From NCBI GenBank assembly GCA_017415165.1, contig JAFQIY010000022.1, positions 1 to 64,000 on the forward strand: 64,000 bases of DNA, read 5' to 3'. Source of the stretch: Oscillospiraceae bacterium. Its GTDB lineage: Bacteria; Bacillota; Clostridia; Oscillospirales; Ruminococcaceae. Of this stretch, positions 1-64,000 are shown piece by piece. Made by a program: the position numbers and the translations under genes. Position 1 is the stretch's first letter; every line of letters begins with the position of its first letter. The notes under the pieces are model-generated. The model was not told the DNA's origin and did no database searches. It worked only from the letters and a program-made list of their open reading frames with translations.

Positions 1-84
1 AAGGTGGACGAAACTTTTAATGTCGCTTCGCGATGCTTAAAATCTATCAGATAAATTATAATTTACAACGAAAGGAAACAATTT

Positions 85-1122
85 ATGATATACAACGATT
101 TCGACAGTGTTCGCTTATCCGAGGACGGCAAATCCGTTGTGATAATCGACCAAACTCTACTCCCAAACCGCACCGAATTTCTCACGCTCAGCCGTGCTGA
201 GGACATTTTCGAGGCAATCAAAAAGCTTCGTGTCCGTGGTGCGCCTGCTATCGGCATTTGTGCAGGCTATGCTATGTACGTCCTTGCTCAGCAGATTGAC
301 TACGCTGATTTTATGGGCGAACTCCGCAAAATCGGCGATTATCTCAATTCGTCACGTCCCACGGCTGTAAATCTTTCGGCGGCGATAAAGCGTATGCTGA
401 AATGTGCCGAAAATAACACGGTGAACACCCTTGATGCGCTTCGTGACGAGGCGGTGAAAATCCACGAGGAAGATATTGCTATGTGCAAGGCGATTTCCGA
501 ATACGGTCTGACCCTTGTCAAGGACGGCGACGGAATTCTCACCCACTGCAATGCGGGTCCGCTTGCTACCTCACGCTACGGGACAGGCTTGGGCACGCTT
601 ATTCTCGGCAAGGAGAAGGGGTACAATTTCCACGCTTACGTTGACGAAACACGTCCCCTTTTGCAGGGCGCACGTCTTACCGCATATGAGCTTGACAAGG
701 CAGGAATTGACGTGACCCTTATCTGCGACAATATGGCTTCGGCGGCGATGAAAAACGGCTTTATTCAGGCGGTTTTCGTAGGCTGTGACAGAGTTGCCGC
801 AAACGGCGATACCGCAAACAAAATCGGTACAAGCGGTGCGGCTGTTCTTGCAAAACATTACGGAGTACCTTTCTACGTTTTCTGTCCGTCAAGCACGATT
901 GATTTTTCCTGTGCAAGCGGCAGGGATATCCCCATTGAGCTTCGTGACGGAGACGAAATCCGCACGATGTTCTACAGCGAGCCTGTTGCCCCTGAGGTCA
1001 AGTGCTGGAACCCGTCCTTTGACGTGACGGACAATGAGTTGATTACGGCGATTATTACCGAAAAGGGAATTTGCCGTGCACCGTATGACGTGAGCCTTAA
1101 AACTTTGTTTGGAGTAAGCTAA
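85..1122 (+). CDS. mtnA: S-methyl-5-thioribose-1-phosphate isomerase
   Basis: Aldose-ketose isomerase of the methionine salvage pathway (methylthioribose-1-phosphate to methylthioribulose-1-phosphate), cytoplasmic. The 345-residue product has the family landmarks in order: RGAPAIG near residue 51, the catalytic-cysteine segment [30 protein letters not shown], and the catalytic-aspartate segment [18 protein letters not shown], then the [13 protein letters not shown] strand. Length matches the family. The ATG is preceded by GAAAGGA at a normal spacing. The stop overlaps the next gene by one base (TAATG), so the two are translationally coupled. Other salvage genes (mtnK, mtnN) are not in the window; in such genomes MtnA may serve a DHAP-type shunt or salvage of 5'-deoxynucleosides (inference). 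Confidence 0.95.
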
Positions 1123-1763
1123 TGAACAATATAAAAGCAATAATTTTCGATATGGACGGCACGCTTCTTGACAGCCTTTCCGTGTGGGCGGACTCGGACA
1201 GGGAGTTTATCACGGGTCTGGGGCACGACTACGACAACCGCCATTCCCTTGCTATGAAAACTATGCACTTTGACTCAGCCTGTGAATATTTAGTGCAGGC
1301 GTTTGATTTAAAATTATCCGCGAAGGAAACAGGGGAACAAATATTACAGATAGTAGAGGATAAATATCTGCACGGAATTGATTTGAAAAGCGGTGTGCTT
1401 GAATTTGTGAAAGCGGAGCATAATAAGGGCGTGAGGATGTGCGTTGCAACGTCAAACAAGAAGAAGCTTGCAGAGGACGCGCTGAAATCCCACGGACTTA
1501 TGGAGTATATGGAGTTCGTGCTGACCTCGGACGAGGTAGGGTGCGGCAAGGAGTCCCCGCTGATATTTGAGAAGGCAGCGGAAATGCTGGGTGCAAAGCC
1601 TGCGGAAACCGCAGTTTTCGAGGACTCAATCCACGCAGTAAATTCAGCGAAAAAGGCTGGGTTTTATGTGGTGGGGGTGTATGACCCGCTCAGTGAAAAT
1701 GAGTTCAGGGAGATACAGAAGGTAGCGGATAAAACAATAAAAAGTTTCAGTGAACTAATTTGA
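1122..1763 (+). CDS. HAD-superfamily hydrolase, beta-phosphoglucomutase-like
   Basis: A 213-residue HAD subfamily IA phosphatase. Motif I is FDMDGTLLDS near the N-terminus, motif II is the CVATSNKK segment, a lysine lies in DEVGCGKESP, and motif IV is the FEDSIHAVNSAKKAG region. The helical cap between motifs I and II is typical of beta-phosphoglucomutase/phosphoglycolate-phosphatase-like enzymes. The substrate cannot be read from sequence. It starts within the stop codon of mtnA and is surely cotranscribed with it. A role as a sugar-phosphate phosphatase acting next to the MtnA step is plausible but is inference. Confidence 0.88.
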   Translation: MNNIKAIIFDMDGTLLDSLSVWADSDREFITGLGHDYDNRHSLAMKTMHFDSACEYLVQAFDLKLSAKETGEQILQIVEDKYLHGIDLKSGVLEFVKAEHNKGVRMCVATSNKKKLAEDALKSHGLMEYMEFVLTSDEVGCGKESPLIFEKAAEMLGAKPAETAVFEDSIHAVNSAKKAGFYVVGVYDPLSENEFREIQKVADKTIKSFSELI

Positions 1764-2255
1764 AATTGAAATTTAATATAGCATCTCGCCTTCCCCACAA
1801 ACGAAAAAATCGGCAAAGGATAAGGGTTGAAAGGGAAAAGGGGAGCGCGAGGGGGAAAACCGCTAAGGGAAAAGGAAATGCCGATTTTTTGTCGGATTTT
1901 ATTTGTTCCTTGTCCCTTATAGGTTTTCCCCCTCGTACCTCAACGCAGAAACTATAAATTTCAAAATAAATATAAAAAGGAAAATAAACTATATTTTTCT
2001 TATTATAAATTCTGCCAAAAGATAGTTTGCGTGGGATAACGAGGGGAAAACCTTCAGGAAAGAAGGAGGACTCAACAACCACTATGGACGCACGCCGTCC
2101 TCCCTCTCTCCTTGCGGTTTTTCCCCTATCCAAATGCTTGCATTTGGTTTGCTCCGACCTTTCCCTAAACCTCATACCTTTCTGCTAGCGCTATATTGCT
2201 TTATATAATTTTTATGTGGTTTTTGAATAATAATATTTTTCAGGGGTGAATTATT
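1764..2255. repeat. 492-base gene-free gap with interlocked inverted repeats
   Basis: No convincing gene. The region is strikingly purine-rich on one half and pyrimidine-rich on the other. Two inverted repeats interleave: a 12-bp pair at 1804-1815 / 1879-1890 and a 13-bp pair at 1849-1861 / 1922-1934 (gagggggaaaacc and its complement). A shorter ataaggg / cccttat pair lies at 1820-1826 / 1914-1920. The crossed arrangement would favour a pseudoknot or reflects a decayed nested-hairpin repeat. Related gaggggaaaacc-like and ggtttttcccc-like tracts occur again near 2040 and 2117. A 142-codon minus-strand frame crosses it but has no family signature and low-complexity composition. Confidence 0.5.
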
Positions 2256-2549
2256 TTGAACAATCCAACGTGTGAATGTAATGACAGAATTGCAACAGAA
2301 ATCAAATCTCTGTCTGAATTGAATGAAATTAAAGCTTTTTTCTCTGAACAATTATCAGAAGGAGTTTTCACAGAGTTAGTGCCACAAAAGCCATATTACA
2401 AATACAAATCTGAAAAGGAATGGTATGCAGACAAATGGTATAAATGTACAGCGTGTGGCTGTTTATGGGAATATGTTAAACCTGATTTTCCCGCAAGTGG
2501 ATTTGTAAGAAAATTTTCAGATGGCAATTATATAGAAAGAGGATACTGA
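2256..2549 (+). CDS. Hypothetical protein with a CxxC knuckle
   Basis: A 97-residue cytoplasmic protein of unknown function. The start is a TTG chosen because AGGGGTG sits seven bases upstream. A WYKCTACGCLWEY segment in the second half carries a CxxC pair, and another Cys pair (CEC) lies near the N-terminus, so a metal or structural knuckle is possible. The rest is charged with no membrane segment. It stands alone after a long structured gap and has no obvious partner; small proteins of this look are sometimes immunity proteins, but no toxin is adjacent. Confidence 0.7.
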   Translation: MNNPTCECNDRIATEIKSLSELNEIKAFFSEQLSEGVFTELVPQKPYYKYKSEKEWYADKWYKCTACGCLWEYVKPDFPASGFVRKFSDGNYIERGY

Positions 2550-2593
2550 ATGTATCTTGGCTAAAAAATATTCACCACGAAAGGACAATTACA

Positions 2594-3031
2594 ATGAAAA
2601 CATTTTTAAAAGTCCTCGTTGCCCTCGTTTTGACGTTTCTGTTTTTCCTTGCGGCAATACCTTTCTTTTTCGGTACTGTCCTTGTATCTGACCAGTTTGA
2701 ATCCGAACTACGAGCGATTGTCCCTGACAGTATGGATTTGGCTCTGATGTATATAACGCAGGTTCTTCCGCCTGCAATAATCCTGTGTATAATCGACCTT
2801 GCTACACATAATTATCTGAAAAATTACTTTGAAAAATCGTTGTTGGTGTACATAATCCAAAGCGGAAGTGCCGTGACATTATTATTTTTCATCAGTATGT
2901 TCAGTAAATCAAATCTTGGCGATGAACAATACGCATACGTCTGTGTATGCTTAACGATAATTCTGTTCGGCGGAGTTTTGTTATCCGCAATTATCCGTAC
3001 AGTAAAACAAAGGAGAACAAAAAGCGAATGA
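2594..3031 (+). CDS. Small integral membrane protein, four predicted helices
   Basis: 145 residues, with hydrophobic stretches at roughly 5-30, 52-72, 84-102 and 112-136 and a basic C-terminal tail (KQRRTKSE). No catalytic motif is visible and the function is unknown. It has a GAAAGGA ribosome site. Its TGA overlaps the ATG of mnmA by four bases (ATGA), so the two are cotranscribed and translationally coupled. Confidence 0.75.
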   Translation: MKTFLKVLVALVLTFLFFLAAIPFFFGTVLVSDQFESELRAIVPDSMDLALMYITQVLPPAIILCIIDLATHNYLKNYFEKSLLVYIIQSGSAVTLLFFISMFSKSNLGDEQYAYVCVCLTIILFGGVLLSAIIRTVKQRRTKSE

Positions 3032-4053
3032 AAAAAATCCTAATAGGAATGAGCGGCGGCGTGGACAGCTCTGCGGCGGCGGTGCTTCTTTTACAGCAGG
3101 GCTACGATGTAAGCGGCTGTACCCTTAAACTTTTCGAGGGCACGGACGCATCCGTAAATGACGCAAAGGAAGTCTGCCACAAACTCGGCATTGAACACCA
3201 CGTTATTGACATTGCACCCGACTTCAAGCGTGAGGTTATGGACAAGTTTGCCGACAGTTACATCAGCGGCGAAACCCCCAACCCCTGCGTGTTCTGCAAC
3301 CGCACAATCAAGTTCGGAAAAATGCTTGACTACGCTCTCGAAAACGGCTTTGACGGAATTGCCACGGGGCACTACGCACGGATTACCGAACGTGACGGCA
3401 GACACCTGCTCGCCTGTGCGGAGGATTTACGGAAAGACCAGACCTATTTCCTCTACACGCTGAGTCAGCACCAGCTTTCCCACAGCATTTTCCCCTTGTG
3501 GAATATGGAAAAGCCGCAGATTCGTGCCATTGCCGAGGAGCACGGCTTAATTACCGCCCGCAAGCGTGACAGTCAGGATATATGTTTTATCCCTGACGGC
3601 GATTATGTCAGCTTTATCCTTTCCCATACGGGCAAAACCTTCCCCGAGGGCAATTTCATCGGCACGGACGGAGCAATTCTCGGCACTCACAGCGGCATTA
3701 TCCGTTACACAATCGGTCAGCGGCGTGGTCTTGGGGTAACCTTCGGCAAACCCGTTTATGTCTGTGCAAAAAATGCGGCGGAAAACACCGTTACTCTTTC
3801 CGATACCGAATATACGGCAACGGAAATTTATCTCTTCGACGTGAATTATATTTCCGTGGAAAAGCTTGATAAACCTATGCAGGTCACCGCAAAAGTGCGT
3901 TACTCCGCAAAGCCACAGGCGGCGACAATTTACCCCGAGGAAAACGGCTTGACGAAAATCGAATTTGCCGAGCCTGTACGAAACCCCACATCGGGGCAGG
4001 CGTGCGTATTCTACGACGGAGATATCGTAGTCGGCGGAGGAAAGATTTTGTAG
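3028..4053 (+). CDS. mnmA: tRNA-specific 2-thiouridylase MnmA
   Basis: Thiolates uridine-34 of Lys, Glu and Gln tRNAs, using ATP and a persulfide donor. The 341-residue protein has the PP-loop SGGVDSS at residues 9-15, the catalytic cysteine C90 in the CNRTIKF segment and the second cysteine C186 in DSQDICF, followed by the C-terminal beta-barrel. An in-frame upstream extension to 2947 exists, but AGGAG just before 3028 and the ATGA overlap with the preceding gene fix the start here. The cysteine desulfurase partner is not in the window. Confidence 0.96.
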   Translation: MKKILIGMSGGVDSSAAAVLLLQQGYDVSGCTLKLFEGTDASVNDAKEVCHKLGIEHHVIDIAPDFKREVMDKFADSYISGETPNPCVFCNRTIKFGKMLDYALENGFDGIATGHYARITERDGRHLLACAEDLRKDQTYFLYTLSQHQLSHSIFPLWNMEKPQIRAIAEEHGLITARKRDSQDICFIPDGDYVSFILSHTGKTFPEGNFIGTDGAILGTHSGIIRYTIGQRRGLGVTFGKPVYVCAKNAAENTVTLSDTEYTATEIYLFDVNYISVEKLDKPMQVTAKVRYSAKPQAATIYPEENGLTKIEFAEPVRNPTSGQACVFYDGDIVVGGGKIL

Positions 4054-4097
4054 GTCAAATAATATAATTTATATATAACTTGAAAGGAAGATTTACT

Positions 4098-4592
4098 ATG
4101 AAAGAAATCACACTTAACGAACTCAGCTTCAACCCTTGGGACAAAATCAGCAAGGAATGGTTCCTGCTGACAAGCGGCGACGAAAACGGTTTTAACACTA
4201 TGACAGCTTCGTGGGGCTTCACAGGCTTTATGTGGAGAAAGCCCCTTTTCACAGCTGTTGTACGTCCTACTCGCTACACCTATGAATTTATGGAGAAGAA
4301 CGACCTTTTCACTGTCAGCTTCTTTGACGAAAAGTTCCGCCCTGCACTGAATTTCTGCGGCTCATATTCGGGACGTGACGTTGACAAGGCACAGAAAACA
4401 GGTCTTGACCCTCTTTTCATCGACGGTACAACCGCTTTCGAGCAGGCTGAAATGGTACTTGTCTGCAAGAAGATTTACGCTCAGGATATGGACTTGAATT
4501 GCCTTGCTGACGAGGTTAAGCCAATCAACGGCAACGACCCTATCCACAAGCAGTACATTGGTGAAATTCTGAAGGTGTATGTGAAGGACTAA
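4098..4592 (+). CDS. Flavin reductase-like (flavoredoxin) protein
   Basis: 164 residues resembling the FMN-binding split-barrel of flavin reductase/flavoredoxin proteins: an N-terminal FNPWDKISKEWFLLTSG stretch, NTMTASWGFTGFMW (the typical TASW flavin-binding segment), RPTRYTYEF and FTVSFF. The start is the ATG after GAAAGGAAG; an upstream TTG at 4080 would place the ribosome site inside the gene. Its stop overlaps mntP by one base. Such proteins often shuttle electrons or reduce flavins in anaerobes; the exact role is open. Confidence 0.85.
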   Translation: MKEITLNELSFNPWDKISKEWFLLTSGDENGFNTMTASWGFTGFMWRKPLFTAVVRPTRYTYEFMEKNDLFTVSFFDEKFRPALNFCGSYSGRDVDKAQKTGLDPLFIDGTTAFEQAEMVLVCKKIYAQDMDLNCLADEVKPINGNDPIHKQYIGEILKVYVKD

Positions 4593-5167
4593 TGGGATTT
4601 TTAGAAATATTTTTAATAGGAATAGGACTCTCCGCAGACGCATTTTCCGTTGCCGTCTGCAAGGGTCTGAATATGCGAAAGCTTAATCTTAAACACGGCT
4701 ACATAATTGCACTTTTCTTCGGCGGCTTTCAGGCGATAATGCCCCTTATCGGATATCTTCTCGGCACGAATTTTGCTTCTTACATTGAACAGTTTGACCA
4801 CTGGATTGCTTTTGTGCTTCTGGGCTTTATCGGCGGCAAAATGGCAATTGAGGCTATCCGTGACAAGGACGAGGACGAAACAGAAAAGACAGACGTGCTG
4901 AAAATCGGCGAGCTTACCGTTATGGCGGTTGCCACGAGCATTGACGCACTTGCTGTCGGTATCACCTTTGCGTTTTTAAAGGTAAACATTCTTCTTTCGG
5001 TGCTTCTTATCGGTGTAACAACCTTTGCGCTGTCCCTTGCAGGCGTGCTTATCGGAAACAAATTCGGTGCAAAATACAAGAGCAAGGCTGAACTTGCAGG
5101 GGGAATAATTCTTGTTCTGATTGGTGTGAAGATTTTGCTGGAGCATTTAGGCATTATCACATTTTAA
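4592..5167 (+). CDS. mntP: Manganese efflux pump MntP
   Basis: 191-residue membrane protein with six predicted helices and the two MntP half-repeats: GLSADAFSVAVCKGL at the N-terminus and TSIDALAVGITFAF in the second half, each with the intramembrane Asp of the family. It exports Mn(II). Length is normal. The ATG overlaps the previous stop (TAATG). No yybP-ykoY type riboswitch can be placed upstream because the gene is fused into an operon. Confidence 0.93.
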   Translation: MGFLEIFLIGIGLSADAFSVAVCKGLNMRKLNLKHGYIIALFFGGFQAIMPLIGYLLGTNFASYIEQFDHWIAFVLLGFIGGKMAIEAIRDKDEDETEKTDVLKIGELTVMAVATSIDALAVGITFAFLKVNILLSVLLIGVTTFALSLAGVLIGNKFGAKYKSKAELAGGIILVLIGVKILLEHLGIITF

Positions 5168-5180
5168 AGGACTGGTAAAA

Positions 5181-6068
5181 TTGAATAAACTTAGTACAAA
5201 CTCACCATTTATCAAGTATTTGATTGCTCTGCTGCTTTTCGGCTCAAACGGAATTGTGGCAAGCTTCATCACACTCACAAGCTACGAAATTGTACTTCTA
5301 CGCACATTTATCGGCAGTATTTTTCTCTTGGCAATATTTTTCATCACAGGAAACAAACTTACCTTTTTCAAGCATAAAAAGCAGTTTGCTTTCCTTGCGG
5401 TTTCGGGTGTTGCAATGGGTACAAGCTGGATGTTTCTCTATGAAGCGTATCATCAAATCGGCGTAAGCATTGCTTCCCTGCTTTACTACTGCGGACCTGT
5501 TATCGTTATGGCACTTTCTCCATTGATTTTCAAGGAAAAGCTTACCGCTGTAAAAATCATCGGCTTCATTGCCGTGCTGGGAGGAATTTTCCTTGTCAAC
5601 GGCAATTCCTTCGGAAGCGGCGGAAACGGCTTCGGAATTTTCTGCGGACTTATGTCGGCGGTGATGTATTCATTTATGGTAATTTTCAACAAGAAAGCAA
5701 AGGACATCACAGGGCTTGAAAACTCCGCATTGCAGCTTTTCATCAGCTTCCTTACCGTTGCGGTTTTCGTTGGAATAAAGCAGGGCTTTGCAATAGCCGT
5801 ACCCTCAAACGAATGGATACCCATTCTCATTCTCGGACTTGTCAACACGGGTACAGGCTGTTACTTCTACTTTTCGTCAATCGGAAAGCTTAACGTGCAG
5901 ACAGTAGCTGTATGCGGCTATCTTGAACCACTTTCCGCAGTTGTTTTCTCGGTAATTTTCCTGCGTGAAGCAATGCTTCCTATGCAGATTGCAGGGGCAA
6001 TACTGATTATAGGCGGCGCGATTTTTGCCGAACTTATGGGGAAAAGGCAGGTTGACACAATAACATAG
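5181..6068 (+). CDS. EamA/DMT-family transporter
   Basis: 295 residues, about ten hydrophobic helices arranged as two EamA repeats; the second begins near the NGFGIFCGLMSAVMYSFMVIF stretch. Ends with a basic tail. The start is TTG with AAAGGA at proper spacing (TTTTAAAGGACTGG before it). Drug/metabolite exporters of this group move amino acids or small metabolites; the substrate is not predictable. It continues the mnmA-mntP transcription unit. Confidence 0.88.
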   Translation: MNKLSTNSPFIKYLIALLLFGSNGIVASFITLTSYEIVLLRTFIGSIFLLAIFFITGNKLTFFKHKKQFAFLAVSGVAMGTSWMFLYEAYHQIGVSIASLLYYCGPVIVMALSPLIFKEKLTAVKIIGFIAVLGGIFLVNGNSFGSGGNGFGIFCGLMSAVMYSFMVIFNKKAKDITGLENSALQLFISFLTVAVFVGIKQGFAIAVPSNEWIPILILGLVNTGTGCYFYFSSIGKLNVQTVAVCGYLEPLSAVVFSVIFLREAMLPMQIAGAILIIGGAIFAELMGKRQVDTIT

Positions 6069-6079
6069 GAGGACGTAAA

Positions 6080-6388
6080 ATGAAAATCAAAAAAGCCATA
6101 ATAATCATACCACTAATTGCATTGCTGCTTATCGTCATAACGCTGTTTCTGCTATCTCATCAGACCTACTACAAGTACAACGACTGGTGGGTTATCGGCA
6201 AATCTATGGCAGAAATTGAGGAGCGTTACGGCGAGTTTGACATTGAGCTTGGAAGCAGAAAAGGCTACTTCATTTACACTGATAACAGTTGGGTAATGCC
6301 CGACCATCTTGACCATTATTACTACATAAAATTTGACGAAAATGGCATTGCAACGGAAGTATCAGACGGCGTTCAGCCGGGTGGATAA
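6080..6388 (+). CDS. Membrane-anchored hypothetical protein
   Basis: 102 residues: a single N-terminal hydrophobic anchor (about residues 6-27) followed by a small extracellular-type domain rich in aromatic residues (YYKYNDWWVIGKS, LDHYYYIKFDENG). The MAEIEERYGEFD segment recalls small BamE/SmpA-like folds, but this is weak. AGGAGG ribosome site. Function unknown. Confidence 0.7.
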   Translation: MKIKKAIIIIPLIALLLIVITLFLLSHQTYYKYNDWWVIGKSMAEIEERYGEFDIELGSRKGYFIYTDNSWVMPDHLDHYYYIKFDENGIATEVSDGVQPGG

Positions 6389-6409
6389 TAAAATCAAGGG
6401 AGCCAAAAT

Positions 6410-6892
6410 ATGACTGATGTAATCTTTATAATTATTGGTGCACTTATTATTATCGGGGCACTCCACAGCATATACACTTTGATACGCGGCAGGTTTATAA
6501 AATACAAACCTCTTGACCCCGAAATATGGGAAAGGACAACCGCCCGTATTACAGGTAAAACAAGCTACAGCAAAAGAGTTGTACCCGCCTACAAGGCAGG
6601 AAAAACCGCCGAAGATATGATTGTTCATGTAAGCGTTGCTGAGTTTGAGGTTAACGGTAAAACCTATTCGGCAGAGGTTGACGAAGTTGACAGAAGCACT
6701 ATTGAGCTTTATTACAAGAAGAAAAATCCTCAGAATACCACTACCGAGGAGAAGCACAAGCAGGCATATCTTACCCAAAAACACAGAAGCACCGCCCCCG
6801 GTGCCGTTGTCGGAACAGTTATCGCAATTATCGCACTGCTTGCAATAGGCTGGGTGCTTATTTCCAGCGGAATATCCGAACTTATGAAATGA
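6410..6892 (+). CDS. DUF3592-like membrane protein
   Basis: 160 residues with an N-terminal helix (about 3-25), a soluble beta-rich middle (EFEVNGKTYSAEVDE), a charged stretch with ELYYKKKNPQN, and a C-terminal helix (about 132-155). Two membrane segments framing a small beta domain with a 'y.Y.pk.P' type motif resembles DUF3592; that assignment is tentative. Last gene before prmC in the operon. Confidence 0.65.
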   Translation: MTDVIFIIIGALIIIGALHSIYTLIRGRFIKYKPLDPEIWERTTARITGKTSYSKRVVPAYKAGKTAEDMIVHVSVAEFEVNGKTYSAEVDEVDRSTIELYYKKKNPQNTTTEEKHKQAYLTQKHRSTAPGAVVGTVIAIIALLAIGWVLISSGISELMK

Positions 6893-6908
6893 AAAGGAAA
6901 CCAAAACT

Positions 6909-7787
6909 ATGACTTTAAAAGAATTACACGAAATGACCGATAATATGCTTGCTGTGGCAGGTGTGGAGGACCATCGCTTCGACACGGACTGTCTTTTTCA
7001 GGACATACTCCGTGCTGACAAGCTTACGCTTATGCTTCACGGGGAAGATGAAGTCCCCGAAGCTGACACTGACAAGCTTATGGCGGCGGCGGAAAAACGC
7101 TGTATCGGAATTCCGCTTCAATACATTCTCGGCACCTGGGAATTTTTCGGCAGGACTTTCCACGTCGGCGAGGGCGTGCTGATACCACGTCCCGACACGG
7201 AGGTGCTTGTGGAGGAAGTTGTGAAGCACTTTATGAACAGCGGCAACTCTTCTCCCGAAATCTGCGATTTGTGCAGCGGCACGGGCTGTATTGCCATAAC
7301 GCTGAAAAAGGAAATTCCTCAGGCGACGGTGCACGCTGTTGAGCTTTCCTCGGACGCTATGCCGTACCTTGTGAAAAATATCCGTCTCAACGAAGCGGAC
7401 GTGAAAATCATAAAGGGCGACATCACCGACGGACGTTTGCTGGACAACTTCCGCGACCCTGAGGACGAGATGGAGTACCGCAAGATTGATTGTATCGTGT
7501 CAAATCCACCGTACCTTACCGACAAGGAAATGACAGAGCTTTCCAAGGAAGTAAAGCGTGAGCCTGAGCTTGCTCTGAGGGGCGGTGCGGACGGACTTAA
7601 ATTCTACCGCATTATTGCTTGCCTGTGGAAAGAAATTCTCCGTGAAGGCGGTCTGCTTGCCTTTGAAATCGGCTGGGAGCAGGGCGAAGCGGTCAAGGAA
7701 ATTCTTGAACGCAGCGGATTTGGCGATGTCCGTATTACCAAGGACTACGCAGGAAATGACAGGGTTGTAACAGGAATAAGGCTGTAA
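6909..7787 (+). CDS. prmC: Peptide chain release factor N5-glutamine methyltransferase
   Basis: 292 residues. Methylates the GGQ glutamine of release factors RF1 and RF2 using SAM. An N-terminal helical domain is followed by a Rossmann methyltransferase core with the SAM loop DLCSGTGCIAITL and the catalytic NPPYLT motif (SNPPYLTDKEM). The PRPDTE segment before the core is also typical. Length is normal. The usual partner prfA is not adjacent. The stop is followed at once by hairpin repeat copy A. Confidence 0.95.
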   Translation: MTLKELHEMTDNMLAVAGVEDHRFDTDCLFQDILRADKLTLMLHGEDEVPEADTDKLMAAAEKRCIGIPLQYILGTWEFFGRTFHVGEGVLIPRPDTEVLVEEVVKHFMNSGNSSPEICDLCSGTGCIAITLKKEIPQATVHAVELSSDAMPYLVKNIRLNEADVKIIKGDITDGRLLDNFRDPEDEMEYRKIDCIVSNPPYLTDKEMTELSKEVKREPELALRGGADGLKFYRIIACLWKEILREGGLLAFEIGWEQGEAVKEILERSGFGDVRITKDYAGNDRVVTGIRL

Positions 7788-7907
7788 AATTGTAATTTAT
7801 AAGTGTGGAGTTTGGAGAGTGGAGTGAGGAGTTAAAGAGAACCATAGTTTACACAACAACTCCACACTCCACTCTCAACACTCCTAACTCTATAAATTAT
7901 AATTTAT
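7788..7907. repeat. Dispersed hairpin element, copy A
   Basis: About 120 bp flanked on both sides by the 12-bp palindrome aaattataattt (7787-7798 with one mismatch; 7894-7905 exact). Inside are two ~33-nt imperfect inverted arms rich in GGAGTG / CACTCC around a conserved ~24-nt loop. It is the reverse complement of the copies at 11662 and 30766. It lies just after the prmC stop and may act as a transcription end or a mobile, MITE-like element. Confidence 0.85.
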
Positions 7908-7933
7908 CCGATTTAACAACAAGGAGTAATACT

Positions 7934-8416
7934 ATGTTCAGAGATATGCGACGCTTTAAACAGGCTCTGCCAAAGGAGCAATGTGAGGAAATCCTCCGCA
8001 GGTGCACTTCGGGCACGCTTGCTCTTTCGGGTGATGACGGCTACCCCTATGCTGTACCGCTGAGTTATTTTTACGGTGACGGAAAGATTTATTTCCACTG
8101 CGCAAAAGAGGGACACAAGATTGACGCTGTGAAAAATTGCCCCAAGGCTTCATTCTGCGTAATCGAAAGCGACGGGGTAATCCCCGAAAAGTTCACCACC
8201 GCCTACAGAAGCGTGATTGCTTTCGGGCAGGTGCGTATTATTGACAACCCTGAGGAAATGCGCAGGGCGATTACAATGCTGTCGGACAAGTATTCACCCA
8301 ATATGGACAGCGAGCGTGACAAGGAAATCGACGAGTTTTTCAGCCGTCTTTGTATGCTGGAGCTTACGGTTGAGCATATGACTGGCAAGCAGGGGCTTGA
8401 AATGATGAGGCAATAA
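7934..8416 (+). CDS. Pyridoxamine 5'-phosphate oxidase-family protein (NimA-like)
   Basis: 160 residues with the FMN split-barrel signature of the PPOX/nitroimidazole-resistance group: GTLALSGDDGYPYAVPLSYFY, KIYFHCAKEGHKIDAV, SFCVIES, then SVIAFGQVRII. Such proteins bind FMN or heme and reduce small substrates. An upstream in-frame extension into the repeat exists but AAGGAG lies directly before 7934. A copy of its last ~32 codons reappears in the chimeric ORF at 9934-10092, evidence of local duplication. Confidence 0.87.
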   Translation: MFRDMRRFKQALPKEQCEEILRRCTSGTLALSGDDGYPYAVPLSYFYGDGKIYFHCAKEGHKIDAVKNCPKASFCVIESDGVIPEKFTTAYRSVIAFGQVRIIDNPEEMRRAITMLSDKYSPNMDSERDKEIDEFFSRLCMLELTVEHMTGKQGLEMMRQ

Positions 8417-8417
8417 T

Positions 8418-9176
8418 ATGGAAATGACATTTTCTTCTCCGCAGATGTTCGGCTTTGTTGTAAGGGCAATTCTGACCATTGCCTTTCCGTTTATATGTAT
8501 TTTTATTACACATAAGAAATTTGACGGCAGGATTTTTCCTTTTGTAATCGGACTCGTTGCGGTAAATCTGCTTGTTCTTCCCCGTGCACTGTTGAGAGGT
8601 ATATTTGTGCCTGACAGCGGAGATTTTACGGTAAGGCTCGTCATTTCGTCACTTATAGGCGCATTCTGCGAGGAAACCGCACGATTTTTGATGTTCAGAT
8701 ATATGCTGAAGAATTACGATACCCTTACCGATGCGGTCTGCTACGGAATAGGTCACCACGGAATGGAGGTTATTCCAAGCGTAAGCTTTTGCTTTGATGC
8801 AATTGCAACGGGTTCAAAGCTGAACAGCGTGGGACTTGAAGCAATGATTGCAGGCTTGTCTGCGGAGAAAGCCGATGCACTTGTAAAACAGATTGAAATT
8901 TACACGTCAATAGGATTTTTGGAACACGCAGATGTTGTGCTTAGCTGGATAGCTTCGCTTGCGATGCAGATTGCCTGGTCGGTGCTTGTTTTCACGGCTG
9001 CATACAGGCAGGATTACCGCAAGTTCTACTTTGCTGCACTTCTGCTTCACGTTGTGGCAAACGTGCTTATTTACGGAGCAATTATGAACGTAATCGGTGC
9101 GACGGCTATGTGCTATTTTGCGTATCGTGTCGCAAAAAGCAGTGAACTGCCCGTTACTCATTCGGAATATTATTGA
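8418..9176 (+). CDS. YhfC-family intramembrane protease-like protein
   Basis: 252 residues, about seven to eight helices. The CEETARFLMFRYM segment (EExxR-type) and the later YGIGHHGMEVI segment match the glutamate and histidine active-site pattern of the YhfC / CPBP-related intramembrane proteases. It starts two bases after the PPOX stop. In the tandem duplication that produced the flanking region it is present only in the first unit, so it was either inserted there or lost from the second. Confidence 0.82.
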   Translation: MEMTFSSPQMFGFVVRAILTIAFPFICIFITHKKFDGRIFPFVIGLVAVNLLVLPRALLRGIFVPDSGDFTVRLVISSLIGAFCEETARFLMFRYMLKNYDTLTDAVCYGIGHHGMEVIPSVSFCFDAIATGSKLNSVGLEAMIAGLSAEKADALVKQIEIYTSIGFLEHADVVLSWIASLAMQIAWSVLVFTAAYRQDYRKFYFAALLLHVVANVLIYGAIMNVIGATAMCYFAYRVAKSSELPVTHSEYY

Positions 9177-9196
9177 CAAACGAAAGGACAAACATT

Positions 9197-9931
9197 ATGA
9201 AAAAATTTATAGCAATTCTCGCTCTTGCGGCAATGCTTACAGCTTGCTCCGACAGGGGAAATTCACCTGCTGAAACGACAGCAGAAACCACTATCGAAAT
9301 TACCACAGAAGCTACAACTGCTGCAACTACATCAGCAACAGAAGCTGAAACAACCACCGCCATTGAAGAATGTAAATGCGAACACGAATGGCAGCACGCT
9401 TTTGCTGAGCACATCAATGGACAAGAAAATTATGCAGGATTATATATTGGCGACATCAACGGCGACGAAACTCCCGAAGCGGTTATTGCACAAGGTAAGA
9501 ATGAAATGACAACGGTACTTTATTACCTTGACGGAGAAGTACGTCCACTTGATTTGCACGTTTCATCAAGCTGGGGTTATGTAAGATATATACCCGAAAC
9601 AAAACAGATACTGAATTGTCCGTTCTATGGTCACACTTGGGGCACTTTCGGTCAGGAAAACTATTATATTTACGAGTGGACTGACAAAGGTTATGTTGAA
9701 ACTTTTTCATTAACCCGTGAGGGTGGATACTATAATGATGAAACCTTCTTTGATTACGGTCAGGGCTACATAAACGGCGAGGAGGTTGACTTCGACACCT
9801 TTGAAGCAAAGCTTGCCGAAATGAAACAGCTTGTTGAGGAAAATGAATATTTCCCCTGCATTTACAAAGATGATGAAAATTACGCAGAATACGTTGCAGA
9901 AAACCTGCCCTGCGTTAAGATTGGAGAATAA
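9197..9931 (+). CDS. Secreted lipoprotein, tandem paralogue 1
   Basis: 244 residues: signal peptide with lipobox LTAC (Cys17 after cleavage), a Thr/Glu-rich low-complexity linker (about 22-55), then a compact domain beginning EECKCEHEWQH with a GDINGDETPE calcium-loop-like stretch. The function is unknown. Its N-terminal ~20 and C-terminal ~55 residues are almost identical to the next paralogue, but the middle is strongly diverged. The real start is the ATG after GAAAGGAC. The final codons (GE-stop) are formed by what is the ribosome site of tatD in the downstream copy. Confidence 0.85.
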   Translation: MKKFIAILALAAMLTACSDRGNSPAETTAETTIEITTEATTAATTSATEAETTTAIEECKCEHEWQHAFAEHINGQENYAGLYIGDINGDETPEAVIAQGKNEMTTVLYYLDGEVRPLDLHVSSSWGYVRYIPETKQILNCPFYGHTWGTFGQENYYIYEWTDKGYVETFSLTREGGYYNDETFFDYGQGYINGEEVDFDTFEAKLAEMKQLVEENEYFPCIYKDDENYAEYVAENLPCVKIGE

Positions 9932-9933
9932 CT

Positions 9934-10092
9934 ATGCTTGAATATATCGACTCACACGCACATTACGACGACGAAACCTTCGACAGCGACCGTGACAAGG
10001 AAATCGACGGGTTTTTCAGCCGTCTTCGTATGCTGGAGCTTACGGTTGAGCATATGACGGGCAAACAGGGGCTTGAAATGATGAAGAATTAA
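9934..10092 (+). pseudogene. Chimeric ORF: tatD 5' end fused to PPOX gene 3' end
   Basis: A 52-codon open frame. Codons 1 to ~20 (MLEYIDSHAHYDDETFDSD) copy the start of tatD at 10897. From codon ~21 onward (DKEIDGFFSRLRMLELTVEH) it copies the C-terminus of the PPOX-family gene at 8321-8416. The join falls in a 15-base stretch, gacagcgaccgtgac, present in tatD (10945-10959) and with one mismatch in the PPOX gene (8306-8320). The fusion is in frame and retains tatD's ribosome site, so it might still be translated, but it most likely is a scar of unequal recombination. Confidence 0.9.
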
Positions 10093-10114
10093 CTATACAG
10101 AAAGGACAAACATT

Positions 10115-10846
10115 ATGAAAAAATTTATAGCACTTCTCGCTCTTGCGGCAATGCTTACAGCTTGCTCCGACAGGGGAAATTCACCTGCCGAAACTACCAC
10201 AGAAGTAACCACTGTTACAACAACAGAAGTGGCAACCACTACATCAGCAACAGAAACAGAAGCTGAAACAACCGCAGCCATTGAAGAATGTAAATGCGAA
10301 CACGAATGGCAGCACGTTTTTTCCGAGTACATCAATGGTCTGGATTTTTATTATGGCTTATATGTGAAAGATTTTAATAATGATAGCATTCCTGAAGTTG
10401 TAGTTGCAAGAGATAGCTGTGAATGGACAGAAGTTCTTGTTTACAATGACGGTGAAATTAAATCTTACGAATATGTAACAGCCGGTTCATACGGATATGT
10501 TCGATATATACGTGACACTAATCAGATACTCCATTGTCCACTCTACGGTCACACCGCTACCACTCAAGGAATGGAAACAATTTTTATTTATGATTGGGTA
10601 GACAACGGATTTGTCGAAACATTTTCTATGGAACGTGATGCGGCATACTATGAACCTGACATTCTTGAATATACACAGGGCTACATAAACGGCGAGGAGG
10701 TTGACTTCGACACCTTTGAGGCAAAGCTTGCCGAAATGAAACAGCTTGTTGAGGAAAATGAATATTTCCCCTGCATTTACAAAGATGATGAAAATTACGC
10801 AGAATACGTTGCAGAAAACCTGCCTTGTGTGAAAATGGAGGAATAA
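10115..10846 (+). CDS. Secreted lipoprotein, tandem paralogue 2
   Basis: 243 residues, with the same plan as the gene at 9197: lipobox LTAC, Thr-rich linker (about 22-57), EECKCEHEWQH and an ~120-residue variable domain, then an almost identical C-terminal ~55 residues (from QGYINGEEVDFDTF). In the last ~150 bases before the stop the two genes differ at only about one position up to the final codons, while the middle domains share perhaps half their residues. This mosaic suggests gene conversion of the ends or diversifying selection in the centre. Function unknown. Confidence 0.85.
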   Translation: MKKFIALLALAAMLTACSDRGNSPAETTTEVTTVTTTEVATTTSATETEAETTAAIEECKCEHEWQHVFSEYINGLDFYYGLYVKDFNNDSIPEVVVARDSCEWTEVLVYNDGEIKSYEYVTAGSYGYVRYIRDTNQILHCPLYGHTATTQGMETIFIYDWVDNGFVETFSMERDAAYYEPDILEYTQGYINGEEVDFDTFEAKLAEMKQLVEENEYFPCIYKDDENYAEYVAENLPCVKMEE

Positions 10847-10880
10847 ACTCCTCACTTCACACTCCAAACTCCAAACTCTT
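10847..10880. repeat. Solo arm of the dispersed hairpin element
   Basis: A 34-base CACTCC-rich stretch between the second lipoprotein and tatD that matches the right arm of the hairpin repeat copies (aactcctcac... core) without the left arm or loop. The matching position after the first lipoprotein lacks it. It is either a decayed copy or the remnant of an excision. Confidence 0.7.
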
Positions 10881-10896
10881 AAAAAGGAGAATAACT

Positions 10897-11670
10897 ATGC
10901 TTGAATATATTGACTCACACGCACATTACGACGACGATGCCTTCGACAGCGACCGTGACGAGCTGCTTGTCCGTGTTCACGAGGGCGGCGTGAAATACAT
11001 TATAAATATGGGCTGTAATATGGAGCGTTCACGCTTTTCGGTGGAGTACGCAAACAAGTTCCCGTTCATCTATGCGGCGGTGGGAATTCACCCCGAGGAC
11101 GTGGACAAAGCGCCTGCCGACTATCTTGAACAGCTCCGCAAGTGGGCGGCTGACCCTAAGGTTGTTGCAATCGGCGAAATCGGACTTGATTACCATTACG
11201 ACGGCTATGACGCTGAATTACAGAAGAAAATTTTCGAGGAACAGCTTGATTTGGCACAGGAACTTGACCTGCCTGTTGTAATTCACTCCCGTGACGCAAC
11301 GGAGGACACGCTTAACATTCTCCGCAAGCGCGGTAAAGTAAACGGTGTAATGCACTGTTTCTCAGGCTCGGCGGAAACAGCTAAGCAGATGCTTGAACTT
11401 GGTCTGCATATCAGCTTTACAGGCGTGCTGACCTTCAAGAATGCGAAAAAGGCAATCAGTGCGCTGGGTGTTGTGCCTATGGACAAGCTTCTCCTTGAAA
11501 CGGACTGCCCCTATATGGCACCTGAGCCAAACCGCGGAAAGCGCTGCGACAGCAGTATGATTGTGCACGTTATTGATAAGATTGCCGCCGAAAAGGGCAT
11601 CACTCCCGAAGAAGTCGCAAAGCAAACAATGGAAAATACATTAAAGCTGTTTTATAAGATTAAATTATAA
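10897..11670 (+). CDS. tatD: TatD-family metal-dependent DNase
   Basis: 257 residues, TIM-barrel metallohydrolase: metal ligands in DSHAHYDD at the N-terminus, GEIGLDYHYD, the VIHSRDA histidine, HCFSG, and ETDCPYMAP near the C-terminus. TatD/YabD enzymes degrade DNA with 3' exonuclease activity and are usually linked to DNA repair or quality control. The start is the ATG after AAAAAGGAG. Its stop codon lies inside the left flank of hairpin element copy B. Confidence 0.94.
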   Translation: MLEYIDSHAHYDDDAFDSDRDELLVRVHEGGVKYIINMGCNMERSRFSVEYANKFPFIYAAVGIHPEDVDKAPADYLEQLRKWAADPKVVAIGEIGLDYHYDGYDAELQKKIFEEQLDLAQELDLPVVIHSRDATEDTLNILRKRGKVNGVMHCFSGSAETAKQMLELGLHISFTGVLTFKNAKKAISALGVVPMDKLLLETDCPYMAPEPNRGKRCDSSMIVHVIDKIAAEKGITPEEVAKQTMENTLKLFYKIKL

Positions 11671-11786
11671 TTTATAGAGTTAGGAGTGTTGAGAGTGGAG
11701 TGTGGAGTTGTTGTGTAAACTATGGTTCTCTTTAACTCCTCACTCCACTCTCCAAACTCCACACTCACAGACAAATTATAATTTAT
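11661..11786. repeat. Dispersed hairpin element, copy B
   Basis: Same element as copies A and C, with exact aaattataattt flanks at 11662-11673 and 11773-11784, inverted ~33-nt arms and conserved loop containing gtaaactatggttctcttta. The left flank overlaps the tatD stop codon, so insertion may have rebuilt the gene end. The position right after the gene is compatible with a terminator role. Confidence 0.88.
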
Positions 11787-11887
11787 ATTAGTAATTTTGA
11801 AACATAATCTTCGTATTTTGCTTTGGTTTTTATGATAAATAAACAAAGTGACGGTCTATATTTTTATTTCAAAATGGCGGAATAATA

Positions 11888-11915
11888 TTGATTTTTTCCA
11901 TTTTTGTGGTATAAT
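11888..11915 (+). promoter_or_regulatory. Promoter of serS
   Basis: TTGATT at 11888-11893, 16-base spacer, TATAAT at 11910-11915 preceded by an extended -10 TGG. It lies 35 bases before the serS start, leaving no room for a T-box leader. Confidence 0.8.
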
Positions 11916-11950
11916 TAATATATCTACAATTATGCAAAGGAAGTTTATTT

Positions 11951-13240
11951 ATGCTCGATATCAGATTCGTCCGCGAAAATCCGGACGTTGTTAAAGAAAA
12001 CATTAAAAAGAAATTTCAGGACTCTAAGCTTGCTCTCGTTGACGAGGTTATTGCTCTCGACACTGAGCTTCGTGCTGCCAAGACTGAAGCTGATGAGCTC
12101 CGTGCCAACAGAAACAAGGTTTCCAAGGAAATCGGCGGTCTGATGGCTCAGGGCAAGAAGGAAGAAGCTGAGGAAGCTAAGAAGAAGGTTACTCAGTACG
12201 CTGACCAGCTTGCTGCTCTCGAAGTCAAGGAGGCTGAGCTTGAAGAAAAGCTCACCAAGAATATGATGATTATTCCTAACATCATCGACGACAGCGTGCC
12301 AATCGGTAAGGACGACTCCGAAAACGTTGAGCTCGAAAAGTTCGGTGAGCCTGTTGTTCCCGATTTTGAAGTTCCTTATCACACAGATATCCTCGAAAAG
12401 CTTGACGGTATCGACCTTGACGCTGCAAGAAAGGTTGCAGGCAACGGCTTCTATTACCTGATGGGCGATATCGCAAGACTCCACAGCGCAGTAATTTCCT
12501 ACGCTCGTGACTTTATGATAAACAGAGGCTTCACATACTGCGTGCCACCATTTATGATCAGAAGCAACGTTGTTACAGGCGTTATGAGCTTCGCTGAAAT
12601 GGACGCTATGATGTACAAGATTGAGGGCGAGGACCTCTACCTTATCGGTACTTCCGAGCACTCTATGATTGGTAAGTATATCGACACAATCGTACAGGAA
12701 AAGACACTTCCTCACACCCTCACAAGCTACTCCCCCTGCTTCCGTAAGGAAAAGGGCGCTCACGGTATTGAGGAAAGAGGCGTTTACCGTATCCACCAGT
12801 TTGAAAAGCAGGAAATGATTGTTATCTGTAAGCCTGAGGAAAGTATGGACTGGTTCCATAAGCTTTGGAGAAACACTGTTGACCTGTTCGTTTCAATGGA
12901 CATTCCTGTCCGTACCATCGAATGCTGCTCAGGTGACCTTGCTGACCTTAAAGTCAAGTCCTACGACGTTGAAGCGTGGTCTCCAAGACAGAAGAAGTAT
13001 TTCGAAGTGGGCAGCTGCTCCAACCTTGGCGACGCTCAGGCAAGACGTCTCAAAATCCGCGTAAACGGTGAGGACGGCAAGAAATACTTTGCTCATACAC
13101 TCAACAACACAGTTGTTGCTCCTCCAAGAATGCTTATCGCATTTGTAGAAAACAACCTCTGTGAGGACGGCTCTGTTAAAATTCCTGAGGTTCTCAGACC
13201 TTATATGGGCGGACTTGAAAAAATCGTTCCTAAGAAGTAA
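11951..13240 (+). CDS. serS: Seryl-tRNA synthetase
   Basis: 429 residues, class II synthetase charging tRNA-Ser. The N-terminal ~110 residues form the long coiled-coil arm (KKEEAEEAKKKVTQYADQL), followed by the catalytic core with motif 2 (SPCFRKEKGAHGIEERGVYR) and motif 3 (NNTVVAPPRMLIAFVEN). Full length. It has its own promoter. The ribosome site is AAAGGAAG. The chemotaxis receptor downstream lacks an evident promoter and may be read through from here. Confidence 0.97.
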   Translation: MLDIRFVRENPDVVKENIKKKFQDSKLALVDEVIALDTELRAAKTEADELRANRNKVSKEIGGLMAQGKKEEAEEAKKKVTQYADQLAALEVKEAELEEKLTKNMMIIPNIIDDSVPIGKDDSENVELEKFGEPVVPDFEVPYHTDILEKLDGIDLDAARKVAGNGFYYLMGDIARLHSAVISYARDFMINRGFTYCVPPFMIRSNVVTGVMSFAEMDAMMYKIEGEDLYLIGTSEHSMIGKYIDTIVQEKTLPHTLTSYSPCFRKEKGAHGIEERGVYRIHQFEKQEMIVICKPEESMDWFHKLWRNTVDLFVSMDIPVRTIECCSGDLADLKVKSYDVEAWSPRQKKYFEVGSCSNLGDAQARRLKIRVNGEDGKKYFAHTLNNTVVAPPRMLIAFVENNLCEDGSVKIPEVLRPYMGGLEKIVPKK

Positions 13241-13278
13241 GCGACAAAATTACGAAAAATTTTTGAGGAGGTTTTCTT

Positions 13279-14736
13279 ATGAAAAACTTAAAAATCCGTA
13301 ATAAGCTTCTGGTTGTCAGCGGTATAATTTTTGTATGCGTAATTGCTATGGTTGTTGGTGTAAGAGTTGCTCTTGGCATAGTAGTAAAAAACATTGACCA
13401 GCTTTATGCAAATATTACCCCGACAGAAGAACTTGCTGCAATGTATGAAAGCACACACGGCTATATAACATCTGCATCTGTATTTATGATTGCAATGACT
13501 GCAATTCTTCTTATTGCAGGTACAATTGTAATGGTTATGGTTATCAGAACAATCCGTAAGGGTGTTACTGAATGTATGCACGCAGCTGAAAAAATGGCTG
13601 ACGGCGACTTTATGGTTGATATTACTTACACCTCCAAGGACGAAATCGGACGCCTTGCAGAAGCTATGCGCTCCCTCTCCGACCGCACAGGCAGAGTTAT
13701 CAACGATATTGATCAGGTAATGGGCAACGTTGCTGAGGGTAATCTTAACGCAAAATCAAATAACGAAAATATGTACATAGGTGCTTTCGGAAATATTCTC
13801 AGCTCTATGAAGAACCTTATTTCCAAGCTTAACGCTACAATGACAAGCATCAACAACGCTGCTGAACAGGTTGCTGCAGGCTCGGAACAGGTTTCCGGCG
13901 GTGCACAGGCTCTCTCTCAGGGCGCAACACAGCAGGCTTCCTCCGTTCAGGAGCTTGCCGCTACAATCAATGTTATCGCTGATATGATTAACGTTAACGC
14001 AAACGATGCTGAAAATGCAAGCAAAAAGACAAATGAAGCAGGTGCTCAGATGCAGGTGGCTAACGGCAAGATGGAAGAGCTTGTCAAGGCTATGGACGAA
14101 ATCAGCACTTCCTCTGACGAAACAAAGAAGATTATCAAGACTATCGAAGATATCGCATTCCAGACAAATATCCTCGCTCTCAATGCCGCTGTTGAGGCAG
14201 CAAGAGCAGGCGCAGCAGGTAAGGGCTTCGCAGTTGTTGCTGACGAAGTAAGAAACCTCGCAAGCAAATCCGCAGAAGCAGCTAAGAATACAACAGCTAT
14301 GATTGAAGGTACTGTTGTGGCTATCGAAAAGGGTAATGCTCTTGTTGATGAGGTTGCTGAAAAGATGGGCGCAGTTGCAGAAGCAGCAGGCGCAGTTGCC
14401 GTTATCAACAACAAGATTTCCGAAGCTTCCAAGGAAGCAGCAGACTCTATTATGCAGGTTACAGTCGGCGTAGACCAGATTTCCGAGGTTGTTCAGACAA
14501 ACTCCGCTACAGCAGAAGAAAGTGCTGCAGCTTCCGAAGAACTTTCCGGTCAGTCTCAGCTCCTCCGCGACCTTGTTGCTGAATTCCAGCTCGCTGACGA
14601 GGACGCAGACAACAGCTATGATGACGACTATAGCTATAACAGCTACAGCAGCTTCGACGAAGAACCCGCTCCCGTAAACGACGACAACGAATTCGGCGGC
14701 AGCTTCGACGACGCCTTCTTCGGCGAAGAAGTATAA
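13279..14736 (+). CDS. Methyl-accepting chemotaxis protein
   Basis: 485 residues. Two membrane helices (about 9-32 and 64-88) enclose only ~30 extracytoplasmic residues, so there is no classical ligand-binding domain. A HAMP segment follows (about 90-145), then the coiled-coil signalling region with the conserved hairpin tip [20 protein letters not shown]. The C-terminal ~40 residues are an acidic, Tyr/Asp-rich disordered tail. It probably senses through the membrane, a cytoplasmic signal or a partner protein. No other chemotaxis genes are nearby. Confidence 0.93.
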
Positions 14737-14751
14737 TAATTCAACGAACTA

Positions 14752-14941
14752 TTATGGAGACCTATTGAGGGAGACCCTTTTGTAAAAGGGTCCTCCCTCA
14801 AACTCCCTCCCTAAAACTTTTAATGTAAAATACCCTCATAGGGCAAAAGCCCTATGAGGGTATTTTAGACTGAAAGTCTTTGGAAAGGGGTCTGGGGAAG
14901 AACCTTTCTACAGAAAGGTTTTCCCCAGTGGTTCTCCATAA
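14752..14941. repeat. 190-bp composite block of nested hairpins
   Basis: Outer inverted ends ttatggaga (14752-14760) and tctccataa (14933-14941), with partial pairing continuing outward, enclose three strong hairpins: gagggag...ctccctc around 14767-14799, a perfect 18-bp stem at 14827-14866, and ctggggaa.aacctttc with its complement at about 14892-14927. It separates the convergent chemotaxis receptor and HEPN genes. It can terminate both and may be a mobile intergenic repeat. Confidence 0.8.
14827..14866. terminator. Perfect 18-bp stem-loop between convergent genes
   Basis: The two 18-base arms at 14827-14844 and 14849-14866 are exact complements (aaaataccctcatagggc and its complement) around an aaaa loop. 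A/T ends on both sides make it a bidirectional intrinsic terminator candidate. Confidence 0.75.
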
Positions 14942-14953
14942 CACTCCGTTAAA

Positions 14954-15403
14954 TTATTTATTCTTTTTGCTGCGGTAGTGGTAGCTGTTATAGTCGAACT
15001 TGATGTTATCGCAGATGAAGTCCATCATATCCTCGGTGGCTTCGAGGATTTCCTCAACGAGCTGGCGGTCGATTTCCTCGGGAATATCGGCAGGGTACCT
15101 TGTTTCAATGTAGAAGCGGTTGAGGAGGGTACTCTTGCCAATCCATTTAGTGAAGGACTGGTCGGTAAGAGCCGCCTGCTTGCAGAGCCAGGTAAGGTTG
15201 TGTCCGTCGAAAAGCTTGCGGTGCTTGTACAGCAGGAAGGCTTTCAGGCTCTTTTCGATAGCCTGCTGACAATGGAACACGGTCGGGTTGAACAGACGCT
15301 TGTCTGTGATTAACATTCTTGCGGCAAGCAAATCCTGATAGGCGTGGAACAGCCAGTCATAGTAACGCTTGCTGTCGCCGCTGTGACTACTTTTTCTGCT
15401 CAT
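14954..15403 (-). CDS. HEPN-domain protein
   Basis: 149 residues, all-helical HEPN fold: SKRYYDWLFHAYQDLLAARML, a FHCQQAIEKSLKAFLLY helix typical of the family, and a R-x5-H motif (R62 to H68, RKLFDGH) matching the RNase-type HEPN active site. An upstream ATG at 15412 is in frame but has its ribosome site touching it; the second ATG has GAAGGGA nine bases upstream. It overlaps the preceding nucleotidyltransferase-like gene by 17 bases, the arrangement of HEPN/MNT toxin-antitoxin pairs. Confidence 0.8.
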   Translation of the reverse strand: MSRKSSHSGDSKRYYDWLFHAYQDLLAARMLITDKRLFNPTVFHCQQAIEKSLKAFLLYKHRKLFDGHNLTWLCKQAALTDQSFTKWIGKSTLLNRFYIETRYPADIPEEIDRQLVEEILEATEDMMDFICDNIKFDYNSYHYRSKKNK

Positions 15404-15704
15404 ATAAAACATTCCCTTCAGTGTCTACTCGGTACGCAAAAGTGCAGTCGTCGTCAACGCATTCGTTCCACTCGCTGACAGTATATACAATCACGTCACA
15501 GGGCACGGGGCAATCCGTTTTAAGCAGGATTTCCGTTTCAAGGTCGGAGTGACTCTCGTATTTATTTTCCACAATAATGCAGACCTTGAACGAAGTCAGC
15601 TCGCCCTTTGAGTTGGTCTTTGCAGAAACGAGGAAAATCTGTAACGGGTTGCAGATTTTGATGATGTCCTCAGTCATTTCTTTTATGATAGGATTATTTT
15701 TCAC
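15387..15704 (-). CDS. Degenerate MNT-type nucleotidyltransferase partner of HEPN
   Basis: About 105 residues. The core FLVSAKTNSKGELTSFKVCIIVE aligns by eye with the MNT catalytic segment (Gly-Ser ... Asp-x-Asp), but the Gly-Ser and both Asp residues are missing, so AMP-transfer activity is unlikely. It probably acts as a binding partner or structural antitoxin (inference). The GTG at 15704 is preferred because AAAGGA sits nine bases before it; an ATG at 15713 directly abuts that site. Confidence 0.6.
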   Translation of the reverse strand: MKNNPIIKEMTEDIIKICNPLQIFLVSAKTNSKGELTSFKVCIIVENKYESHSDLETEILLKTDCPVPCDVIVYTVSEWNECVDDDCTFAYRVDTEGNVLYEQKK

Positions 15705-15720
15705 GGTTATCATTCCTTTC

Positions 15721-16677
15721 TTAATATGCGCTTACATAGCCCGAGTCCTCAACAATCCGCTGACCCTCGGGTGAGGTTATCCATTCGATAAGCTTTGCAA
15801 CATTCGGGTTGTCGTTGTCCTTCCTGTACACAGCGTAAAAGCTGTCGGTAATAGGGTACGCACCGCTTCTGATGTTTTCCTTGTCGGGGTAAACACCGTT
15901 CACGGACAAAAGCTTGATATCAGCCTTGCCTGCAAGGTCGGTAACATAAAATCTGAAAGAGTAACCAATTGACCTGCCGAAAAGATTTGTAGCACCCTCC
16001 ATAAGAGGGGTGTCCCCCATAAAAGCAATCATAGCCGTCTGACTTCCGCTGTTTTCGACACGCTGCAAAGCGTTGATAGGCATATTTTCTCCGCCGACAT
16101 CTTTCCAGTTTGTATAATTACCCGAATATATTCCTTTCAGTTGTTCAACAGTAAGATTATCCACGGGGTTTTCCTTGTTGACAATAAACACAAAGCCCTC
16201 ATATCCGATTGGTACATATTCAAGCTCAACGCCGCTTTCTTCGGCAAAAGCAATCTGCTGCTCGGACGGCTGTGCAACGAAAATTATGTCCGCCTCGCCG
16301 CTGACAATTGCTTTGTACGCACCGCCCGTGCCGCGCTTTTGAAGCAGGCTTTCGGGTGTGAAGTCAGCACCGTCAAAGGTACAGCTTCCCTCGGGATAAA
16401 CGGAATTCATAAATGCGGAATAAACGGGAAACAGTGCCGTTGCTCCGTCAAGCACAGGCAGCTCTCCGTCAAGCTGAAATTCCGTGTCGTGCTTTGCAAT
16501 CAGCGAATTCTCGTCAAAGGGTAGATACTTGTCAAGCTCAATTGATTTGCTCTGCATAAGCTCTGCGGAGGTGTCGATATACCGCACCGTGAAGCAGAAA
16601 TAAATACCGAGATTGAACAGAATAAATGCTGCTGCAACAAGCACAAGCGTCAGGATTTGTTTTTTTAACCTGCTCAT
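15721..16677 (-). CDS. PstS-like phosphate-binding protein, membrane anchored
   Basis: 318 residues: an uncleaved-looking N-terminal helix (about 6-30) then a periplasmic-binding-protein-like domain with RGTGGAYKAIVSGEADIIF and YEGFVFIVNKENPVDNLT, which match the PstS family, and GSQTAMIAFMGD. No lipobox Cys. No pstCAB genes are near, so it may sense or bind phosphate-like ligands rather than feed an ABC importer. Its ATG overlaps the stop of the tiny gene upstream (TAATG). GGGGTG serves as ribosome site. Confidence 0.82.
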   Translation of the reverse strand: MSRLKKQILTLVLVAAAFILFNLGIYFCFTVRYIDTSAELMQSKSIELDKYLPFDENSLIAKHDTEFQLDGELPVLDGATALFPVYSAFMNSVYPEGSCTFDGADFTPESLLQKRGTGGAYKAIVSGEADIIFVAQPSEQQIAFAEESGVELEYVPIGYEGFVFIVNKENPVDNLTVEQLKGIYSGNYTNWKDVGGENMPINALQRVENSGSQTAMIAFMGDTPLMEGATNLFGRSIGYSFRFYVTDLAGKADIKLLSVNGVYPDKENIRSGAYPITDSFYAVYRKDNDNPNVAKLIEWITSPEGQRIVEDSGYVSAY

Positions 16678-16823
16678 TACGCACCCCGACTTTCGTTGCT
16701 TATGTAGGTGATAATCGAGCAATTCGTATGCTTGTGTATCGTGTAGCCCGTAAGCAGGGCGGTTGAAATTATTCCTGCCGCAAGGATTGCCGCAAGAATT
16801 CGGTTGAAGGTTTTGTCAGACAT
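16677..16823 (-). CDS. Tiny single-helix membrane protein
   Basis: 48 residues: MSDKTFNRI, one membrane helix (about 9-28), then a short tail. AAAGGAG is well placed before the ATG at 16823. The stop and the PstS-like start share a base, so the two are coupled and may act together. Function unknown. Confidence 0.7.
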   Translation of the reverse strand: MSDKTFNRILAAILAAGIISTALLTGYTIHKHTNCSIITYISNESRGA

Positions 16824-16858
16824 AGCGTGCTCCTTTATTTTGTTAGTTCGAATGTTTA

Positions 16859-16911
16859 AAAGTTTTTGCGCAAGCAAAAACTTGGAGCTCAAACAGCATC
16901 GCTGTTTGAGT
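16859..16911. terminator. Twin stem-loops after the 16916 gene
   Basis: Two perfect hairpins: aagtttttgc / gcaaaaactt at about 16859-16882 and ctcaaacagc / gctgtttgag at 16889-16911. The second is followed by a T-run on the plus strand, and the first by TTTT on the minus strand, so the pair can stop transcription in both directions. Confidence 0.7.
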
Positions 16912-16915
16912 TTTT

Positions 16916-17173
16916 TTACATAAACATAATAGGTGTTGTGGCGATATAATATATCAGTACAGCTATTGCTATCACCATTGCACCGAAAATTATTCCGAAA
17001 ACAGTAATCGCTTTTTTGTACTTCCTACGCTTTTCAGCTTCATCTGTTGAGCAGTGCTTATACTTCACAATGCTGACTATAAAGCCTGCTATGACAGAAA
17101 TCGGCACACCAAAAACAAGCATCGGCACAAGAATTATTGCCAACAGACCTAAAATCAATTCTATAATATTCAT
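16916..17173 (-). CDS. Small membrane protein, two helices
   Basis: 85 residues with hydrophobic segments at about 3-33 and 56-82 separated by a charged loop (KYKHCSTDEAEKRRKYKK). TAGGAG ribosome site. No recognisable domain. It lies between acpP and the PstS-like pair with its own terminators on both sides. Confidence 0.7.
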   Translation of the reverse strand: MNIIELILGLLAIILVPMLVFGVPISVIAGFIVSIVKYKHCSTDEAEKRRKYKKAITVFGIIFGAMVIAIAVLIYYIATTPIMFM

Positions 17174-17193
17174 TCCGTCATCTCCTATATATC

Positions 17194-17227
17194 AAAAATG
17201 CGCTGTCGGGCACAAACCCACAGCGCA
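17194..17227 (-). terminator. Terminator after acpP
   Basis: Stem tgcgctgt / acagcgca (17199-17206 with 17220-17227), followed on the minus strand by a run of five T at 17198-17194. It ends the fatty-acid operon. Confidence 0.82.
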
Positions 17228-17240
17228 CTCTTTTTTCGAC

Positions 17241-17468
17241 TTACTGGTTGTCTTCGATGTACTTAACGATATCGCCAACAGTCTTGATGCCTTCAACAGC
17301 TTCATCAGGAATTTCAATATCGAATTCCTCTTCAAGGCTCATTACAAGGTCAACTACGTCGAGGGAGTCAGCACCGAGATCGTCCTGAATGTTTGCGCCG
17401 TTTGTAACCTTATCAGCGTCAACGTCGAGCTGGTCAACGATGATTTCCTTTACCTTATCAAATACCAT
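17241..17468 (-). CDS. acpP: Acyl carrier protein
   Basis: 75 residues, acidic four-helix carrier of growing acyl chains. The phosphopantetheine serine is S35 in the [12 protein letters not shown] motif. Normal length. It is the last gene of the fatty-acid operon, 87 bases after accA. Confidence 0.97.
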
Positions 17469-17555
17469 GAAAATTGCCTCCGTTCGTAATATTTTTTATT
17501 TATATAAAGAGCACGCCCGAAGGCATTGTCTTTATATTTTCATTTGCAGGAAAAC

Positions 17556-18368
17556 TTATTCGATGAACTCACCGATTTTCCTAAACTTAGTATAACGTTG
17601 ATTTAGCAAAACGTCAATATCTATTTTCAATTTTTGATGTAAAGATTTGTAGAGAAATTCCCCTATATTTTCAGCAGTTTGACCAATATCGTTATGTGCA
17701 CCGCCCAAAGGCTCCTCAATAATCTTCTCAGCAACGCCAAGCTCAACCATATCTTCTGCTGTAACCTTCATAATTGAGCAGGCTTCCTTCTCTCTGCCTG
17801 CGTCCTTCCAGAGGATTGAAGCAAAGCCTCGTGGGGAAATTACCGAGTAAATGGAGTTTTCCAGCACTGCAAGCTCGTCGCATACGCCCAGTGCAAGCGC
17901 ACCGCCGCTTCCGCCCTCGCCGAGGACGATACTGATTACGGGAGTTTTCAGCCGCATAAATTCCATAAGGTTCTTGGCAATAGCCTCGCCCTGTCCACGC
18001 TTTTCAGCTTCCACTCCGCAGAATGCGCCCGGAGTGTCGATAAAGCAGATTACTGGACGGTGGAACTTTTCCGCCTGCTTTGCAAGACGAAGCGCCTTAC
18101 GGTATCCCTCAGGGTGAGGCATAGCGAAGTTGCTGTCCTTGTTCTCGTTGAGATTTCTGCCCTTTACCTCGGCAATAACAGTAACGGGAATACCGCTGAT
18201 AGAAGCGATACCGCCCATAATTGCACCGTCATCACCGAAAAGACGGTCGCCGTGCATTTCCCAGAACTCATCAAAAATGAGAGGGATATAGTCACGGATA
18301 GTAGGTCTGCCCTTGTGACGTACAATTTCAAGACGTTCATATGGGGTAAGCTTATTGAGTTTTTCCAT
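17556..18368 (-). CDS. accA: Acetyl-CoA carboxylase carboxyltransferase, alpha subunit
   Basis: 270 residues; with AccD it transfers CO2 from carboxybiotin to acetyl-CoA to make malonyl-CoA. Crotonase-like fold with FGDDGAIMGGIASI, RPVICFIDTPGAFCG, and GEGGSGGALALGVCDE, the oxyanion-hole region. Shorter than the E. coli subunit, typical for clostridia. The ATG overlaps the accD stop by one base. Confidence 0.96.
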   Translation of the reverse strand: MEKLNKLTPYERLEIVRHKGRPTIRDYIPLIFDEFWEMHGDRLFGDDGAIMGGIASISGIPVTVIAEVKGRNLNENKDSNFAMPHPEGYRKALRLAKQAEKFHRPVICFIDTPGAFCGVEAEKRGQGEAIAKNLMEFMRLKTPVISIVLGEGGSGGALALGVCDELAVLENSIYSVISPRGFASILWKDAGREKEACSIMKVTAEDMVELGVAEKIIEEPLGGAHNDIGQTAENIGEFLYKSLHQKLKIDIDVLLNQRYTKFRKIGEFIE

Positions 18369-19258
18369 TATACGTTACCCCCTTTGTGCAGTTTAAGAAT
18401 ATGTGCAATTGTACGGCGCATTTTCTTACGCTCAACAATCATATCGGCAAAGCCGTGTTCAAGCATAAATTCAGCGGACTGGAAATCGTCGGGAAGTCTC
18501 TGCTTGATTGTGCCCTCGATAACACGGCGTCCTGCAAAACCGATAAGTACCTTTGGCTCAGCAATGATAATATCGCCCAGAGAAGCAAAGGAAGCTGTTA
18601 CGCCGCCTGTTGTAGGGTCGGTCATAACGGTGATGTAAAGCAGTCCTGCGTCACTGTGACGTGCAACCGCACCGCTTGTCTTAGCCATCTGCATAAGGGA
18701 CACGATACCCTCCTGCATTCTTGCACCGCCTGAGGCTGTGAACATTATCACAGGGAGCTTGTTGTCGGTTGCGTACTCAAAAGCACGGGTAATCTTTTCG
18801 CCCACAACGCTGCCCATAGAAGCCATCATATAGCGGGAGTCCATAACGCCGATAACGCATTTTTCGCCTCGGATTGTGCACTCGCCTGTGATGATAGCGT
18901 CCTTCAGTCCTGTTGCGTCACGAAGCTTCTGCTGTTTTGCCTCGTAGTCGGGGAAATCGATAGGGTTTGCGCTGAGCATATCTGTATCAAACTCCTTGAA
19001 GCTTTCCTTGTCAATGATAAGATTGATACGCTCGCTTGCTGTAAGACGTGAATGGTAGCCGCACTCGGGACATACCTTGAGATTTTTTTCAAGCTCGTCA
19101 GTCATAACAACATTAAGACATCTCGGACACTTGAAAAGCATATTATCGGGCACTTTTACCGCTGAGTCAGCCTGCTGTTCAGGCTGTTCCTCCTCGGCAG
19201 TACCGTTGAAACGGGTTTTAACCACGTTGAACAAGTCTTCAAGACCCACTTCGGTCAC
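18368..19258 (-). CDS. accD: Acetyl-CoA carboxylase carboxyltransferase, beta subunit
   Basis: 296 residues. A four-cysteine zinc ribbon near the N-terminus (C44, C47, C63, C66 in FKCPRC and VCPECGYH) precedes the crotonase-like core with MFTASGGARMQEG and TDPTTGGVTASFA. The first ~40 residues are a variable Gln/Glu-rich extension. Coupled to accA by a TAATG overlap. Confidence 0.96.
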   Translation of the reverse strand: MTEVGLEDLFNVVKTRFNGTAEEEQPEQQADSAVKVPDNMLFKCPRCLNVVMTDELEKNLKVCPECGYHSRLTASERINLIIDKESFKEFDTDMLSANPIDFPDYEAKQQKLRDATGLKDAIITGECTIRGEKCVIGVMDSRYMMASMGSVVGEKITRAFEYATDNKLPVIMFTASGGARMQEGIVSLMQMAKTSGAVARHSDAGLLYITVMTDPTTGGVTASFASLGDIIIAEPKVLIGFAGRRVIEGTIKQRLPDDFQSAEFMLEHGFADMIVERKKMRRTIAHILKLHKGGNV

Positions 19259-19291
19259 TCCTTCGGGAATAAATTTTACAGATTAAGTTTA

Positions 19292-19900
19292 TCAGGGGGG
19301 AATGATAAATCCCAGAACAATTGCTACAATAACAAGATAGCTTGCCTTATACTGTTTAAGTTCATTCTTCATTGTTGCATTAAGAATAATACCGATAACA
19401 GGCATAAAGAACGACAGAAGCAAAAGCCACCAGTATTTCTTCCAGAATTCAGATGTACTGTCCGTGTCAACGCTTGAATAAACGGACTGATTGGCAAAAG
19501 GTGAGCCGCTTTTATTCGGCACGCCCTCAGGTGTGTACCCAGCATAAGGGTTAGAATTACTGTTGCTTGCGTTAGGGTTACCGTCGCTTGCGTAAGGATT
19601 TGCATAGGGATTATCAGCAGGTTTTTCGTTTGGTTTTGTCAGGTCAATTCTGCTTCGTACAGTGTGCCCCTCGTCGTCACGAACCTTGAACATAGGTGTT
19701 TCAGCACGGTTAGGATAAATCTCCTCCATCTGAACCTCGGGAGTAATTTCCCTTATTGCAGGCTCAGGCTCGGGATATTCCGCAGGCTCGTAATCATAAA
19801 TTGAACTGATATTTTCTTCATCGGGGAGCTTGTATCCGCAGGACGCACATTCGCCGCCCCTGAGCTTTTCCATACAAAGCGGACATCTTTCGTCAGCCAA
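19292..19900 (-). CDS. Zinc-ribbon membrane protein
   Basis: About 202 residues: an N-terminal double zinc knuckle (CPLCMEKLRGGECASCGYKL), a long disordered middle rich in Pro, Asn and Ser with repeats such as NPYANPYASDGNPNASNSN, then two C-terminal helices (about 148-172 and 183-202). The start is taken as TTG at 19900 with GGGAGGG seven bases upstream; an earlier in-frame TTG at 19915 lies before that site. Embedded between accC and accD. A role in envelope or acetyl-CoA carboxylase biology is unproven. Confidence 0.7.
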   Translation of the reverse strand: MADERCPLCMEKLRGGECASCGYKLPDEENISSIYDYEPAEYPEPEPAIREITPEVQMEEIYPNRAETPMFKVRDDEGHTVRSRIDLTKPNEKPADNPYANPYASDGNPNASNSNSNPYAGYTPEGVPNKSGSPFANQSVYSSVDTDSTSEFWKKYWWLLLLSFFMPVIGIILNATMKNELKQYKASYLVIVAIVLGFIIPP

Positions 19901-19922
19901 GGCTATCCCTCCCAAAATAAAA

Positions 19923-21266
19923 TTACAGGTTCATTTTTCTTCCCAGATAACCGATATCGTAGTTACCCTCCTCAAAGGCAGGGTCACGGATAAGAGAAAG
20001 CTGGAAGTCGATATTCGTGTCAACGCCCTCAACAATGAACTCGGCAAGCGCCCACTTCATCTTGGCAATTGCCTCATCACGAGTCGGTGCGTAAACAATA
20101 AGCTTAGCAATCATACTGTCGTAGTATGGTGTAATTGTGTAGCCCTGATAAGCGGAGCTGTCAATTCTGATACCGGGTCCGCCCGGAATGTGGAGCGAAT
20201 TGATTTTTCCCGGACTCGGACGGAAATTATGCTCAGGGCTTTCCGCATTGATACGGCACTCGATTGAGTGACCCTTGATTTCGATGTCCTGCTGCTCGTA
20301 AGGCAGCTCCTTGCCTGCGGCAATTTTAAGCTGTGCCTTAACAAGGTCAACGCCTGTAACAAACTCAGTAATCGGGTGTTCAACCTGAATACGGGTGTTC
20401 ATCTCCATAAAATAGAAATTCTTGTCAGCGTCAACGAGGAATTCGATTGTACCTGCGTTGTAGTAGCCGCAGACCTTAGCCGCCGCAACAACCGCCTTGC
20501 CCATACGGTCACGGAGCATCGGAGTCATAATTGCGGACGGAGTTTCCTCCAGCACCTTCTGATTACGTCTCTGCATTGAGCAGTCACGCTCGCCGAGGTG
20601 AATGACATTGCCGTGCTTGTCAGCAAGAATCTGAAACTCAATATGCTTAGGGTTAACGATAAACTTTTCCATATAAATGGAGTCGTCACCGAAGAAGTTG
20701 AGAGCCTCCTGCTTTGCGGCAGTAACCTGCGCCTCCAAATCCTCCATCTTTTCAACAAGACGGATACCACGTCCGCCGCCGCCTGCGGAAGCCTTAACCA
20801 TAAGCGGGAAGCCGATTTCCTCAGCAAGTCGCTTAGCCTCCTCCATATCCTTTACAGCACCGTCGCTGCCCGGGATAACAGGTACGCCTGCATTTTTCAT
20901 AGCAGTCTTTGCAGCAGCCTTGTCGCCCAGCATTTCAATGGACTCAGGTGCAGGGCCGATGAAGGTGATACCGCACTTTTCACAATTGCGTGCAAAAGCG
21001 GCATTTTCGGAAAGAAAGCCGAAGCCAGGGTGGATAGCGTCCGCACCCGTAATTTCACAAGCCGCAATGATAGCCTTTTCGTTTAAGTAGCTGTCCTTTG
21101 TAGCCGCGCCGCCGATACATACAGCTTCGTCAGCAATTTTAGCGTGGAGAGCGTTTCTGTCAGCAGTTGAAAAAACCGCAACAGTCTTTATTCCAAGCTC
21201 ACGGCACGCACGGATTACACGAACAGCAATTTCGCCGCGGTTGGCGATAAGTACCTTTTTAAACAT
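19923..21266 (-). CDS. accC: Acetyl-CoA carboxylase, biotin carboxylase subunit
   Basis: 447 residues, ATP-grasp enzyme that carboxylates biotin on AccB. Visible landmarks: FKKVLIANRGEIAVRVIRA at the N-terminus, KASAGGGGRGIR glycine-rich loop, GERDCSMQRRNQK, and EMNTRIQVEHPITE with the catalytic residues. Full length. Sits in the canonical accB-fabZ-accC-accD-accA order. Confidence 0.97.
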   Translation of the reverse strand: MFKKVLIANRGEIAVRVIRACRELGIKTVAVFSTADRNALHAKIADEAVCIGGAATKDSYLNEKAIIAACEITGADAIHPGFGFLSENAAFARNCEKCGITFIGPAPESIEMLGDKAAAKTAMKNAGVPVIPGSDGAVKDMEEAKRLAEEIGFPLMVKASAGGGGRGIRLVEKMEDLEAQVTAAKQEALNFFGDDSIYMEKFIVNPKHIEFQILADKHGNVIHLGERDCSMQRRNQKVLEETPSAIMTPMLRDRMGKAVVAAAKVCGYYNAGTIEFLVDADKNFYFMEMNTRIQVEHPITEFVTGVDLVKAQLKIAAGKELPYEQQDIEIKGHSIECRINAESPEHNFRPSPGKINSLHIPGGPGIRIDSSAYQGYTITPYYDSMIAKLIVYAPTRDEAIAKMKWALAEFIVEGVDTNIDFQLSLIRDPAFEEGNYDIGYLGRKMNL

Positions 21267-21287
21267 AGTAATAGTTCCTTTCGGGAA

Positions 21288-21716
21288 TTACTTGATAGCG
21301 AAAGAAATTTCAGCCGCAACAGCCTTTTCACCGTTTACGGTAGCGATAGCCTTGCCAACGCCTACAGGTCCTTTGACCTTGATGATTTCAACCTCAATTC
21401 TGAGAGTATCACCCGGTACAACCTGACGGCGGAACTTAGCTTCCTTAACGCCGCCGAAGAAGCCGATTTTGCCCTTGTTTTCAGGCATTGAAAGCATTGC
21501 AACAGCACCTGCCTGTGCGCACATTTCCAGCATAAGCACACCAGGTACAACAGGGTAATCGGGGAAGTGCCCCTTGAACCAGAATTCGTCAGGGCTCATA
21601 TATTTTGTAGCAACCACACGCTTGCCCACTTCCATTTCCTCGATTGTATCAATGAGGAGAAACGGGTCACGGTGAGGGATAATTTCTTTAATCTGTTCCT
21701 GTGTCATAAGTGGCAT
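21288..21716 (-). CDS. fabZ: 3-hydroxyacyl-ACP dehydratase FabZ
   Basis: 142-residue hot-dog-fold dehydratase. Catalytic H50 in FKGHFPDYPVVPGV and E64 in MLEMCAQAGA are in place. Introduces the trans-2 double bond in each elongation round. No fabA/fabN companion is visible, so unsaturated fatty acid synthesis must use another route or a bifunctional enzyme. Confidence 0.97.
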   Translation of the reverse strand: MPLMTQEQIKEIIPHRDPFLLIDTIEEMEVGKRVVATKYMSPDEFWFKGHFPDYPVVPGVLMLEMCAQAGAVAMLSMPENKGKIGFFGGVKEAKFRRQVVPGDTLRIEVEIIKVKGPVGVGKAIATVNGEKAVAAEISFAIK

Positions 21717-21733
21717 AATGATGGTACCTCCAA

Positions 21734-22198
21734 TTATTTAATCACCATAATAGGTTGGTCAAACTCAACAGCCTCGCCGTTCTTCACGAGAATTTCAGCA
21801 ACAGTGCCGTCAAATTCGCTCTGAACCTCGTTCATAAGCTTCATTGACTCGATAATCATAAGCACGTCGCCCTTCTTGACCTGCTGCCCTACAGTTACAA
21901 ATGGTGGCTTTTCTGGTGATGCAGCAGCGTAGAAAGTACCAACGATAGGGGACTTTACAACATTACCGCTCACCTGTGGAGCAGCCGCAGGAGCAGCAGC
22001 CTGTGCAGGTGCGGGAGCAGCCATTGCCATAGGTGCAGGCATCATTCCGCCCATTGGTGGGGGAGGACAAGGTCTTTTAGCCTTGAGAGTGAGCTTTGCA
22101 TCATCATATTCCATTGTGATTTCTTCGAGATTTTTTTCTTCCATAACATCTGCGAGCACGCTGATGTTTTCAACGCTGAAAAGCTTTTCAATATTCAT
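21734..22198 (-). CDS. accB: Biotin carboxyl carrier protein of acetyl-CoA carboxylase
   Basis: 154 residues: a short N-terminal domain, a Pro/Ala/Met-rich flexible linker (about 44-75), and the C-terminal biotinyl domain. The biotinylated lysine is K120 in IIESMKLMNEV; the motif reads ESMKLM rather than the more usual EAMKM, a known acceptable variant. Confidence 0.96.
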   Translation of the reverse strand: MNIEKLFSVENISVLADVMEEKNLEEITMEYDDAKLTLKAKRPCPPPPMGGMMPAPMAMAAPAPAQAAAPAAAPQVSGNVVKSPIVGTFYAAASPEKPPFVTVGQQVKKGDVLMIIESMKLMNEVQSEFDGTVAEILVKNGEAVEFDQPIMVIK

Positions 22199-22248
22199 TT
22201 TAGCGTATCCTTTCTGTGTGGATTTGGATTGGTGCAGAGGAAATTCGT

Positions 22249-22457
22249 CTAAAAAGTGCCACTGGCACTTTTTAGAGGTAAGTTTGTTTGAAATCTATAG
22301 TAGGAGGGGCGGTCTTGTTCGCCCCTCCTCGAAATGCTGTCGCATTTCTCACCTCCCTCTCCGTTTTTGAACGAAAAGGGAGTTTCGCCGTCTGCGGACG
22401 GCGACGATGGGGCGCTGCCCCCTCGACCCCTGCCAAAGGGGACACCGTCCCCTTTGG
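22249..22457. repeat. Array of six hairpins between fabF and accB
   Basis: Perfect stems at 22249-22275 (12 bp), 22302-22329 (10 bp), 22331-22348 (7 bp), 22386-22403 (7 bp), 22409-22421 (5 bp) and 22433-22457 (10 bp) fill the 276-base gap in the middle of the fatty-acid operon. No coding frame with family character crosses it. It would fold in the mRNA between fabF and accB and could adjust relative expression, or it may be an inserted intergenic repeat. Confidence 0.8.
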
Positions 22458-22474
22458 AAACCCATTATTTTTTA

Positions 22475-23716
22475 TTATTCTTTGTACTTTACGATACAGA
22501 GTGTTGCGTTATGTCCGCCGAAGCCGAGGCTATTGGAAAGTGCTGCATTGACGGTCATATTTCTTCCGCCCTCTGTGCAATAGTCCAGGTCGCACTCTGG
22601 GTCAGGTGTCTTATAGCCGCGTGTAACGTGAACATAGTCATTCTTTACAGAGAGAGCTGTTGCGATTGCTTCAACTGCGCCTGCCACACCGAGGAGGTGA
22701 CCTGTCATAGACTTTGTGGAGTTGATAACAACCTTTCTTGCGGCATCTTCGCCGAGGGCAAACTTGATTGCCTTTGTTTCGTACTTATCGTTAAGACCTG
22801 TGGAAGTACCGTGTGCGTTGATATAGTCGATATCCTCAGCCTTCAGACCTGCTTCTGTGTAAGCGTGAATCATACCAGTACCAGCCGCGTCTCCCTCAGG
22901 GGAAGGACTTGTCATATGGTAAGCGTCGCCTGTTGCGCCGTAACCTGCGATTTCAGCGTAAATCTTAGCACCTCTTGCCTTAGCGTGTTCAAGTTCTTCA
23001 AGAATGAGTGCACCACAGCCTTCGCCGAGTACGAAGCCGTTTCTTTCAGCATCGAACGGGATTGAACATCTTTCCAGGTCGTCGGAACGGGTAAGAGCCT
23101 TCATATTGTTGAAGCCTGCGAGAGCGAATTCAGTTACGCAGGACTCTGCACCGCCAGCGATACAAACATCGAGGTAGCCATCCTTGATTTTTCTGAAAGC
23201 CTCACCGATAGCGTGAGTAGAGGAAGCACAAGCTGTTGTTGTACAGTAGTTGTCGCCCTTGAAGCCTGTGCGCATAGAAATTGTACCAGCCGCCATATTG
23301 CCAATCATCATAGGCACATAGAACACGGAAATTCTGTCTGTACCCTTTTCGAGATACTTGTTGTGCTCCTGAAGTGTAAGTTCAAGACCGCCGATACCAA
23401 CACCGAAGATTACGCCTGCACGGTATGGGTCAAGGTCCTTGAAATCAGAGCCGCTGTCAGCCATAGCGTCGAGAGCCGCACAAACGGAGAACTGTGTGAA
23501 GCGGTCCATTCTGCGTGCTTCCTTCTTGTCGATGTACTTCTCAAAAGAAAAATCTTTTGAACGTGCGGCAATCTTTACGTCAAACTCAGGGTTTGTAATA
23601 TCATCAATAAAGCCGAAGCCGTGCTTGCCTTCTTTAAGGCTGTTCCAGAATTCTTCTACGGTATTTCCGACGGGTGAAACCACGCCCATACCTGTAATAA
23701 CTACTCTTTTGCTCAT
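22475..23716 (-). CDS. fabF: 3-oxoacyl-ACP synthase II
   Basis: 413-residue condensing enzyme extending acyl-ACP with malonyl-ACP. The Cys-His-His triad is present: C163 in TTTACASSTHAIG, H302 in INAHGTSTG, H340 in KSMTGHLLG. Full length. The downstream hairpin array separates it from accB. Confidence 0.97.
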   Translation of the reverse strand: MSKRVVITGMGVVSPVGNTVEEFWNSLKEGKHGFGFIDDITNPEFDVKIAARSKDFSFEKYIDKKEARRMDRFTQFSVCAALDAMADSGSDFKDLDPYRAGVIFGVGIGGLELTLQEHNKYLEKGTDRISVFYVPMMIGNMAAGTISMRTGFKGDNYCTTTACASSTHAIGEAFRKIKDGYLDVCIAGGAESCVTEFALAGFNNMKALTRSDDLERCSIPFDAERNGFVLGEGCGALILEELEHAKARGAKIYAEIAGYGATGDAYHMTSPSPEGDAAGTGMIHAYTEAGLKAEDIDYINAHGTSTGLNDKYETKAIKFALGEDAARKVVINSTKSMTGHLLGVAGAVEAIATALSVKNDYVHVTRGYKTPDPECDLDYCTEGGRNMTVNAALSNSLGFGGHNATLCIVKYKE

Positions 23717-23821
23717 AGTTGGTTAATTTTCCTTTCTGTATAGGATTTGATATATAATACAATTTGTTGTTGGTTTGAATTGTTTTGTACGCTGTAAACA
23801 GTAGCTTGCGTTTGTTTTGAA

Positions 23822-23844
23822 AAGGTGGACGAAACTTTTAATGT
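23822..23844. repeat. 23-bp repeat also at the window start
   Basis: A 23-base sequence beginning aaggtggacgaaactttt is identical at 1-23 and 23822-23844. Here it lies between fabG and fabF. A shared piece, aaacttttaatg, recurs at about 14814 beside the composite hairpin block. It is probably the edge of a dispersed intergenic repeat whose remainder differs between sites. Confidence 0.6.
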
Positions 23845-23869
23845 TTAGTGTTTCTTAAATTATCAAAAA

Positions 23870-24607
23870 TCACATTGAAAGTCCGCCTGAAATTTCGATT
23901 GTCTGTCCTGTTACATAGGAAGCATCTGCGGAGCAGAGGAAGGACACAACGCCTGCGATTTCGTCAACTGTACCGTAACGCTTCATTGCGATTGCTTCAA
24001 GCATCTTTGCCTTCTGCTCATCTGTAAGCTTATCGGTCATAGGTGTGCTGATAAAACCAGGTGCAACAGCGTTTACGTTGATATTTCTTGAACCAAGCTC
24101 CTTAGCGGCTGTCATTGTCATACCGATGATAGCTGCCTTTGAAGCGGAATAGTTAATCTGTCCGGGGTTGCCGTAGAGACCTGCAACGGAAGCGAGGTTG
24201 ACAATCTTGCCCTGCTTCTGTCTTATCATAACGTTGCCCGCAAGCTTCATCATATTGAACACGCTCTTCTGATTTACAGCGATAACCATATCGTACTGCT
24301 CCTCAGGCATTCTTGCCATAAGACCGTCACGGGTGATACCAGCGTTGTTTACGAGTGCGTCAATTGTGCCGAAGCGCTCCTTGACAGCCTTCACCATATT
24401 TTCGCAGTCCTCGTACTTTGAAACGTCTGCACAGAAGATTTCAACCTCAACTCCCAAAGCACGGATATCGTCTGCGATTGTATTATTTTCAAACATAGAC
24501 TCGTTAAGGTCGTTAAGGGCAATATTGAAGCCGTCCTTTGCAAGACGCAGAGCGATTGCCGCACCGATACCTCTTGATGAGCCTGTGATAATTGCTGTTT
24601 TAGCCAT
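23870..24607 (-). CDS. fabG: 3-oxoacyl-ACP reductase FabG
   Basis: 245-residue short-chain dehydrogenase, NADPH-dependent. Nucleotide loop TGSSRGIG at 8-15, NNAG at 87-90, and catalytic S140, Y153, K157 (INYSASKAA). The C-terminal SYVTGQTIEISGGLSM is typical of FabG. 153 bases separate it from fabF. Confidence 0.96.
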   Translation of the reverse strand: MAKTAIITGSSRGIGAAIALRLAKDGFNIALNDLNESMFENNTIADDIRALGVEVEIFCADVSKYEDCENMVKAVKERFGTIDALVNNAGITRDGLMARMPEEQYDMVIAVNQKSVFNMMKLAGNVMIRQKQGKIVNLASVAGLYGNPGQINYSASKAAIIGMTMTAAKELGSRNINVNAVAPGFISTPMTDKLTDEQKAKMLEAIAMKRYGTVDEIAGVVSFLCSADASYVTGQTIEISGGLSM

Positions 24608-24630
24608 TGTGTTTTCCTTCTTTCGTAGAT

Positions 24631-25041
24631 TTACTGTAAGTATAATATTCCAGAATTATTCATATAGTAAAACTTATTATCTGGTCTTTCAGCGGCAGAC
24701 TGTTCCTTCTCGGGAATGAACAGCTCGCTGTAAAGCTGTTCGTCACGCCGCACCTCTATTGAACGGTCGTACTGCTTTTTACGGTACTCGTCAAGCTTTT
24801 TTTCGGCGAGCTCACGTCGGCGCATACTTATCCACACGGAAACATTTCCGTAAATGGAATAAACGCCGATGTTTGTAAGGATTACAAACAGACCGCTGTT
24901 CTTGTCCCACGCCGAAAAAGCAAGAGTTATAGCCTGAATTATCAGCACGACAACGCTTTTCTGTGTAAGAAACTCGAATATCTTGTTGACGTACAAATCA
25001 ACCATATTCCACATTTCCACGTTGTAATAATCGTATAACAT
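24631..25041 (-). CDS. Membrane protein inserted in the fab operon
   Basis: 136 residues: a helix pair at about 30-65 (VVVLIIQAITLAFSAW and FVILTNIGVYSIYGNV), then a charged cytoplasmic tail (RRRELAEKKLDEYRKKQYDRS). AAGGAG is well placed before the ATG at 25041. It occupies the slot between fabH and fabG where related bacteria often keep fabK or fabD. It has no reductase features. Function unknown. Confidence 0.7.
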   Translation of the reverse strand: MLYDYYNVEMWNMVDLYVNKIFEFLTQKSVVVLIIQAITLAFSAWDKNSGLFVILTNIGVYSIYGNVSVWISMRRRELAEKKLDEYRKKQYDRSIEVRRDEQLYSELFIPEKEQSAAERPDNKFYYMNNSGILYLQ

Positions 25042-25055
25042 TTCTGCTCCTTAAA

Positions 25056-26048
25056 TTAGTAGTCCATAACGATTGCGCCGAGTGTAAGACCTGCGCCGAA
25101 GCCTACGAGACAAATTCTGTCGCCTTTCTTGATTGTACCGTTTTCGATTGCCTCTGTAAGAGCGAGAGGAATGGAAACGCCTGATGTGTTGCCGTGAGTT
25201 GAGATATTCACAATGAACTTATCCATTGAAACGCCGAGATTTTTTGCAGCTGTTTCGATAATTCTGATATTTGCCTGATGGGGCACGAACCAGTCGATTG
25301 TGCTGATGTCAATTCCAGCCTTTTCAACAGCCTTTGATGCCGCAAGAGGAAGTGCCTTTGTAGCAAACTTGTAAACTTCCTTGCCGTCCTGTGCAAGAAG
25401 GTCAACAGGACTTCCGAACTCGCCCTCTGTCAGCTCGGAAGGCTTTGTTCTGAACGGGTGCTTCACGTCAGCGTGCTTAGCGTAAAGGAAGTGTGCCCCT
25501 GTGCCGTCAGCACCGAGGTGACTTGAATAAAGCTTGTCGGACTTGCCGATTACAGCCGCTGCTGCACCGTCACCGAAAAGGATACAGCTTGAACGGTCGG
25601 AAAAGTCAATAATTCTTGACAGATTTTCATTTGCAACAACAAGAACGTATTTCAGGTTGTCATCAGTCTGCAGGAAACGCTTTGCAACGTCCACGCTGTA
25701 GACAAAGCCCGAACAAGCGGCACTCAGGTCAAATGCAGCCGCATTTACCGCACCGATTTTGCCCTGAATAACACAAGCCATTGAAGGTGTAGCAAAATCA
25801 CCTGTGATTGTTGCGTCAATGATAAGACCGATTTCTTCGGGAGAAATTCCTGCCGCCTCAATTGCTTTCTTAGCAGCCTCAACACCCATCTTCCAGGTTG
25901 GCTCACCGTCAGTAAAGTTTCTGGACTTGATACCTGTTCTTGTGGTAATCCATTCATCATTTGTCTCCACAACTTTAGCCATATCCTCATTTGTTACGCA
26001 TATAGATGGGGTGTATGAACCCATACCAAGAATTTCAATTCCGAACAA
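25056..26048 (-). CDS. fabH: 3-oxoacyl-ACP synthase III
   Basis: 330 residues; starts fatty-acid synthesis by condensing acetyl- or branched acyl-CoA with malonyl-ACP. Catalytic C112 (DLSAACSGF), H257 (FVPHQANIRI) and N287 (STHGNTSG) are present. A longer in-frame version to 26090 exists; the TTG at 26048 with GGAGG eight bases upstream gives the conserved N-terminus (FGIEILGMGSYTP). First gene of the operon. Confidence 0.95.
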   Translation of the reverse strand: MFGIEILGMGSYTPSICVTNEDMAKVVETNDEWITTRTGIKSRNFTDGEPTWKMGVEAAKKAIEAAGISPEEIGLIIDATITGDFATPSMACVIQGKIGAVNAAAFDLSAACSGFVYSVDVAKRFLQTDDNLKYVLVVANENLSRIIDFSDRSSCILFGDGAAAAVIGKSDKLYSSHLGADGTGAHFLYAKHADVKHPFRTKPSELTEGEFGSPVDLLAQDGKEVYKFATKALPLAASKAVEKAGIDISTIDWFVPHQANIRIIETAAKNLGVSMDKFIVNISTHGNTSGVSIPLALTEAIENGTIKKGDRICLVGFGAGLTLGAIVMDY

Positions 26049-26175
26049 TTTGTTTACCTCCGTATCACGATTGTGCAAAAATTTCGCCACAATCTCTTGT
26101 AATTTTCCTGTATATATGGTATATTAGTAATAACGACCTTTTATCCAGCCGATACAAAGTTACACATATACTATT

Positions 26176-26204
26176 ATTGTAACTTTTTTCACGTCTGTTG
26201 TCAA
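26176..26204 (-). promoter_or_regulatory. Promoter of the fatty-acid operon
   Basis: Reading the minus strand: TTGACA, 17-base spacer, TACAAT, a near-consensus sigma-A promoter about 130 bases before fabH. The 278-base divergent gap also holds the fabD promoter, not confidently placed. I found no clear FapR or FabT operator. Confidence 0.85.
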
Positions 26205-26326
26205 CAACTTTCGTGCAATAAACTGCTTCAAGGGTCAAAAATTTTTCCGTATTTTACTCCTGATTTCTACATAATATGATGAATTTCGGCAGGAGATACG
26301 GGATTTTATTGAAAGGAAACTGAATA

Positions 26327-27253
26327 ATGGCAAAAACTGTATTTTTGTTCTCGGGACAGGGCTCTCAGTATGTAGGTATGGGCAAGGAGCTTTGCGAAGC
26401 GTACCCCGATATCGACGTGTACGCAAGAGCAAGCGAAATTCTCGGCTTTGACCTTGCTGAAAAAATCAACAATTCCACTGAGGAGGAGCTTGCGCAGACT
26501 GTTATCTCTCAGCCTGCAATAATGGCAACCTCCCTCGTGGCTTTTGAGATAATGAAGAAAAACGGCGTAGAATTCTCCGCAGTTGCAGGTCACTCCCTCG
26601 GTGAGTATGCGGCAATGGTTGCAAGCGGCGTCCTTTCCTTTGAGGACGGCTTTAAGGTAATCAAGGCAAGAGCAGCTGCAATGCAGAAGGCTGCTGAAAA
26701 CAGCGACGGTGCAATGTATGCCGTCCTGGGCAAGACCGCTGAGGAAATCGAGGAAGTATGCGCTTCTATCGACGGTTACGTTGTGCCTGTAAACTACAAC
26801 TCCGCCGCACAGACAGTTATCGCAGGCGAAACCGCTGCCGCAGAAGCTGCTGCCGCAAAGTTTGCAGAAATGGGCGCTAAGGCAGTAAAGCTGGGGGTTT
26901 CATCCGCTTTCCATTCAAAGCTTATGCAGCCTGCCGCTGAGGAATTTGAAGCAGCACTCAATGAAATGAACATCACTTTCAACAAGCCTGCAGTTGCTTT
27001 CTATTCCAACCTGCTCGGTGCAGAAATGACCGAATTTGACGGTATGCCCGAAAAGCTTGCAAAGCACATCGTTTCCCCTGTAAAGTTCACATCTGAGCTT
27101 GCGGCGCTTCAGGCTGAGGGCTACGAAAACTTTGTTGAGCTTGGTCCTAACAAGGTGCTGACAGGACTTGTAAAGAAAACACTCAAGGGCGTAAACGCTG
27201 TAAATGTTGAAAACGAAAAGACTCTCGGCAAGGCGCTGGAGCTTTTTAAATAA
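26327..27253 (+). CDS. fabD: Malonyl-CoA:ACP transacylase
   Basis: 308 residues; loads malonyl groups on ACP. The nucleophile is S90 in AVAGHSLGEYAAM; the oxyanion glutamine is in FSGQGSQYVGMG. Normal length. It is divergent from the rest of the fab operon, unlike the common co-directional arrangement. GAAAGGAAA ribosome site. Confidence 0.96.
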   Translation: MAKTVFLFSGQGSQYVGMGKELCEAYPDIDVYARASEILGFDLAEKINNSTEEELAQTVISQPAIMATSLVAFEIMKKNGVEFSAVAGHSLGEYAAMVASGVLSFEDGFKVIKARAAAMQKAAENSDGAMYAVLGKTAEEIEEVCASIDGYVVPVNYNSAAQTVIAGETAAAEAAAAKFAEMGAKAVKLGVSSAFHSKLMQPAAEEFEAALNEMNITFNKPAVAFYSNLLGAEMTEFDGMPEKLAKHIVSPVKFTSELAALQAEGYENFVELGPNKVLTGLVKKTLKGVNAVNVENEKTLGKALELFK

Positions 27254-27283
27254 GATTAATAATAGTTTGGAGAAGAATGAAAG

Positions 27284-27673
27284 ATGACTTACGAAGAAAT
27301 TTTTACACAGGCTAAGGAAGCCTTCACAGGCGGCGATATCACAGGCTACAATGGCGATTTCGCTATTCAGGTAAATATCACAGGCGAGGGCGAGGGTGCT
27401 TTCTATATCGCATTCAAGGACAACACTCTCGACGTTGCACCTTACGAATACTATGACCGTGATGCAATTCTCATCGCTTCCGCTGAGGACTTCATCAAGA
27501 TTGCAGACGGCTCACTCAACGCAGTTGCCGCTTTCACAACTGGCAGACTCAAGGTTGAGGGCAGCATTGACAAGGCTCTTGAGCTTCAGAAGATGATTGA
27601 GGTTATGGGCAAGAATGGCAAGAAGGCTGACAAGGCTGCTAAGAAGCCTGCAAAGAAAACTGCTAAGAAGTAA
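27284..27673 (+). CDS. SCP2-like sterol-carrier domain protein
   Basis: 129 residues. The first ~105 match the small SCP2 lipid-carrier fold (QVNITGEGEGAFYIAFKDN, then LIASAEDFIKIADGSLNAVAAF, GRLKVEGSIDKALELQ). The last ~20 are a Lys/Ala histone-like tail (KKADKAAKKPAKKTAKK). Directly downstream of fabD, so a lipid or acyl-chain carrier role is sensible. The basic tail could contact membranes or nucleic acid. Confidence 0.8.
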   Translation: MTYEEIFTQAKEAFTGGDITGYNGDFAIQVNITGEGEGAFYIAFKDNTLDVAPYEYYDRDAILIASAEDFIKIADGSLNAVAAFTTGRLKVEGSIDKALELQKMIEVMGKNGKKADKAAKKPAKKTAKK

Positions 27674-27686
27674 GGATTGATTTCAG

Positions 27687-28424
27687 ATGAAAAAGCCTAT
27701 TTTTTCAGTAATTATCCCCGCACACAATGAGGAAAACTACATAGGCGGCTGTCTTGAAGCAATTCAGAAGGCGGCTTCTCACGCTCCCAAGGGAAGCGTT
27801 CAGATTATTGTTGTTGCAAACCGCTGTACTGACAGGACTGCGGAAATTGCACTTTCTTACGGTGCGCTGGTTGTTCCGAATGAGGATAAGTCCATAAGCA
27901 AAATCCGTAATGCAGGTGCGGCACGGGCTATCGGCAGAATTATCGTTACGATAGACGCTGACAGCAAAATGACTGAAAATTCCTTTATCGAAATCCACAA
28001 AATGCTTACGTCAAAGCTTTATGTGGGCGGAGGAACAATGCCGAAGTTCGACAGAATGTCTCTCGGAATTGCTGTTTCGTCTGCGTATGTTGCAATGAAC
28101 CTTGCTCCGATTATGATTAAGGAAAAAGCTCCTCTTTCGGGAGGAATGTTCTGGTGTCTGAAAAAGGATTTTGATGCAATAGGCGGCTTCAATGAAGAAC
28201 TGGTAAGCCTTGAGGATATGGATTTTGCGGTGCGTCTGAAGCGTCACGGCGAAAAAACAGGCAGAAGATACGGTGTTCTTCCGAATGCGAAAATTATCAC
28301 TTCAAGCAGAAAGTTTGATGAATTCGGTGACTGGTATCTTATCAAAAACCGAGAGCTTACCAAAAGAATTTTTACGGGCAAGGACAGAGAAGCGGCTGAC
28401 AGCTTTTATTATGATGTAAGATAA
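27687..28424 (+). CDS. Family 2 glycosyltransferase
   Basis: 245 residues, GT-A fold: FSVIIPAHNEENYIGGCLEAI at the N-terminus, a DXD-like DADSKM at about 92-97, and LVSLEDMDFAVRLKRHG further on. No membrane helix is obvious. Donor and acceptor are unknown. It follows the SCP2-like gene by 13 bases. Confidence 0.85.
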   Translation: MKKPIFSVIIPAHNEENYIGGCLEAIQKAASHAPKGSVQIIVVANRCTDRTAEIALSYGALVVPNEDKSISKIRNAGAARAIGRIIVTIDADSKMTENSFIEIHKMLTSKLYVGGGTMPKFDRMSLGIAVSSAYVAMNLAPIMIKEKAPLSGGMFWCLKKDFDAIGGFNEELVSLEDMDFAVRLKRHGEKTGRRYGVLPNAKIITSSRKFDEFGDWYLIKNRELTKRIFTGKDREAADSFYYDVR

Positions 28425-28436
28425 GAAGGTATAAAA

Positions 28437-29267
28437 ATGTCAAAGTACGGTTTATTAGGATATCCTCTGGGGCACACAATGTCCCCTCCGATACATAAGA
28501 GATTGTTCGAACTTGACGGCAAAGCTGACGCTGAATACGAGGTTTGCGAATTTGCTCCCGAAATCCTTGCGGACAAGATTGAATACCTCAACAGCCTTGG
28601 TGGCTACAACATCACTATCCCATACAAGGTTGAGATTATCAGGCATATTGACGGTCTTGACGAGTCAGCAAAGCGCTACAACTCCGTAAACTGTGTTGCT
28701 GTAAAGGACGGCAAGCATATCGGTTACAATACCGACTGCTACGGCTTTCTCCGTTCCCTTGAAGCAGGCGGTGCAAGGCTTGACGGTAAGGTGCTGCAAA
28801 TCGGCTGCGGCGGCGTGGGCAGAATGATGGCAATTGAAGCGGCACTTCACGGTGCTGACCTGACAATCGTTTCCCTGCCTGAATTTATCGCAGGTGCAGA
28901 GGCGGCGGCTGACGAAGCACGGGCGCTTAATCCCGACGCTAAAATCAAGGTTATCACTCACGACAAAATCGAGGGCGAATTCGATTTGCTGATGAACGCA
29001 AGCCCCGTAGGAATGTTCCCTAAGGTGGACGACTGCCCCGTAAGCGAGGACGTAATCAAAAACTGCAAGTGCGTGTTCGATGTTATCTACAACCCGAACG
29101 TTACAAAGCTGATGCAGATTGCACAGGATAACGGCATAAAGGCTATCGGCGGTATGGCTATGCTGGTTTGGCAGGCTGTTGTTGCGCACGAAATATGGGA
29201 CGGCGCAAAATACCGTGACGAGGACATAAATGCGCTCATTGAGGAAATGAGAGCGAAGCTTGCTTAA
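28437..29267 (+). CDS. aroE: Shikimate dehydrogenase family protein
   Basis: 276 residues. Shikimate-binding segments YPLGHTMSPPIHKRLF and GYNITIPYKVEII, with the catalytic Lys in the PYK motif; NTDCYGFLRSLE supplies the Asp. A Rossmann loop GCGGVGRMMAIEA follows. Reduces 3-dehydroshikimate in aromatic amino acid synthesis. The adjacent genes are unrelated, so an alternative substrate of the YdiB type is possible. Confidence 0.88.
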   Translation: MSKYGLLGYPLGHTMSPPIHKRLFELDGKADAEYEVCEFAPEILADKIEYLNSLGGYNITIPYKVEIIRHIDGLDESAKRYNSVNCVAVKDGKHIGYNTDCYGFLRSLEAGGARLDGKVLQIGCGGVGRMMAIEAALHGADLTIVSLPEFIAGAEAAADEARALNPDAKIKVITHDKIEGEFDLLMNASPVGMFPKVDDCPVSEDVIKNCKCVFDVIYNPNVTKLMQIAQDNGIKAIGGMAMLVWQAVVAHEIWDGAKYRDEDINALIEEMRAKLA

Positions 29268-29307
29268 ATTTCAAACATAAATACAAAACAGAACAGGAGG
29301 AATAGCA

Positions 29308-30183
29308 ATGAAGCTTAATCGAAAGCTGCTGATTATTGCAAAGGGCATAAGCGTCTGGTGGGGAATTTATCTTATTCTGGGCTGCTGCGCAGGCTTTGCG
29401 GTGCGAATGGTGCAGACGATGTTTATGTCCGCTGAACCGCTGGAAATACTGATGTATGCACCGTATATGTGTATATGCGCTCTCATTCTTGCTGTTCTGA
29501 CATATTTTATTGGTGAAGCAGCGAAAAAAGCTCCCCGCAGAAAGCTTCGCAGACAGCTGTTTGCGATACTTGGCGAGGAGGGCTTCTCCACAAATTACAT
29601 AAGCAAGCTTTTTGAAAATGCACGCGAGGATATGAAGTATATTCTGTACATCGAAGCGGCTTGCGTTTATTGTATGAGGGGCGAATATGATTACGCCGAA
29701 AAAACTCTTGAATCCGTTGATTTGATAAGCATTACGGATATTGCTCAGACAACTGGCGACTACCGCACAGTTGCGTATTATTACTGCGTAAAGATGGCGT
29801 TAAGCGTGATACAAAACGACGCTGACGGTGCGGCAAGAGCTTATGATGACGGTATTTATTATCTTGATGCATATTCCGACAACGATATCGTTATGGCGGT
29901 GCTGGCGCTGTATCAGACTGAGGCAGGGCTTTACAACTCGGCAATTGATACGGCTGAAAAAATAAAGTGGAAGTCCCTTCCCCGAAAGATGAAGCGTTAC
30001 GGAAAAGCTTTTGTATCCTATGTAAAGTCGTGCAACCTGCTTAATATGGGCAAATATGACGATGCAGTAATTTATGCACGAATGTCACTTGAAACGCCCT
30101 GCACGGAGTATATCGCCTCACAGGCGGAGGAAATTATCAAGCGTGCCAAAAGCGCGAAGCTTACCGCATCACAAAACACATAA
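29308..30183 (+). CDS. Membrane protein with TPR-like soluble domain
   Basis: 291 residues: two helices at about 15-37 and 50-70, a basic linker (KKAPRRKLRRQ), then an all-helical region with TPR-like spacing (RGEYDYAEKTLES; GLYNSAIDTAEKI; MGKYDDAVIYARMS). Likely a protein-interaction module at the membrane. GGAGG ribosome site. No family name is warranted. Confidence 0.7.
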   Translation: MKLNRKLLIIAKGISVWWGIYLILGCCAGFAVRMVQTMFMSAEPLEILMYAPYMCICALILAVLTYFIGEAAKKAPRRKLRRQLFAILGEEGFSTNYISKLFENAREDMKYILYIEAACVYCMRGEYDYAEKTLESVDLISITDIAQTTGDYRTVAYYYCVKMALSVIQNDADGAARAYDDGIYYLDAYSDNDIVMAVLALYQTEAGLYNSAIDTAEKIKWKSLPRKMKRYGKAFVSYVKSCNLLNMGKYDDAVIYARMSLETPCTEYIASQAEEIIKRAKSAKLTASQNT

Positions 30184-30185
30184 AC

Positions 30186-30217
30186 AAAAATGCCGAGGAG
30201 CTTTCCTCGGCATTTTT
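30186..30217. terminator. Bidirectional terminator between convergent genes
   Basis: A 14-bp perfect stem (aaaaatgccgagga and its complement, 30186-30199 with 30204-30217) with a gctt loop and A/T runs on both sides. It touches the Nudix stop codon. Confidence 0.88.
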
Positions 30218-30624
30218 TAATCTCTGATAGCTTTTTTTGCCTTGTTGACAATTGATTTGTCATTTTCGTAGGTCAGCACGGCAGTAGCGTGTCCGATGTC
30301 AACCCACTTGATTTCGGCAATTTCCTCCTCCTGAGGGACAAAATCATAATTTTTTGCTTTAGCAATAAAGTAGACAACAACCTTTTGTGTGTCCTTACGT
30401 GGGAAATACTGTACAGTTTCACGGAAGGTAGGGTCGATGATAACATCAATGCCTGTTTCTTCCTTTATCTCACGCTGAGCAGTTTCAACTTCAGTTTCGC
30501 CTTCTTCGACGTGTCCCTTAGGGAAAGACCAGTGACCGCTGTTGATATGCTTGATGAGCAGTATTTCGATATTTCCGTGGTACCTGCGATAAACAATAGC
30601 ACCACAGGACTTCTCATGGGTCAT
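30217..30624 (-). CDS. Nudix hydrolase, Ap4A-type
   Basis: 135 residues. The Nudix box is complete: GHVEEGETEVETAQREIKEE followed by TG-I. The MTHEKSCGAIVYRR start and the HWSFPKGHVE segment resemble diadenosine tetraphosphatases. Probably cleans up dinucleoside polyphosphates or related nucleotides. Confidence 0.88.
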   Translation of the reverse strand: MTHEKSCGAIVYRRYHGNIEILLIKHINSGHWSFPKGHVEEGETEVETAQREIKEETGIDVIIDPTFRETVQYFPRKDTQKVVVYFIAKAKNYDFVPQEEEIAEIKWVDIGHATAVLTYENDKSIVNKAKKAIRD

Positions 30625-30763
30625 ATGTACTTCCTTTCCGAAACCGCAAACGGGTCTGCGGCTCTATTTTAATATAGCTTAGTATAATTATAACATAAAT
30701 AATTCTGTTTGTCTTGCTTTTTTTGAAAAAAATTATAAATTTCCAAAAATATTTTTGAGTACG

Positions 30764-30881
30764 ATAAATTATAATTTATAGAGTTAGGAGTGTTGAGAGT
30801 GGAGTGTGGAGTTGTTGTGTAAACTATGGTTCTCTTTAACTCCTCACTCCACTCTCCTAACTCAACGCTAAATTATAATTT
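30764..30881. repeat. Dispersed hairpin element, copy C
   Basis: Same orientation as copy B, with exact aaattataattt flanks at 30766-30777 and 30870-30881 and a ~92-base core. The right arm ends differ (cctaactcaacgc instead of the ccaaactccacac type), but the loop is unchanged. It lies between the purine permease terminator and the Nudix promoter. Confidence 0.87.
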
Positions 30882-30891
30882 CTCCAAATAA

Positions 30892-30925
30892 CAAAAATCC
30901 GCTCCCGTAAATTCGGAAGCGGATT
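30892..30925 (-). terminator. Terminator after the purine permease gene
   Basis: Minus-strand stem AATCCGCT ... AGCGGATT with additional CCG/CGG pairing, followed by TTTTTG. It ends the hpt-permease unit. Confidence 0.8.
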
Positions 30926-30930
30926 GCTTT

Positions 30931-32295
30931 TTATAAGAATATATATTTGAGCACGAACAGCACTGCAAGCACATACATTACAGGTGAAATTTCCTTACGC
31001 TTGCCGCAGATAAGGTTGATAATCACAAATGAAATTACGCCCATTGAAATACCTTCCGCAATACTGTAGAAAAGCGGCATTGCTATTACGCAGATGTATG
31101 CGGGAATTGCTGTTGTATAGTTATCGCTGTCCAGCTTAAGATTGACTATATTGCTGAACATCAGGAAGCCTACGATGATGAGCGCAGGCGCTGTTGCGAA
31201 GGATGGAATTGCTGTGAAAACAGGTGCGAAGAACATTGAGATAAGGAACAGCAATGCTGTTGTCATTGATGTAAGACCTGTTCTGCCTCCTGTTGCGACG
31301 CCTGATGAGGACTCGACAAAGGTTGTGGTTGTTGATGTACCGAGGATTGCGCCGCCTGATGTTGCGATTGCGTCTGCAAGAAGTGCAGGTCTTATTCTCG
31401 GAAGCTTGCCGTCCTTGTCAAGCATATCAGCCTTTGTGCTTACTCCGATAAGTGTGCCAAGTGTATCGAAAAGGTCAACGAAAAGGAATGAACAGATTAC
31501 AACGATAAAATTGAAAATTCCCACGCCGTTCATATCCACATTGAAGCACTGACCAAAGGTTTCGCCCAGTGCAGAAAAGTCAGTCATACCGATAGCAGGA
31601 AACAGTGAATAGTAGCCTGCTGCTGCGTCAGGTACATAGATACCGACCAGCTGACAAATCATACCCAGCACCCAAGTGCCGAGGATACCGAAAAGAATTG
31701 CGCCCTTAAAGCCCTTGATGTACATTATAGCTGTAGCAAGCGTACCGATTACTGCAAGAAGTGCGCTGATGCCCGATGTGCTGAAATTATCGGTAAAGCT
31801 TGTGATTGTAACAAGTGTTGAGGAATTGCCCACTGTCAGACCTGCATTCTGCAAGCCGATAAAAGCAATAAACAGACCGATGCCGACCGACACGGCATTT
31901 TTCAGCTGCAACGGAATAGCGTTGAAAATTGCTTCACGGACGTTTGTAAGGGAAAGAATTATAAAAATAATACCCTCCACAAAAACCGCCAGCAGTGCAA
32001 CCTGCCAGGAATAACCCATTGCACCCACAACGGTGTACGCCAGATATGCGTTAAGACCCATACCTGCGGAAAGTGCAAAGGGGTAATTCGCAAGCAGAGC
32101 CATAAGTGCCGTGCCGATAAAAGAAGCTATACAGGTCGCAAGCAAAACTGCGGTTGAGTTCATACCTGCGTCACCTAAAATACTTGGATTTACTGCGAGA
32201 ATATATGCCATTGTCATAAACGTGGTCAGACCAGCCATAATCTCGGTTTTTACATTGGTATTGTTTTCTTTCAGCTTAAACACCTTTTCAAGCAT
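30931..32295 (-). CDS. NCS2-family purine permease, AzgA/PbuG type
   Basis: 454 residues, about 12-14 helices. N-terminal EIMAGLTTFMTMAYILAVNPSIL and LSAGMGLNAYLAYTVVG and the later LFVDLFDTLGTLIGVSTKADM are hallmark segments of guanine/hypoxanthine permeases. It follows hpt by 13 bases, so import and salvage of hypoxanthine/guanine form one unit. No purine riboswitch is apparent upstream of the pair. Confidence 0.92.
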   Translation of the reverse strand: MLEKVFKLKENNTNVKTEIMAGLTTFMTMAYILAVNPSILGDAGMNSTAVLLATCIASFIGTALMALLANYPFALSAGMGLNAYLAYTVVGAMGYSWQVALLAVFVEGIIFIILSLTNVREAIFNAIPLQLKNAVSVGIGLFIAFIGLQNAGLTVGNSSTLVTITSFTDNFSTSGISALLAVIGTLATAIMYIKGFKGAILFGILGTWVLGMICQLVGIYVPDAAAGYYSLFPAIGMTDFSALGETFGQCFNVDMNGVGIFNFIVVICSFLFVDLFDTLGTLIGVSTKADMLDKDGKLPRIRPALLADAIATSGGAILGTSTTTTFVESSSGVATGGRTGLTSMTTALLFLISMFFAPVFTAIPSFATAPALIIVGFLMFSNIVNLKLDSDNYTTAIPAYICVIAMPLFYSIAEGISMGVISFVIINLICGKRKEISPVMYVLAVLFVLKYIFL

Positions 32296-32308
32296 TGTGC
32301 AAACCTCC

Positions 32309-32860
32309 TTAGTCTGTACTGTATTCTGCTATGTACGGCAGATTTCTGTAATGCTCGCCGCAGTCAAGACCATAGCCAATTACGAAATAATCGGGGATTG
32401 TAAACAAAGCCATATCCGCCTTGAAATCCACAACACGTCTGTCGGGCTTGTCCAGCAGGGTAACGACATTCAGCGAAAGGGGATTTCTCATTTTCAGCAT
32501 TTTTGTCACGTCATTGAGAGTGCGTCCCGTGTCGATAATATCCTCAACAATTACAACGTGGTACTTGCTCACGTCCTGACCGATATCCATAGTGATTTTT
32601 ACCACACCCGTTGAAATCGTACCCTCATAGTAGCTTTTTGCACACATAAAGCCTATTTCGCACGGCACGGTTACCGCACGGCACAAATCCGCCATAAACA
32701 CGAAAGCACCCTTCAAAATGCTCACCAGCAGGATAGGACGTCCGTCATAAATGCTGTCGATATATGCACCTGCTTTTTTCACTGCCTCGTCAATCTGCTC
32801 CTTTGTAATAAGAACCTTTTTGATCTTGCTGTTATAAGCTTCAATTGATATATTTTCCAT
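32309..32860 (-). CDS. hpt: Hypoxanthine phosphoribosyltransferase
   Basis: 183 residues. Converts hypoxanthine or guanine with PRPP to IMP/GMP. The PRPP-binding loop is HVVIVEDIIDTGRTL; RPILLVSILKGAFVF and VDFKADMALFTIPDYFVIGYGLD are other family segments. In-frame starts upstream (32875, 32869) exist; GGGGA at the right distance favours the ATG at 32860. Confidence 0.94.
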   Translation of the reverse strand: MENISIEAYNSKIKKVLITKEQIDEAVKKAGAYIDSIYDGRPILLVSILKGAFVFMADLCRAVTVPCEIGFMCAKSYYEGTISTGVVKITMDIGQDVSKYHVVIVEDIIDTGRTLNDVTKMLKMRNPLSLNVVTLLDKPDRRVVDFKADMALFTIPDYFVIGYGLDCGEHYRNLPYIAEYSTD

Positions 32861-32889
32861 AATTAACATCCCCAAAAGTATTTTTATTT

Positions 32890-32919
32890 ATTATAACACA
32901 ACGAGACACCATTTTTCAA
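32890..32919 (-). promoter_or_regulatory. Promoter of hpt-permease unit
   Basis: On the minus strand: TTGAAA, 18-base spacer, TATAAT, about 30 bases before the hpt start. The short leader excludes a purine riboswitch. Confidence 0.75.
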
Positions 32920-32940
32920 CTGTTTTCGATTTTTTGCACA

Positions 32941-32969
32941 AAAAAAGAGGAACCCTCAGGTTCCTCTTT
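32941..32969 (-). terminator. Terminator of surface-protein gene 1
   Basis: Stem aaagaggaacc / ggttcctcttt (32944-32954 with 32959-32969), ctca loop, T-run on the minus strand. Confidence 0.85.
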
Positions 32970-33030
32970 AATGTAAACTATTTAATTAGTTACGTTCAGA
33001 AGTAAGATTAGTTTCTCTTAGAAGTGAAAC

Positions 33031-33696
33031 TTAGTTTCTCTTCTTTGCAACTACTGCAGCTGTACCAGCGAGAGCCATTACAACAGCCATAGCAGCTACA
33101 GGAGCGTTGCCTGTTTCTGTAGATGTTGTTGTAGAGTCAGCAGCAGGAGCAGCCTCAGCAGCAGGAGCGCCGTTCTTCATAAGGTCAGCGGATTCTTCTT
33201 CAGAAACCTGCTTGAATTCACCCTCTGGAGCACCAGCGGAAAGTGTAACGTTCTTGATGTTTACGTGGCAAACCTGGAAAGCCATACCAGCCTGTTCGCT
33301 TTCGCCGCCCTCGTAGTCAACGAATGTGGACCATACAGACTCAGGAACTACGAATTCGATTGTTGTGCAATCCTTAGGAACAACGATAAAGCCGTCGCCC
33401 TTAGCGTAAGCTGTGTCAGATGTAAGACCTGTCCATGTGAGCTGATCCCAAGAAACGCAGATGTTCATAGGCTTGAGGAGAGCGTTGATATCGCCAACCA
33501 GTGGAGCCTTGTGCTCAACGTCGAGAGTAACCTTAACGTCGCCGCCGATAGCTGCGAATTCAGCCTTAGGAATTACGCCTGTTGCGCCCCAGTCACCTGG
33601 ATACTCGCCGATAGAGAGAGCGAATGTGTTTACAGCTGTCATTGTTACAGCCATTGCTGCTGCTGCGATAGCAGCTACAATCTTCTTAAGTTTCAT
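33031..33696 (-). CDS. Secreted anchored protein, array member 1
   Basis: 221 residues: signal peptide (about 1-26, cut near NTFA), a beta-rich domain of ~140 residues (VKVTLDVEH, FVVPESVWSTF, CHVNIKNVTLS), a short Ala/Ser/Thr spacer, and a C-terminal STETGN followed by a 20-residue hydrophobic helix and AKKRN. This resembles a cell-wall or membrane sorting signal without the canonical LPxTG. GGAGG ribosome site before the ATG at 33696. A strong TATAAT lies upstream at about 33740-33745. Function unknown; a carbohydrate-binding-like fold is possible. Confidence 0.8.
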   Translation of the reverse strand: MKLKKIVAAIAAAAMAVTMTAVNTFALSIGEYPGDWGATGVIPKAEFAAIGGDVKVTLDVEHKAPLVGDINALLKPMNICVSWDQLTWTGLTSDTAYAKGDGFIVVPKDCTTIEFVVPESVWSTFVDYEGGESEQAGMAFQVCHVNIKNVTLSAGAPEGEFKQVSEEESADLMKNGAPAAEAAPAADSTTTSTETGNAPVAAMAVVMALAGTAAVVAKKRN

Positions 33697-33865
33697 TGTT
33701 ATTTCCTCCAATTCATTTGACAGTAAACCTGTCTAAAGTTAACAACTTAATTATAGCATTAACTTCGTCCAAACACAACATCTTTTTTTAATAATTATTT
33801 TAAAACTTTTTTGTGCAAAACATATAACCAAAAATATGAAACCGTTTTCGTCAGACTTCATAGTG

Positions 33866-33897
33866 AAAAAAAGAGAGACTCAAACGAGTCTCTCTTT
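33866..33897 (-). terminator. Terminator of surface-protein gene 2
   Basis: Perfect 12-bp stem aaagagagactc / gagtctctcttt (33870-33881 with 33886-33897), aaac loop, T-run on the minus strand. Confidence 0.88.
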
Positions 33898-33940
33898 AAG
33901 TATTACTGATTTGAATTAGTTTCTCTTAGAAGTGAAACTC

Positions 33941-34741
33941 TTAGTTTCTCTTCTTTGCAACTACTGCAGCAGCACCAGCGAGAGCCATTACAGCAGCGAT
34001 AGAAGCAACTGCAACGTTGCCTGTTTCTGTAGCTTCTGTTGTTGTGTCAGCTGCAGGAGCTTCTTCAACAACTTCTTCAACTACTTCTTCTTCAACTTCT
34101 TCAACGATTTCTTCTTCTACGATTTCTTCTTCAACAACTTCTTCAGCTGTTTCTTCTTCAGCAGCTTCTTCCTCTACTGCAGCTTCTTCTTCAGCAGCCT
34201 CTGTTGTTTCTTCTGTAGCTTCTTCAGCAGGAGCTTCTGTAGCTTCCTCAGCAGGAGCAGCAGCAATTTCGATTACGTTACCGTTAGCATCGAGGATATC
34301 AGCAGACTTTACAGTAAGTGTACCGCTCCAAGTCTGAATCCAGAACTGGCAGTATGTATCGGACTCAGCAAATACAGGCTTATCAAGAAGCCAAGTGATT
34401 GTACCGTTTTCAACGTCAGCAACGATTGGCTTAGCGTTTGTAGCCCATTCGTTGGAGAGCCAGCCTGTGGACTGGGAGTTAGCACCTATACCGCCGCCGA
34501 TCCAGTCTTCGGAACCGAATTCAACATAGTACTTTACACCATAGATAGTGTCAAGAGCGATGCCTGTGTCAGCTGTGAGGTTAGGGTCACCTTCCTTGTC
34601 AGCACGAACAAATACTGTACCGTTTGCGTCGCCTTCCTTCATGTAGTTTGTTGTGTCGATAACAGCGAATGCGTTTACTGCCATAGCAGATACAGCAACA
34701 GCTGCTGCAGCAACTGCAGCTACAATTTTCTTGAGATTCAT
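33941..34741 (-). CDS. Secreted anchored protein, array member 2, Glu-rich spacer
   Basis: 266 residues: signal peptide (about 1-26), a ~125-residue beta domain (GVKYYVEFGSEDW, QFWIQTWSGTLTVKSADIL), then a ~75-residue spacer almost entirely Glu, Val, Ala and Thr (VEEEIVEEEIVEEVEEEV), and ATETGN + hydrophobic helix + AKKRN. The 3' end, including the last codons and the following 25 bases, duplicates that of member 1. ATG with GGAGGAAAAAAC before it. Possibly sugar-binding; unproven. Confidence 0.8.
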   Translation of the reverse strand: MNLKKIVAAVAAAAVAVSAMAVNAFAVIDTTNYMKEGDANGTVFVRADKEGDPNLTADTGIALDTIYGVKYYVEFGSEDWIGGGIGANSQSTGWLSNEWATNAKPIVADVENGTITWLLDKPVFAESDTYCQFWIQTWSGTLTVKSADILDANGNVIEIAAAPAEEATEAPAEEATEETTEAAEEEAAVEEEAAEEETAEEVVEEEIVEEEIVEEVEEEVVEEVVEEAPAADTTTEATETGNVAVASIAAVMALAGAAAVVAKKRN

Positions 34742-34881
34742 TGTTTTTTCCTCCAAATAAATAAATTGACGTTTTAACGCCTTTGTAACAATAATTATAA
34801 CATTATACATTCATTTAGACAATATGTTTTTTTTATAATTATTACGGCTATTTTTTGTTTATTTTATTGAATTCCGCAAAA

Positions 34882-34915
34882 TAAAAATCCGCCTCGTAAA
34901 CCGAAGCGGATTTTA
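34882..34915 (-). terminator. Terminator of surface-protein gene 3
   Basis: Stem aaaatccgc-tcg / cga-gcggatttt around a taaac loop, T-rich on the minus-strand 3' side. Confidence 0.82.
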
Positions 34916-34940
34916 TACATTAAGTTATTTCCAAAAAAGA

Positions 34941-35540
34941 TTAGTTCTTCTTGGATACTACTGCAGCTGTACCAGCGAGAGCCATTACAACAGCCATAGC
35001 AGCGATAGGTGCATTGCCTGTTGGAGGTGCATCTGTTGTTGTAGCTTCTGTTGTTTCAGCAGCACCGCCGCCGAGACCGGAAACTGTGAATGTAACCTTA
35101 ACAGAAGAACTGATTGGTGTAGCCTGGTTTACAGGAGGGTTATCCTTTGTAAGACCATACTGGTTGTAGATTTCAATTCTGTAGTTGCCCTTTTCTTCGA
35201 TATCGCCGTACTGAATACCAGCAGCGTCAAAAGAAATTTCAGCGCCGTCAACTTCTACCTTGTCGAGAACAGCTGTAGCGTCAGGGTTGCCAGCGTACAT
35301 ACCTGTGATATCAACTACAAATACGCCGAAATCGCAAGCACCTGCAACGAGTGTGGATTCGATTGTGTACTGACCGTCGCCTGTAACTGTTGTGGATGCT
35401 TCCCAGTCCTGAGCAGCCCAAGCTGTATCAGCAAAACCGAGAACAGCCTGATATTCGTCAGCAGCGAATGCGTTAACAACCATTGTGGAAACAGCAACAG
35501 CTGCAGCTGCGATAGCAGCAATAATCTTCTTGAGCTTCAT
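34941..35540 (-). CDS. Secreted anchored protein, array member 3
   Basis: 199 residues: signal peptide (about 1-26, NAFA), a ~130-residue beta domain that begins YQAVLGFADTAWAAQDWEAS and contains GDGQYTIEST, KVEVDGAEISFDAAG and KVTFTVSGLGGG, a Thr-rich spacer, then PPTGNAPIAAMAVVMALAG and SKKN. Its opening and the GDGQYT element are shared in spirit with member 5 (YLADETWSSQ, GDGTYTTSVEF), so these two domains are probably homologous. Confidence 0.8.
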   Translation of the reverse strand: MKLKKIIAAIAAAAVAVSTMVVNAFAADEYQAVLGFADTAWAAQDWEASTTVTGDGQYTIESTLVAGACDFGVFVVDITGMYAGNPDATAVLDKVEVDGAEISFDAAGIQYGDIEEKGNYRIEIYNQYGLTKDNPPVNQATPISSSVKVTFTVSGLGGGAAETTEATTTDAPPTGNAPIAAMAVVMALAGTAAVVSKKN

Positions 35541-35592
35541 AATAAATTCCTCCAATTTTCTTTTATTCTCTTATCAGCATAAGATTATAAAA

Positions 35593-35659
35593 ACATTATA
35601 CACCATTTTATCAAAAAAATCTATATTAATTTTGTATCAAATAATAACGTTTACATTGT
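35593..35659 (-). promoter_or_regulatory. Conserved upstream segment, gene 3
   Basis: 67 bases identical at 63 positions to 36390-36456. On the minus strand it contains TATAAT (35595-35600) about 55 bases before the start of array member 3 and a conserved TTTGATACAAAAT block upstream; the -35 is weak. It is a duplicated promoter and possibly a shared operator. Confidence 0.7.
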
Positions 35660-35667
35660 AAATATTA

Positions 35668-35698
35668 ACAAAACCCCGCCATTGTCGACGGGGTTTGT
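35668..35698 (-). terminator. Terminator of surface-protein gene 4
   Basis: Minus strand AAACCCCGTC ... GGCGGGGTTT with a TTGTT tail. Confidence 0.8.
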
Positions 35699-35704
35699 TT
35701 GCTA

Positions 35705-36340
35705 TTACTTATTCTTCTTTGCAGCAACAGCAGTTGCGGCAGCAAGTGCCATTACAACAGCCATAGCAGCAACAGGAGCATTGCCTGTTTCAGGAGCAGT
35801 TGTTGTTTCAGCAGCTTCTGTTGCTTCAGCAGCTGCATCACCGAATGATACGGAGAAGTTTACTTCAAATGTATCAACAGGTGAACCGAAGGAATAGCTG
35901 TCGCCTTCCTCAGACATAGGGCAGTCGCCTGCTTCAACAAATGTTTCAGCCCAGCCATTAATCATACATACGTCAATAACGCCGCTGTCAGGGTTTACAA
36001 GCTCATACTCTGTTTTTGTAGGAGTAAGTGTTTTACCGTTTGCTGTAATTGAGTTGATTGTTACTGTACCGCCGTTGAATGCTTCTGGAGCAGCACCGCC
36101 TGTAACATCCTTGATGTAAAGGGTGATATAAAGGTTTTCGCCGCCTGCATTAAGGCTTACGCTGTAGTCGCCTCCGTCAGTGCTGATGTCAAAAGCATCG
36201 GACTCATAAAGTGTCCACGACTCTGTATTCTGTGAATAGAGCTTGCAGCTGACTGTTTCAGCAGCAAATGCGTTGACAGCCATTGCGGAAACGGCAACAG
36301 CCGCAGCTGCTACTGCAGCAATAATCTTTTTAAGCTTCAT
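35705..36340 (-). CDS. Secreted anchored protein, array member 4
   Basis: 211 residues: signal peptide (about 1-26, NAFA), beta domain (WTLYESDAFDISTDGGDYSVSL, ENLYITLYIKDVTGG, VDTFEVNFSVSFGDA), spacer of Ala/Thr/Glu, then APETGNAPVAAMAVVMALA and AKKNK. The APETG is close to a classical xPxTG sorting motif. Its upstream segment duplicates that of member 3. Confidence 0.8.
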   Translation of the reverse strand: MKLKKIIAAVAAAAVAVSAMAVNAFAAETVSCKLYSQNTESWTLYESDAFDISTDGGDYSVSLNAGGENLYITLYIKDVTGGAAPEAFNGGTVTINSITANGKTLTPTKTEYELVNPDSGVIDVCMINGWAETFVEAGDCPMSEEGDSYSFGSPVDTFEVNFSVSFGDAAAEATEAAETTTAPETGNAPVAAMAVVMALAAATAVAAKKNK

Positions 36341-36389
36341 AATAAATTCCTCCAAAATCAATTGTATCCTACCCATAGTAAGATTGTAA

Positions 36390-36456
36390 ACATTATACAT
36401 CATTTTATTGAAAAAATCTATATTGATTTTGTATCAAATAATAACGTTTACATTGT
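36390..36456 (-). promoter_or_regulatory. Conserved upstream segment, gene 4
   Basis: Second copy of the 67-base segment at 35593-35659, with TATAAT on the minus strand at 36392-36397. The shared TTTGATACAAAAT block suggests common control of array members 3 and 4. Confidence 0.7.
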
Positions 36457-36470
36457 GCAAACACACAAAT

Positions 36471-36505
36471 AAAACGCCCTTTGCTTTTGGTGCAAAGAGC
36501 GTTTT
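36471..36505 (-). terminator. Terminator of surface-protein gene 5
   Basis: Stem aaaacgc-ctttgc / gcaaag-gcgtttt around a ttttggt loop, T-run on the minus strand. Confidence 0.82.
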
Positions 36506-36509
36506 CAGC

Positions 36510-37316
36510 TTATTTCTTTTTTGTCATAAAAGCAATCAGACCTGCAAGTGCTGTTACTGCTGCTATAGGTGAAATCGGGGCGTTGCCTGTATCGGGGATA
36601 TCGGTTTTATCGCCTGCGGAAGTGTTTCCCTCAACAGGAATTTCCTCAGCTGCACCTTCCGTCTGTTGATTTTCAGTATCAGGGGTGACATTGTCCTCCT
36701 CAGGAGTCTGTTCATCGGGAACAGCAGGTGTATCAGCCTCCTCAGGTGTATCAGAGGTGATATTTTCGTTTGTAATGCCTGTGCCCTTAATTTCAAAGGT
36801 TACCTCAACGGACTTTATACCTGACGTCCAATCAGACTTGTACACATAATTCTCGCTTGCGTCAACAAGGGGATTAAGTATATTTATTTTCATAAAGCCG
36901 CCGTCATTTATGTCGCTTACCGAAGTGTTTCCCTGCACCTCGCTGCCGTCCGCCCTGACGCAGACAATACTCATTTCGGCATCGGGATAAGCGGCAAATT
37001 TGCTGTTTGCTCCGCTGCCTGTTCCAGCGATATCTGAGCTGAGACAGAAAACGTGACCGTAGCTCATTTTCTCCGAAAACTCGACAGAGGTTGTATATGT
37101 ACCGTCCCCGGTAATTTCGGCAGGAGTAAGCGAAGCTATTCCTATTGTATTTTCATCGTCAAGTCCGCCGCCCCAATAAACCTGACTGCTCCAGGTTTCG
37201 TCGGCAAGATAAATTGCTGCTGAGCCTATTACTGTATCGGCGGAAACTGTTACTGTTGTCACAGCTGCAAAGACAGCCGCTGCTGCAGCTGCTGAAAGAA
37301 TTTTCCTGAAATTCAT
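36510..37316 (-). CDS. Secreted anchored protein, array member 5, IPDTG motif
   Basis: 268 residues: signal peptide (about 1-26, VSA), beta domain starting IYLADETWSSQVYWGGG with GDGTYTTSVEF and VEVTFEIKGTG, a Pro/Glu/Thr-rich spacer (DTPEEADTPAVPDEQTPEEDN), then IPDTGNAPISPIAAVTALAG and TKKK. The IPDTG is the clearest LPxTG-like sorting signal in the array, supporting a sortase reading for the others. AGGAG ribosome site. Homologous to member 3 by domain layout. Confidence 0.82.
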   Translation of the reverse strand: MNFRKILSAAAAAAVFAAVTTVTVSADTVIGSAAIYLADETWSSQVYWGGGLDDENTIGIASLTPAEITGDGTYTTSVEFSEKMSYGHVFCLSSDIAGTGSGANSKFAAYPDAEMSIVCVRADGSEVQGNTSVSDINDGGFMKINILNPLVDASENYVYKSDWTSGIKSVEVTFEIKGTGITNENITSDTPEEADTPAVPDEQTPEEDNVTPDTENQQTEGAAEEIPVEGNTSAGDKTDIPDTGNAPISPIAAVTALAGLIAFMTKKK

Positions 37317-37441
37317 AGTAAACTCTCCTATTGCGGAAAAATCCGTATAAACACTTATACATTTTAATTATACCTTATACAAATTCAAAAGTCTATACTG
37401 ATTTTTAACAAATAAATCCATTCCCATTATACAGCTCAGAC

Positions 37442-37478
37442 AAAAAATAAGCTCCGCCTTATTCAGACGGAGCTTATT
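37442..37478 (-). terminator. Terminator of surface-protein gene 6
   Basis: Stem aataagctccg / cggagcttatt with a short internal mismatch, followed by TTTTTT on the minus strand. Confidence 0.85.
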
Positions 37479-37492
37479 CAAGCAAATATTAA

Positions 37493-37810
37493 TTACTTAG
37501 CCTTCTTTGCAACAACTGCAGCAGCAGCGAGTGCAACAGGAATTACAGCGAGAGCAACTGCGGAGTTACCTGTTGTTGGGTTTGAAACCTCAACCTCTTC
37601 AGTAACTTCTTCCTCAGTAACTTCTTCTTCGTCGATTTCTTCTTCAACGATTTCTTCTTCAGTTACTTCTTCTTCCTCAACGATTTCTTCTGTAACAACT
37701 TCTTCATCGAGAACTTCGTCATCAGCTTCAGCTTCAGCAGCGAATGCTGTTGTAGCAACCATAGATGTAACTACAGCACAAGCAGCGAGAGCAGCAAGAA
37801 TCTTCTTCAT
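37493..37810 (-). CDS. Acidic stalk-only anchored protein, array member 6
   Basis: 105 residues: signal peptide (about 1-24), then ~45 residues built of Glu/Val/Thr repeats (EEVVTEEIVEEEEVTEEE), then NPTTGNSAVALAVIPVALAA and KKAK. There is no globular domain at all. It looks like a bare anchored polyanionic stalk. The anchor NPTTG resembles NPxTG sorting signals. It has its own promoter and terminator. Role unknown: a spacer, a charge shield or a metal-binding coat. Confidence 0.8.
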   Translation of the reverse strand: MKKILAALAACAVVTSMVATTAFAAEAEADDEVLDEEVVTEEIVEEEEVTEEEIVEEEIDEEEVTEEEVTEEVEVSNPTTGNSAVALAVIPVALAAAAVVAKKAK

Positions 37811-37865
37811 ATTAGTTTCCTCCTAATTAAATAGTATACATATAGTTTGTCTTAACTATGTTGTA

Positions 37866-37894
37866 ATTATAACACAATAAAGCCTTAAATCCAA
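37866..37894 (-). promoter_or_regulatory. Promoter of array member 6
   Basis: Minus strand TTGGAT, 17-base spacer, TATAAT, about 55 bases before the start. The rest of the 269-base gap to rplQ contains only the rplQ terminator and AT-rich sequence. Confidence 0.8.
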
Positions 37895-38040
37895 TTGCTG
37901 AATTCACAATTTTTCTTATCAATATTGCGACGCATTTGTTTGTTATCTACAAAATCGAAGAAATTTTTCACTCCAAAATGAAAATTTGGTTACATTTTTT
38001 GTTACTTTTTCCCTTTGCAGATAACCTGCACCTTAATATA

Positions 38041-38069
38041 GAAAAAGGGGATTCCGAATGGAATCCCCT
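38041..38069 (-). terminator. Terminator of the ribosomal superoperon
   Basis: Perfect 10-bp stem aggggattcc / ggaatcccct with a gaat loop and T-run on the minus strand, just after rplQ. Confidence 0.9.
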
Positions 38070-38079
38070 GAAAAACCAA

Positions 38080-38424
38080 TTAGTCAACCAGTGAAATGAT
38101 AGCCATTTCAGCTGCGTCACCGCGTCTTGGTCCGATCTTGATGATTCTTGTGTAACCGCCGTTTCTGTCAGCGTACTTTGGTGCGATTTCATCAAAAAGC
38201 TTCTTTACAACGTCTTCCTTAGTAACGTATGCAAGAACCTGACGCTTGGAGTGAAGATCGTTTGTCTTAGCTGTTGTAATCATCTTTTCAGCCATAGAAC
38301 GAACTTCTTTAGCTCTGGTTACTGTTGTTTCGATTTTGCCGTTTTCAAGCAGATATGTTACCATAGCTCTGAGCATAGCCTTTCTATGGTCGCTTGTGCG
38401 GCCCAGTTTTCTGGTTCCCGGCAT
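38080..38424 (-). CDS. rplQ: Ribosomal protein L17
   Basis: 114 residues, full bacterial L17 ([21 protein letters not shown] at the N-terminus). It sits at the tunnel exit side of the 50S subunit. Last gene of the S10-spc-alpha cluster, 28 bases after rpoA. Confidence 0.97.
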
Positions 38425-38452
38425 TTATATTCACTCCTTACCTATCAATGTG

Positions 38453-39406
38453 TTATTCCTCTTCAGAGCTAAGGTCAAAGCCCAGTGACTGGAGCTTCTC
38501 CTTAACCTCGTCGAAGGATTTCTTACCGAGGTTTCTTACCTTCATCATTTCCTCTTCGGACTTGTTGATGAGGTCGTCAACCGTATTAATTCCAGCTCTC
38601 TTCAAACAGTTGAAGGAACGTACTGACAAGTCAAGTTCCTCAATGGTCATCTCAAGGATTTTTTCCTTACCCTTGTCGTCCTTTTCAATCATAATTTCTG
38701 TGATTGCGGACTCGTCTGAAAGCTCTGTGAAAGGCTTCAGATGCTCAATGAGGAGATTGGCTGCCTGTGAAACTGCTTCCTTAGCGGAAACTACGCCGTC
38801 AGTCCATACTTCAAGAACGAGCTTGTCGTAGTCTGTTACCTGACCAAGACGTGTATCCTCTACAGTGTAGTTCACCTTCAGTACAGGGGTATATATGGAG
38901 TCAACCGCGATTACGTCGATACCGAAGTTGAAAAGCTGCTTATTCTTTTCGGCAGGAACATATCCGCGTCCCTTGTCGATAGTGATTTCCATATAAAGCT
39001 TAGCGTCCTTGCCGAGAGTAGCAATATGCATTTCCGGAACAAGAATATCCACTTCGGAGTCGGTTTTAATGTCACCCGCAGTAACTTCGCACTCATCTTC
39101 CGCTTCGATATAAACTGTCTTAGGACCCTCGCCGTGAAGCTTTGCGATAAGACCCTTGAGGTTCAGGACGATTTCAGTTACGTCCTCCTTAACGCCCGGT
39201 ACTGTAGACATTTCGTGACGTACGCCGTCAATCTTTACAGATGTTACAGCCACGCCCGGAAGTGATGAGAGCAGAACACGTCTCAGGCTGTTGCCGAGAG
39301 TGTGTCCGTATCCACGCTCAAGCGGAGCAACAGTAAATTTGCCGTAGGTTCCGTTGCTTTTAAGTTCGACGGTTTCAATTTCCGCCTTCTGAATTGGTTC
39401 AAGCAT
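38453..39406 (-). CDS. rpoA: RNA polymerase alpha subunit
   Basis: 317 residues: N-terminal dimerisation domain ([20 protein letters not shown]) and C-terminal DNA- and activator-binding domain ([20 protein letters not shown]). Assembles the RNA polymerase core. Normal length; standard position between rpsD and rplQ. Confidence 0.98.
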
Positions 39407-39451
39407 GATAAAACCCTCCTATTTCGAATTGCGGATAACGTATTCTGCCTA

Positions 39452-40048
39452 TTACTTGGAGTACAGCTCGACAATAAGGTGTGTCTGTGTCTCGTAGTCA
39501 AGGTCTTCAACACTTGGCATACGAACAACCTTTGCAGCAAAGTTTGCCTTGTCAGCTTCAAGCCAGAGAGGAACTACTCTGCCGGATGTCTGTTCAACAG
39601 TTTCCTTGAACTTGTCATAGCTGCGGCTCTTTTCGCAAAGTGCGATTACGTCGCCAACCTTAACGCGATAGGATGGAATGTCAACTCTTTCGCCGTTTAC
39701 AGTAAAGTGACCGTGGGAAACGAGCTGTCTTGCTTCTCTTCTTGTGAGAGCCATACCCATTCTGAATGCGATGTTATCAAGTCTGGATTCGAGGATTGTG
39801 ATAAGGTTATCACCGGCCTTGCCTTCCATCTTTTCAGCAATCTCAAAGTAGTGGTAGAAAGGCTTTTCAAGAACACCGTAGATGAACTTGAGCTTCTGCT
39901 TTTCCTTGAGCTGCATACCATATTCAGAAACCTTCTTCTTGTTGTTACCGCCCGGGTTTCTGTTGGATTCCTTAGCGATACCCATTACCATAGGGCTGAT
40001 ACCGAGGTATCTGCATCTCTTAAGAATTGGTTCTTTATTTAATGCCAT
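39452..40048 (-). CDS. rpsD: Ribosomal protein S4
   Basis: 198 residues with the S4 RNA-binding domain (RLDNIAFRMGMALTRREARQLV). The N-terminus has a single Cys (KRCRYLG), so this is a zinc-free form lacking the four-Cys knuckle. It binds 16S rRNA early in 30S assembly and often represses the alpha operon. Confidence 0.97.
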   Translation of the reverse strand: MALNKEPILKRCRYLGISPMVMGIAKESNRNPGGNNKKKVSEYGMQLKEKQKLKFIYGVLEKPFYHYFEIAEKMEGKAGDNLITILESRLDNIAFRMGMALTRREARQLVSHGHFTVNGERVDIPSYRVKVGDVIALCEKSRSYDKFKETVEQTSGRVVPLWLEADKANFAAKVVRMPSVEDLDYETQTHLIVELYSK

Positions 40049-40069
40049 TACAAATACACCTCCAATAGA

Positions 40070-40471
40070 TTAGACGCGGCGTCTCTTAGGCGGACGGCAT
40101 CCATTGTGTGGGATAGGAGTAACGTCCTTGATGAGCTTAACTTCGAGACCAACTGTCTGGAGTGCTCTGATTGCAGCTTCACGACCAGCGCCAGGACCCT
40201 TAACGTAAACCTCAACAGTCTTGAGGCCGTGTTCCATAGCAGCCTTTGCAGCTGTTTCAGCAGCTGTCTGAGCAGCAAACGGTGTAGACTTCTTGGAGCC
40301 TCTGAAACCGAGTCCGCCAGCGGAAGCCCAGGAAATTGCGTTACCCTGAATATCAGTGATAGTTACGATTGTGTTGTTGAAAGTGGACTGGATATGAACA
40401 GCGCCATTTTCAATGTTCTTACGTTCACGACGACGTCTAACAACGGTCTTCTTACCCTTAACCTGTGCCAT
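40070..40471 (-). CDS. rpsK: Ribosomal protein S11
   Basis: 133 residues, with [23 protein letters not shown] and the C-terminal [15 protein letters not shown]. 30S platform protein. 22 bases before rpsD. Confidence 0.97.
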
Positions 40472-40486
40472 TGTTCATTTCCCTCC

Positions 40487-40855
40487 TTACTTCTTCTTAT
40501 TAGCGATTGTCTTAACAGGACCCTTACGAGTTCTTGCGTTTGTCTTAGTTCTCTGACCTCTTACCGGGAGACCCTTTCTGTGACGAACGCCTCTGTAACA
40601 ACCGATTTCAACCAGTCTCTTGATGTTGAGTGCAACGTGTCTTCTGAGGTCACCCTCTACTTCAAAGTTGTGGTCAATGTAATCACGGAGCTTAGCTACA
40701 TCATCATCGGAGAGGTCCTTAACTCTGATATCAGGGTTAACACCTGTGTTTGCGAGGATGATTTCAGCAGATTTACGACCGATACCGTAGATGTAAGTGA
40801 GACCGATTTCGACTCTCTTATTCTTAGGAAGGTCAACGCCTGCAATACGTGCCAT
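40487..40855 (-). CDS. rpsM: Ribosomal protein S13
   Basis: 122 residues with [20 protein letters not shown] and the basic tail [15 protein letters not shown]. Head of the 30S, contacts P-site tRNA. Confidence 0.97.
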
Positions 40856-40899
40856 TTACAATACACCTCCATATTGGATTTGAATACGAATTTTGTTTA

Positions 40900-41013
40900 T
40901 CAGCCCTGACGCTGCTTGTGCTTAGGGTTTTCGCAGATAATCATAATCTTGCCTTTTCTTTTGATAACCTTGCATTTTTCGCAGATAGGCTTAACTGAAG
41001 GTCTAACTTTCAT
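40900..41013 (-). CDS. rpmJ: Ribosomal protein L36
   Basis: 37 residues ([20 protein letters not shown]...). Zinc ligands C11, C14, C27 and H32 are all present, so it is the zinc-binding form. Its short frame makes it easy to miss. In the usual infA-rpmJ-rpsM order. Confidence 0.95.
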
Positions 41014-41046
41014 TAAAATTACCGCCTTTCTGATTGAATAACTTTA

Positions 41047-41265
41047 TTACTTCGCTCTCCAAGTAATTCTGCCCTTTGTGAGGTCATATGGTGACATCTC
41101 AACTGTTACCTTATCGCCCGGAACTATTCTGATATAGTTCATTCTGAGCTTACCGGAAACGTGAGCAAGAATTTTGTGTCCGTTTGCAAGTTCAACCTGG
41201 AACATTGCATTAGGCAGAGCTTCTATGACTGTACCCTCAATCTCAATAACATCTTCCTTAGACAA
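41047..41265 (-). CDS. infA: Translation initiation factor IF-1
   Basis: 72 residues, OB fold ([40 protein letters not shown]). Binds the 30S A site during initiation. Confidence 0.97.
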
Positions 41266-41303
41266 GTAAATGCCTCCTTTGGATATTTCGATTTCGGCAG
41301 GAC

Positions 41304-41546
41304 TTACTCATTTCCCGTGTATTCACGCAGGAAGCTTCTCAGTCCTTTGTCTGTCAGATTGTCAAGCTGTATTTCAGCTTTGGTGAAAGCAACGTGCCTG
41401 ATATTCTTCTTTTTCGGGGCACTGAGCTTACGCTCCTTGCCGTCCGCAAGATAGACAAAGCCGTCCTTTACGGAAGTAACCGCCATAAAGCGACCTTCCT
41501 CTCTTCCAGCCTTAGCCCTGACAATCATTCCGGGTTTTGCCTCCAC
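41304..41546 (-). CDS. KOW-domain RNA-binding protein
   Basis: 80 residues beginning [20 protein letters not shown], a KOW-type beta barrel similar to the start of eukaryotic-type L14e proteins; a small basic tail follows. Commonly encoded between map and infA in Firmicutes. Probably binds ribosomal RNA; exact role unproven. Confidence 0.87.
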
Positions 41547-41558
41547 AGCATACCCTCC

Positions 41559-42314
41559 TTAAATTGTGGGCTTTGTAAGAATTACAGGCCCGTCGGGTGT
41601 AACTGCGACTGAATGCTCGAAGTGAGCAGAAAGTGAGCCTGACTTGGTCAATACAGTCCAGCCGTCGGGAAGGGTTTTTACATCCTCACCTACCGCATTA
41701 ATCATCGGCTCGATAGCGATTGTCATACCTGCAACCAGTCTTGGACCGTGACCCTCTCTTCCGAAATTCGGAACTTCGGGTGACTCGTGGAGCTGTCTGC
41801 CCAGACCGTGACCGATAAACTTTCTGACAACGCCGTATCCATAAGCTTCACAGTGCTCCTGAACCGCGTGACCGATGTCACCGATTCGGTTTCCGACGAT
41901 TGCCTGTTCAATTCCCTTGTACAGACTTTCTTCGGTAACCTTGAGAAGCTGCTGTGCCTCTTGTGAAATTTTACCTACGGCAAAGGTATAAGCGGTATCT
42001 CCGTGGAAGCCGTCAATATAAGCACCCACGTCGATGCTGACAATGTCACCCTCCTGAATTCTCACCTTTTTGGAAGGAATTCCGTGGATAACCTGATTAT
42101 TGATGCTGATGCAAGCGGAAGCGGGGAAGCCGCCGTATCCTAAAAAGGAAGGCTTTGCACCGTTCTTGACAATGTAATCGTGGATTATCTTGTCAAGCTC
42201 AAAGGTTGTCATACCGACTTTAATTGACCTGCCGCCGAAGTGGAGTGCGTTGCCTGCAATAATGCCTGCCTTACGCATTTTCTCCAGCTCGGATTTGGAT
42301 TTAACACTAATCAT
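41559..42314 (-). CDS. map: Methionine aminopeptidase type I
   Basis: 251 residues. Removes initiator Met. Metal ligands are visible in DVGAYIDGFHGDTAYTF (two Asp), GHGLGRQLHESP (His), IEPMIN (Glu) and FEHSVAV (Glu). No N-terminal zinc finger extension. Located next to adk in the spc operon as usual. Confidence 0.97.
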   Translation of the reverse strand: MISVKSKSELEKMRKAGIIAGNALHFGGRSIKVGMTTFELDKIIHDYIVKNGAKPSFLGYGGFPASACISINNQVIHGIPSKKVRIQEGDIVSIDVGAYIDGFHGDTAYTFAVGKISQEAQQLLKVTEESLYKGIEQAIVGNRIGDIGHAVQEHCEAYGYGVVRKFIGHGLGRQLHESPEVPNFGREGHGPRLVAGMTIAIEPMINAVGEDVKTLPDGWTVLTKSGSLSAHFEHSVAVTPDGPVILTKPTI

Positions 42315-42329
42315 TTTATCACGCTTTTC

Positions 42330-42962
42330 TTATGCATTTACTGCCTTGAGAACGAGAGCGGAAGTTGCCTTGACCTCGTCCTGACCCTCAACCTTTACAA
42401 GCTTGCCTCTTTCCTCATAGAAAGCAGCGAGAGGAGCAGTCTGCTCGTGATATGTGCGGAGTCTTTCGATAACTGTTTCAGGAGCGTCGTCCTTACGCTG
42501 AACAGCATTTCCGTCGCACTTATCGCACTTGCCCTCAACCTTAGGAGGGTTGAATTCGATGTGGTAGGAAGCGCCGCACTTGTCGCAAACGCGTCTGCCT
42601 GAGAGTCTGCCCTGGATAGTTTCATCAGCAACCTCGATAGAGATTACCTTGTCGATGTTGATACCCATAGCTTCGAGAGCCTCAGCCTGTGGAACAGTTC
42701 TTGGGAAACCGTCCAGAATATAACCGTTCTTGCAGTCGTCCTCAGCAATTCTGTCCTTGAGAATACCGATTACAACTTCATCAGGAACGAGAGCACCGCT
42801 CTCCATGAAACTCTTAGCTTTAAGACCGCATTCTGTGCCGTTCTTAACAGCCTCACGCAGAATGTTTCCTGTAGAAATCTGTGGGATACCAAGCTTTTCG
42901 CTGATAACCTCAGCCTGTGTACCCTTGCCTGCGCCCGGAGCGCCTAATAAAATCAGGTTCAT
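42330..42962 (-). CDS. adk: Adenylate kinase
   Basis: 210 residues. P-loop GAPGAGKG at 7-14, DGFPRTVPQAEAL, and a long LID domain with four zinc cysteines (C126, C129, C146, C149). Interconverts ATP + AMP and 2 ADP. The start is the ATG after GGAGGATATAA; an earlier in-frame start at 42977 lies before it. Confidence 0.97.
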   Translation of the reverse strand: MNLILLGAPGAGKGTQAEVISEKLGIPQISTGNILREAVKNGTECGLKAKSFMESGALVPDEVVIGILKDRIAEDDCKNGYILDGFPRTVPQAEALEAMGINIDKVISIEVADETIQGRLSGRRVCDKCGASYHIEFNPPKVEGKCDKCDGNAVQRKDDAPETVIERLRTYHEQTAPLAAFYEERGKLVKVEGQDEVKATSALVLKAVNA

Positions 42963-43001
42963 ATTTATATCCTCCAATCAAGTTTCATTTAACGGTTAAT
43001 C

Positions 43002-44303
43002 TTATTCAAGGAAGCCCTTGTGATGACGCATCATCATCTGAGATTCCAGAGTTCTTACTGTTTCCAGAACAACGCTTACAACGATGAGGATTGAAGTACC
43101 GCCCATTGATACACCCAGCTGCGGGAACGCCATACTGAGAAAAATAGGAAGTATAGCAATTACGCCAAGGAAGAACGCACCAACAAGAGTAATCTTGTTG
43201 AGAATTCTCTGAATGTAGTCGCTTGTAGGCTTACCTGGACGGATGCCAGGGATACCGCCGTTACTCTGACGGAGGTTGTTTGCAATCTCAATCGGATTGT
43301 ACTGCATTGAAACATAGAAGTAGTTGAATGCAATAATCAGCACAAAGTAAACTATAGCATACCAAGGGCTGTTATAGCTGAAGAAATTGATGAAGCCCGC
43401 ATAGAACTTCTGACCGAATGTTTCAGGAGTAGGGTCAACAGGCTTGAACATAGCGATTGTGGAAGGCAGTGACATAATAGCCATTGCGAAGATGATTGGC
43501 ATAACGCCGCTCATTGCAACCTTAATCGGAATGTGTGTGCTCTGTCCGCCGTACTGCTTTCTGCCAACAACGCGCTTAGCGTATGTGATAGGAATACGTC
43601 TTTCGGATTCATTCATAAATACGATGAAGCCAATCATTACTACAAACATAACAAGGATAAACGGAATTGCGATATACATTGTCTTGTTTGTAGAAGCGTT
43701 TACAAACATATTCATAATAGCAGTAGGACCTCTTGAAACGATACCTGCAAAGAGTATCATTGAGATACCGTTGCCGACACCCTTTTCATTGATTCTGTTG
43801 CCAAGCCATACAACGAGGCTTGCGCCTGCTGTAAATGCGAGGATAATTACTGCAGCAGTAAATACTCCCTTGAAGCCGCCTCTGTACTGGAGAGCGCCGC
43901 TGTTTCTGAGCGTCAGATAGTACGCATAGGACATAATCAGCGCAATAGCCAGTGCCACGAAGCTGGAAATTTTCTGGAGCTTCTTTCTTCCTGACTCGCC
44001 TTCCTTCTGGAGGTTTTCCAGCGGAGGAAGAGCATATGTCAGAAGCTGAACAATAATGGAAGCGTTGATATAAGGCTGAATTGCAAGGGAGAAAAGTGTC
44101 GCCTGTGAAAGCGCACCACCCGAAAGTGTGTTCATATAGCTGAGGAAGTTTCCTTCAGCGAACATACCTGCAATTGCTTCTGCATCGATAAACGGTACAG
44201 GAACGTGACAGCCTATTCTGAAAACGAGGATAATGAGTAATGTGTAAAGGAGTTTATTCCTTAACTCGGGAACCTTCCAAGCATTAATGAAGGTCTTCAG
44301 CAC
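43002..44303 (-). CDS. secY: Protein translocase subunit SecY
   Basis: 433 residues, ten membrane helices; SecYEG channel. FRIGCHVPVPFID and ALPPLENLQKEGESGRKKLQK and the GIRPGKPTSDYI loop are SecY landmarks. Needed for export of the many secreted proteins in this window. One-base gap from rplO. Confidence 0.98.
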   Translation of the reverse strand: MLKTFINAWKVPELRNKLLYTLLIILVFRIGCHVPVPFIDAEAIAGMFAEGNFLSYMNTLSGGALSQATLFSLAIQPYINASIIVQLLTYALPPLENLQKEGESGRKKLQKISSFVALAIALIMSYAYYLTLRNSGALQYRGGFKGVFTAAVIILAFTAGASLVVWLGNRINEKGVGNGISMILFAGIVSRGPTAIMNMFVNASTNKTMYIAIPFILVMFVVMIGFIVFMNESERRIPITYAKRVVGRKQYGGQSTHIPIKVAMSGVMPIIFAMAIMSLPSTIAMFKPVDPTPETFGQKFYAGFINFFSYNSPWYAIVYFVLIIAFNYFYVSMQYNPIEIANNLRQSNGGIPGIRPGKPTSDYIQRILNKITLVGAFFLGVIAILPIFLSMAFPQLGVSMGGTSILIVVSVVLETVRTLESQMMMRHHKGFLE

Positions 44304-44304
44304 A

Positions 44305-44745
44305 TTACATCACCTCAGCCTTCCCGCCTGCCTTCTCGATTTTCTCCTTAGCTGATGCGGAGAAAGCAGCAGCCTTTACTGTAAGATTTACATTCAGCTC
44401 GCCCTTACCGAGAATCTTAACCTTTTCGTCAAGCTTCTTGATAAGACCTGCAGCCTTGAGAATTTCGTTGTCTACAACTGTACCTTCCTTGAAGTTAGCA
44501 AGTGCGGATACGTTGATTACTGTTACGTCTTCAGCGAAAATGTTATTGAAACCTCTCTTAGGAATTCTTCTTGCGAGAGGCATCTGGCCACCTTCAAAAC
44601 CTGGTCTTACACCGCCGCCTGAACGAGCGTTCTGACCCTTGTGACCCTTACCGGCTGTCTTACCCCAGCCGGAACCGTGACCTCTGCCGATTCTCTTAAC
44701 TTCCTTAGTAGAACCTGCAGCAGGGGATAATTCATGAATTTTCAT
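44305..44745 (-). CDS. rplO: Ribosomal protein L15
   Basis: 146 residues with the N-terminal glycine-rich extension ([20 protein letters not shown]) and [17 protein letters not shown]. Core 50S protein. Confidence 0.97.
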
Positions 44746-44769
44746 AGCTTTCGCACCTCCTTGCAGTAA

Positions 44770-44946
44770 TTATGCTTCGGTAACTTCTACAAGGTGACAA
44801 ATCTTCTTGATCTTACCCATTGTAGCATCGTTATCAGGCTGTACTGTTACGTCGCCGATCTTACGGAGTCCGAGGGAAGCAGCAGTTGCAGCCTGAGGCT
44901 TCTTAACGCTGTTAAGGCTTCTTACAAGCTTAATCTTCTTTGCCAT
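44770..44946 (-). CDS. rpmD: Ribosomal protein L30
   Basis: 58 residues (MAKKIKLVRSLNSVKK..., then TAASLGLRKIGDVT). Short enough to be overlooked; fits between rpsE and rplO exactly as in other Firmicutes. Confidence 0.95.
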   Translation of the reverse strand: MAKKIKLVRSLNSVKKPQAATAASLGLRKIGDVTVQPDNDATMGKIKKICHLVEVTEA

Positions 44947-44960
44947 TTCTGTCGTCCTCC

Positions 44961-45467
44961 TTAACCTAAGATTTCCTTAACGGACTTGCCTCTTACTTCA
45001 GCAACTTCCTTAGCGCTTCTGCACTGTGCGAGACCGTTGATTGTAGCTCTTACTACGTTGCAAGCGTTGTTGGAACGAAGGGACTTTGTTCTGATGTCCT
45101 TGATACCTGCCATTTCGATTACGGCACGAACAGGACCGCCTGCGATAACACCGGTACCGGGAGCAGCAGGCTTCATAAGAACTCTGCCAGCGCCGAAAGC
45201 ACCGATAATTTCGTGTGGAATTGTTGTTCCCTTGAGGGAAACCTTAATTAAATTCTTCTTAGCATCTTCGATACCCTTGCGGATTGCGTCAGGAACTTCG
45301 CCTGATTTACCCATACCAAAGCCAACAGTACCGTTGCCGTCGCCTACTACAACGAGAGCAGCAAACTTGAAGATACGTCCGCCCTTAACAGTCTTGGATA
45401 CTCTGTTAATAGCAACAACCTTCTCGGAGAGCTCAAGTGTAGAAGCATCTATCTTAGCGTTTGCCAA
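44961..45467 (-). CDS. rpsE: Ribosomal protein S5
   Basis: 168 residues; the double-stranded-RNA-like N-domain ([20 protein letters not shown]) and [27 protein letters not shown] sits one base before an ATG at 45473, too close, and eight bases before a TTG at 45467, so TTG is the probable start. Confidence 0.95.
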
Positions 45468-45498
45468 AATCATTACCTCCTTGTTTGTTAATGCCTGA

Positions 45499-45858
45499 TT
45501 AGAAGTTCAGGCCGCCCTTTCTTGCACCCTCTGCAAGCTCAGCAACTCTGCCGTGGTAGAGATAGCCTGCACGGTCGAATACAACGTCCTTAATGCCCTT
45601 TTCTGCAGCCTTTGCAGCAATCATTTCGCCAACCTTGAAAGCGCCTTCCTTGTTGCCGCCGTTGCCGTCAAAGCCCTTTTCCATAGAAGAAGCAGCGCAA
45701 AGTGTTACGCCTGCAACGTCATCGATGAGCTGAGCATAGATGTTCTTGGAAGAACGGAATACGTTGAGTCTTGGGCACTCAGCTGTACCGCTGATCTTGG
45801 AACGAACTCTGATCTGTCTCTTAGCTCTTGCAGCTTTTCTGTTAATCTGCTTTACCAT
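45499..45858 (-). CDS. rplR: Ribosomal protein L18
   Basis: 119 residues, 5S rRNA-binding ([39 protein letters not shown]). Followed, after a 101-base gap, by rplF on the 5' side; that gap shows no gene. Confidence 0.97.
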
Positions 45859-45959
45859 GATAATTTCAACTCCTTTTCAAACGGAGAATAGTAGTCATAA
45901 AAATTACTTTCAGACTGTCCCATTCTCTAATAATAGGATTTTCCTTAACAGGCGGGGGA

Positions 45960-46505
45960 TTACTTCTTACCCTTACCAGCCTTACCTTCCTTACGGATAA
46001 TTCTTTCGCCCTGATAGCGGATACCCTTGCCCTTATATGGCTCAGGTGGTCTCTTCTCTCTGATTTCAGCAGCAATCTGACCAACAACCTGCTTGTCAAT
46101 ACCGTTAACAACGATTGTTGTGTTGTTTGGAACTTCGATTGTGATACCGTCGATTTCAGGAACGATTACCTGATGTGAGTAACCGAGGTTCATAACGAGA
46201 TCCTTGCCCTGCTTAGCTGCACGGTAACCGATACCTTCGATTTCGAGAGTCTTCTTGTAACCGTTTGTTACGCCCTCTACCATGTTAGCGATGAGAGTTC
46301 TTGTAAGACCGTGGAGAGACTTGTGCATCTTGTTTTCAGATGGACGCTCTACGATGATTTCTGTACCTTCAAGCTTGATAATCATATCAGCATTGAATGT
46401 GTTTGTGAGTGTACCCTTAGGTCCCTTTACTGTAACGGTAGCGCCGTCGATCTTTACATCAACGCCGGCAGGAACAGTAATAGGCTTCTTACCAATTCTG
46501 GACAT
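45960..46505 (-). CDS. rplF: Ribosomal protein L6
   Basis: 181 residues with [17 protein letters not shown] and the signature [11 protein letters not shown] near the C-terminus. Near the GTPase centre. Confidence 0.97.
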
Positions 46506-46519
46506 TTACTTGTTCCTCC

Positions 46520-46918
46520 TTACCATACGAATGCAAGGACTTCGCCGCCGACATTGAGCTCTCTTGCCTTCTTGTCAGTCATAACGCCCTTGGATGTGGA
46601 AACGATAGCGATACCGAGACCCTTCATTACCTTAGGCATATCCTCGCAGCTTGAATAAATACGAAGACCTGGCTTAGAAACTCTTCTCAGACCTGTGATA
46701 ACCTGAGACTTGTTTTCGCCGTACTTCAATGTGATTCTGATGATGCCCTGCTTGCCGTCGTCAATAATCTGATAGCTCTTGATGTAACCCTCGTCTACGA
46801 GAATCTGTGTGATAGCCTTCTTCATATTGGAAGCAGGAACGTCAACTGTGTCGTGCTTTGCAGAGTTAGCATTACGGATTCTTGTGAGAATATCTGCAAT
46901 TGTATCTGTAATTTGCAT
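46520..46918 (-). CDS. rpsH: Ribosomal protein S8
   Basis: 132 residues ([41 protein letters not shown]). Binds the central domain of 16S rRNA and in some bacteria represses the spc operon. Confidence 0.97.
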
Positions 46919-46973
46919 AACGGTTAACCTCCTTATATTACTTAAAAACAGTCTTTACGCTATTTCGTAAAGA

Positions 46974-47159
46974 TTACCAGCTTGCCTTCTTAACGCCGGG
47001 AATCTGACCGTCGTGTGCAAGCTCTCTGAAGCAGATACGGCAGATGCCGAACTTTCTCATATATGCATGAGGTCTGCCGCAGATTTTGCATCTGTTGTAA
47101 GCTCTTGTGCTAAACTTAGGAGTTCTCTGCTGCTTAACTTTCATCGATGTTTTAGCCAT
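46974..47159 (-). CDS. rpsN: Ribosomal protein S14, zinc type
   Basis: 61 residues, type Z, with C24, C27, C40 and C43 ([10 protein letters not shown] ... [10 protein letters not shown]). Zinc-dependent form. Confidence 0.97.
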
Positions 47160-47179
47160 TTCAATTACCCTCCTAAAAA

Positions 47180-47722
47180 TTACTTAGCGAACGGAGCGCC
47201 CATCAGCTCAAGAAGAGCCTTAGCTTCTTCGTCTGTCTTTGCAGTAGTGATGATGTTGATATCCATACCGCGTACCTTATCAATTTTATCATATTCGATT
47301 TCAGGGAAAATAAGCTGTTCCTTGATACCTGTGGAGTAGTTACCTCTGCCGTCGAAAGAGTTGCCGTTGATTCCTCTGAAGTCACGTACACGTGGGAACG
47401 CTACGTTGAAAAGTCTGTCGAGGAATTCGTACATATTTTCGCTTCTGAGTGTAACCTTAACACCGATAGGCATACCTTCACGGAGCTTAAAGTTAGCAAC
47501 AGACTTCTTAGCGCGGCATACTACAGGCTTCTGACCTGTGATAGCAGCGAGGTCTGTCATAATTGCGTCGATAACCTTAGCGTTTTCCTTAGCTTCGCCT
47601 GCACCGACGTTGATAACAACCTTGTCAATCTTAGGGATCTGCATTACGCTCTTATAACCGAACTTCTTCATTAAAGCAGGAGCCACTGTGCTGACATAGA
47701 GTTCCTTCAAATTAGATGCCAT
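47180..47722 (-). CDS. rplE: Ribosomal protein L5
   Basis: 180 residues ([39 protein letters not shown]). 5S rRNA binding. The ATG at 47722 has AAAGGAG nine bases upstream; the in-frame TTG at 47728 does not. Confidence 0.97.
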
Positions 47723-47740
47723 TGTCAATTACTCCTTTCC

Positions 47741-48061
47741 TTAATAAGACTTGCCGCAGTCTGCGTGCTTGCAAACGCGAACCTTCTTGCCGTCCTCGAT
47801 CTTGTGAGCGAGTCTTGTAGGCTTGCCGCACTTAGGGCAAACAGCCATTACCTTACAAGCGTAAAGCGGAGCTTCGCACTTAACGATGCCGCCCTGCTGA
47901 CCCATCTGTCTTGGCTTAACGTGCTTTGTAACAATGTTGAGGCCCTCAACGATTACCTTCTGTTCCTTTGGGGAAACTTCGAGAACCTTACCCTGCTTAC
48001 CCTTGTCCTTACCGGAAAGGATAACTACTGTGTCACCTGTTTTAACGTGTAAATTATTCAT
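47741..48061 (-). CDS. rplX: Ribosomal protein L24
   Basis: 106 residues, KOW motif ([20 protein letters not shown]) and a C-terminal four-Cys knuckle ([10 protein letters not shown] ... [10 protein letters not shown]). GGAGGTG before the ATG at 48061. Confidence 0.97.
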
Positions 48062-48076
48062 TCGTGACACCTCCAA

Positions 48077-48445
48077 TTAAAGTACTTCAGGAGCAAGAGA
48101 AAGAATCTTCATATAGTCCTTGTCTCTGAGCTCTCTTGCAACAGGTCCAAAAATACGAGTACCCTTAGGGTTCTTGTCTTCCTTGATGATAACTGCTGCA
48201 TTTTCATCAAAACGGATGTATGTTCCGTCCTCACGGCGGAGGCCCTTTGCGGAACGTACGATTACTGCCTTAACAACGTCGCCCTTCTTAACAACGCCGC
48301 CTGGTGTTGCTTTCTTAACGGAAGCAACAACTACATCGCCGATGTTCGCATATCTTCTGCGAGTACCGCCAAGAACTCTGATACACATAAGTTCCTTAGC
48401 ACCTGTATTATCAGCGACTTTCAAATAAGTCTGCATCTGAATCAC
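48077..48445 (-). CDS. rplN: Ribosomal protein L14
   Basis: 122 residues. The GTG at 48445 with AAGGAG nine bases upstream restores the conserved MIQ start ([18 protein letters not shown]). Intersubunit bridge protein. The 132-base gap to rpsQ contains no gene; a weak inverted repeat (aagc...gctt) is the only structure seen. Confidence 0.96.
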
Positions 48446-48577
48446 AGCGATTAACTCCTTCCATTCAGAAGCTTCGGCTCAGAGGCTTATCGCCCCTGCC
48501 GATTCTTCTAATTTGATTTTAAATGTTATAACCACGTCTCCGTGTGTATCGTGCTTAGTAAATAACTCCTCAGGGAA

Positions 48578-48835
48578 TTACTTAGCCTGCTCGATAACCT
48601 TAACAAGTCTCCATCTCTTATCCTTGGAGATAGGTCTTGTTTCCATAATTTCTACGCGGTCACCGATGTTGCACTGGTTGTTTTCATCATGAGCCTTGAG
48701 CTTGATTGTTCTCTTGATGATCTTCTTGTACAGTGGGTGCTGTACGTTATCAACGATTGCAACAACAATGGTCTTATCCATCTTGTTGGAAACTACCTTG
48801 CCAACTCTTGTTTTTCTAAGATTTCTTTCAGCCAT
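48578..48835 (-). CDS. rpsQ: Ribosomal protein S17
   Basis: 85 residues, OB fold ([38 protein letters not shown]). Early 30S assembly protein. Confidence 0.97.
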
Positions 48836-48854
48836 TTTTGTTTCCTCCCTTCAC

Positions 48855-49052
48855 TTACTGTTCGGAAGCGGAACGCTCGCGGAGAATAGTCTTGATTCTT
48901 GCGATGTCCTTCTTCACAGCCTTAAGACGTGTAGGGTTGTCGAGCTGATTTACAGCGTGCTGAAAACGAAGAGCAAAGAGCTCCTTCTTGAGATCGACAA
49001 GCTTGCTTTCAAGCTCAACAGTAGTGAAATCTCTTACTTCTGTAGCCTTCAT
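48855..49052 (-). CDS. rpmC: Ribosomal protein L29
   Basis: 65 residues, helical hairpin ([20 protein letters not shown]). Its ATG overlaps the rplP stop by one base. Confidence 0.96.
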
Positions 49053-49471
49053 TATTCGCTCGCCTCCTCTTTCTTAACAAACTTGCACTTGATAGGAAGC
49101 TTGTGCATAGCAAGACGCATAGCTTCTCTAGCAACTTCTTCAGATACGCCGGCAATTTCAAACATTACTCTTCCCGGCTTAACAACTGCAACCCAGTATT
49201 CTGGTGAACCCTTACCGGAACCCATTCGTGTTTCAGCAGGCTTCTCTGTGATTGGCTTGTCAGGGAAAATCTTGATCCAAACCTGACCGCCTCTCTTGAT
49301 ATAACGTGTCATAGCGATACGGGCAGCCTCAATCTGATTGGAAGTAATCCATGCAGGCTCGAGCGCCTGAAGACCGAAATCACCGTTGGAAACCTTGTTT
49401 CCGCGGTAAGCCTTACCTGTAAGACGGCCTCTGTGTACTCTTCTGTACTTAACTCTCTTTGGAAGCAGCAT
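49052..49471 (-). CDS. rplP: Ribosomal protein L16
   Basis: 139 residues ([40 protein letters not shown]). Contacts A-site tRNA. One-base overlaps with both rpsC and rpmC. Confidence 0.97.
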
Positions 49472-50220
49472 TACTGATTACCTCCTTCTCTTCTTCTGTT
49501 GCCGCGGTTTTCACCGTTGCGGCGGTTGTCGCCCTGACGACGAGGCTTCTTTTCTGTTCTCTCAGCCATAGCTCTTGCCTTAGCAACATCGCCCTTGAGA
49601 ACTTCGCCCTTGTAAATCCAAACCTTGATACCGAGACGACCGTATGTTGTTGCTGCCTCAGCAAAACCGTAGTCGATGTCAGCACGGATAGTCTGGAGTG
49701 GAATTGTACCTTCGTGGTATGTCTCGGAACGAGCGATTTCAGCACCGCCAAGACGGCCGCTTACCATAACCTTGATACCCTTAGCACCAAGCTTCATAGC
49801 TCTGCCGATAGCCTGCTTCATAGCTCTTCTGAAGGATACACGGTTTTCGAGCTGAGCAGCAATGCTCTCAGCAACGAGCTGTGAATCCATATCAGGAGAC
49901 TTAACTTCAACGATGTTGATAGCAACGGACTTCTTCATCATCTTTTCAACATCAAGACGAAGCTTTTCAATGTTCTCGCCGCCTCTGCCGATTACAATAC
50001 CGGGCTTAGCGCAGTGAACGTGAATTCTAACCTTGTCTGCGAATCTTTCGATTTCAATCTTTGGAACGCCTGCTGCGTAAAGGTTTTTCTTGATATAGTT
50101 ACGAACGTTGTAGTCCTCAACCAGTGTATCGCCGAAAGTTGCCTTGTTTGCAAACCAGCGGGAATCCCAATTCTTAATAACGCCTACACGAAGACCGTGT
50201 GGATTAACTTTCTGTCCCAT
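49471..50220 (-). CDS. rpsC: Ribosomal protein S3
   Basis: 249 residues; KH domain ([20 protein letters not shown]) and S3 C-domain. The tail has an unusually long Arg/Asn/Gly-rich extension ([20 protein letters not shown]), longer than in many bacteria; it would extend near the mRNA entry site. Confidence 0.97.
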
Positions 50221-50241
50221 TTAGTTTACCTCCCTTTCGAC

Positions 50242-50577
50242 TTATTCTCTTTCCTTTACCACAAGAGTAACATGGGAAGTTCTCTTGAGGATGCGGTATG
50301 CTCTGCCCTGTGCTCTAGGCATAATTCTCTTCATGATAGGTCCTGGGCAAACGAAACATTCGGATACATAAAGGTTATCCTTATCCATACCGAAGTTGTT
50401 TTCTGCGTTTGCGATAGCGGACTTAAGAAGCTTCTCCAGGTATTCACAGGCAGATTTTGGTGTGTGCTGCAGAATCGCCATAGCTGTTTCTGTGTCCTTG
50501 CCTCTGATGAGGTCGAGAACGATCTGAACCTTTCTTGGTGCGATTCGAGCATTTTTAAGGTATGCTCTTGCTTCCAT
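50242..50577 (-). CDS. rplV: Ribosomal protein L22
   Basis: 111 residues ([40 protein letters not shown]). Its beta hairpin lines the exit tunnel. Confidence 0.97.
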
Positions 50578-50597
50578 TTTAATTTCTCCTCTCTGCC

Positions 50598-50882
50598 TTA
50601 TTTCTTACCATTGTTGGATGTCTTGGAGCCTGCGTGGCCCTTGTAGGTTCTTGTTGGTGCAAATTCACCAAGCTTGTGACCTACCATATCTTCTGTAACG
50701 TATACAGGAACGTGCTTTCTGCCGTCATGAACAGCGAATGTATGACCTACGAAGTCAGGGAAAATTGTAGAAGAACGGCTCCAAGTCTTGAGAACCTTCT
50801 TTTCGCCAGCTTCGTTCATAGCGATTACTCTCTTGAGAAGGACCTCCTGGACGTATGGTCCCTTCTTAACGCTTCTGCTCAT
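50598..50882 (-). CDS. rpsS: Ribosomal protein S19
   Basis: 94 residues ([38 protein letters not shown]). 30S head. Preceded by an unusually long 169-base gap from rplB that is full of hairpins. Confidence 0.97.
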
Positions 50883-50920
50883 TGGTTTTCCTCCCCTCTG
50901 ATTTTACGAGGCAAGATGCG

Positions 50921-51052
50921 CGGGAGAACTTGCTCCCGAACATTCCTCTTTATGATTCCTAATGAGTAACTTAATAAAGTATATTTACCAAGCAAACCAC
51001 GGCGTTTTGTGCGCCAGCACAAAACCCGTATACAAAAGCAACGCTTTTGTAT
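50921..51052. repeat. Hairpin cluster between rplB and rpsS
   Basis: Perfect stems at 51030-51052 (10 bp, loop aac, abutting the rplB stop codon), 51004-51025 (9 bp, loop gcca) and 50921-50938 (6 bp). Neither large stem has a T-run on the minus strand, so they may be RNA-processing or attenuation signals inside the S10 operon, or an inserted repeat. Confidence 0.7.
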
Positions 51053-51885
51053 TACTTGCCGTTTCTTCTCTTAACGATGAACTTGTCTGTTCTGTGGTGC
51101 TTCTTTCTGGTCTTATAACCAAGAGCTGGCTTGCCCCAAGGTGTAACAGGACCCGGACGACCAACAGGAGACTTACCTTCACCACCACCGTGTGGGTGGT
51201 CACATGGGTTCATTACAGAACCACGAACTGTAGGTCTGATGCCGAGGTGACGAGTTCTACCAGCCTTACCGATGCTTACGTTTTCGTGGTCAATGTTGGA
51301 AACCTGACCAACTGTAGCCATACAGTTTGCTGGAATCTTTCTCATTTCACCGGATGGAAGTCTTACGAGAACGTAGGATTCTTCCTTACCCATAAGCTGT
51401 GCCATATTACCGGCAGCACGAACGAGCTGAGCGCCCTTGCCAGGGTAAAGTTCAATGTTGTGGATGAATGTACCAACAGGGATGTCGCAGAGTGCAAGTG
51501 CGTTACCAGGCTTGATATCTGCATCCTTACCGCTGGAGATTACATCGCCAACAGCGAGACCGTTTGGAGCGATGATGTATCTCTTTTCGCCGTCCTCGTA
51601 CTGAACGAGAGCGATGAATGCGCTTCTGTTTGGATCGTATTCAAGAGTGAGCACTGTAGCGCTCATATTCATCTTGTCTCTCTTGAAGTCGATAATTCTG
51701 TACTTTCTTCTGTTTCCGCCGCCTCTGTGACGAACGGTGATTCTGCCGTAGCTGTTTCTGCCGGCTGTCTTCTTGAGAGGAGCAAGAAGGCTCTTCTCAG
51801 GCTCTACCTTAGAGAGGCAGCTGTAATCAGTAACAGTCATCTGACGTCTTGCAGGCGTCGTTGGCTTATATGATTTAATTGCCAT
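51052..51885 (-). CDS. rplB: Ribosomal protein L2
   Basis: 277 residues; [20 protein letters not shown] is the peptidyl-transferase-near signature. Essential 50S core protein. Confidence 0.98.
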
Positions 51886-51961
51886 TGCAGGTCATCTCCT
51901 TATCTTATTTTGTGATGTTTTGCGGAAGCTGTCCCTTCCATACTTACTCTTTAAGGAGTAA

Positions 51962-52252
51962 TTACATCATACCATCGAAGAATTCGATTGTCTTGGAATC
52001 TTCAGCAAGAGTAACGATTGCTTTCTTCCAGTTAGGTGTGTAGCCTCTGCTCATACCCATTCTCTTAGCGCGTCCTCTTACGTTCATGGTGTTTACCTTA
52101 GCAACCTTAACGCCGAAGAGTTCCTCAACTGCCTTAGCAATTTCAATCTTGTTAGCGTCCTTAGCTACTTTAAAGGTGTACTTGTTTTCCTGGAGGCCTT
52201 CCATACTCTTTTCAGTGATGATAGGCTTGATTACGATATCCTGTGCCAGCAT
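51962..52252 (-). CDS. rplW: Ribosomal protein L23
   Basis: 96 residues ([34 protein letters not shown]). Docking site for SRP and trigger factor. One-base overlap with rplD. Confidence 0.97.
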
Positions 52253-52878
52253 TATGCGTACACCTCCTCAATCTTAGCAACTGCATCCTTAACAACGATG
52301 AACTTGTCGTAGTTGAGAATGTCGTATACATTAATAGTGTTTACGAGAGCTGTCTTAACACCTGGGATGTTAGCTGCGCTCTTGATTACGCAGTTGTCAA
52401 CCTCAGGCATTACGATGAGAGCCTTCTTGCCCTCTGCCTCAATAGCCTTGAGCATTGCTACCATTGTCTTTGTCTTGTATTCTTCCATCTTGATAGAATC
52501 GAGAACAATCATATTGTTGTCGAGTACCTTTGTGGAAAGAGCAGACTTCATAGCAAGTCTCTTGAGCTTCTTGTTTACTGTGAAACGGTAGCTTCTTGGC
52601 TTAGGTCCGAGAGCGATACCACCGTGTGTCCACTGTGGAGCACGTGTGGAACCCTGTCTTGCGTGACCTGTACCCTTCTGTCTCCAAGGCTTTCTTCCGC
52701 CGCCTCTTACCTCTGTACGAGTGAGAGTAGACTGTGTACCCTGTCTCTGATTAGCGAGATAGTTTACAACCATTGTGTGCATAGCGGATTCGTTTGGAGT
52801 GATACCGAAAATTGCATCAGACAGCTCAATGTTGGAAACCTCTTTACCTGTCATATCCAGAACTTTAATACTAGGCAT
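52252..52878 (-). CDS. rplD: Ribosomal protein L4
   Basis: 208 residues ([20 protein letters not shown]). In E. coli L4 also represses the S10 operon by attenuation in its leader; the terminator-bearing leader upstream of rpsJ here makes that worth testing. Confidence 0.97.
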
Positions 52879-52896
52879 TTCTGCTTCCTCCTTCCA

Positions 52897-53538
52897 TTAA
52901 GCCTTTTTCTTTACGCAGTCACAGATGGTGATGATACCATTCTTAGGACCCGGGATAGCGCCCTTAACTGCGATAAGATTGTTTTCAGCGTCAACCTTAA
53001 CAACTTCAAGATTCTGTACAGTAACCTTCTCTGCACCCATATGACCAGGGAGCTTCTTGCCCTTGAAAATACGGGAAGGAGAGGAACATGCGCCCATAGA
53101 ACCAGCGTGTCTGTGAACAGGACCGGAACCGTGAGTTTCCTTGATTCTGGAGTTGTTGTTCTTCTTTACAGTACCCTGATAACCCTTACCCTTTGAAGTA
53201 CCGCTGACATCAACGATGTCGCCAACCTCAAATGCGTCTGCCTTCAGGATTGTACCTACTTCAATTTCTTCAGCGTTGTCGAGTCTGAACTCCTTGAGAG
53301 TTCTCTTAACTGCAACGTCTGCCTTTGCAAAGTGACCCTTGATTGGCTTGTTAGCAAGCTTTTCTCTGAGATCACCGAAGCCGAGCTGTACAGCGCTGTA
53401 ACCGTCGTTTTCAACAGTCTTCTTCTGAACTACAACGCATGGACCGACTTCTACAACAGTCAAGGGAATTACCTTGTTTGTTGCTTCATCGAAAATCTGT
53501 GTCATACCGATTTTCTTACCGATGAGTGCCTTTGTCAT
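52897..53538 (-). CDS. rplC: Ribosomal protein L3
   Basis: 213 residues ([35 protein letters not shown] with the conserved Gln/Gly methylation-region loop). The ATG at 53538 follows AAAGGAGG; an in-frame ATG at 53568 lacks a site. Confidence 0.97.
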
Positions 53539-53608
53539 ACTTTTTCCTCCTTTGGTTATTGGTTGCATTTCTGCAACATGACCTGCGAGTCAACATTTTT
53601 GGGAAATC

Positions 53609-53923
53609 TTACTTAATTTCCATTACAACGTCAACGCCGGCAGGAAGTTCAAGACCCTGCAGTGCTTCCATAGACTTATCAGATGGTCTGATAACGTCGA
53701 TGAGTCTCTTGTGAGTTCTCATTTCGAACTGCTCACGGCTATCCTTATACTTGTGTACAGCACGGAGAATTGTGATAATTTCCTTGTCTGTAGGAAGTGG
53801 GATAGGACCGCTTACTCTTGCACCGCTGCGCTTAGCTGCTTCAACAATCTTAGCTGCTGCTGCATCAACTACTGCGTGGTCGTAACCTTTGATTTTGATT
53901 CTGATTTTTTCATTGACTGCCAT
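53609..53923 (-). CDS. rpsJ: Ribosomal protein S10
   Basis: 104 residues ([32 protein letters not shown]). Also the NusE antitermination factor. First gene of the superoperon; the str operon (rpsL, rpsG, fusA, tuf) is not upstream as in many bacteria. Confidence 0.97.
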
Positions 53924-54047
53924 TAAAATCGCCTCCTAATTAATCTCGATGATGTTTTCGGGGACGAGGTTTGTGATATTCATATTTACGTCATTGTTTC
54001 TCCACACAAGCGTTACACGCTTCCGTGTGTTTCGTAACCAACTTATT

Positions 54048-54078
54048 AAAAAACCCGAAAAACAAGCTGTTTTCCGAG
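54048..54078 (-). terminator. Intrinsic terminator inside the rpsJ leader
   Basis: Minus strand: an 11-bp stem (CTCGGAAAACA with TGTTTTTCGGG, G-U pairs included), GCT loop, and TTTTTT at 54053-54048. It lies ~125 bases before rpsJ, so it would stop most transcripts from the promoter at 54310-54338 before the ribosomal genes unless relieved. Confidence 0.85.
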
Positions 54079-54303
54079 TACATTCAAACACAAGCTTACC
54101 TTTGGGCAGACACAGGACTCCCCACGGTTTAAGCACAGACAGTGTTCGATATCACAGCCGCCCGACTCTCAGGTCAGACATACTCCACGGAAATTCCCCT
54201 GCAAACCGCAGGCCACCTTCCGCTTCCTCGCAAAAACATATAAAATACGGTGTAATCAGCCACCGTAAACAGCTACAATTTCTGTAACTGTCGCAGTCAC
54301 GCA
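54048..54303 (-). ncRNA. Structured leader or independent small RNA upstream of rpsJ
   Basis: About 256 nt from the predicted start to the internal terminator, no coding frame of note. Minus-strand folds: a 9-bp stem ACAGTTACA / TGTAGCTGT, then ACGGTG / CACCGT, then CCTGC / GCAGG nested in GGAA / TTCC, then the terminator. It does not match the tmRNA, RNase P or SRP RNA cores I know, and its ends do not pair as a 6S RNA would. Either an S10-operon attenuator or an unnamed ncRNA. Confidence 0.6.
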
Positions 54304-54309
54304 AGAAAT

Positions 54310-54338
54310 ATTATAGCACCAAAACCACGCAATTGCAA
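54310..54338 (-). promoter_or_regulatory. Promoter of the ribosomal superoperon leader
   Basis: Minus strand TTGCAA, 17-base spacer, TATAAT. No second convincing promoter lies between the terminator and rpsJ. Confidence 0.85.
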
Positions 54339-54483
54339 GGGTTTGGTGCTATTTTTCAAACTTTTTGACGTAGAATTTAAGAGAATTCCCAAACTAATTT
54401 TTGTGCAGTTTAACGAAATCAATTACACCCCGTATAAACCACGCAAAACAAGGGCATACTCAATAACTTACGGTAATAAATCC

Positions 54484-54550
54484 GTTCGGCGAAGCCGAAC
54501 ACCTTAATTATTCACTATTCATTATTCACCATTCATTATTCATTATTCTC
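54484..54550. repeat. Short hairpin plus tandem ATTCATT repeats
   Basis: A 7-bp hairpin gttcggc / gccgaac (54484-54500) followed by about four degenerate copies of a ten-base attcattatt-type unit (54508-54548), ending at the lipoprotein stop codon. The hairpin can help end the lipoprotein transcript. The rest of 54339-54483 shows only AT-rich sequence. Confidence 0.6.
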
Positions 54551-55203
54551 TATCCAAGCGGACTTTCCAGCTCAGCAACCGAATTCACGTCCATAACCTC
54601 AACCATATATGCATAGCCGCTTTCGCCGTCCGTGTTGCTCTGAGTGAAGCTGACGAAATTCCCGTCCGCGTCAAAGGTGAAGGTCGTCACAAAGCTGTCA
54701 AGGGAAGTCCCCATAGCCTTGTTGATTTTCCCCACGTCATAAACGTAGGTGTAGGTCACATTGCCCTTGTCGTCCGTTTCAGCGGTTGACCCCGACGCAT
54801 AGAGATTTACATAGAAAAGCAGGTTGCCCGTGGAGTAGGGGTGCGGATTTTCTGCGGTATAGGAAACGTAATCCTCGTCGCCCTCGTTGCAGATACTCAT
54901 TTCGCCGCCGTCAACCGTGCAGAAAAGCTTGCCGTCGCTGTATTCCACATAAGCCGCGCCGTCAGCAACGCTTTCGTAAAGGTAGCTCTGCGTGCCGTCC
55001 TCATTATTGATAAAGGTGAACACGCTGTCCGCCTCGCCAGTGTCAAGGTTTGTCAGCACATAGCAGCCGCTCTGCCAGGTCTTTGCCTCATTGACAAACG
55101 CCTCGACCTGCTCACGTCCCTCAAGCTCCACAACCTTTTTCAGCGAGCAGCCCGACAAACACATTACACATATTAATAATAGTATAGGAACAATTCTTTT
55201 CAT
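54550..55203 (-). CDS. Secreted lipoprotein of unknown function
   Basis: 217 residues: signal peptide with lipobox LSGC (Cys19), then a beta-rich domain (WQSGCYVLTNLDTGEADSVF, GNVTYTYVYDVGKINKAMG, VTTFTFDADGNFVSFTQS). No catalytic motif. The ATG at 55203 has GAGGTG close upstream; an earlier ATG at 55215 lies before it. Confidence 0.82.
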   Translation of the reverse strand: MKRIVPILLLICVMCLSGCSLKKVVELEGREQVEAFVNEAKTWQSGCYVLTNLDTGEADSVFTFINNEDGTQSYLYESVADGAAYVEYSDGKLFCTVDGGEMSICNEGDEDYVSYTAENPHPYSTGNLLFYVNLYASGSTAETDDKGNVTYTYVYDVGKINKAMGTSLDSFVTTFTFDADGNFVSFTQSNTDGESGYAYMVEVMDVNSVAELESPLG

Positions 55204-55269
55204 TCTGCACCTCATATCACAAAGGGCGACCGAAGCCGCCCTTTTAAATCAATCTTAAACATCACACAA

Positions 55270-55509
55270 GCCGCAACGTTGTACAAACTGCGCCAATGTA
55301 TTTTCGCAACACAACGAAAGTTGCAATGTTGTGCAACCACGGACGTTTTACGGTTTTGCGCTTGCGCAAAATTTCTTACGACAGTAAGAAAAGTAAAACA
55401 CAATTCACAACAAAGCCGCATTGTTGTGCAAACTGCGCCGATGTATTTTCGCAATCCAACGCAAAGCCGTAACGTTGTGCAAACCGCGCCGATGTATTTT
55501 CGCAAAGCG
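55270..55509. repeat. Three-copy ~45-bp direct repeat
   Basis: Copies at 55270-55316, 55415-55461 and 55466-55509 share gccgcaacgttgt-like starts, caaactgcgccgatg cores and gtattttcgcaa ends. A degenerate half copy lies near 55320-55345. The third copy ends in a perfect hairpin (gtattttcgc / gcgaaaatac, 55494-55516). It fills the 340-base gap between proS and the lipoprotein gene; no gene is credible there. Confidence 0.8.
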
Positions 55510-55520
55510 AAAATACTCGG

Positions 55521-55553
55521 AGCTTATTGATGCCCTTCGGGCATCAATAAGCT
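55521..55553 (-). terminator. Hairpin overlapping the proS stop codon
   Basis: A perfect 15-bp stem (agcttattgatgccc and its complement) with a 3-base loop; its 5' arm on the minus strand encodes the last codons and the TGA. No T-run directly follows, but a second perfect hairpin does at 55494-55516. Confidence 0.75.
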
Positions 55554-56989
55554 TTACCCCAATAAACCATAGTCTTGGCAGGCTTGCCGCAGCAAACGCA
55601 CTTATCGGAAAGATTATCCTGCTCGAAAGGAATACATCTTGAACCAACGCCTGTTACTTCCTTGACCTTGTCCTCACATTCCTCATCGCCGCACCACATT
55701 GCCTTTACGAAGCCGTCGCCGTTCTGTTCAAGTGCGGAAACAATTTCGTCCATAGTTGTGCAGGAGTAAGTGTGCTTTTCACGGTTTTCGAGTGCCTTGT
55801 TGAACATTCCCTCGGGAATTTCCTTGCCAAGCATATCAAGTACAGCGTCAACCACGTTGTCAAGCATTACATCACGTTTTTCACCGTTGTATCTTGTTGC
55901 GGCAACACACTTGCTGTTCTCAATATCCTTAGGACCGATTTCAATTCTTACAGGTACGCCCTTCATTTCGTACTCAGCAAACTTCCAGCCGGGGGAGTTC
56001 TCGCTGTCGTCAATTTTGACGCGTACACCAACAGCCTTGAGCTGATTTGCAATTTCCTCAGCCTTGTCAAGAACGCCTTCCTTGTGCTGCTGAATAGGAA
56101 TGATAACAGCCTGAATTGGTGCAACAGCAGGCGGAAGAACAAGACCATTGTTGTCGCCGTGTGTCATAATGATAGCACCGATAAGACGTGTTGTAACGCC
56201 CCAGGAAGTCTGGTGAGGGAACACCTTCTTGTTTTCCTTGTCGGTGTACATAATTTCAAATGCCTTTGCAAAACCGTCACCAAAGTAGTGGGAAGTACCT
56301 GCCTGAAGCGCCTTGCCGTCGTGCATAAGTGCCTCGATTGCGTAAGTAGCTTCTGCACCTGCAAACTTGTCGCTTTCAGTTTTCTTGCCCTTTACAACAG
56401 GCATAGCAAGGGACTTTTCACAGAACTCAGCGTAAACGTTGAGCATCTTTTCTGTTTCAACGATAGCTTCCTCAGCTGTAGCGTGGATAGTGTGACCCTC
56501 CTGCCAGAGGAATTCTCTTGAACGGAGGAATGGACGTGTTGTCTTTTCCCATCTTACAACGGAAACCCACTGATTGTAAAGCTTAGGCAGGTCACGGTAG
56601 GAGTGAATGATGTTAGCGTAGTGCTCACAGAAAAGTGTCTCGGAAGTAGGACGTACACAAAGTCTGTCCTCAAGCTTTTCGCTGCCGCCGTGTGTAACCC
56701 ACGCAACCTCAGGAGCAAAGCCCTCAACGTGGTCCTTTTCCTTCTGAAGCAGGCTCTCAGGAATGAACATAGGCATACAAACATTTTCGTGACCTGTAGC
56801 CTTGAACATACCGTCAAGAATTCTCTGCATATTTTCCCAGATAGCGTAACCGTAAGGACGGATTACCATACAGCCCTTAACGGATGTGTACTCAATGAGT
56901 TCAGCCTTTTTAACAATATCGGTGTACCACTTTGCGAAATCCTCGTCCATAGAGGTAATCGCTTCAACTAACTTTTTATCCTTAGCCAT
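55544..56989 (-). CDS. proS: Prolyl-tRNA synthetase, short (type 3) form
   Basis: 481 residues; class II core with motif 2 in [22 protein letters not shown] and anticodon domain, and a C-terminal Cys-rich zinc-like region ([10 protein letters not shown] ... CVCCGKPA). It lacks the large editing insertion of E. coli-type ProS. The ATG at 56989 follows AAAGGGAG. No T-box precedes it. Confidence 0.96.
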
Positions 56990-57087
56990 TTTAATCTCCC
57001 TTTCTAAGTTTTGCGGTTTTGCTTGCAAAATTTCAGATGAAATCTGAAATGCAAAACTCGCAATTTAAAAATTTATAATTTTTAAAT

Positions 57088-57375
57088 TTATTCTCCTTTG
57101 TCTGTGTTTTCAGATTTATTTTCATCTTTGACAAGTCCGCTCTTTGCGCCGTCGGGACGGTCCTCAAACAAGCTGTAGACCTTGTAATTATCCTCGTTAA
57201 CTTCCTGCACCCTTTCGGGACTCGGGTCGGCAGGCTTGCCCATAAGCTTGTCAACAACCTTTGCAAGCTTCGGAGTAAGCAGAGCGATTACCCATACCAG
57301 CATAAGGATACCAAGCATAGCGCCTGCAAACTTGCCGTAAACCGCTAAGGACTCGTAATCTATATCATTCAGCAT
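57088..57375 (-). CDS. Small membrane protein, charged tail
   Basis: 95 residues: a helix at about 18-38 (GAMLGILMLVWVIALLTP) and a long charged cytoplasmic or extracellular tail. No family is recognised. AAAGGAG precedes the ATG at 57375. Its promoter segment is a near-duplicate of that of the MutS-like gene. Confidence 0.72.
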   Translation of the reverse strand: MLNDIDYESLAVYGKFAGAMLGILMLVWVIALLTPKLAKVVDKLMGKPADPSPERVQEVNEDNYKVYSLFEDRPDGAKSGLVKDENKSENTDKGE

Positions 57376-57406
57376 AAGCCTCGCTCCTTTCATAACAGAT
57401 AGAATA

Positions 57407-57435
57407 ATTATAGCACATCTTTTTTGAAATTACAA
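57407..57435 (-). promoter_or_regulatory. Duplicated promoter, copy 1
   Basis: Minus strand TTGTAA, 17-base spacer, TATAAT, inside a 68-base segment (57384-57451) that differs from 59276-59343 at only five positions. Drives the gene at 57088. Confidence 0.85.
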
Positions 57436-57495
57436 CAGCATAGTATTAAAAAAACGGCACAAATTCGGTCTTTTCTTTGGCAATTCAACTTATAG

Positions 57496-57531
57496 AAACA
57501 GCACCCTTGCAGACAATGCCGCAAAGGTGCT
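57496..57531 (-). terminator. Stem-loop after the MutS-like gene
   Basis: ACAGCACC / GGTGCTGT with additional TTGC / GCAA pairing on the minus strand, followed by TTTC. Moderate terminator candidate. Confidence 0.6.
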
Positions 57532-57541
57532 GTGTGAATAT

Positions 57542-59260
57542 TCAATTTCCGCCGGTAAGCATTTCGTATGTTACACCGTATTTTTCAGCAATATCCCTCG
57601 CATACGACAAGCCTTCAGGTGACGCAACCTCTACCTTGAAAGACCGCTTTCCATTGTCACTTTTCATAATCAGCGAAGAAACACCTGCTCCGCCGTCAAA
57701 CTCCTGTGCCTCTGCCGCAAGCTTGTGCATATGCGTGTTGTAAATCGTGCGCACCCTCTTGCTGACAAGCGCCCTTACCGAATCCCTTGCAATATAAAAG
57801 CCCTCCTCAAAGGACGTTGTAGAAAAGGTTTCGTTCAGCAACAGCAAGCTGTCCGACGTACATTCCGAGTAAATTTCTTTGAATCTCACACATTCTTCCC
57901 CAAGCCGTCCGAGGTCCATAGTTTTGTCCTCATCGGCAGGGAAATGGGTATATATGCAATCCACAGGCCTGTAACCGAATGATGATGCAGGAACAAAAAT
58001 CCCGCCTTGAGCCAGTACAAACATAAGCCCCACAGCTTGAGTAACAGTGGTTTTTCCGCCCCTGTTTGCACCCGTAAGAATGTATATTGTATGCTCTTTA
58101 TCAAAAACAAGGTCATTATATACAATATCGTCCTTGCTCTCCACATTCATAGCAAGCTTCAGATTATACAACCATTTCGCATCCATAGAAGTGTCAGCAT
58201 CGTCAATAACCTGTGCCTCACAGAATGGGAAACCTTTTTCCATATTCTTTTCCACAAACTCCGCAAATCTTATATAGTATACAAATTCGGGAATAAGCTG
58301 TGAAATGTTCATTACAGCTATATTCGCATACTTTGTGAGCGTGTCCCTCAACTTTTTGACCAGCGACTCCAGCATCCTGTTAAGTACCTTTTCAAGATAA
58401 AACGTAGAATTGTTTATTCCGTCGCCTTCAGGCACATTAACAATAGTAGATCTTACTCTGCTGTCAGCAAACGGCACATTCTGCATATAGGAGTAACCTG
58501 CCATTTTTTCGACGAAGCCCGCAAAACCACTTCCCTGCACATTTTCCACCTGATGATAATGAAAATCACCATTCCAGTCCGTTCCCTTATGTACGCCGTT
58601 CTTTGATGAAATAGCTTCCGCAAAATTGCTTACAATGCCCGATTTTTTAAAAACCTTATCATTTACCGAAACAAGCCCCATGCTGACCGCCTCAAATCTC
58701 TCGTTCAGATTTATTCCCAGCGTCACGCTCTGTATTCCCGAAGTCTTTGCTTTAAGCTCGGCAACATCCTCTTTCATTTCCTTGAAGCAGGCTTCATTAT
58801 AAAGCATATCAATGTGATTTCTGAATCCGATAAGGCCTTCTGACTCGATTTTTGCATCCGAAAGACACTTCTTCATTGCTTCTACACATTTTATATAGTC
58901 ATTAAGTTCCTCAAGTCTGTGGTACAGATGCCATACTCCAAGCCTTTCGTCCGACGTCTTATGCATAATTCCGAAATTTCTGATAAACTCCATCTTATCA
59001 AACAATTCCATTAATTCCGTGCGAAGTTTGGGAAGCTTGAGTATATCTGCAAAAACCTTCTGTCTGTACTGTGCAACCCTTGGGTCAGACGTCATATTTG
59101 ACAGAACATCAGATATCATACGCCGTTCCTTGGCATCAACAGTCAGCCTGTCGCACAGTGAATCTATTCCAAGGTCATGACAGGACACAGCAGACAACTG
59201 CTTATATTCCGTGCTTTCATAATACGGAAAAAGAATACTGAAGTATTTATCCTGCTTCAT
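57542..59260 (-). CDS. MutS-like ATPase, atypical
   Basis: 572 residues: an N-terminal helical core/clamp region and a C-terminal MutS-type ATPase. The P-loop is TGANRGGKTT, with Arg replacing the usual Met of GPNMGGKS. The Walker B segment reads SLLLLNETFSTTSFEEG, with Asn where MutS has Asp. No N-terminal mismatch-reading domain is evident, so it is not mismatch-repair MutS1; it resembles the MutS-related proteins of unclear function. The start is taken at 59260; an ATG at 59275 directly touches AAAGGAG. Confidence 0.78.
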   Translation of the reverse strand: MKQDKYFSILFPYYESTEYKQLSAVSCHDLGIDSLCDRLTVDAKERRMISDVLSNMTSDPRVAQYRQKVFADILKLPKLRTELMELFDKMEFIRNFGIMHKTSDERLGVWHLYHRLEELNDYIKCVEAMKKCLSDAKIESEGLIGFRNHIDMLYNEACFKEMKEDVAELKAKTSGIQSVTLGINLNERFEAVSMGLVSVNDKVFKKSGIVSNFAEAISSKNGVHKGTDWNGDFHYHQVENVQGSGFAGFVEKMAGYSYMQNVPFADSRVRSTIVNVPEGDGINNSTFYLEKVLNRMLESLVKKLRDTLTKYANIAVMNISQLIPEFVYYIRFAEFVEKNMEKGFPFCEAQVIDDADTSMDAKWLYNLKLAMNVESKDDIVYNDLVFDKEHTIYILTGANRGGKTTVTQAVGLMFVLAQGGIFVPASSFGYRPVDCIYTHFPADEDKTMDLGRLGEECVRFKEIYSECTSDSLLLLNETFSTTSFEEGFYIARDSVRALVSKRVRTIYNTHMHKLAAEAQEFDGGAGVSSLIMKSDNGKRSFKVEVASPEGLSYARDIAEKYGVTYEMLTGGN

Positions 59261-59298
59261 AATACACCTGCCCATCTCCTTTCACAACAGATAAAATA

Positions 59299-59327
59299 AT
59301 TATAGCACATCTTTTTTGAAATTACAA
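59299..59327 (-). promoter_or_regulatory. Duplicated promoter, copy 2
   Basis: Minus strand TTGTAA, 17-base spacer, TATAAT, in the second 68-base copy (59276-59343). Drives the MutS-like gene. Confidence 0.85.
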
Positions 59328-59394
59328 CAGCAATGCATTAAAATTTTGGAAAGTCCGTTTTGTAATTGAAACGGATATCATTTTCATATTTTAA

Positions 59395-59423
59395 TTGCAA
59401 TGACAGCAAAGATATGCTATAAT
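59395..59423 (+). promoter_or_regulatory. Promoter of the GH95 operon
   Basis: TTGCAA at 59395-59400, 17-base spacer, TATAAT at 59418-59423, 34 bases before the start. Confidence 0.85.
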
Positions 59424-59457
59424 TAACACAAATATCAAACGGAAATGAGGGAATTTT

Positions 59458-61722
59458 ATGGATAGATTATCTGAACTTTTATGGTACACGCAGCCTGCCG
59501 CAAACTGGGACGAGGCTCTCCCCGTAGGCAACGGACGTATCGGCGGTATGATTTTCGGCAAGCCGACGGACGAGCTTATCCAGCTTAACGAGGACTCAAT
59601 CTGGTCAGGCGGCTTCCGCAAGCGCAACAACTCCAAGGCATTTGACAACCTTGAAAAAATCCGTACCGCAATCCGTGAGGGACGTACAACAGACGCTGAA
59701 AATATCTGCTGTGACGCTTTCTACGGCACCAACGAAAACCAGCGTCACTATCAGCCCTTAGGCGACCTGCACATATGGCAAAGCGGCACGGAAAACTACG
59801 CTGATTACAGAAGATACCTTGACCTCAGCTACGGCATTTGCAGTACACAGTGGGAGAATGACGGGGTAATCTACAGCCGTGACGTTTTCGTCTCCAAGCC
59901 TGACGAGGTTATGGTTATTCATTTCACCGCCAGCGAAAAGGGGAAAATCAGCTTCGTTTCCGTAATTGACGGCAAGGACGACGACTATGACAAAAACGAG
60001 GCTTACGATGACCATACCATTCTTTTTACAATGTCTGACGGCATCCCTTATGCGGCAGCAATTTCCGTTTCCGCAAAGGGCGGCAAGGCTTACACTGACG
60101 CAAACAGAATTAAAGTCGAAAACGCTGACGAGGTAATTATGACCCTTGCGTGTCAGACCTCTTACCGCACGGGAGATTACGAGAAAAAGGCAATCGGACA
60201 GGCTAAAACTGCACTGAGAAAAGATTATTTCAGCAAGCTTCGTCACCGTCACATTGACGATTATTCCGAATTGTATAATCGTTGTAAAATTATACTTTCA
60301 GATAACTCAGACGGCAACGCTGAACTTCCCACAAACGAAAGATTACAGAAAATCCGTGACGGAAAAAGCGATAACAAGCTTGTGGAAATGTACTTCAATT
60401 TCTCACGCTACCTTATGATTGCAGGCTCAAGAGAGGGGACTCTCCCACTGAATTTGCAGGGTATATGGAACAAGGATATGTGGCCTGCCTGGGGCGGCAA
60501 GTACACAATAAACATCAACACGGAGATGAATTACTGGGCGGCTGAAATTCAGAATTTGCCTGAATGTCACGGCGTACTCTTTGACCATATTGAGCGTATG
60601 CGTGAAAACGGACGTGTTACCGCCCGTGAAATGTATCACTGCGGCGGCTCTGTCTGCCACCACAACACCGATATATGGGGCGATACCGCACCGCAGGACA
60701 AGTGGCTCCCCGGCACGCTCTGGCCTATGGGTCTTGCGTGGCTCTGCACCCACATTTACGAGCACTACCTTTTCACGGGGGACAAGGATTTCCTTGCCGA
60801 AAAGTACGACACGCTCCGTGAGGCGGCAGAATTTTTCGTGGACTTCCTCATCGAGGACGACAAGGGCAGACTTGTAACAAGTCCGTCAGTTTCTCCCGAA
60901 AATACATACATCACCAAGGACGGCGCAAAGGGCACAATCTGTCAGGGTCCATCAATGGACAGCCAAATTCTGCATTTCCTTTTCACAGCAGTTATAGAGT
61001 CCTCCGAAATTCTTGACGAGGACAGAAACTTTGCAGAAATGCTCCGTCAGCTCCGTGACAAGCTTCCACAGCCCGAAATCGGCAAGTACGGTCAGATTAT
61101 GGAGTGGGCTGTAGATTACGACGAGGCAGAGCCGGGACACAGACACATTTCCCAGCTGTTTGCACTTTACCCCTACAACCTCATCACCAAGCGCCACACC
61201 CCTGAGCTTGCCGAAGCGGCAAAGGCAACCCTTATCCGCAGACTTACCCACGGCGGCGGTCACACAGGCTGGTCAAGAGCGTGGATAATCAATATGTGGG
61301 CACGTCTTCACGAGGGCAAGCTTGTGGGCGAAAATATTGCGGCACTTCTTGCTCACTCTACCAACATCAATATGTTTGATATGCACCCGCCTTTCCAGAT
61401 TGACGGAAACTTCGGCGGCGGTGCAGGTATCGCAGAAGCGGTTATCCAGAGCCACAGCGGCGAAATCAGTGTGCTTCCTGCAATTCCTGAGGAATGGGAC
61501 AGCGGCAGGGTACAGGGTATCGTGTGCCGCGGAGGATTTGTCGTTGACTTTGCGTGGGCAGGCGGCAAGGTTACCGAAATGTATGTACATTCCAAGTGCG
61601 GCAACAAGTGCAGCATCGTCGGCAGCGTGAAGATTGAGGGTGCGGCTTACTACGAGGAAAACGGCGTGACAAACTTTGCAACAGAAGCAGGAAAGGTTTA
61701 TGAGGTGAAATTCAATGGCTAA
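59458..61722 (+). CDS. GH95-family glycosidase (alpha-L-fucosidase type)
   Basis: 754 residues; no signal peptide, so intracellular. The N-terminal LWYTQPAANWDEALPVGNGRIGGM and INTEMNYWAAEIQNLPECH, ISQLFALYPYNLIT and FDMHPPFQIDGNFGGGAGIAEA are hallmark segments of GH95. Acts on alpha-1,2-fucosyl or alpha-L-galactosyl linkages. Strong promoter just upstream. An 8-base overlap joins it to the DUF6440 gene. The cytoplasmic location implies that oligosaccharides are imported first. Confidence 0.92.
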   Translation: MDRLSELLWYTQPAANWDEALPVGNGRIGGMIFGKPTDELIQLNEDSIWSGGFRKRNNSKAFDNLEKIRTAIREGRTTDAENICCDAFYGTNENQRHYQPLGDLHIWQSGTENYADYRRYLDLSYGICSTQWENDGVIYSRDVFVSKPDEVMVIHFTASEKGKISFVSVIDGKDDDYDKNEAYDDHTILFTMSDGIPYAAAISVSAKGGKAYTDANRIKVENADEVIMTLACQTSYRTGDYEKKAIGQAKTALRKDYFSKLRHRHIDDYSELYNRCKIILSDNSDGNAELPTNERLQKIRDGKSDNKLVEMYFNFSRYLMIAGSREGTLPLNLQGIWNKDMWPAWGGKYTININTEMNYWAAEIQNLPECHGVLFDHIERMRENGRVTAREMYHCGGSVCHHNTDIWGDTAPQDKWLPGTLWPMGLAWLCTHIYEHYLFTGDKDFLAEKYDTLREAAEFFVDFLIEDDKGRLVTSPSVSPENTYITKDGAKGTICQGPSMDSQILHFLFTAVIESSEILDEDRNFAEMLRQLRDKLPQPEIGKYGQIMEWAVDYDEAEPGHRHISQLFALYPYNLITKRHTPELAEAAKATLIRRLTHGGGHTGWSRAWIINMWARLHEGKLVGENIAALLAHSTNINMFDMHPPFQIDGNFGGGAGIAEAVIQSHSGEISVLPAIPEEWDSGRVQGIVCRGGFVVDFAWAGGKVTEMYVHSKCGNKCSIVGSVKIEGAAYYEENGVTNFATEAGKVYEVKFNG

Positions 61723-61915
61723 GAAAAACAGATTTGAAAAGGTTTATACTCAGGGTGCAATGGACATTTTGGAAATATGGATTGATACCGAAACAGGGGT
61801 GAATTACCTTTACCGCCAGTCAGGCTATTCGGGCGGACTTACCCCTCTGCTTGACAAGGACGGCAAGCCTGTTGTAACGCTGAGCGATGGATTTGTTCCC
61901 GAAAAATACAATTAA
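61715..61915 (+). CDS. DUF6440-like small protein
   Basis: 66 residues (MAKKNRFEKVYTQGAMDI, DTETGVNYLYRQSGYSGGLT, PLLDKDGKPVV). The YSGGLTPLLDKDGKP segment is a characteristic of this small uncharacterised family common in clostridia. Overlaps the GH95 end, so coupled translation. Function unknown. Confidence 0.8.
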   Translation: MAKKNRFEKVYTQGAMDILEIWIDTETGVNYLYRQSGYSGGLTPLLDKDGKPVVTLSDGFVPEKYN

Positions 61916-61942
61916 ATCCGCATTCAAAGAGGACGTGTAAAA

Positions 61943-62827
61943 ATGAAGGAGTTCTATAAAGTTCCCGAAAATAAAAAAATCCGCGTGATAATTGATACGG
62001 ACGCCGCTTGCGAGGCGGACGACCAGTATGCGATTGCTCACGCTCTGATGACGCAGAAGTTTATCGTCAAGGGCATCTGCGCCGAACATTTCCACGCAGA
62101 AGGCTCGGAACAGCTCAGCTATGACGAAATAAAGAAAATTCTCAGGCTGATGAAGCGTGAGGAAATCCCTGTTTTCCACGGCGTACCCCACGCTGTAGAG
62201 GACACGCAGAACCCGCCTTGCTCCGAAGCTGTCGAATTTATCATAAACGAAGCAATGACCGAAAGCGAATACCCTCTGTTCGTGTTCTGTCAGGGTGCAG
62301 TAACGAACGTTGCGTGTGCACTGCTGAGAAAGCCTGAGATTGCAAAGAAAATGACCATTATAAGCATCATAGGTGCAGAGTATCCCAACGGCGGCGGAGA
62401 GTTCAATCTTCATAACGACTGGAAAGGTGCAAATGCGATGTTTGCTTCAGACGCAGAGATTTGGCAGGTGCCTATGAACTGCTATGCAAGAATGAGAGTC
62501 AGCTATGCGGAATTGCAGGAAAAGGTTCGACCCTGCGGTGAAATCGGAAAGTACCTTTTTGACGAAATGCAGGAGTACGGCAACTCCGAAAGAGGAGGCT
62601 GGACTATGGGCGAAAGCTGGGCGCTGGGTGACTCACCTGTAGTTGGACTTGCAATGGATTTCTGTATAGGAAATTTCGAGTACCGCAATGCTCCGATTGC
62701 TGACGAAAATTGCAGCTACATCGGTTTCAACGAAAACAAAATCCGTGTTTACAATGACATTGACAGCCGTTTTATTCTTGAGGATTTTTTTGCAAAGCTG
62801 AAATTTTTCTACGGCGGCAGCAACTGA
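61943..62827 (+). CDS. Nucleoside hydrolase-like protein
   Basis: 294 residues. The VIIDTDAACEADDQYAI segment matches the metal-binding DTDxxxDD-type motif of inosine-uridine nucleoside hydrolases, although two residues are inserted. A later NDWKGANAMFASDAEIW and SYIGFNENKIRVYNDIDSRF follow the family layout. In a glycan locus it may cleave a nucleoside or a ribosyl-type glycoside; the substrate is unknown. Confidence 0.8.
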   Translation: MKEFYKVPENKKIRVIIDTDAACEADDQYAIAHALMTQKFIVKGICAEHFHAEGSEQLSYDEIKKILRLMKREEIPVFHGVPHAVEDTQNPPCSEAVEFIINEAMTESEYPLFVFCQGAVTNVACALLRKPEIAKKMTIISIIGAEYPNGGGEFNLHNDWKGANAMFASDAEIWQVPMNCYARMRVSYAELQEKVRPCGEIGKYLFDEMQEYGNSERGGWTMGESWALGDSPVVGLAMDFCIGNFEYRNAPIADENCSYIGFNENKIRVYNDIDSRFILEDFFAKLKFFYGGSN

Positions 62828-62893
62828 TTTTCACGAATACGTTTTCAATTCTAAACATTTTGTGACTTATACATTTAAGTAGAAAATTAGCTG

Positions 62894-62922
62894 TTGCTTT
62901 TTCCATTTTTATCGGTTATAAT
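62894..62922 (+). promoter_or_regulatory. Promoter of the GH130 gene
   Basis: TTGCTT at 62894-62899, 17-base spacer, TATAAT at 62917-62922, and a ~65-base leader with a weak gag...ctc stem before the ATG. Confidence 0.82.
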
Positions 62923-62988
62923 TAAAACAATGTGAGTCCCGATGGCTCAGAGAAAATTTTAACACAAAAAGAAAGGTTGGTATCTGAT

Positions 62989-64000
62989 ATGAAGACTAAA
63001 ATCATCAACGGTACATCACTTCCTAATATTCCTTGGCAGGACAAGCCTGAGGGATGCAAAGACATCGTTTGGCGCTACAGCGCTAACCCAATTATCAAGC
63101 GTGACCACATTATGGTTAAGAAGGCTAACGGCTACAGAGAGCCTTCCAACTCTATCTTCAACAGCTCAGTAGTTCCTTTTGAAAAGGGCGATTACAAGTT
63201 TGCAGGCGTTTTCCGTGTTGACGACAGAGAAAGAAATATGGAAATCCACGTTGGTTTCTCCAAGGACGGTATCAACTGGGATATCAACGAAGAAAGAATT
63301 CACTTCAATACTGAAGGTCTTGACCCTGAGGTTGCTCAGTGGCAGTACGGCTACGACCCACGTGTTTGCAAGATGGAAGGCGAAGACAAGTACATTGTAA
63401 CTTGGTGTAACGCTTACGGCTGGAAGCCAACTATCGGCATCGCTACAACAACAGACTTCGAAACCTTCACACAGCTTGAGAACTCCTACCTCCCATTCAA
63501 CAGAAACGGCGTAATGTTCCCAAGAAAGATCGGCGATATGTATATGATGATGAGCCGTCCTTCCGACAGCGGTCACACACCATTCGGCGATATGTTCATC
63601 AGCCAGTCTCCTGACCTCACATTCTGGGGCAAGCACAGACACGTTATGGGTCCTTCAAAGGGTTGGGAATCCACAAAGATGGGCGCAGGTCCAATTCCGA
63701 TTGAAACAGACCGCGGCTGGCTCATTTTCTACCACGGCGTACTTACTTCCTGTAACGGTTATGTTTACAGCTTCTCCGCTGCTCTCCTCGATAAGGACCA
63801 GCCTTGGAAGGTTCTCAAGAGGGGTGCTTCCTACCTCCTCAGCCCACAGGAATACTACGAACTCGTTGGTGATACAGACGCAGTAACATTCCCATGTGCT
63901 AACCTCGTTGACGCTGACACAGGCAGAATTTGTATCTACTACGGCTGCGCTGATACCTGCACAGCTCTCGCATTTACAACTGTTGACGACGTTATGGACT
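62989..64000 (+). CDS. GH130 beta-mannoside phosphorylase, 3' end outside the window
   Basis: At least 337 residues read before the window ends; not closed. The five-bladed beta-propeller landmarks are present: REPSNSIFNSSVVPFEKGDY, YGYDPRVCKMEGEDKYIV (catalytic Asp in the DPR segment), NGVMFPRKIGDMYMMMSRPS, and GAGPIPIETDRGWLIFYHG. Such enzymes phosphorolyse beta-mannosides such as mannosylglucose or mannobiose. GAAAGG ribosome site. Exact specificity is not resolved. Confidence 0.92.
   Translation, partial: MKTKIINGTSLPNIPWQDKPEGCKDIVWRYSANPIIKRDHIMVKKANGYREPSNSIFNSSVVPFEKGDYKFAGVFRVDDRERNMEIHVGFSKDGINWDINEERIHFNTEGLDPEVAQWQYGYDPRVCKMEGEDKYIVTWCNAYGWKPTIGIATTTDFETFTQLENSYLPFNRNGVMFPRKIGDMYMMMSRPSDSGHTPFGDMFISQSPDLTFWGKHRHVMGPSKGWESTKMGAGPIPIETDRGWLIFYHGVLTSCNGYVYSFSAALLDKDQPWKVLKRGASYLLSPQEYYELVGDTDAVTFPCANLVDADTGRICIYYGCADTCTALAFTTVDDVMD

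Follow-up and report, generated by a model that had tools for sequence, protein, structure and literature searches.

In Staphylococcus aureus, the class B sortase SrtB works in a haem relay, in which it anchors IsdC, a small ligand binder embedded in the wall that passes its ligand to a membrane importer. The Sus-like SGBPs of Bacteroides are glycan binders tethered to the surface that act together with an importer; to our knowledge, how glycans are held and passed across the thick wall is less clear in Gram-positive gut bacteria than in Bacteroidetes. Another class B enzyme is SrtB of Clostridioides difficile, for which the part of the published account used here gives eight predicted substrates with an xPxTG-type signal, cleavage of SPKTG, PPKTG, SPSTG and SPQTG peptides, and NVQTG, LPETG and NPQTN left uncut (PMC4155245).

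We analysed a 64,000-nucleotide stretch of DNA (the window) from an Oscillospiraceae bacterium of the gut, whose sequence suggests that six small secreted proteins are probably fixed to the cell wall by tandem sortases, where they probably capture sugars or other nutrients that the cell then takes up. Among the papers listed on sortases in Ruminococcus and Oscillospiraceae, on NPXTG, on class B and class E sortases, on C. difficile PPKTG, on CBM37 and on importers, no title or abstract opening describes this array or a class B cassette of four sortases. Inspection of the open reading frames confirmed six consecutive minus-strand genes at 33031-37810 (P1 to P6, Table 1), with starts taken as ATG preceded by a purine-rich ribosome-binding site. 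Each product carries a clear signal peptide (by inspection) and a TGN motif, a hydrophobic stretch and a Lys tail, as the preliminary description had proposed; the MKLKKI start that it gave to four of them is found in P1, P3 and P4, P2 having MNLKKI instead. Its claim of one terminator per gene also holds, in that each of the six stops is followed by a strong terminator-like hairpin of 11-15 pairs, beginning 5 to 62 bases downstream. Together with a 10-pair hairpin trailing rplQ, these make up seven of the 15 such sites in the whole window, where 4.7 are expected.

Table 1. Features of the array and its upstream neighbour (positions in the window).
Feature	Position	Strand	Description
P1	33031..33696	-	221 aa, MKLKKI signal peptide, family A beta domain, tail STETGN
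P2	33941..34741	-	266 aa, MNLKKI signal peptide, family D domain, tail ATETGN
P2 stalk			long, acidic
P3	34941..35540	-	199 aa, family B beta-sandwich domain, tail APPTGN
P4	35705..36340	-	211 aa, family B domain, tail APETGN
P5	36510..37316	-	268 aa, family B domain, tail IPDTGN
P6	37493..37810	-	105 aa, signal peptide and acidic stalk, no domain
P6 tail			class 1, NPTTGN-SAVALAVIPVALAAAAVVAKKAK
rplQ	38080..38424	-	name assigned by inspection; next gene upstream of the array
Hairpin after P1	32944..32969	-	terminator-like
Hairpin after P2	33870..33897	-	terminator-like
Hairpin after P3	34884..34914	-	terminator-like
Hairpin after P4	35671..35696	-	terminator-like
Hairpin after P5	36471..36505	-	terminator-like
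Hairpin after P6	37445..37479	-	terminator-like
Operator upstream of P3	35645..35655	-	LacI/cre-like by sequence likeness, TGTAAACGTTA
Operator upstream of P4	36442..36452	-	LacI/cre-like by sequence likeness, TGTAAACGTTA

All six C-termini combine TGN with some 18 hydrophobic residues and a final KK, and thus show the motif, hydrophobic segment and at least two basic C-terminal residues by which LPXTG-like substrates are defined. A profile of this tail matched nine places in the 2.62-Mb genome, six of them in the array, and found tails in 21 of 21 genomes of the genus; outside the genus, 34 of 40 genomes gave no match at E<=0.001. The tail is therefore more than a chance resemblance. The search for further TGN-tail proteins, suggested in the preliminary description, thus yielded three outside the array, and all nine proteins carry signal peptides by inspection. 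The sorting signals fall into two classes, NPxTGN (class 1) and T-x-[SAP]-[AP]-x-TGN (class 2). Proline stands at motif position 2 in 27 of 29 class 1 tails and in 27 of 78 class 2 tails, 40 of the 78 having Ala there, which differs from the peptide specificity given for C. difficile SrtB in the part of the account used; within the array this Pro is present in P3, P4, P5 and P6 and absent from P1 and P2. Compared between genomes, P6-type class 1 tails are on average 95.6% identical over 23 residues. A related existing model is NCBIfam NF033846 (Rumino_NPXTG), which takes its name from Ruminococcus and describes a C-terminal anchor, and which the array tails match weakly (P2-P5 at E<0.1, P6 at 0.23, P1 in the genome search only); the best tail of the genome reaches 22.0 bits and whole proteins 17.3, under the 23.5-bit cut-off. 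The standard anchor model PF00746 matched no tail of the genome above its cut-off. We considered whether the class 2 tails evolve in concert and do not claim it, since DNA identity within genomes (0.778, 107 pairs) is too close to that between genomes (0.734, 1973 pairs).

The genome encodes five class B sortase homologues, four of them in a tandem cassette. Four such matches lie on one contig in 15 of 21 genomes of the genus, a sister genus likewise shows four on one contig, and each of the four slots forms a separate sortase lineage. On TIGR03064, srt1 scores 154.8 bits, above the cut-off of 153.75, and srt2-srt4 and the C35 copy score 128.8-138.8 bits, below it; the catalytic His, Cys and Arg are invariant in nine aligned sortases and their pattern was found in 36 of 36. 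Class B sortases occur in 57 of 61 genomes of the order, so the presence of a sortase is not specific in itself. The proposal that the array encodes substrates of a non-canonical sortase is nonetheless well supported by these homologues, their catalytic residues and the three additional tail proteins, and none of the results named beforehand as refuting it was obtained: sortases exist, the nine tail proteins have signal peptides and the two modelled domains are beta-rich. Like the C. difficile system, as far as the account used here describes it, the array combines a class B enzyme with a small substrate set and an xPxTG-type signal; C. difficile has a single sortase, compared with four in a row here.

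Between signal peptide and tail, the array proteins had been described as carrying different middle domains, which is true of P1 (family A) and P2 (family D), whereas P3, P4 and P5 belong to one family (B) and P6 is an acidic stalk only. Against shuffled sequences, P3 and P5 are similar at z 8.3; P4 is linked to them by way of relatives, its direct comparison with P3 giving only z 1.9. Both domains that were modelled are predicted to be beta-rich, in line with the beta domains expected; "varied" overstates the case for P3, P4 and P5. The top-ranked match of the predicted P1 fold is the glycan-binding SGBP-B (6e57), with a middling score, and the P3 model (pLDDT 78.2) matches pilin and ClfA domains among many others of middling score. 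P1-P6 have no Pfam or NCBIfam match above cut-off, and the best E of 27 representative proteins against Pfam is 0.0029. Carbohydrate-binding or glucanase models account for four of their 13 weak Pfam matches (PF21253, PF14600, PF08305, PF22815; E 0.019-0.047), which are not counted as evidence. A profile search of the PDB with families A and D returned rows at E 0.73 and 0.76 only. The family B domain shows a weak match to CBM15 (1gny), at E 2e-4 with its flanks and 0.026 as the domain only; CBM15 is absent from the VIA-align lists for the P1 and P3 folds, which excludes nothing. A xylan ligand, suggested by this weak match, is not backed, because the genome contains neither dockerin (PF00404) nor GH10 (PF00331), and a cellulosome or xylan-degrader reading was set aside. 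An apparent identity of families A and D by hhalign (probability 100) was likewise rejected, as it arose from two rows common to both sets: a 424-aa protein of L065 truly carries D and A domains, and a protein of L040, which contains an A domain, entered family D through its stalk (it is included in the family D count of 22).

The three tail genes outside the array each precede nutrient-importer genes, of sugar or vitamin type, and both array-type tails and the family B domain are found in this position. These neighbourhoods suggest an organisation resembling Isd, with a proposed class B sortase-anchored ligand binder and an importer. The signals differ (NPQTN in Isd), as do the importer type and the number of cassette sortases, and no NEAT domain was found in the 27 proteins at E<=0.05; the array may therefore work like Isd, and is not Isd.

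The codon adaptation of P1, P2, P3 and P6 exceeds that of all 24 ribosomal genes of the window (scores of 1.31 for P2 and 1.33 for P3 and P6); P4 scores 0.83, and P5 (-0.40) is at background, unlike the other five. The operator TGTAAACGTTA upstream of P3 and P4 is presumably cre-like, and LacI/cre-like variants are common to family B genes, including X16 of one importer cluster. Ratios of dN/dS against genome G011 are 0.09-0.42 for five array genes (P2 not compared) and 0.03-0.04 for two flanking genes, a difference that we do not press because codon bias depresses synonymous rates. The "coat" of the preliminary description fits the abundance predicted from codon usage and nothing further. A sortase-anchored structural coat, an abundant protective or architectural layer in place of an S-layer, would accommodate the codon adaptation of these four genes, the domainless stalk P6 and the location behind the ribosomal operon (a P6-type gene follows rplQ in 10 of 14 judgeable relatives). 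We nevertheless consider it unlikely, as tails and family B domains also precede importer genes, family B genes share the operator, P5 has background codon usage, and three domain families plus a stalk do not make a single repeated subunit.

Less probable still is a role as adhesins, with domains that keep the bacterium attached to plant particles, to other cells or to the mucin of a host. Probable wall anchoring, beta-rich domains and the glycan-binding, pilin and ClfA fold matches would suit this role, but fibrillar adhesins are long, whereas the array proteins span only 105-268 aa and none has more than one domain, and no collagen-binding, pilin or adhesin model is among the 13 weak Pfam matches. 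The "adhesin system" proposed earlier thus lacks direct support, and the neighbouring genes speak for the capture of ligands that are then imported. Quite improbable is anchoring in the membrane only, with TGN an uncut relic: it would explain the missing Pro of P1, P2 and 51 of 78 class 2 tails and a class 1 helix more conserved than a sorting signal needs, and tail cleavage is itself a prediction from sequence, yet all 107 matched tails keep G and N, and 105 keep T (rows selected by TGN, hence partly circular), and tails and four-sortase cassette co-occur in the genus and in G022, which kinship could also explain.

We think there is about an even chance that P1-P6 are abundant wall-anchored ligand-capture proteins feeding importers, Isd-like in organisation and unrelated in domains. 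The proteins would be secreted, cleaved at the TGN-type signal and linked covalently to the wall by class B sortases, the enzymes paired with these tails most likely being those of the cassette. In five of them, a flexible stalk, acidic or rich in Thr/Ala, would carry a beta-rich domain that binds a ligand, probably a glycan or an oligosaccharide. Most would be produced in large amounts, retain their ligand in the wall near membrane importers and then hand it over to these, which for most members would be of sugar type. More tentatively, and we would rather doubt it as a whole, the system may be a Gram-positive counterpart of the Bacteroides Sus/SGBP system. Four non-redundant class B sortases, in fixed order in two genera, would then assemble a relay within the wall, its very abundant binders belonging to several carbohydrate-binding families that are undescribed. 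Different sortases would recognise NPxTGN and the Ala-tolerant T-x-[SAP]-[AP]-x-TGN, and the relay would supply ABC importers for sugars and ECF-type importers for vitamins.

If true, ligand capture of this kind would offer a compact, testable system of a four-enzyme class B cassette, two signals and about nine substrates in the genome, with several domain families that Pfam does not name. It would also provide class B sortases that may tolerate Ala where the motif has Pro, a property relevant to sortase specificity and to peptide-ligation tools.

Between rplQ and a putative hpt gene (named by inspection), six minus-strand genes, P1 to P6 in window order, are transcribed from P6 towards P1; their starts were set at an ATG preceded by a purine-rich ribosome-binding site. 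Every product starts with a signal peptide (by inspection) and ends in a TGN motif, hydrophobic stretch and Lys tail; a strong terminator-like hairpin lies 5 to 62 bases past each gene. The array thus stands as preliminarily described, except that MKLKKI opens three proteins (P1, P3, P4), not four, P2 starting with MNLKKI. P6 consists of signal peptide, acidic stalk and tail. The middle domains, previously taken as all different, indeed separate P1 (family A) from P2 (family D), but P3, P4 and P5 fall together in family B. P3 shares its domain with P5 (z 8.3 against shuffled copies) and with X16, a tail protein whose gene lies outside the array (z 7.7); P3 compared with P4 by itself gives just 1.9, P4 joining P3 and P5 once relatives are included. 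Among 114 distinct tail proteins, family B accounts for 33, family A for 24 and family D for 22, a count that takes in one A-domain protein pulled in via its stalk. A 424-aa array protein of the relative G012 carries a family D and then a family A domain in tandem, so that the domains are combinable as modules.

Coordinates of the array, its flanks and comparison loci
Feature	Position	Strand	Remark
P1	33031-33696	minus	first gene in window order
P6	37493-37810	minus	last gene in window order
rplQ	38080-38424		array flank
Putative hpt	32309		array flank
S10-Clostridia leader RNA	54158-54236		RF03136
Own sortase cassette	L017:7513-12439		C69; four tandem class B sortases, then SpoIID-domain gene
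C35 sortase	L018:6234-7166		srt2 lineage
G003 third array gene	L023:9863-10867		EKNGN
G012 array protein	L065:5170-6444		D + A domains
G011 phage-like genes	L024:138-4275		8726-12863 after reversal
X16 inverted repeat	L072:9453-9488		14-15 bp
ECF-type locus	L073:8391-13944		TGN-tail protein

The tails match the NCBIfam Rumino_NPXTG anchor model weakly, none above cut-off. A search of the genome for further such tails, as previously suggested, was made with a profile of 30 tails (E up to 10) and returned nine places: the six array genes and three others, X16 (contig C49), X12 (C34) and X07 (C27), the last being the weakest match (5e-4). In a set of 61 genomes that includes the own one, tails reach E<=0.001 in 21/21 of the genus and in six of the 40 others, with six tails in the sister genus (G022) and one or two each in G025, G033, G035, G036 and G050. 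Tails from the fetched loci form two classes. Class 1 (29 rows) reads N-P-x-T-G-N with a conserved helix and is found on large X12-like proteins as well as on stalks of the P6 kind. Of the 78 class 2 rows, 77 have Thr at -5 and all have G-N, an invariance that is partly circular since rows were picked by TGN; the canonical Pro position holds Ala in 40 rows, Pro in 27 and another residue in 11. A laxer filter gave three more tails without TGN from the same loci. In G003, the product of the third array gene has EKNGN at its end, Asn replacing the motif Thr.

The sortase whose presence had likewise been in question was found in five copies (PF04203), four in tandem (srt1 to srt4, C69) and one on C35. 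All five match the class B model TIGR03064, one above cut-off, and the nearest solved proteins to srt1 are sortase B. Class B hits occur in 20/21 genus genomes (none was found in G012, 78% complete), with four on one contig in 15/21. All ten cassettes fetched, of which one belongs to the sister genus, hold four sortase genes in a row. In nine, the next genes are a homologue of the own genome's SpoIID-domain gene (so assigned there by Pfam) and a pyrimidine-phosphorylase-like gene; the tenth stretch ends earlier. By BLAST, srt1 is the best match over length for the third cassette gene of loci L055 and L056; a maximum-likelihood tree built from nine cassettes and the C35 copy places the L056 gene in the srt3 group, L055 being left out. 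Each slot forms one group (support 95/100, 98/95, 100/100 and 100/99); the program warned of a possible false joining of srt3 with srt4, both on long branches, which leaves grouping within slots unaffected. Most simply, these sequences suggest four paralogues that arose before the two genera diverged and were kept separate thereafter. The third sortase measures 600-865 aa in the nine tree cassettes; both aligned copies carry at either terminus a long, low-complexity extension rich in Glu, Pro and Thr. The C35 copy adjoins CotH-type-like and other secreted-protein genes (named by inspection). Tails accompany the cassette in the sister genus as well, and this co-occurrence supports a link, confounded with kinship; class B sortases occur in 57/61 genomes and tails in 27/61.

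Codon usage was scored with 24 ribosomal genes of the window as reference and a correction for amino-acid composition. P1, P2, P3 and P6 score 1.30-1.33, X12 1.26, X16 1.24, P4 0.83, X07 0.32 and P5 -0.40, versus 0.76-1.18 for the ribosomal genes (leave-one-out), -1.55 to 0.98 for 32 other ORFs of the window and -0.55 to -0.08 for the sortases. By these scores, most of the set should be produced at a very high level, P5 and X07 excepted. A P6-type gene follows rplQ in 10/14 judgeable relatives within the genus (G001, G004, G005, G010, G011, G013, G014, G016, G018, G019). G006 and G007 have it roughly 8-9 kb farther along, G003 has it on the opposite strand at about 15.5 kb from rpoA, and in G015 it is on a separate contig. 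Outside the 14 are G002, G008, G009 and G012 (contig end) and G017 and G020 (no full rpoA). The genes after it differ in number and kind. In G011, phage terminase/portal-like genes (by inspection) lie past the array-adjoining NCS2-type permease. An S10-Clostridia leader RNA precedes the ribosomal operon of the window.

All three tail genes outside the array have importer genes downstream. X16 is followed by genes for two permeases and a solute-binding protein and by a DUF624 gene, and a scan of the X16-permease gap found no terminator-like site. X12 precedes a 973-aa solute-binding-domain protein, a pair of permease-like genes of which one matches Pfam, and an NHL-repeat gene; the intervening stretch contains two hairpins as well as a full promoter-like site. 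X07 adjoins or overlaps a DUF4430 gene, and genes for CbiQ, an ABC ATPase and an ECF S-component come next. Among nine relative loci fetched as X16 candidates, six carry an X16-matching tail protein and the same transporter genes after it; three carry a tail protein unlike X16, in one case with a family D domain. Importer genes are present at 9/11 X12-type loci; one locus stops at a contig end and one has none. The L073 locus, where a DUF4430/prenyltransferase-like gene and a set of ECF-type transporter genes come after a TGN-tail protein, is reminiscent of a locus for uptake of cobalamin or another vitamin.

The sequence TGTAAACGTT, which we take to be LacI/cre-like, lies upstream of 9/31 family B and 1/18 P6-type genes, and of none of 55 genes in families A, D, A/D and X12. 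Variants of a longer motif, ACAATG-TAAACG-TTATTATTT, precede further family B genes, X16-like ones included. The ten-base core occurs in 10 upstream regions versus 0.08/109 expected from base-shuffled ones, occurrences that common ancestry of the genes makes non-independent, and inside some genes too. Given this shared operator-like sequence, P3, P4 and the X16 importer cluster look like one regulon. A near-perfect inverted repeat upstream of X16 lies beside or overlaps the operator-like ACAATGCGAACATT.

Tails, sortases, abundance, importer neighbourhoods, operator and folds are together accounted for most simply if the proteins are abundant, anchored in the wall and serve to capture ligands. 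A sortase would likely anchor the tail proteins to the wall, and the anchored proteins could plausibly capture a ligand, glycans being our best guess; the main rival is a coat without ligand binding. The comparison system for ligand capture is the staphylococcal SrtB-IsdC relay, which the present set would resemble in working without being a member, because no NEAT domain was found. The portions of the sortase literature available to us describe neither the array nor a four-sortase class B cassette. The novelty would lie in the combination of four class B paralogues that are conserved, two signals in which Ala may be tolerated, domain families that lack a name and a link to importers.
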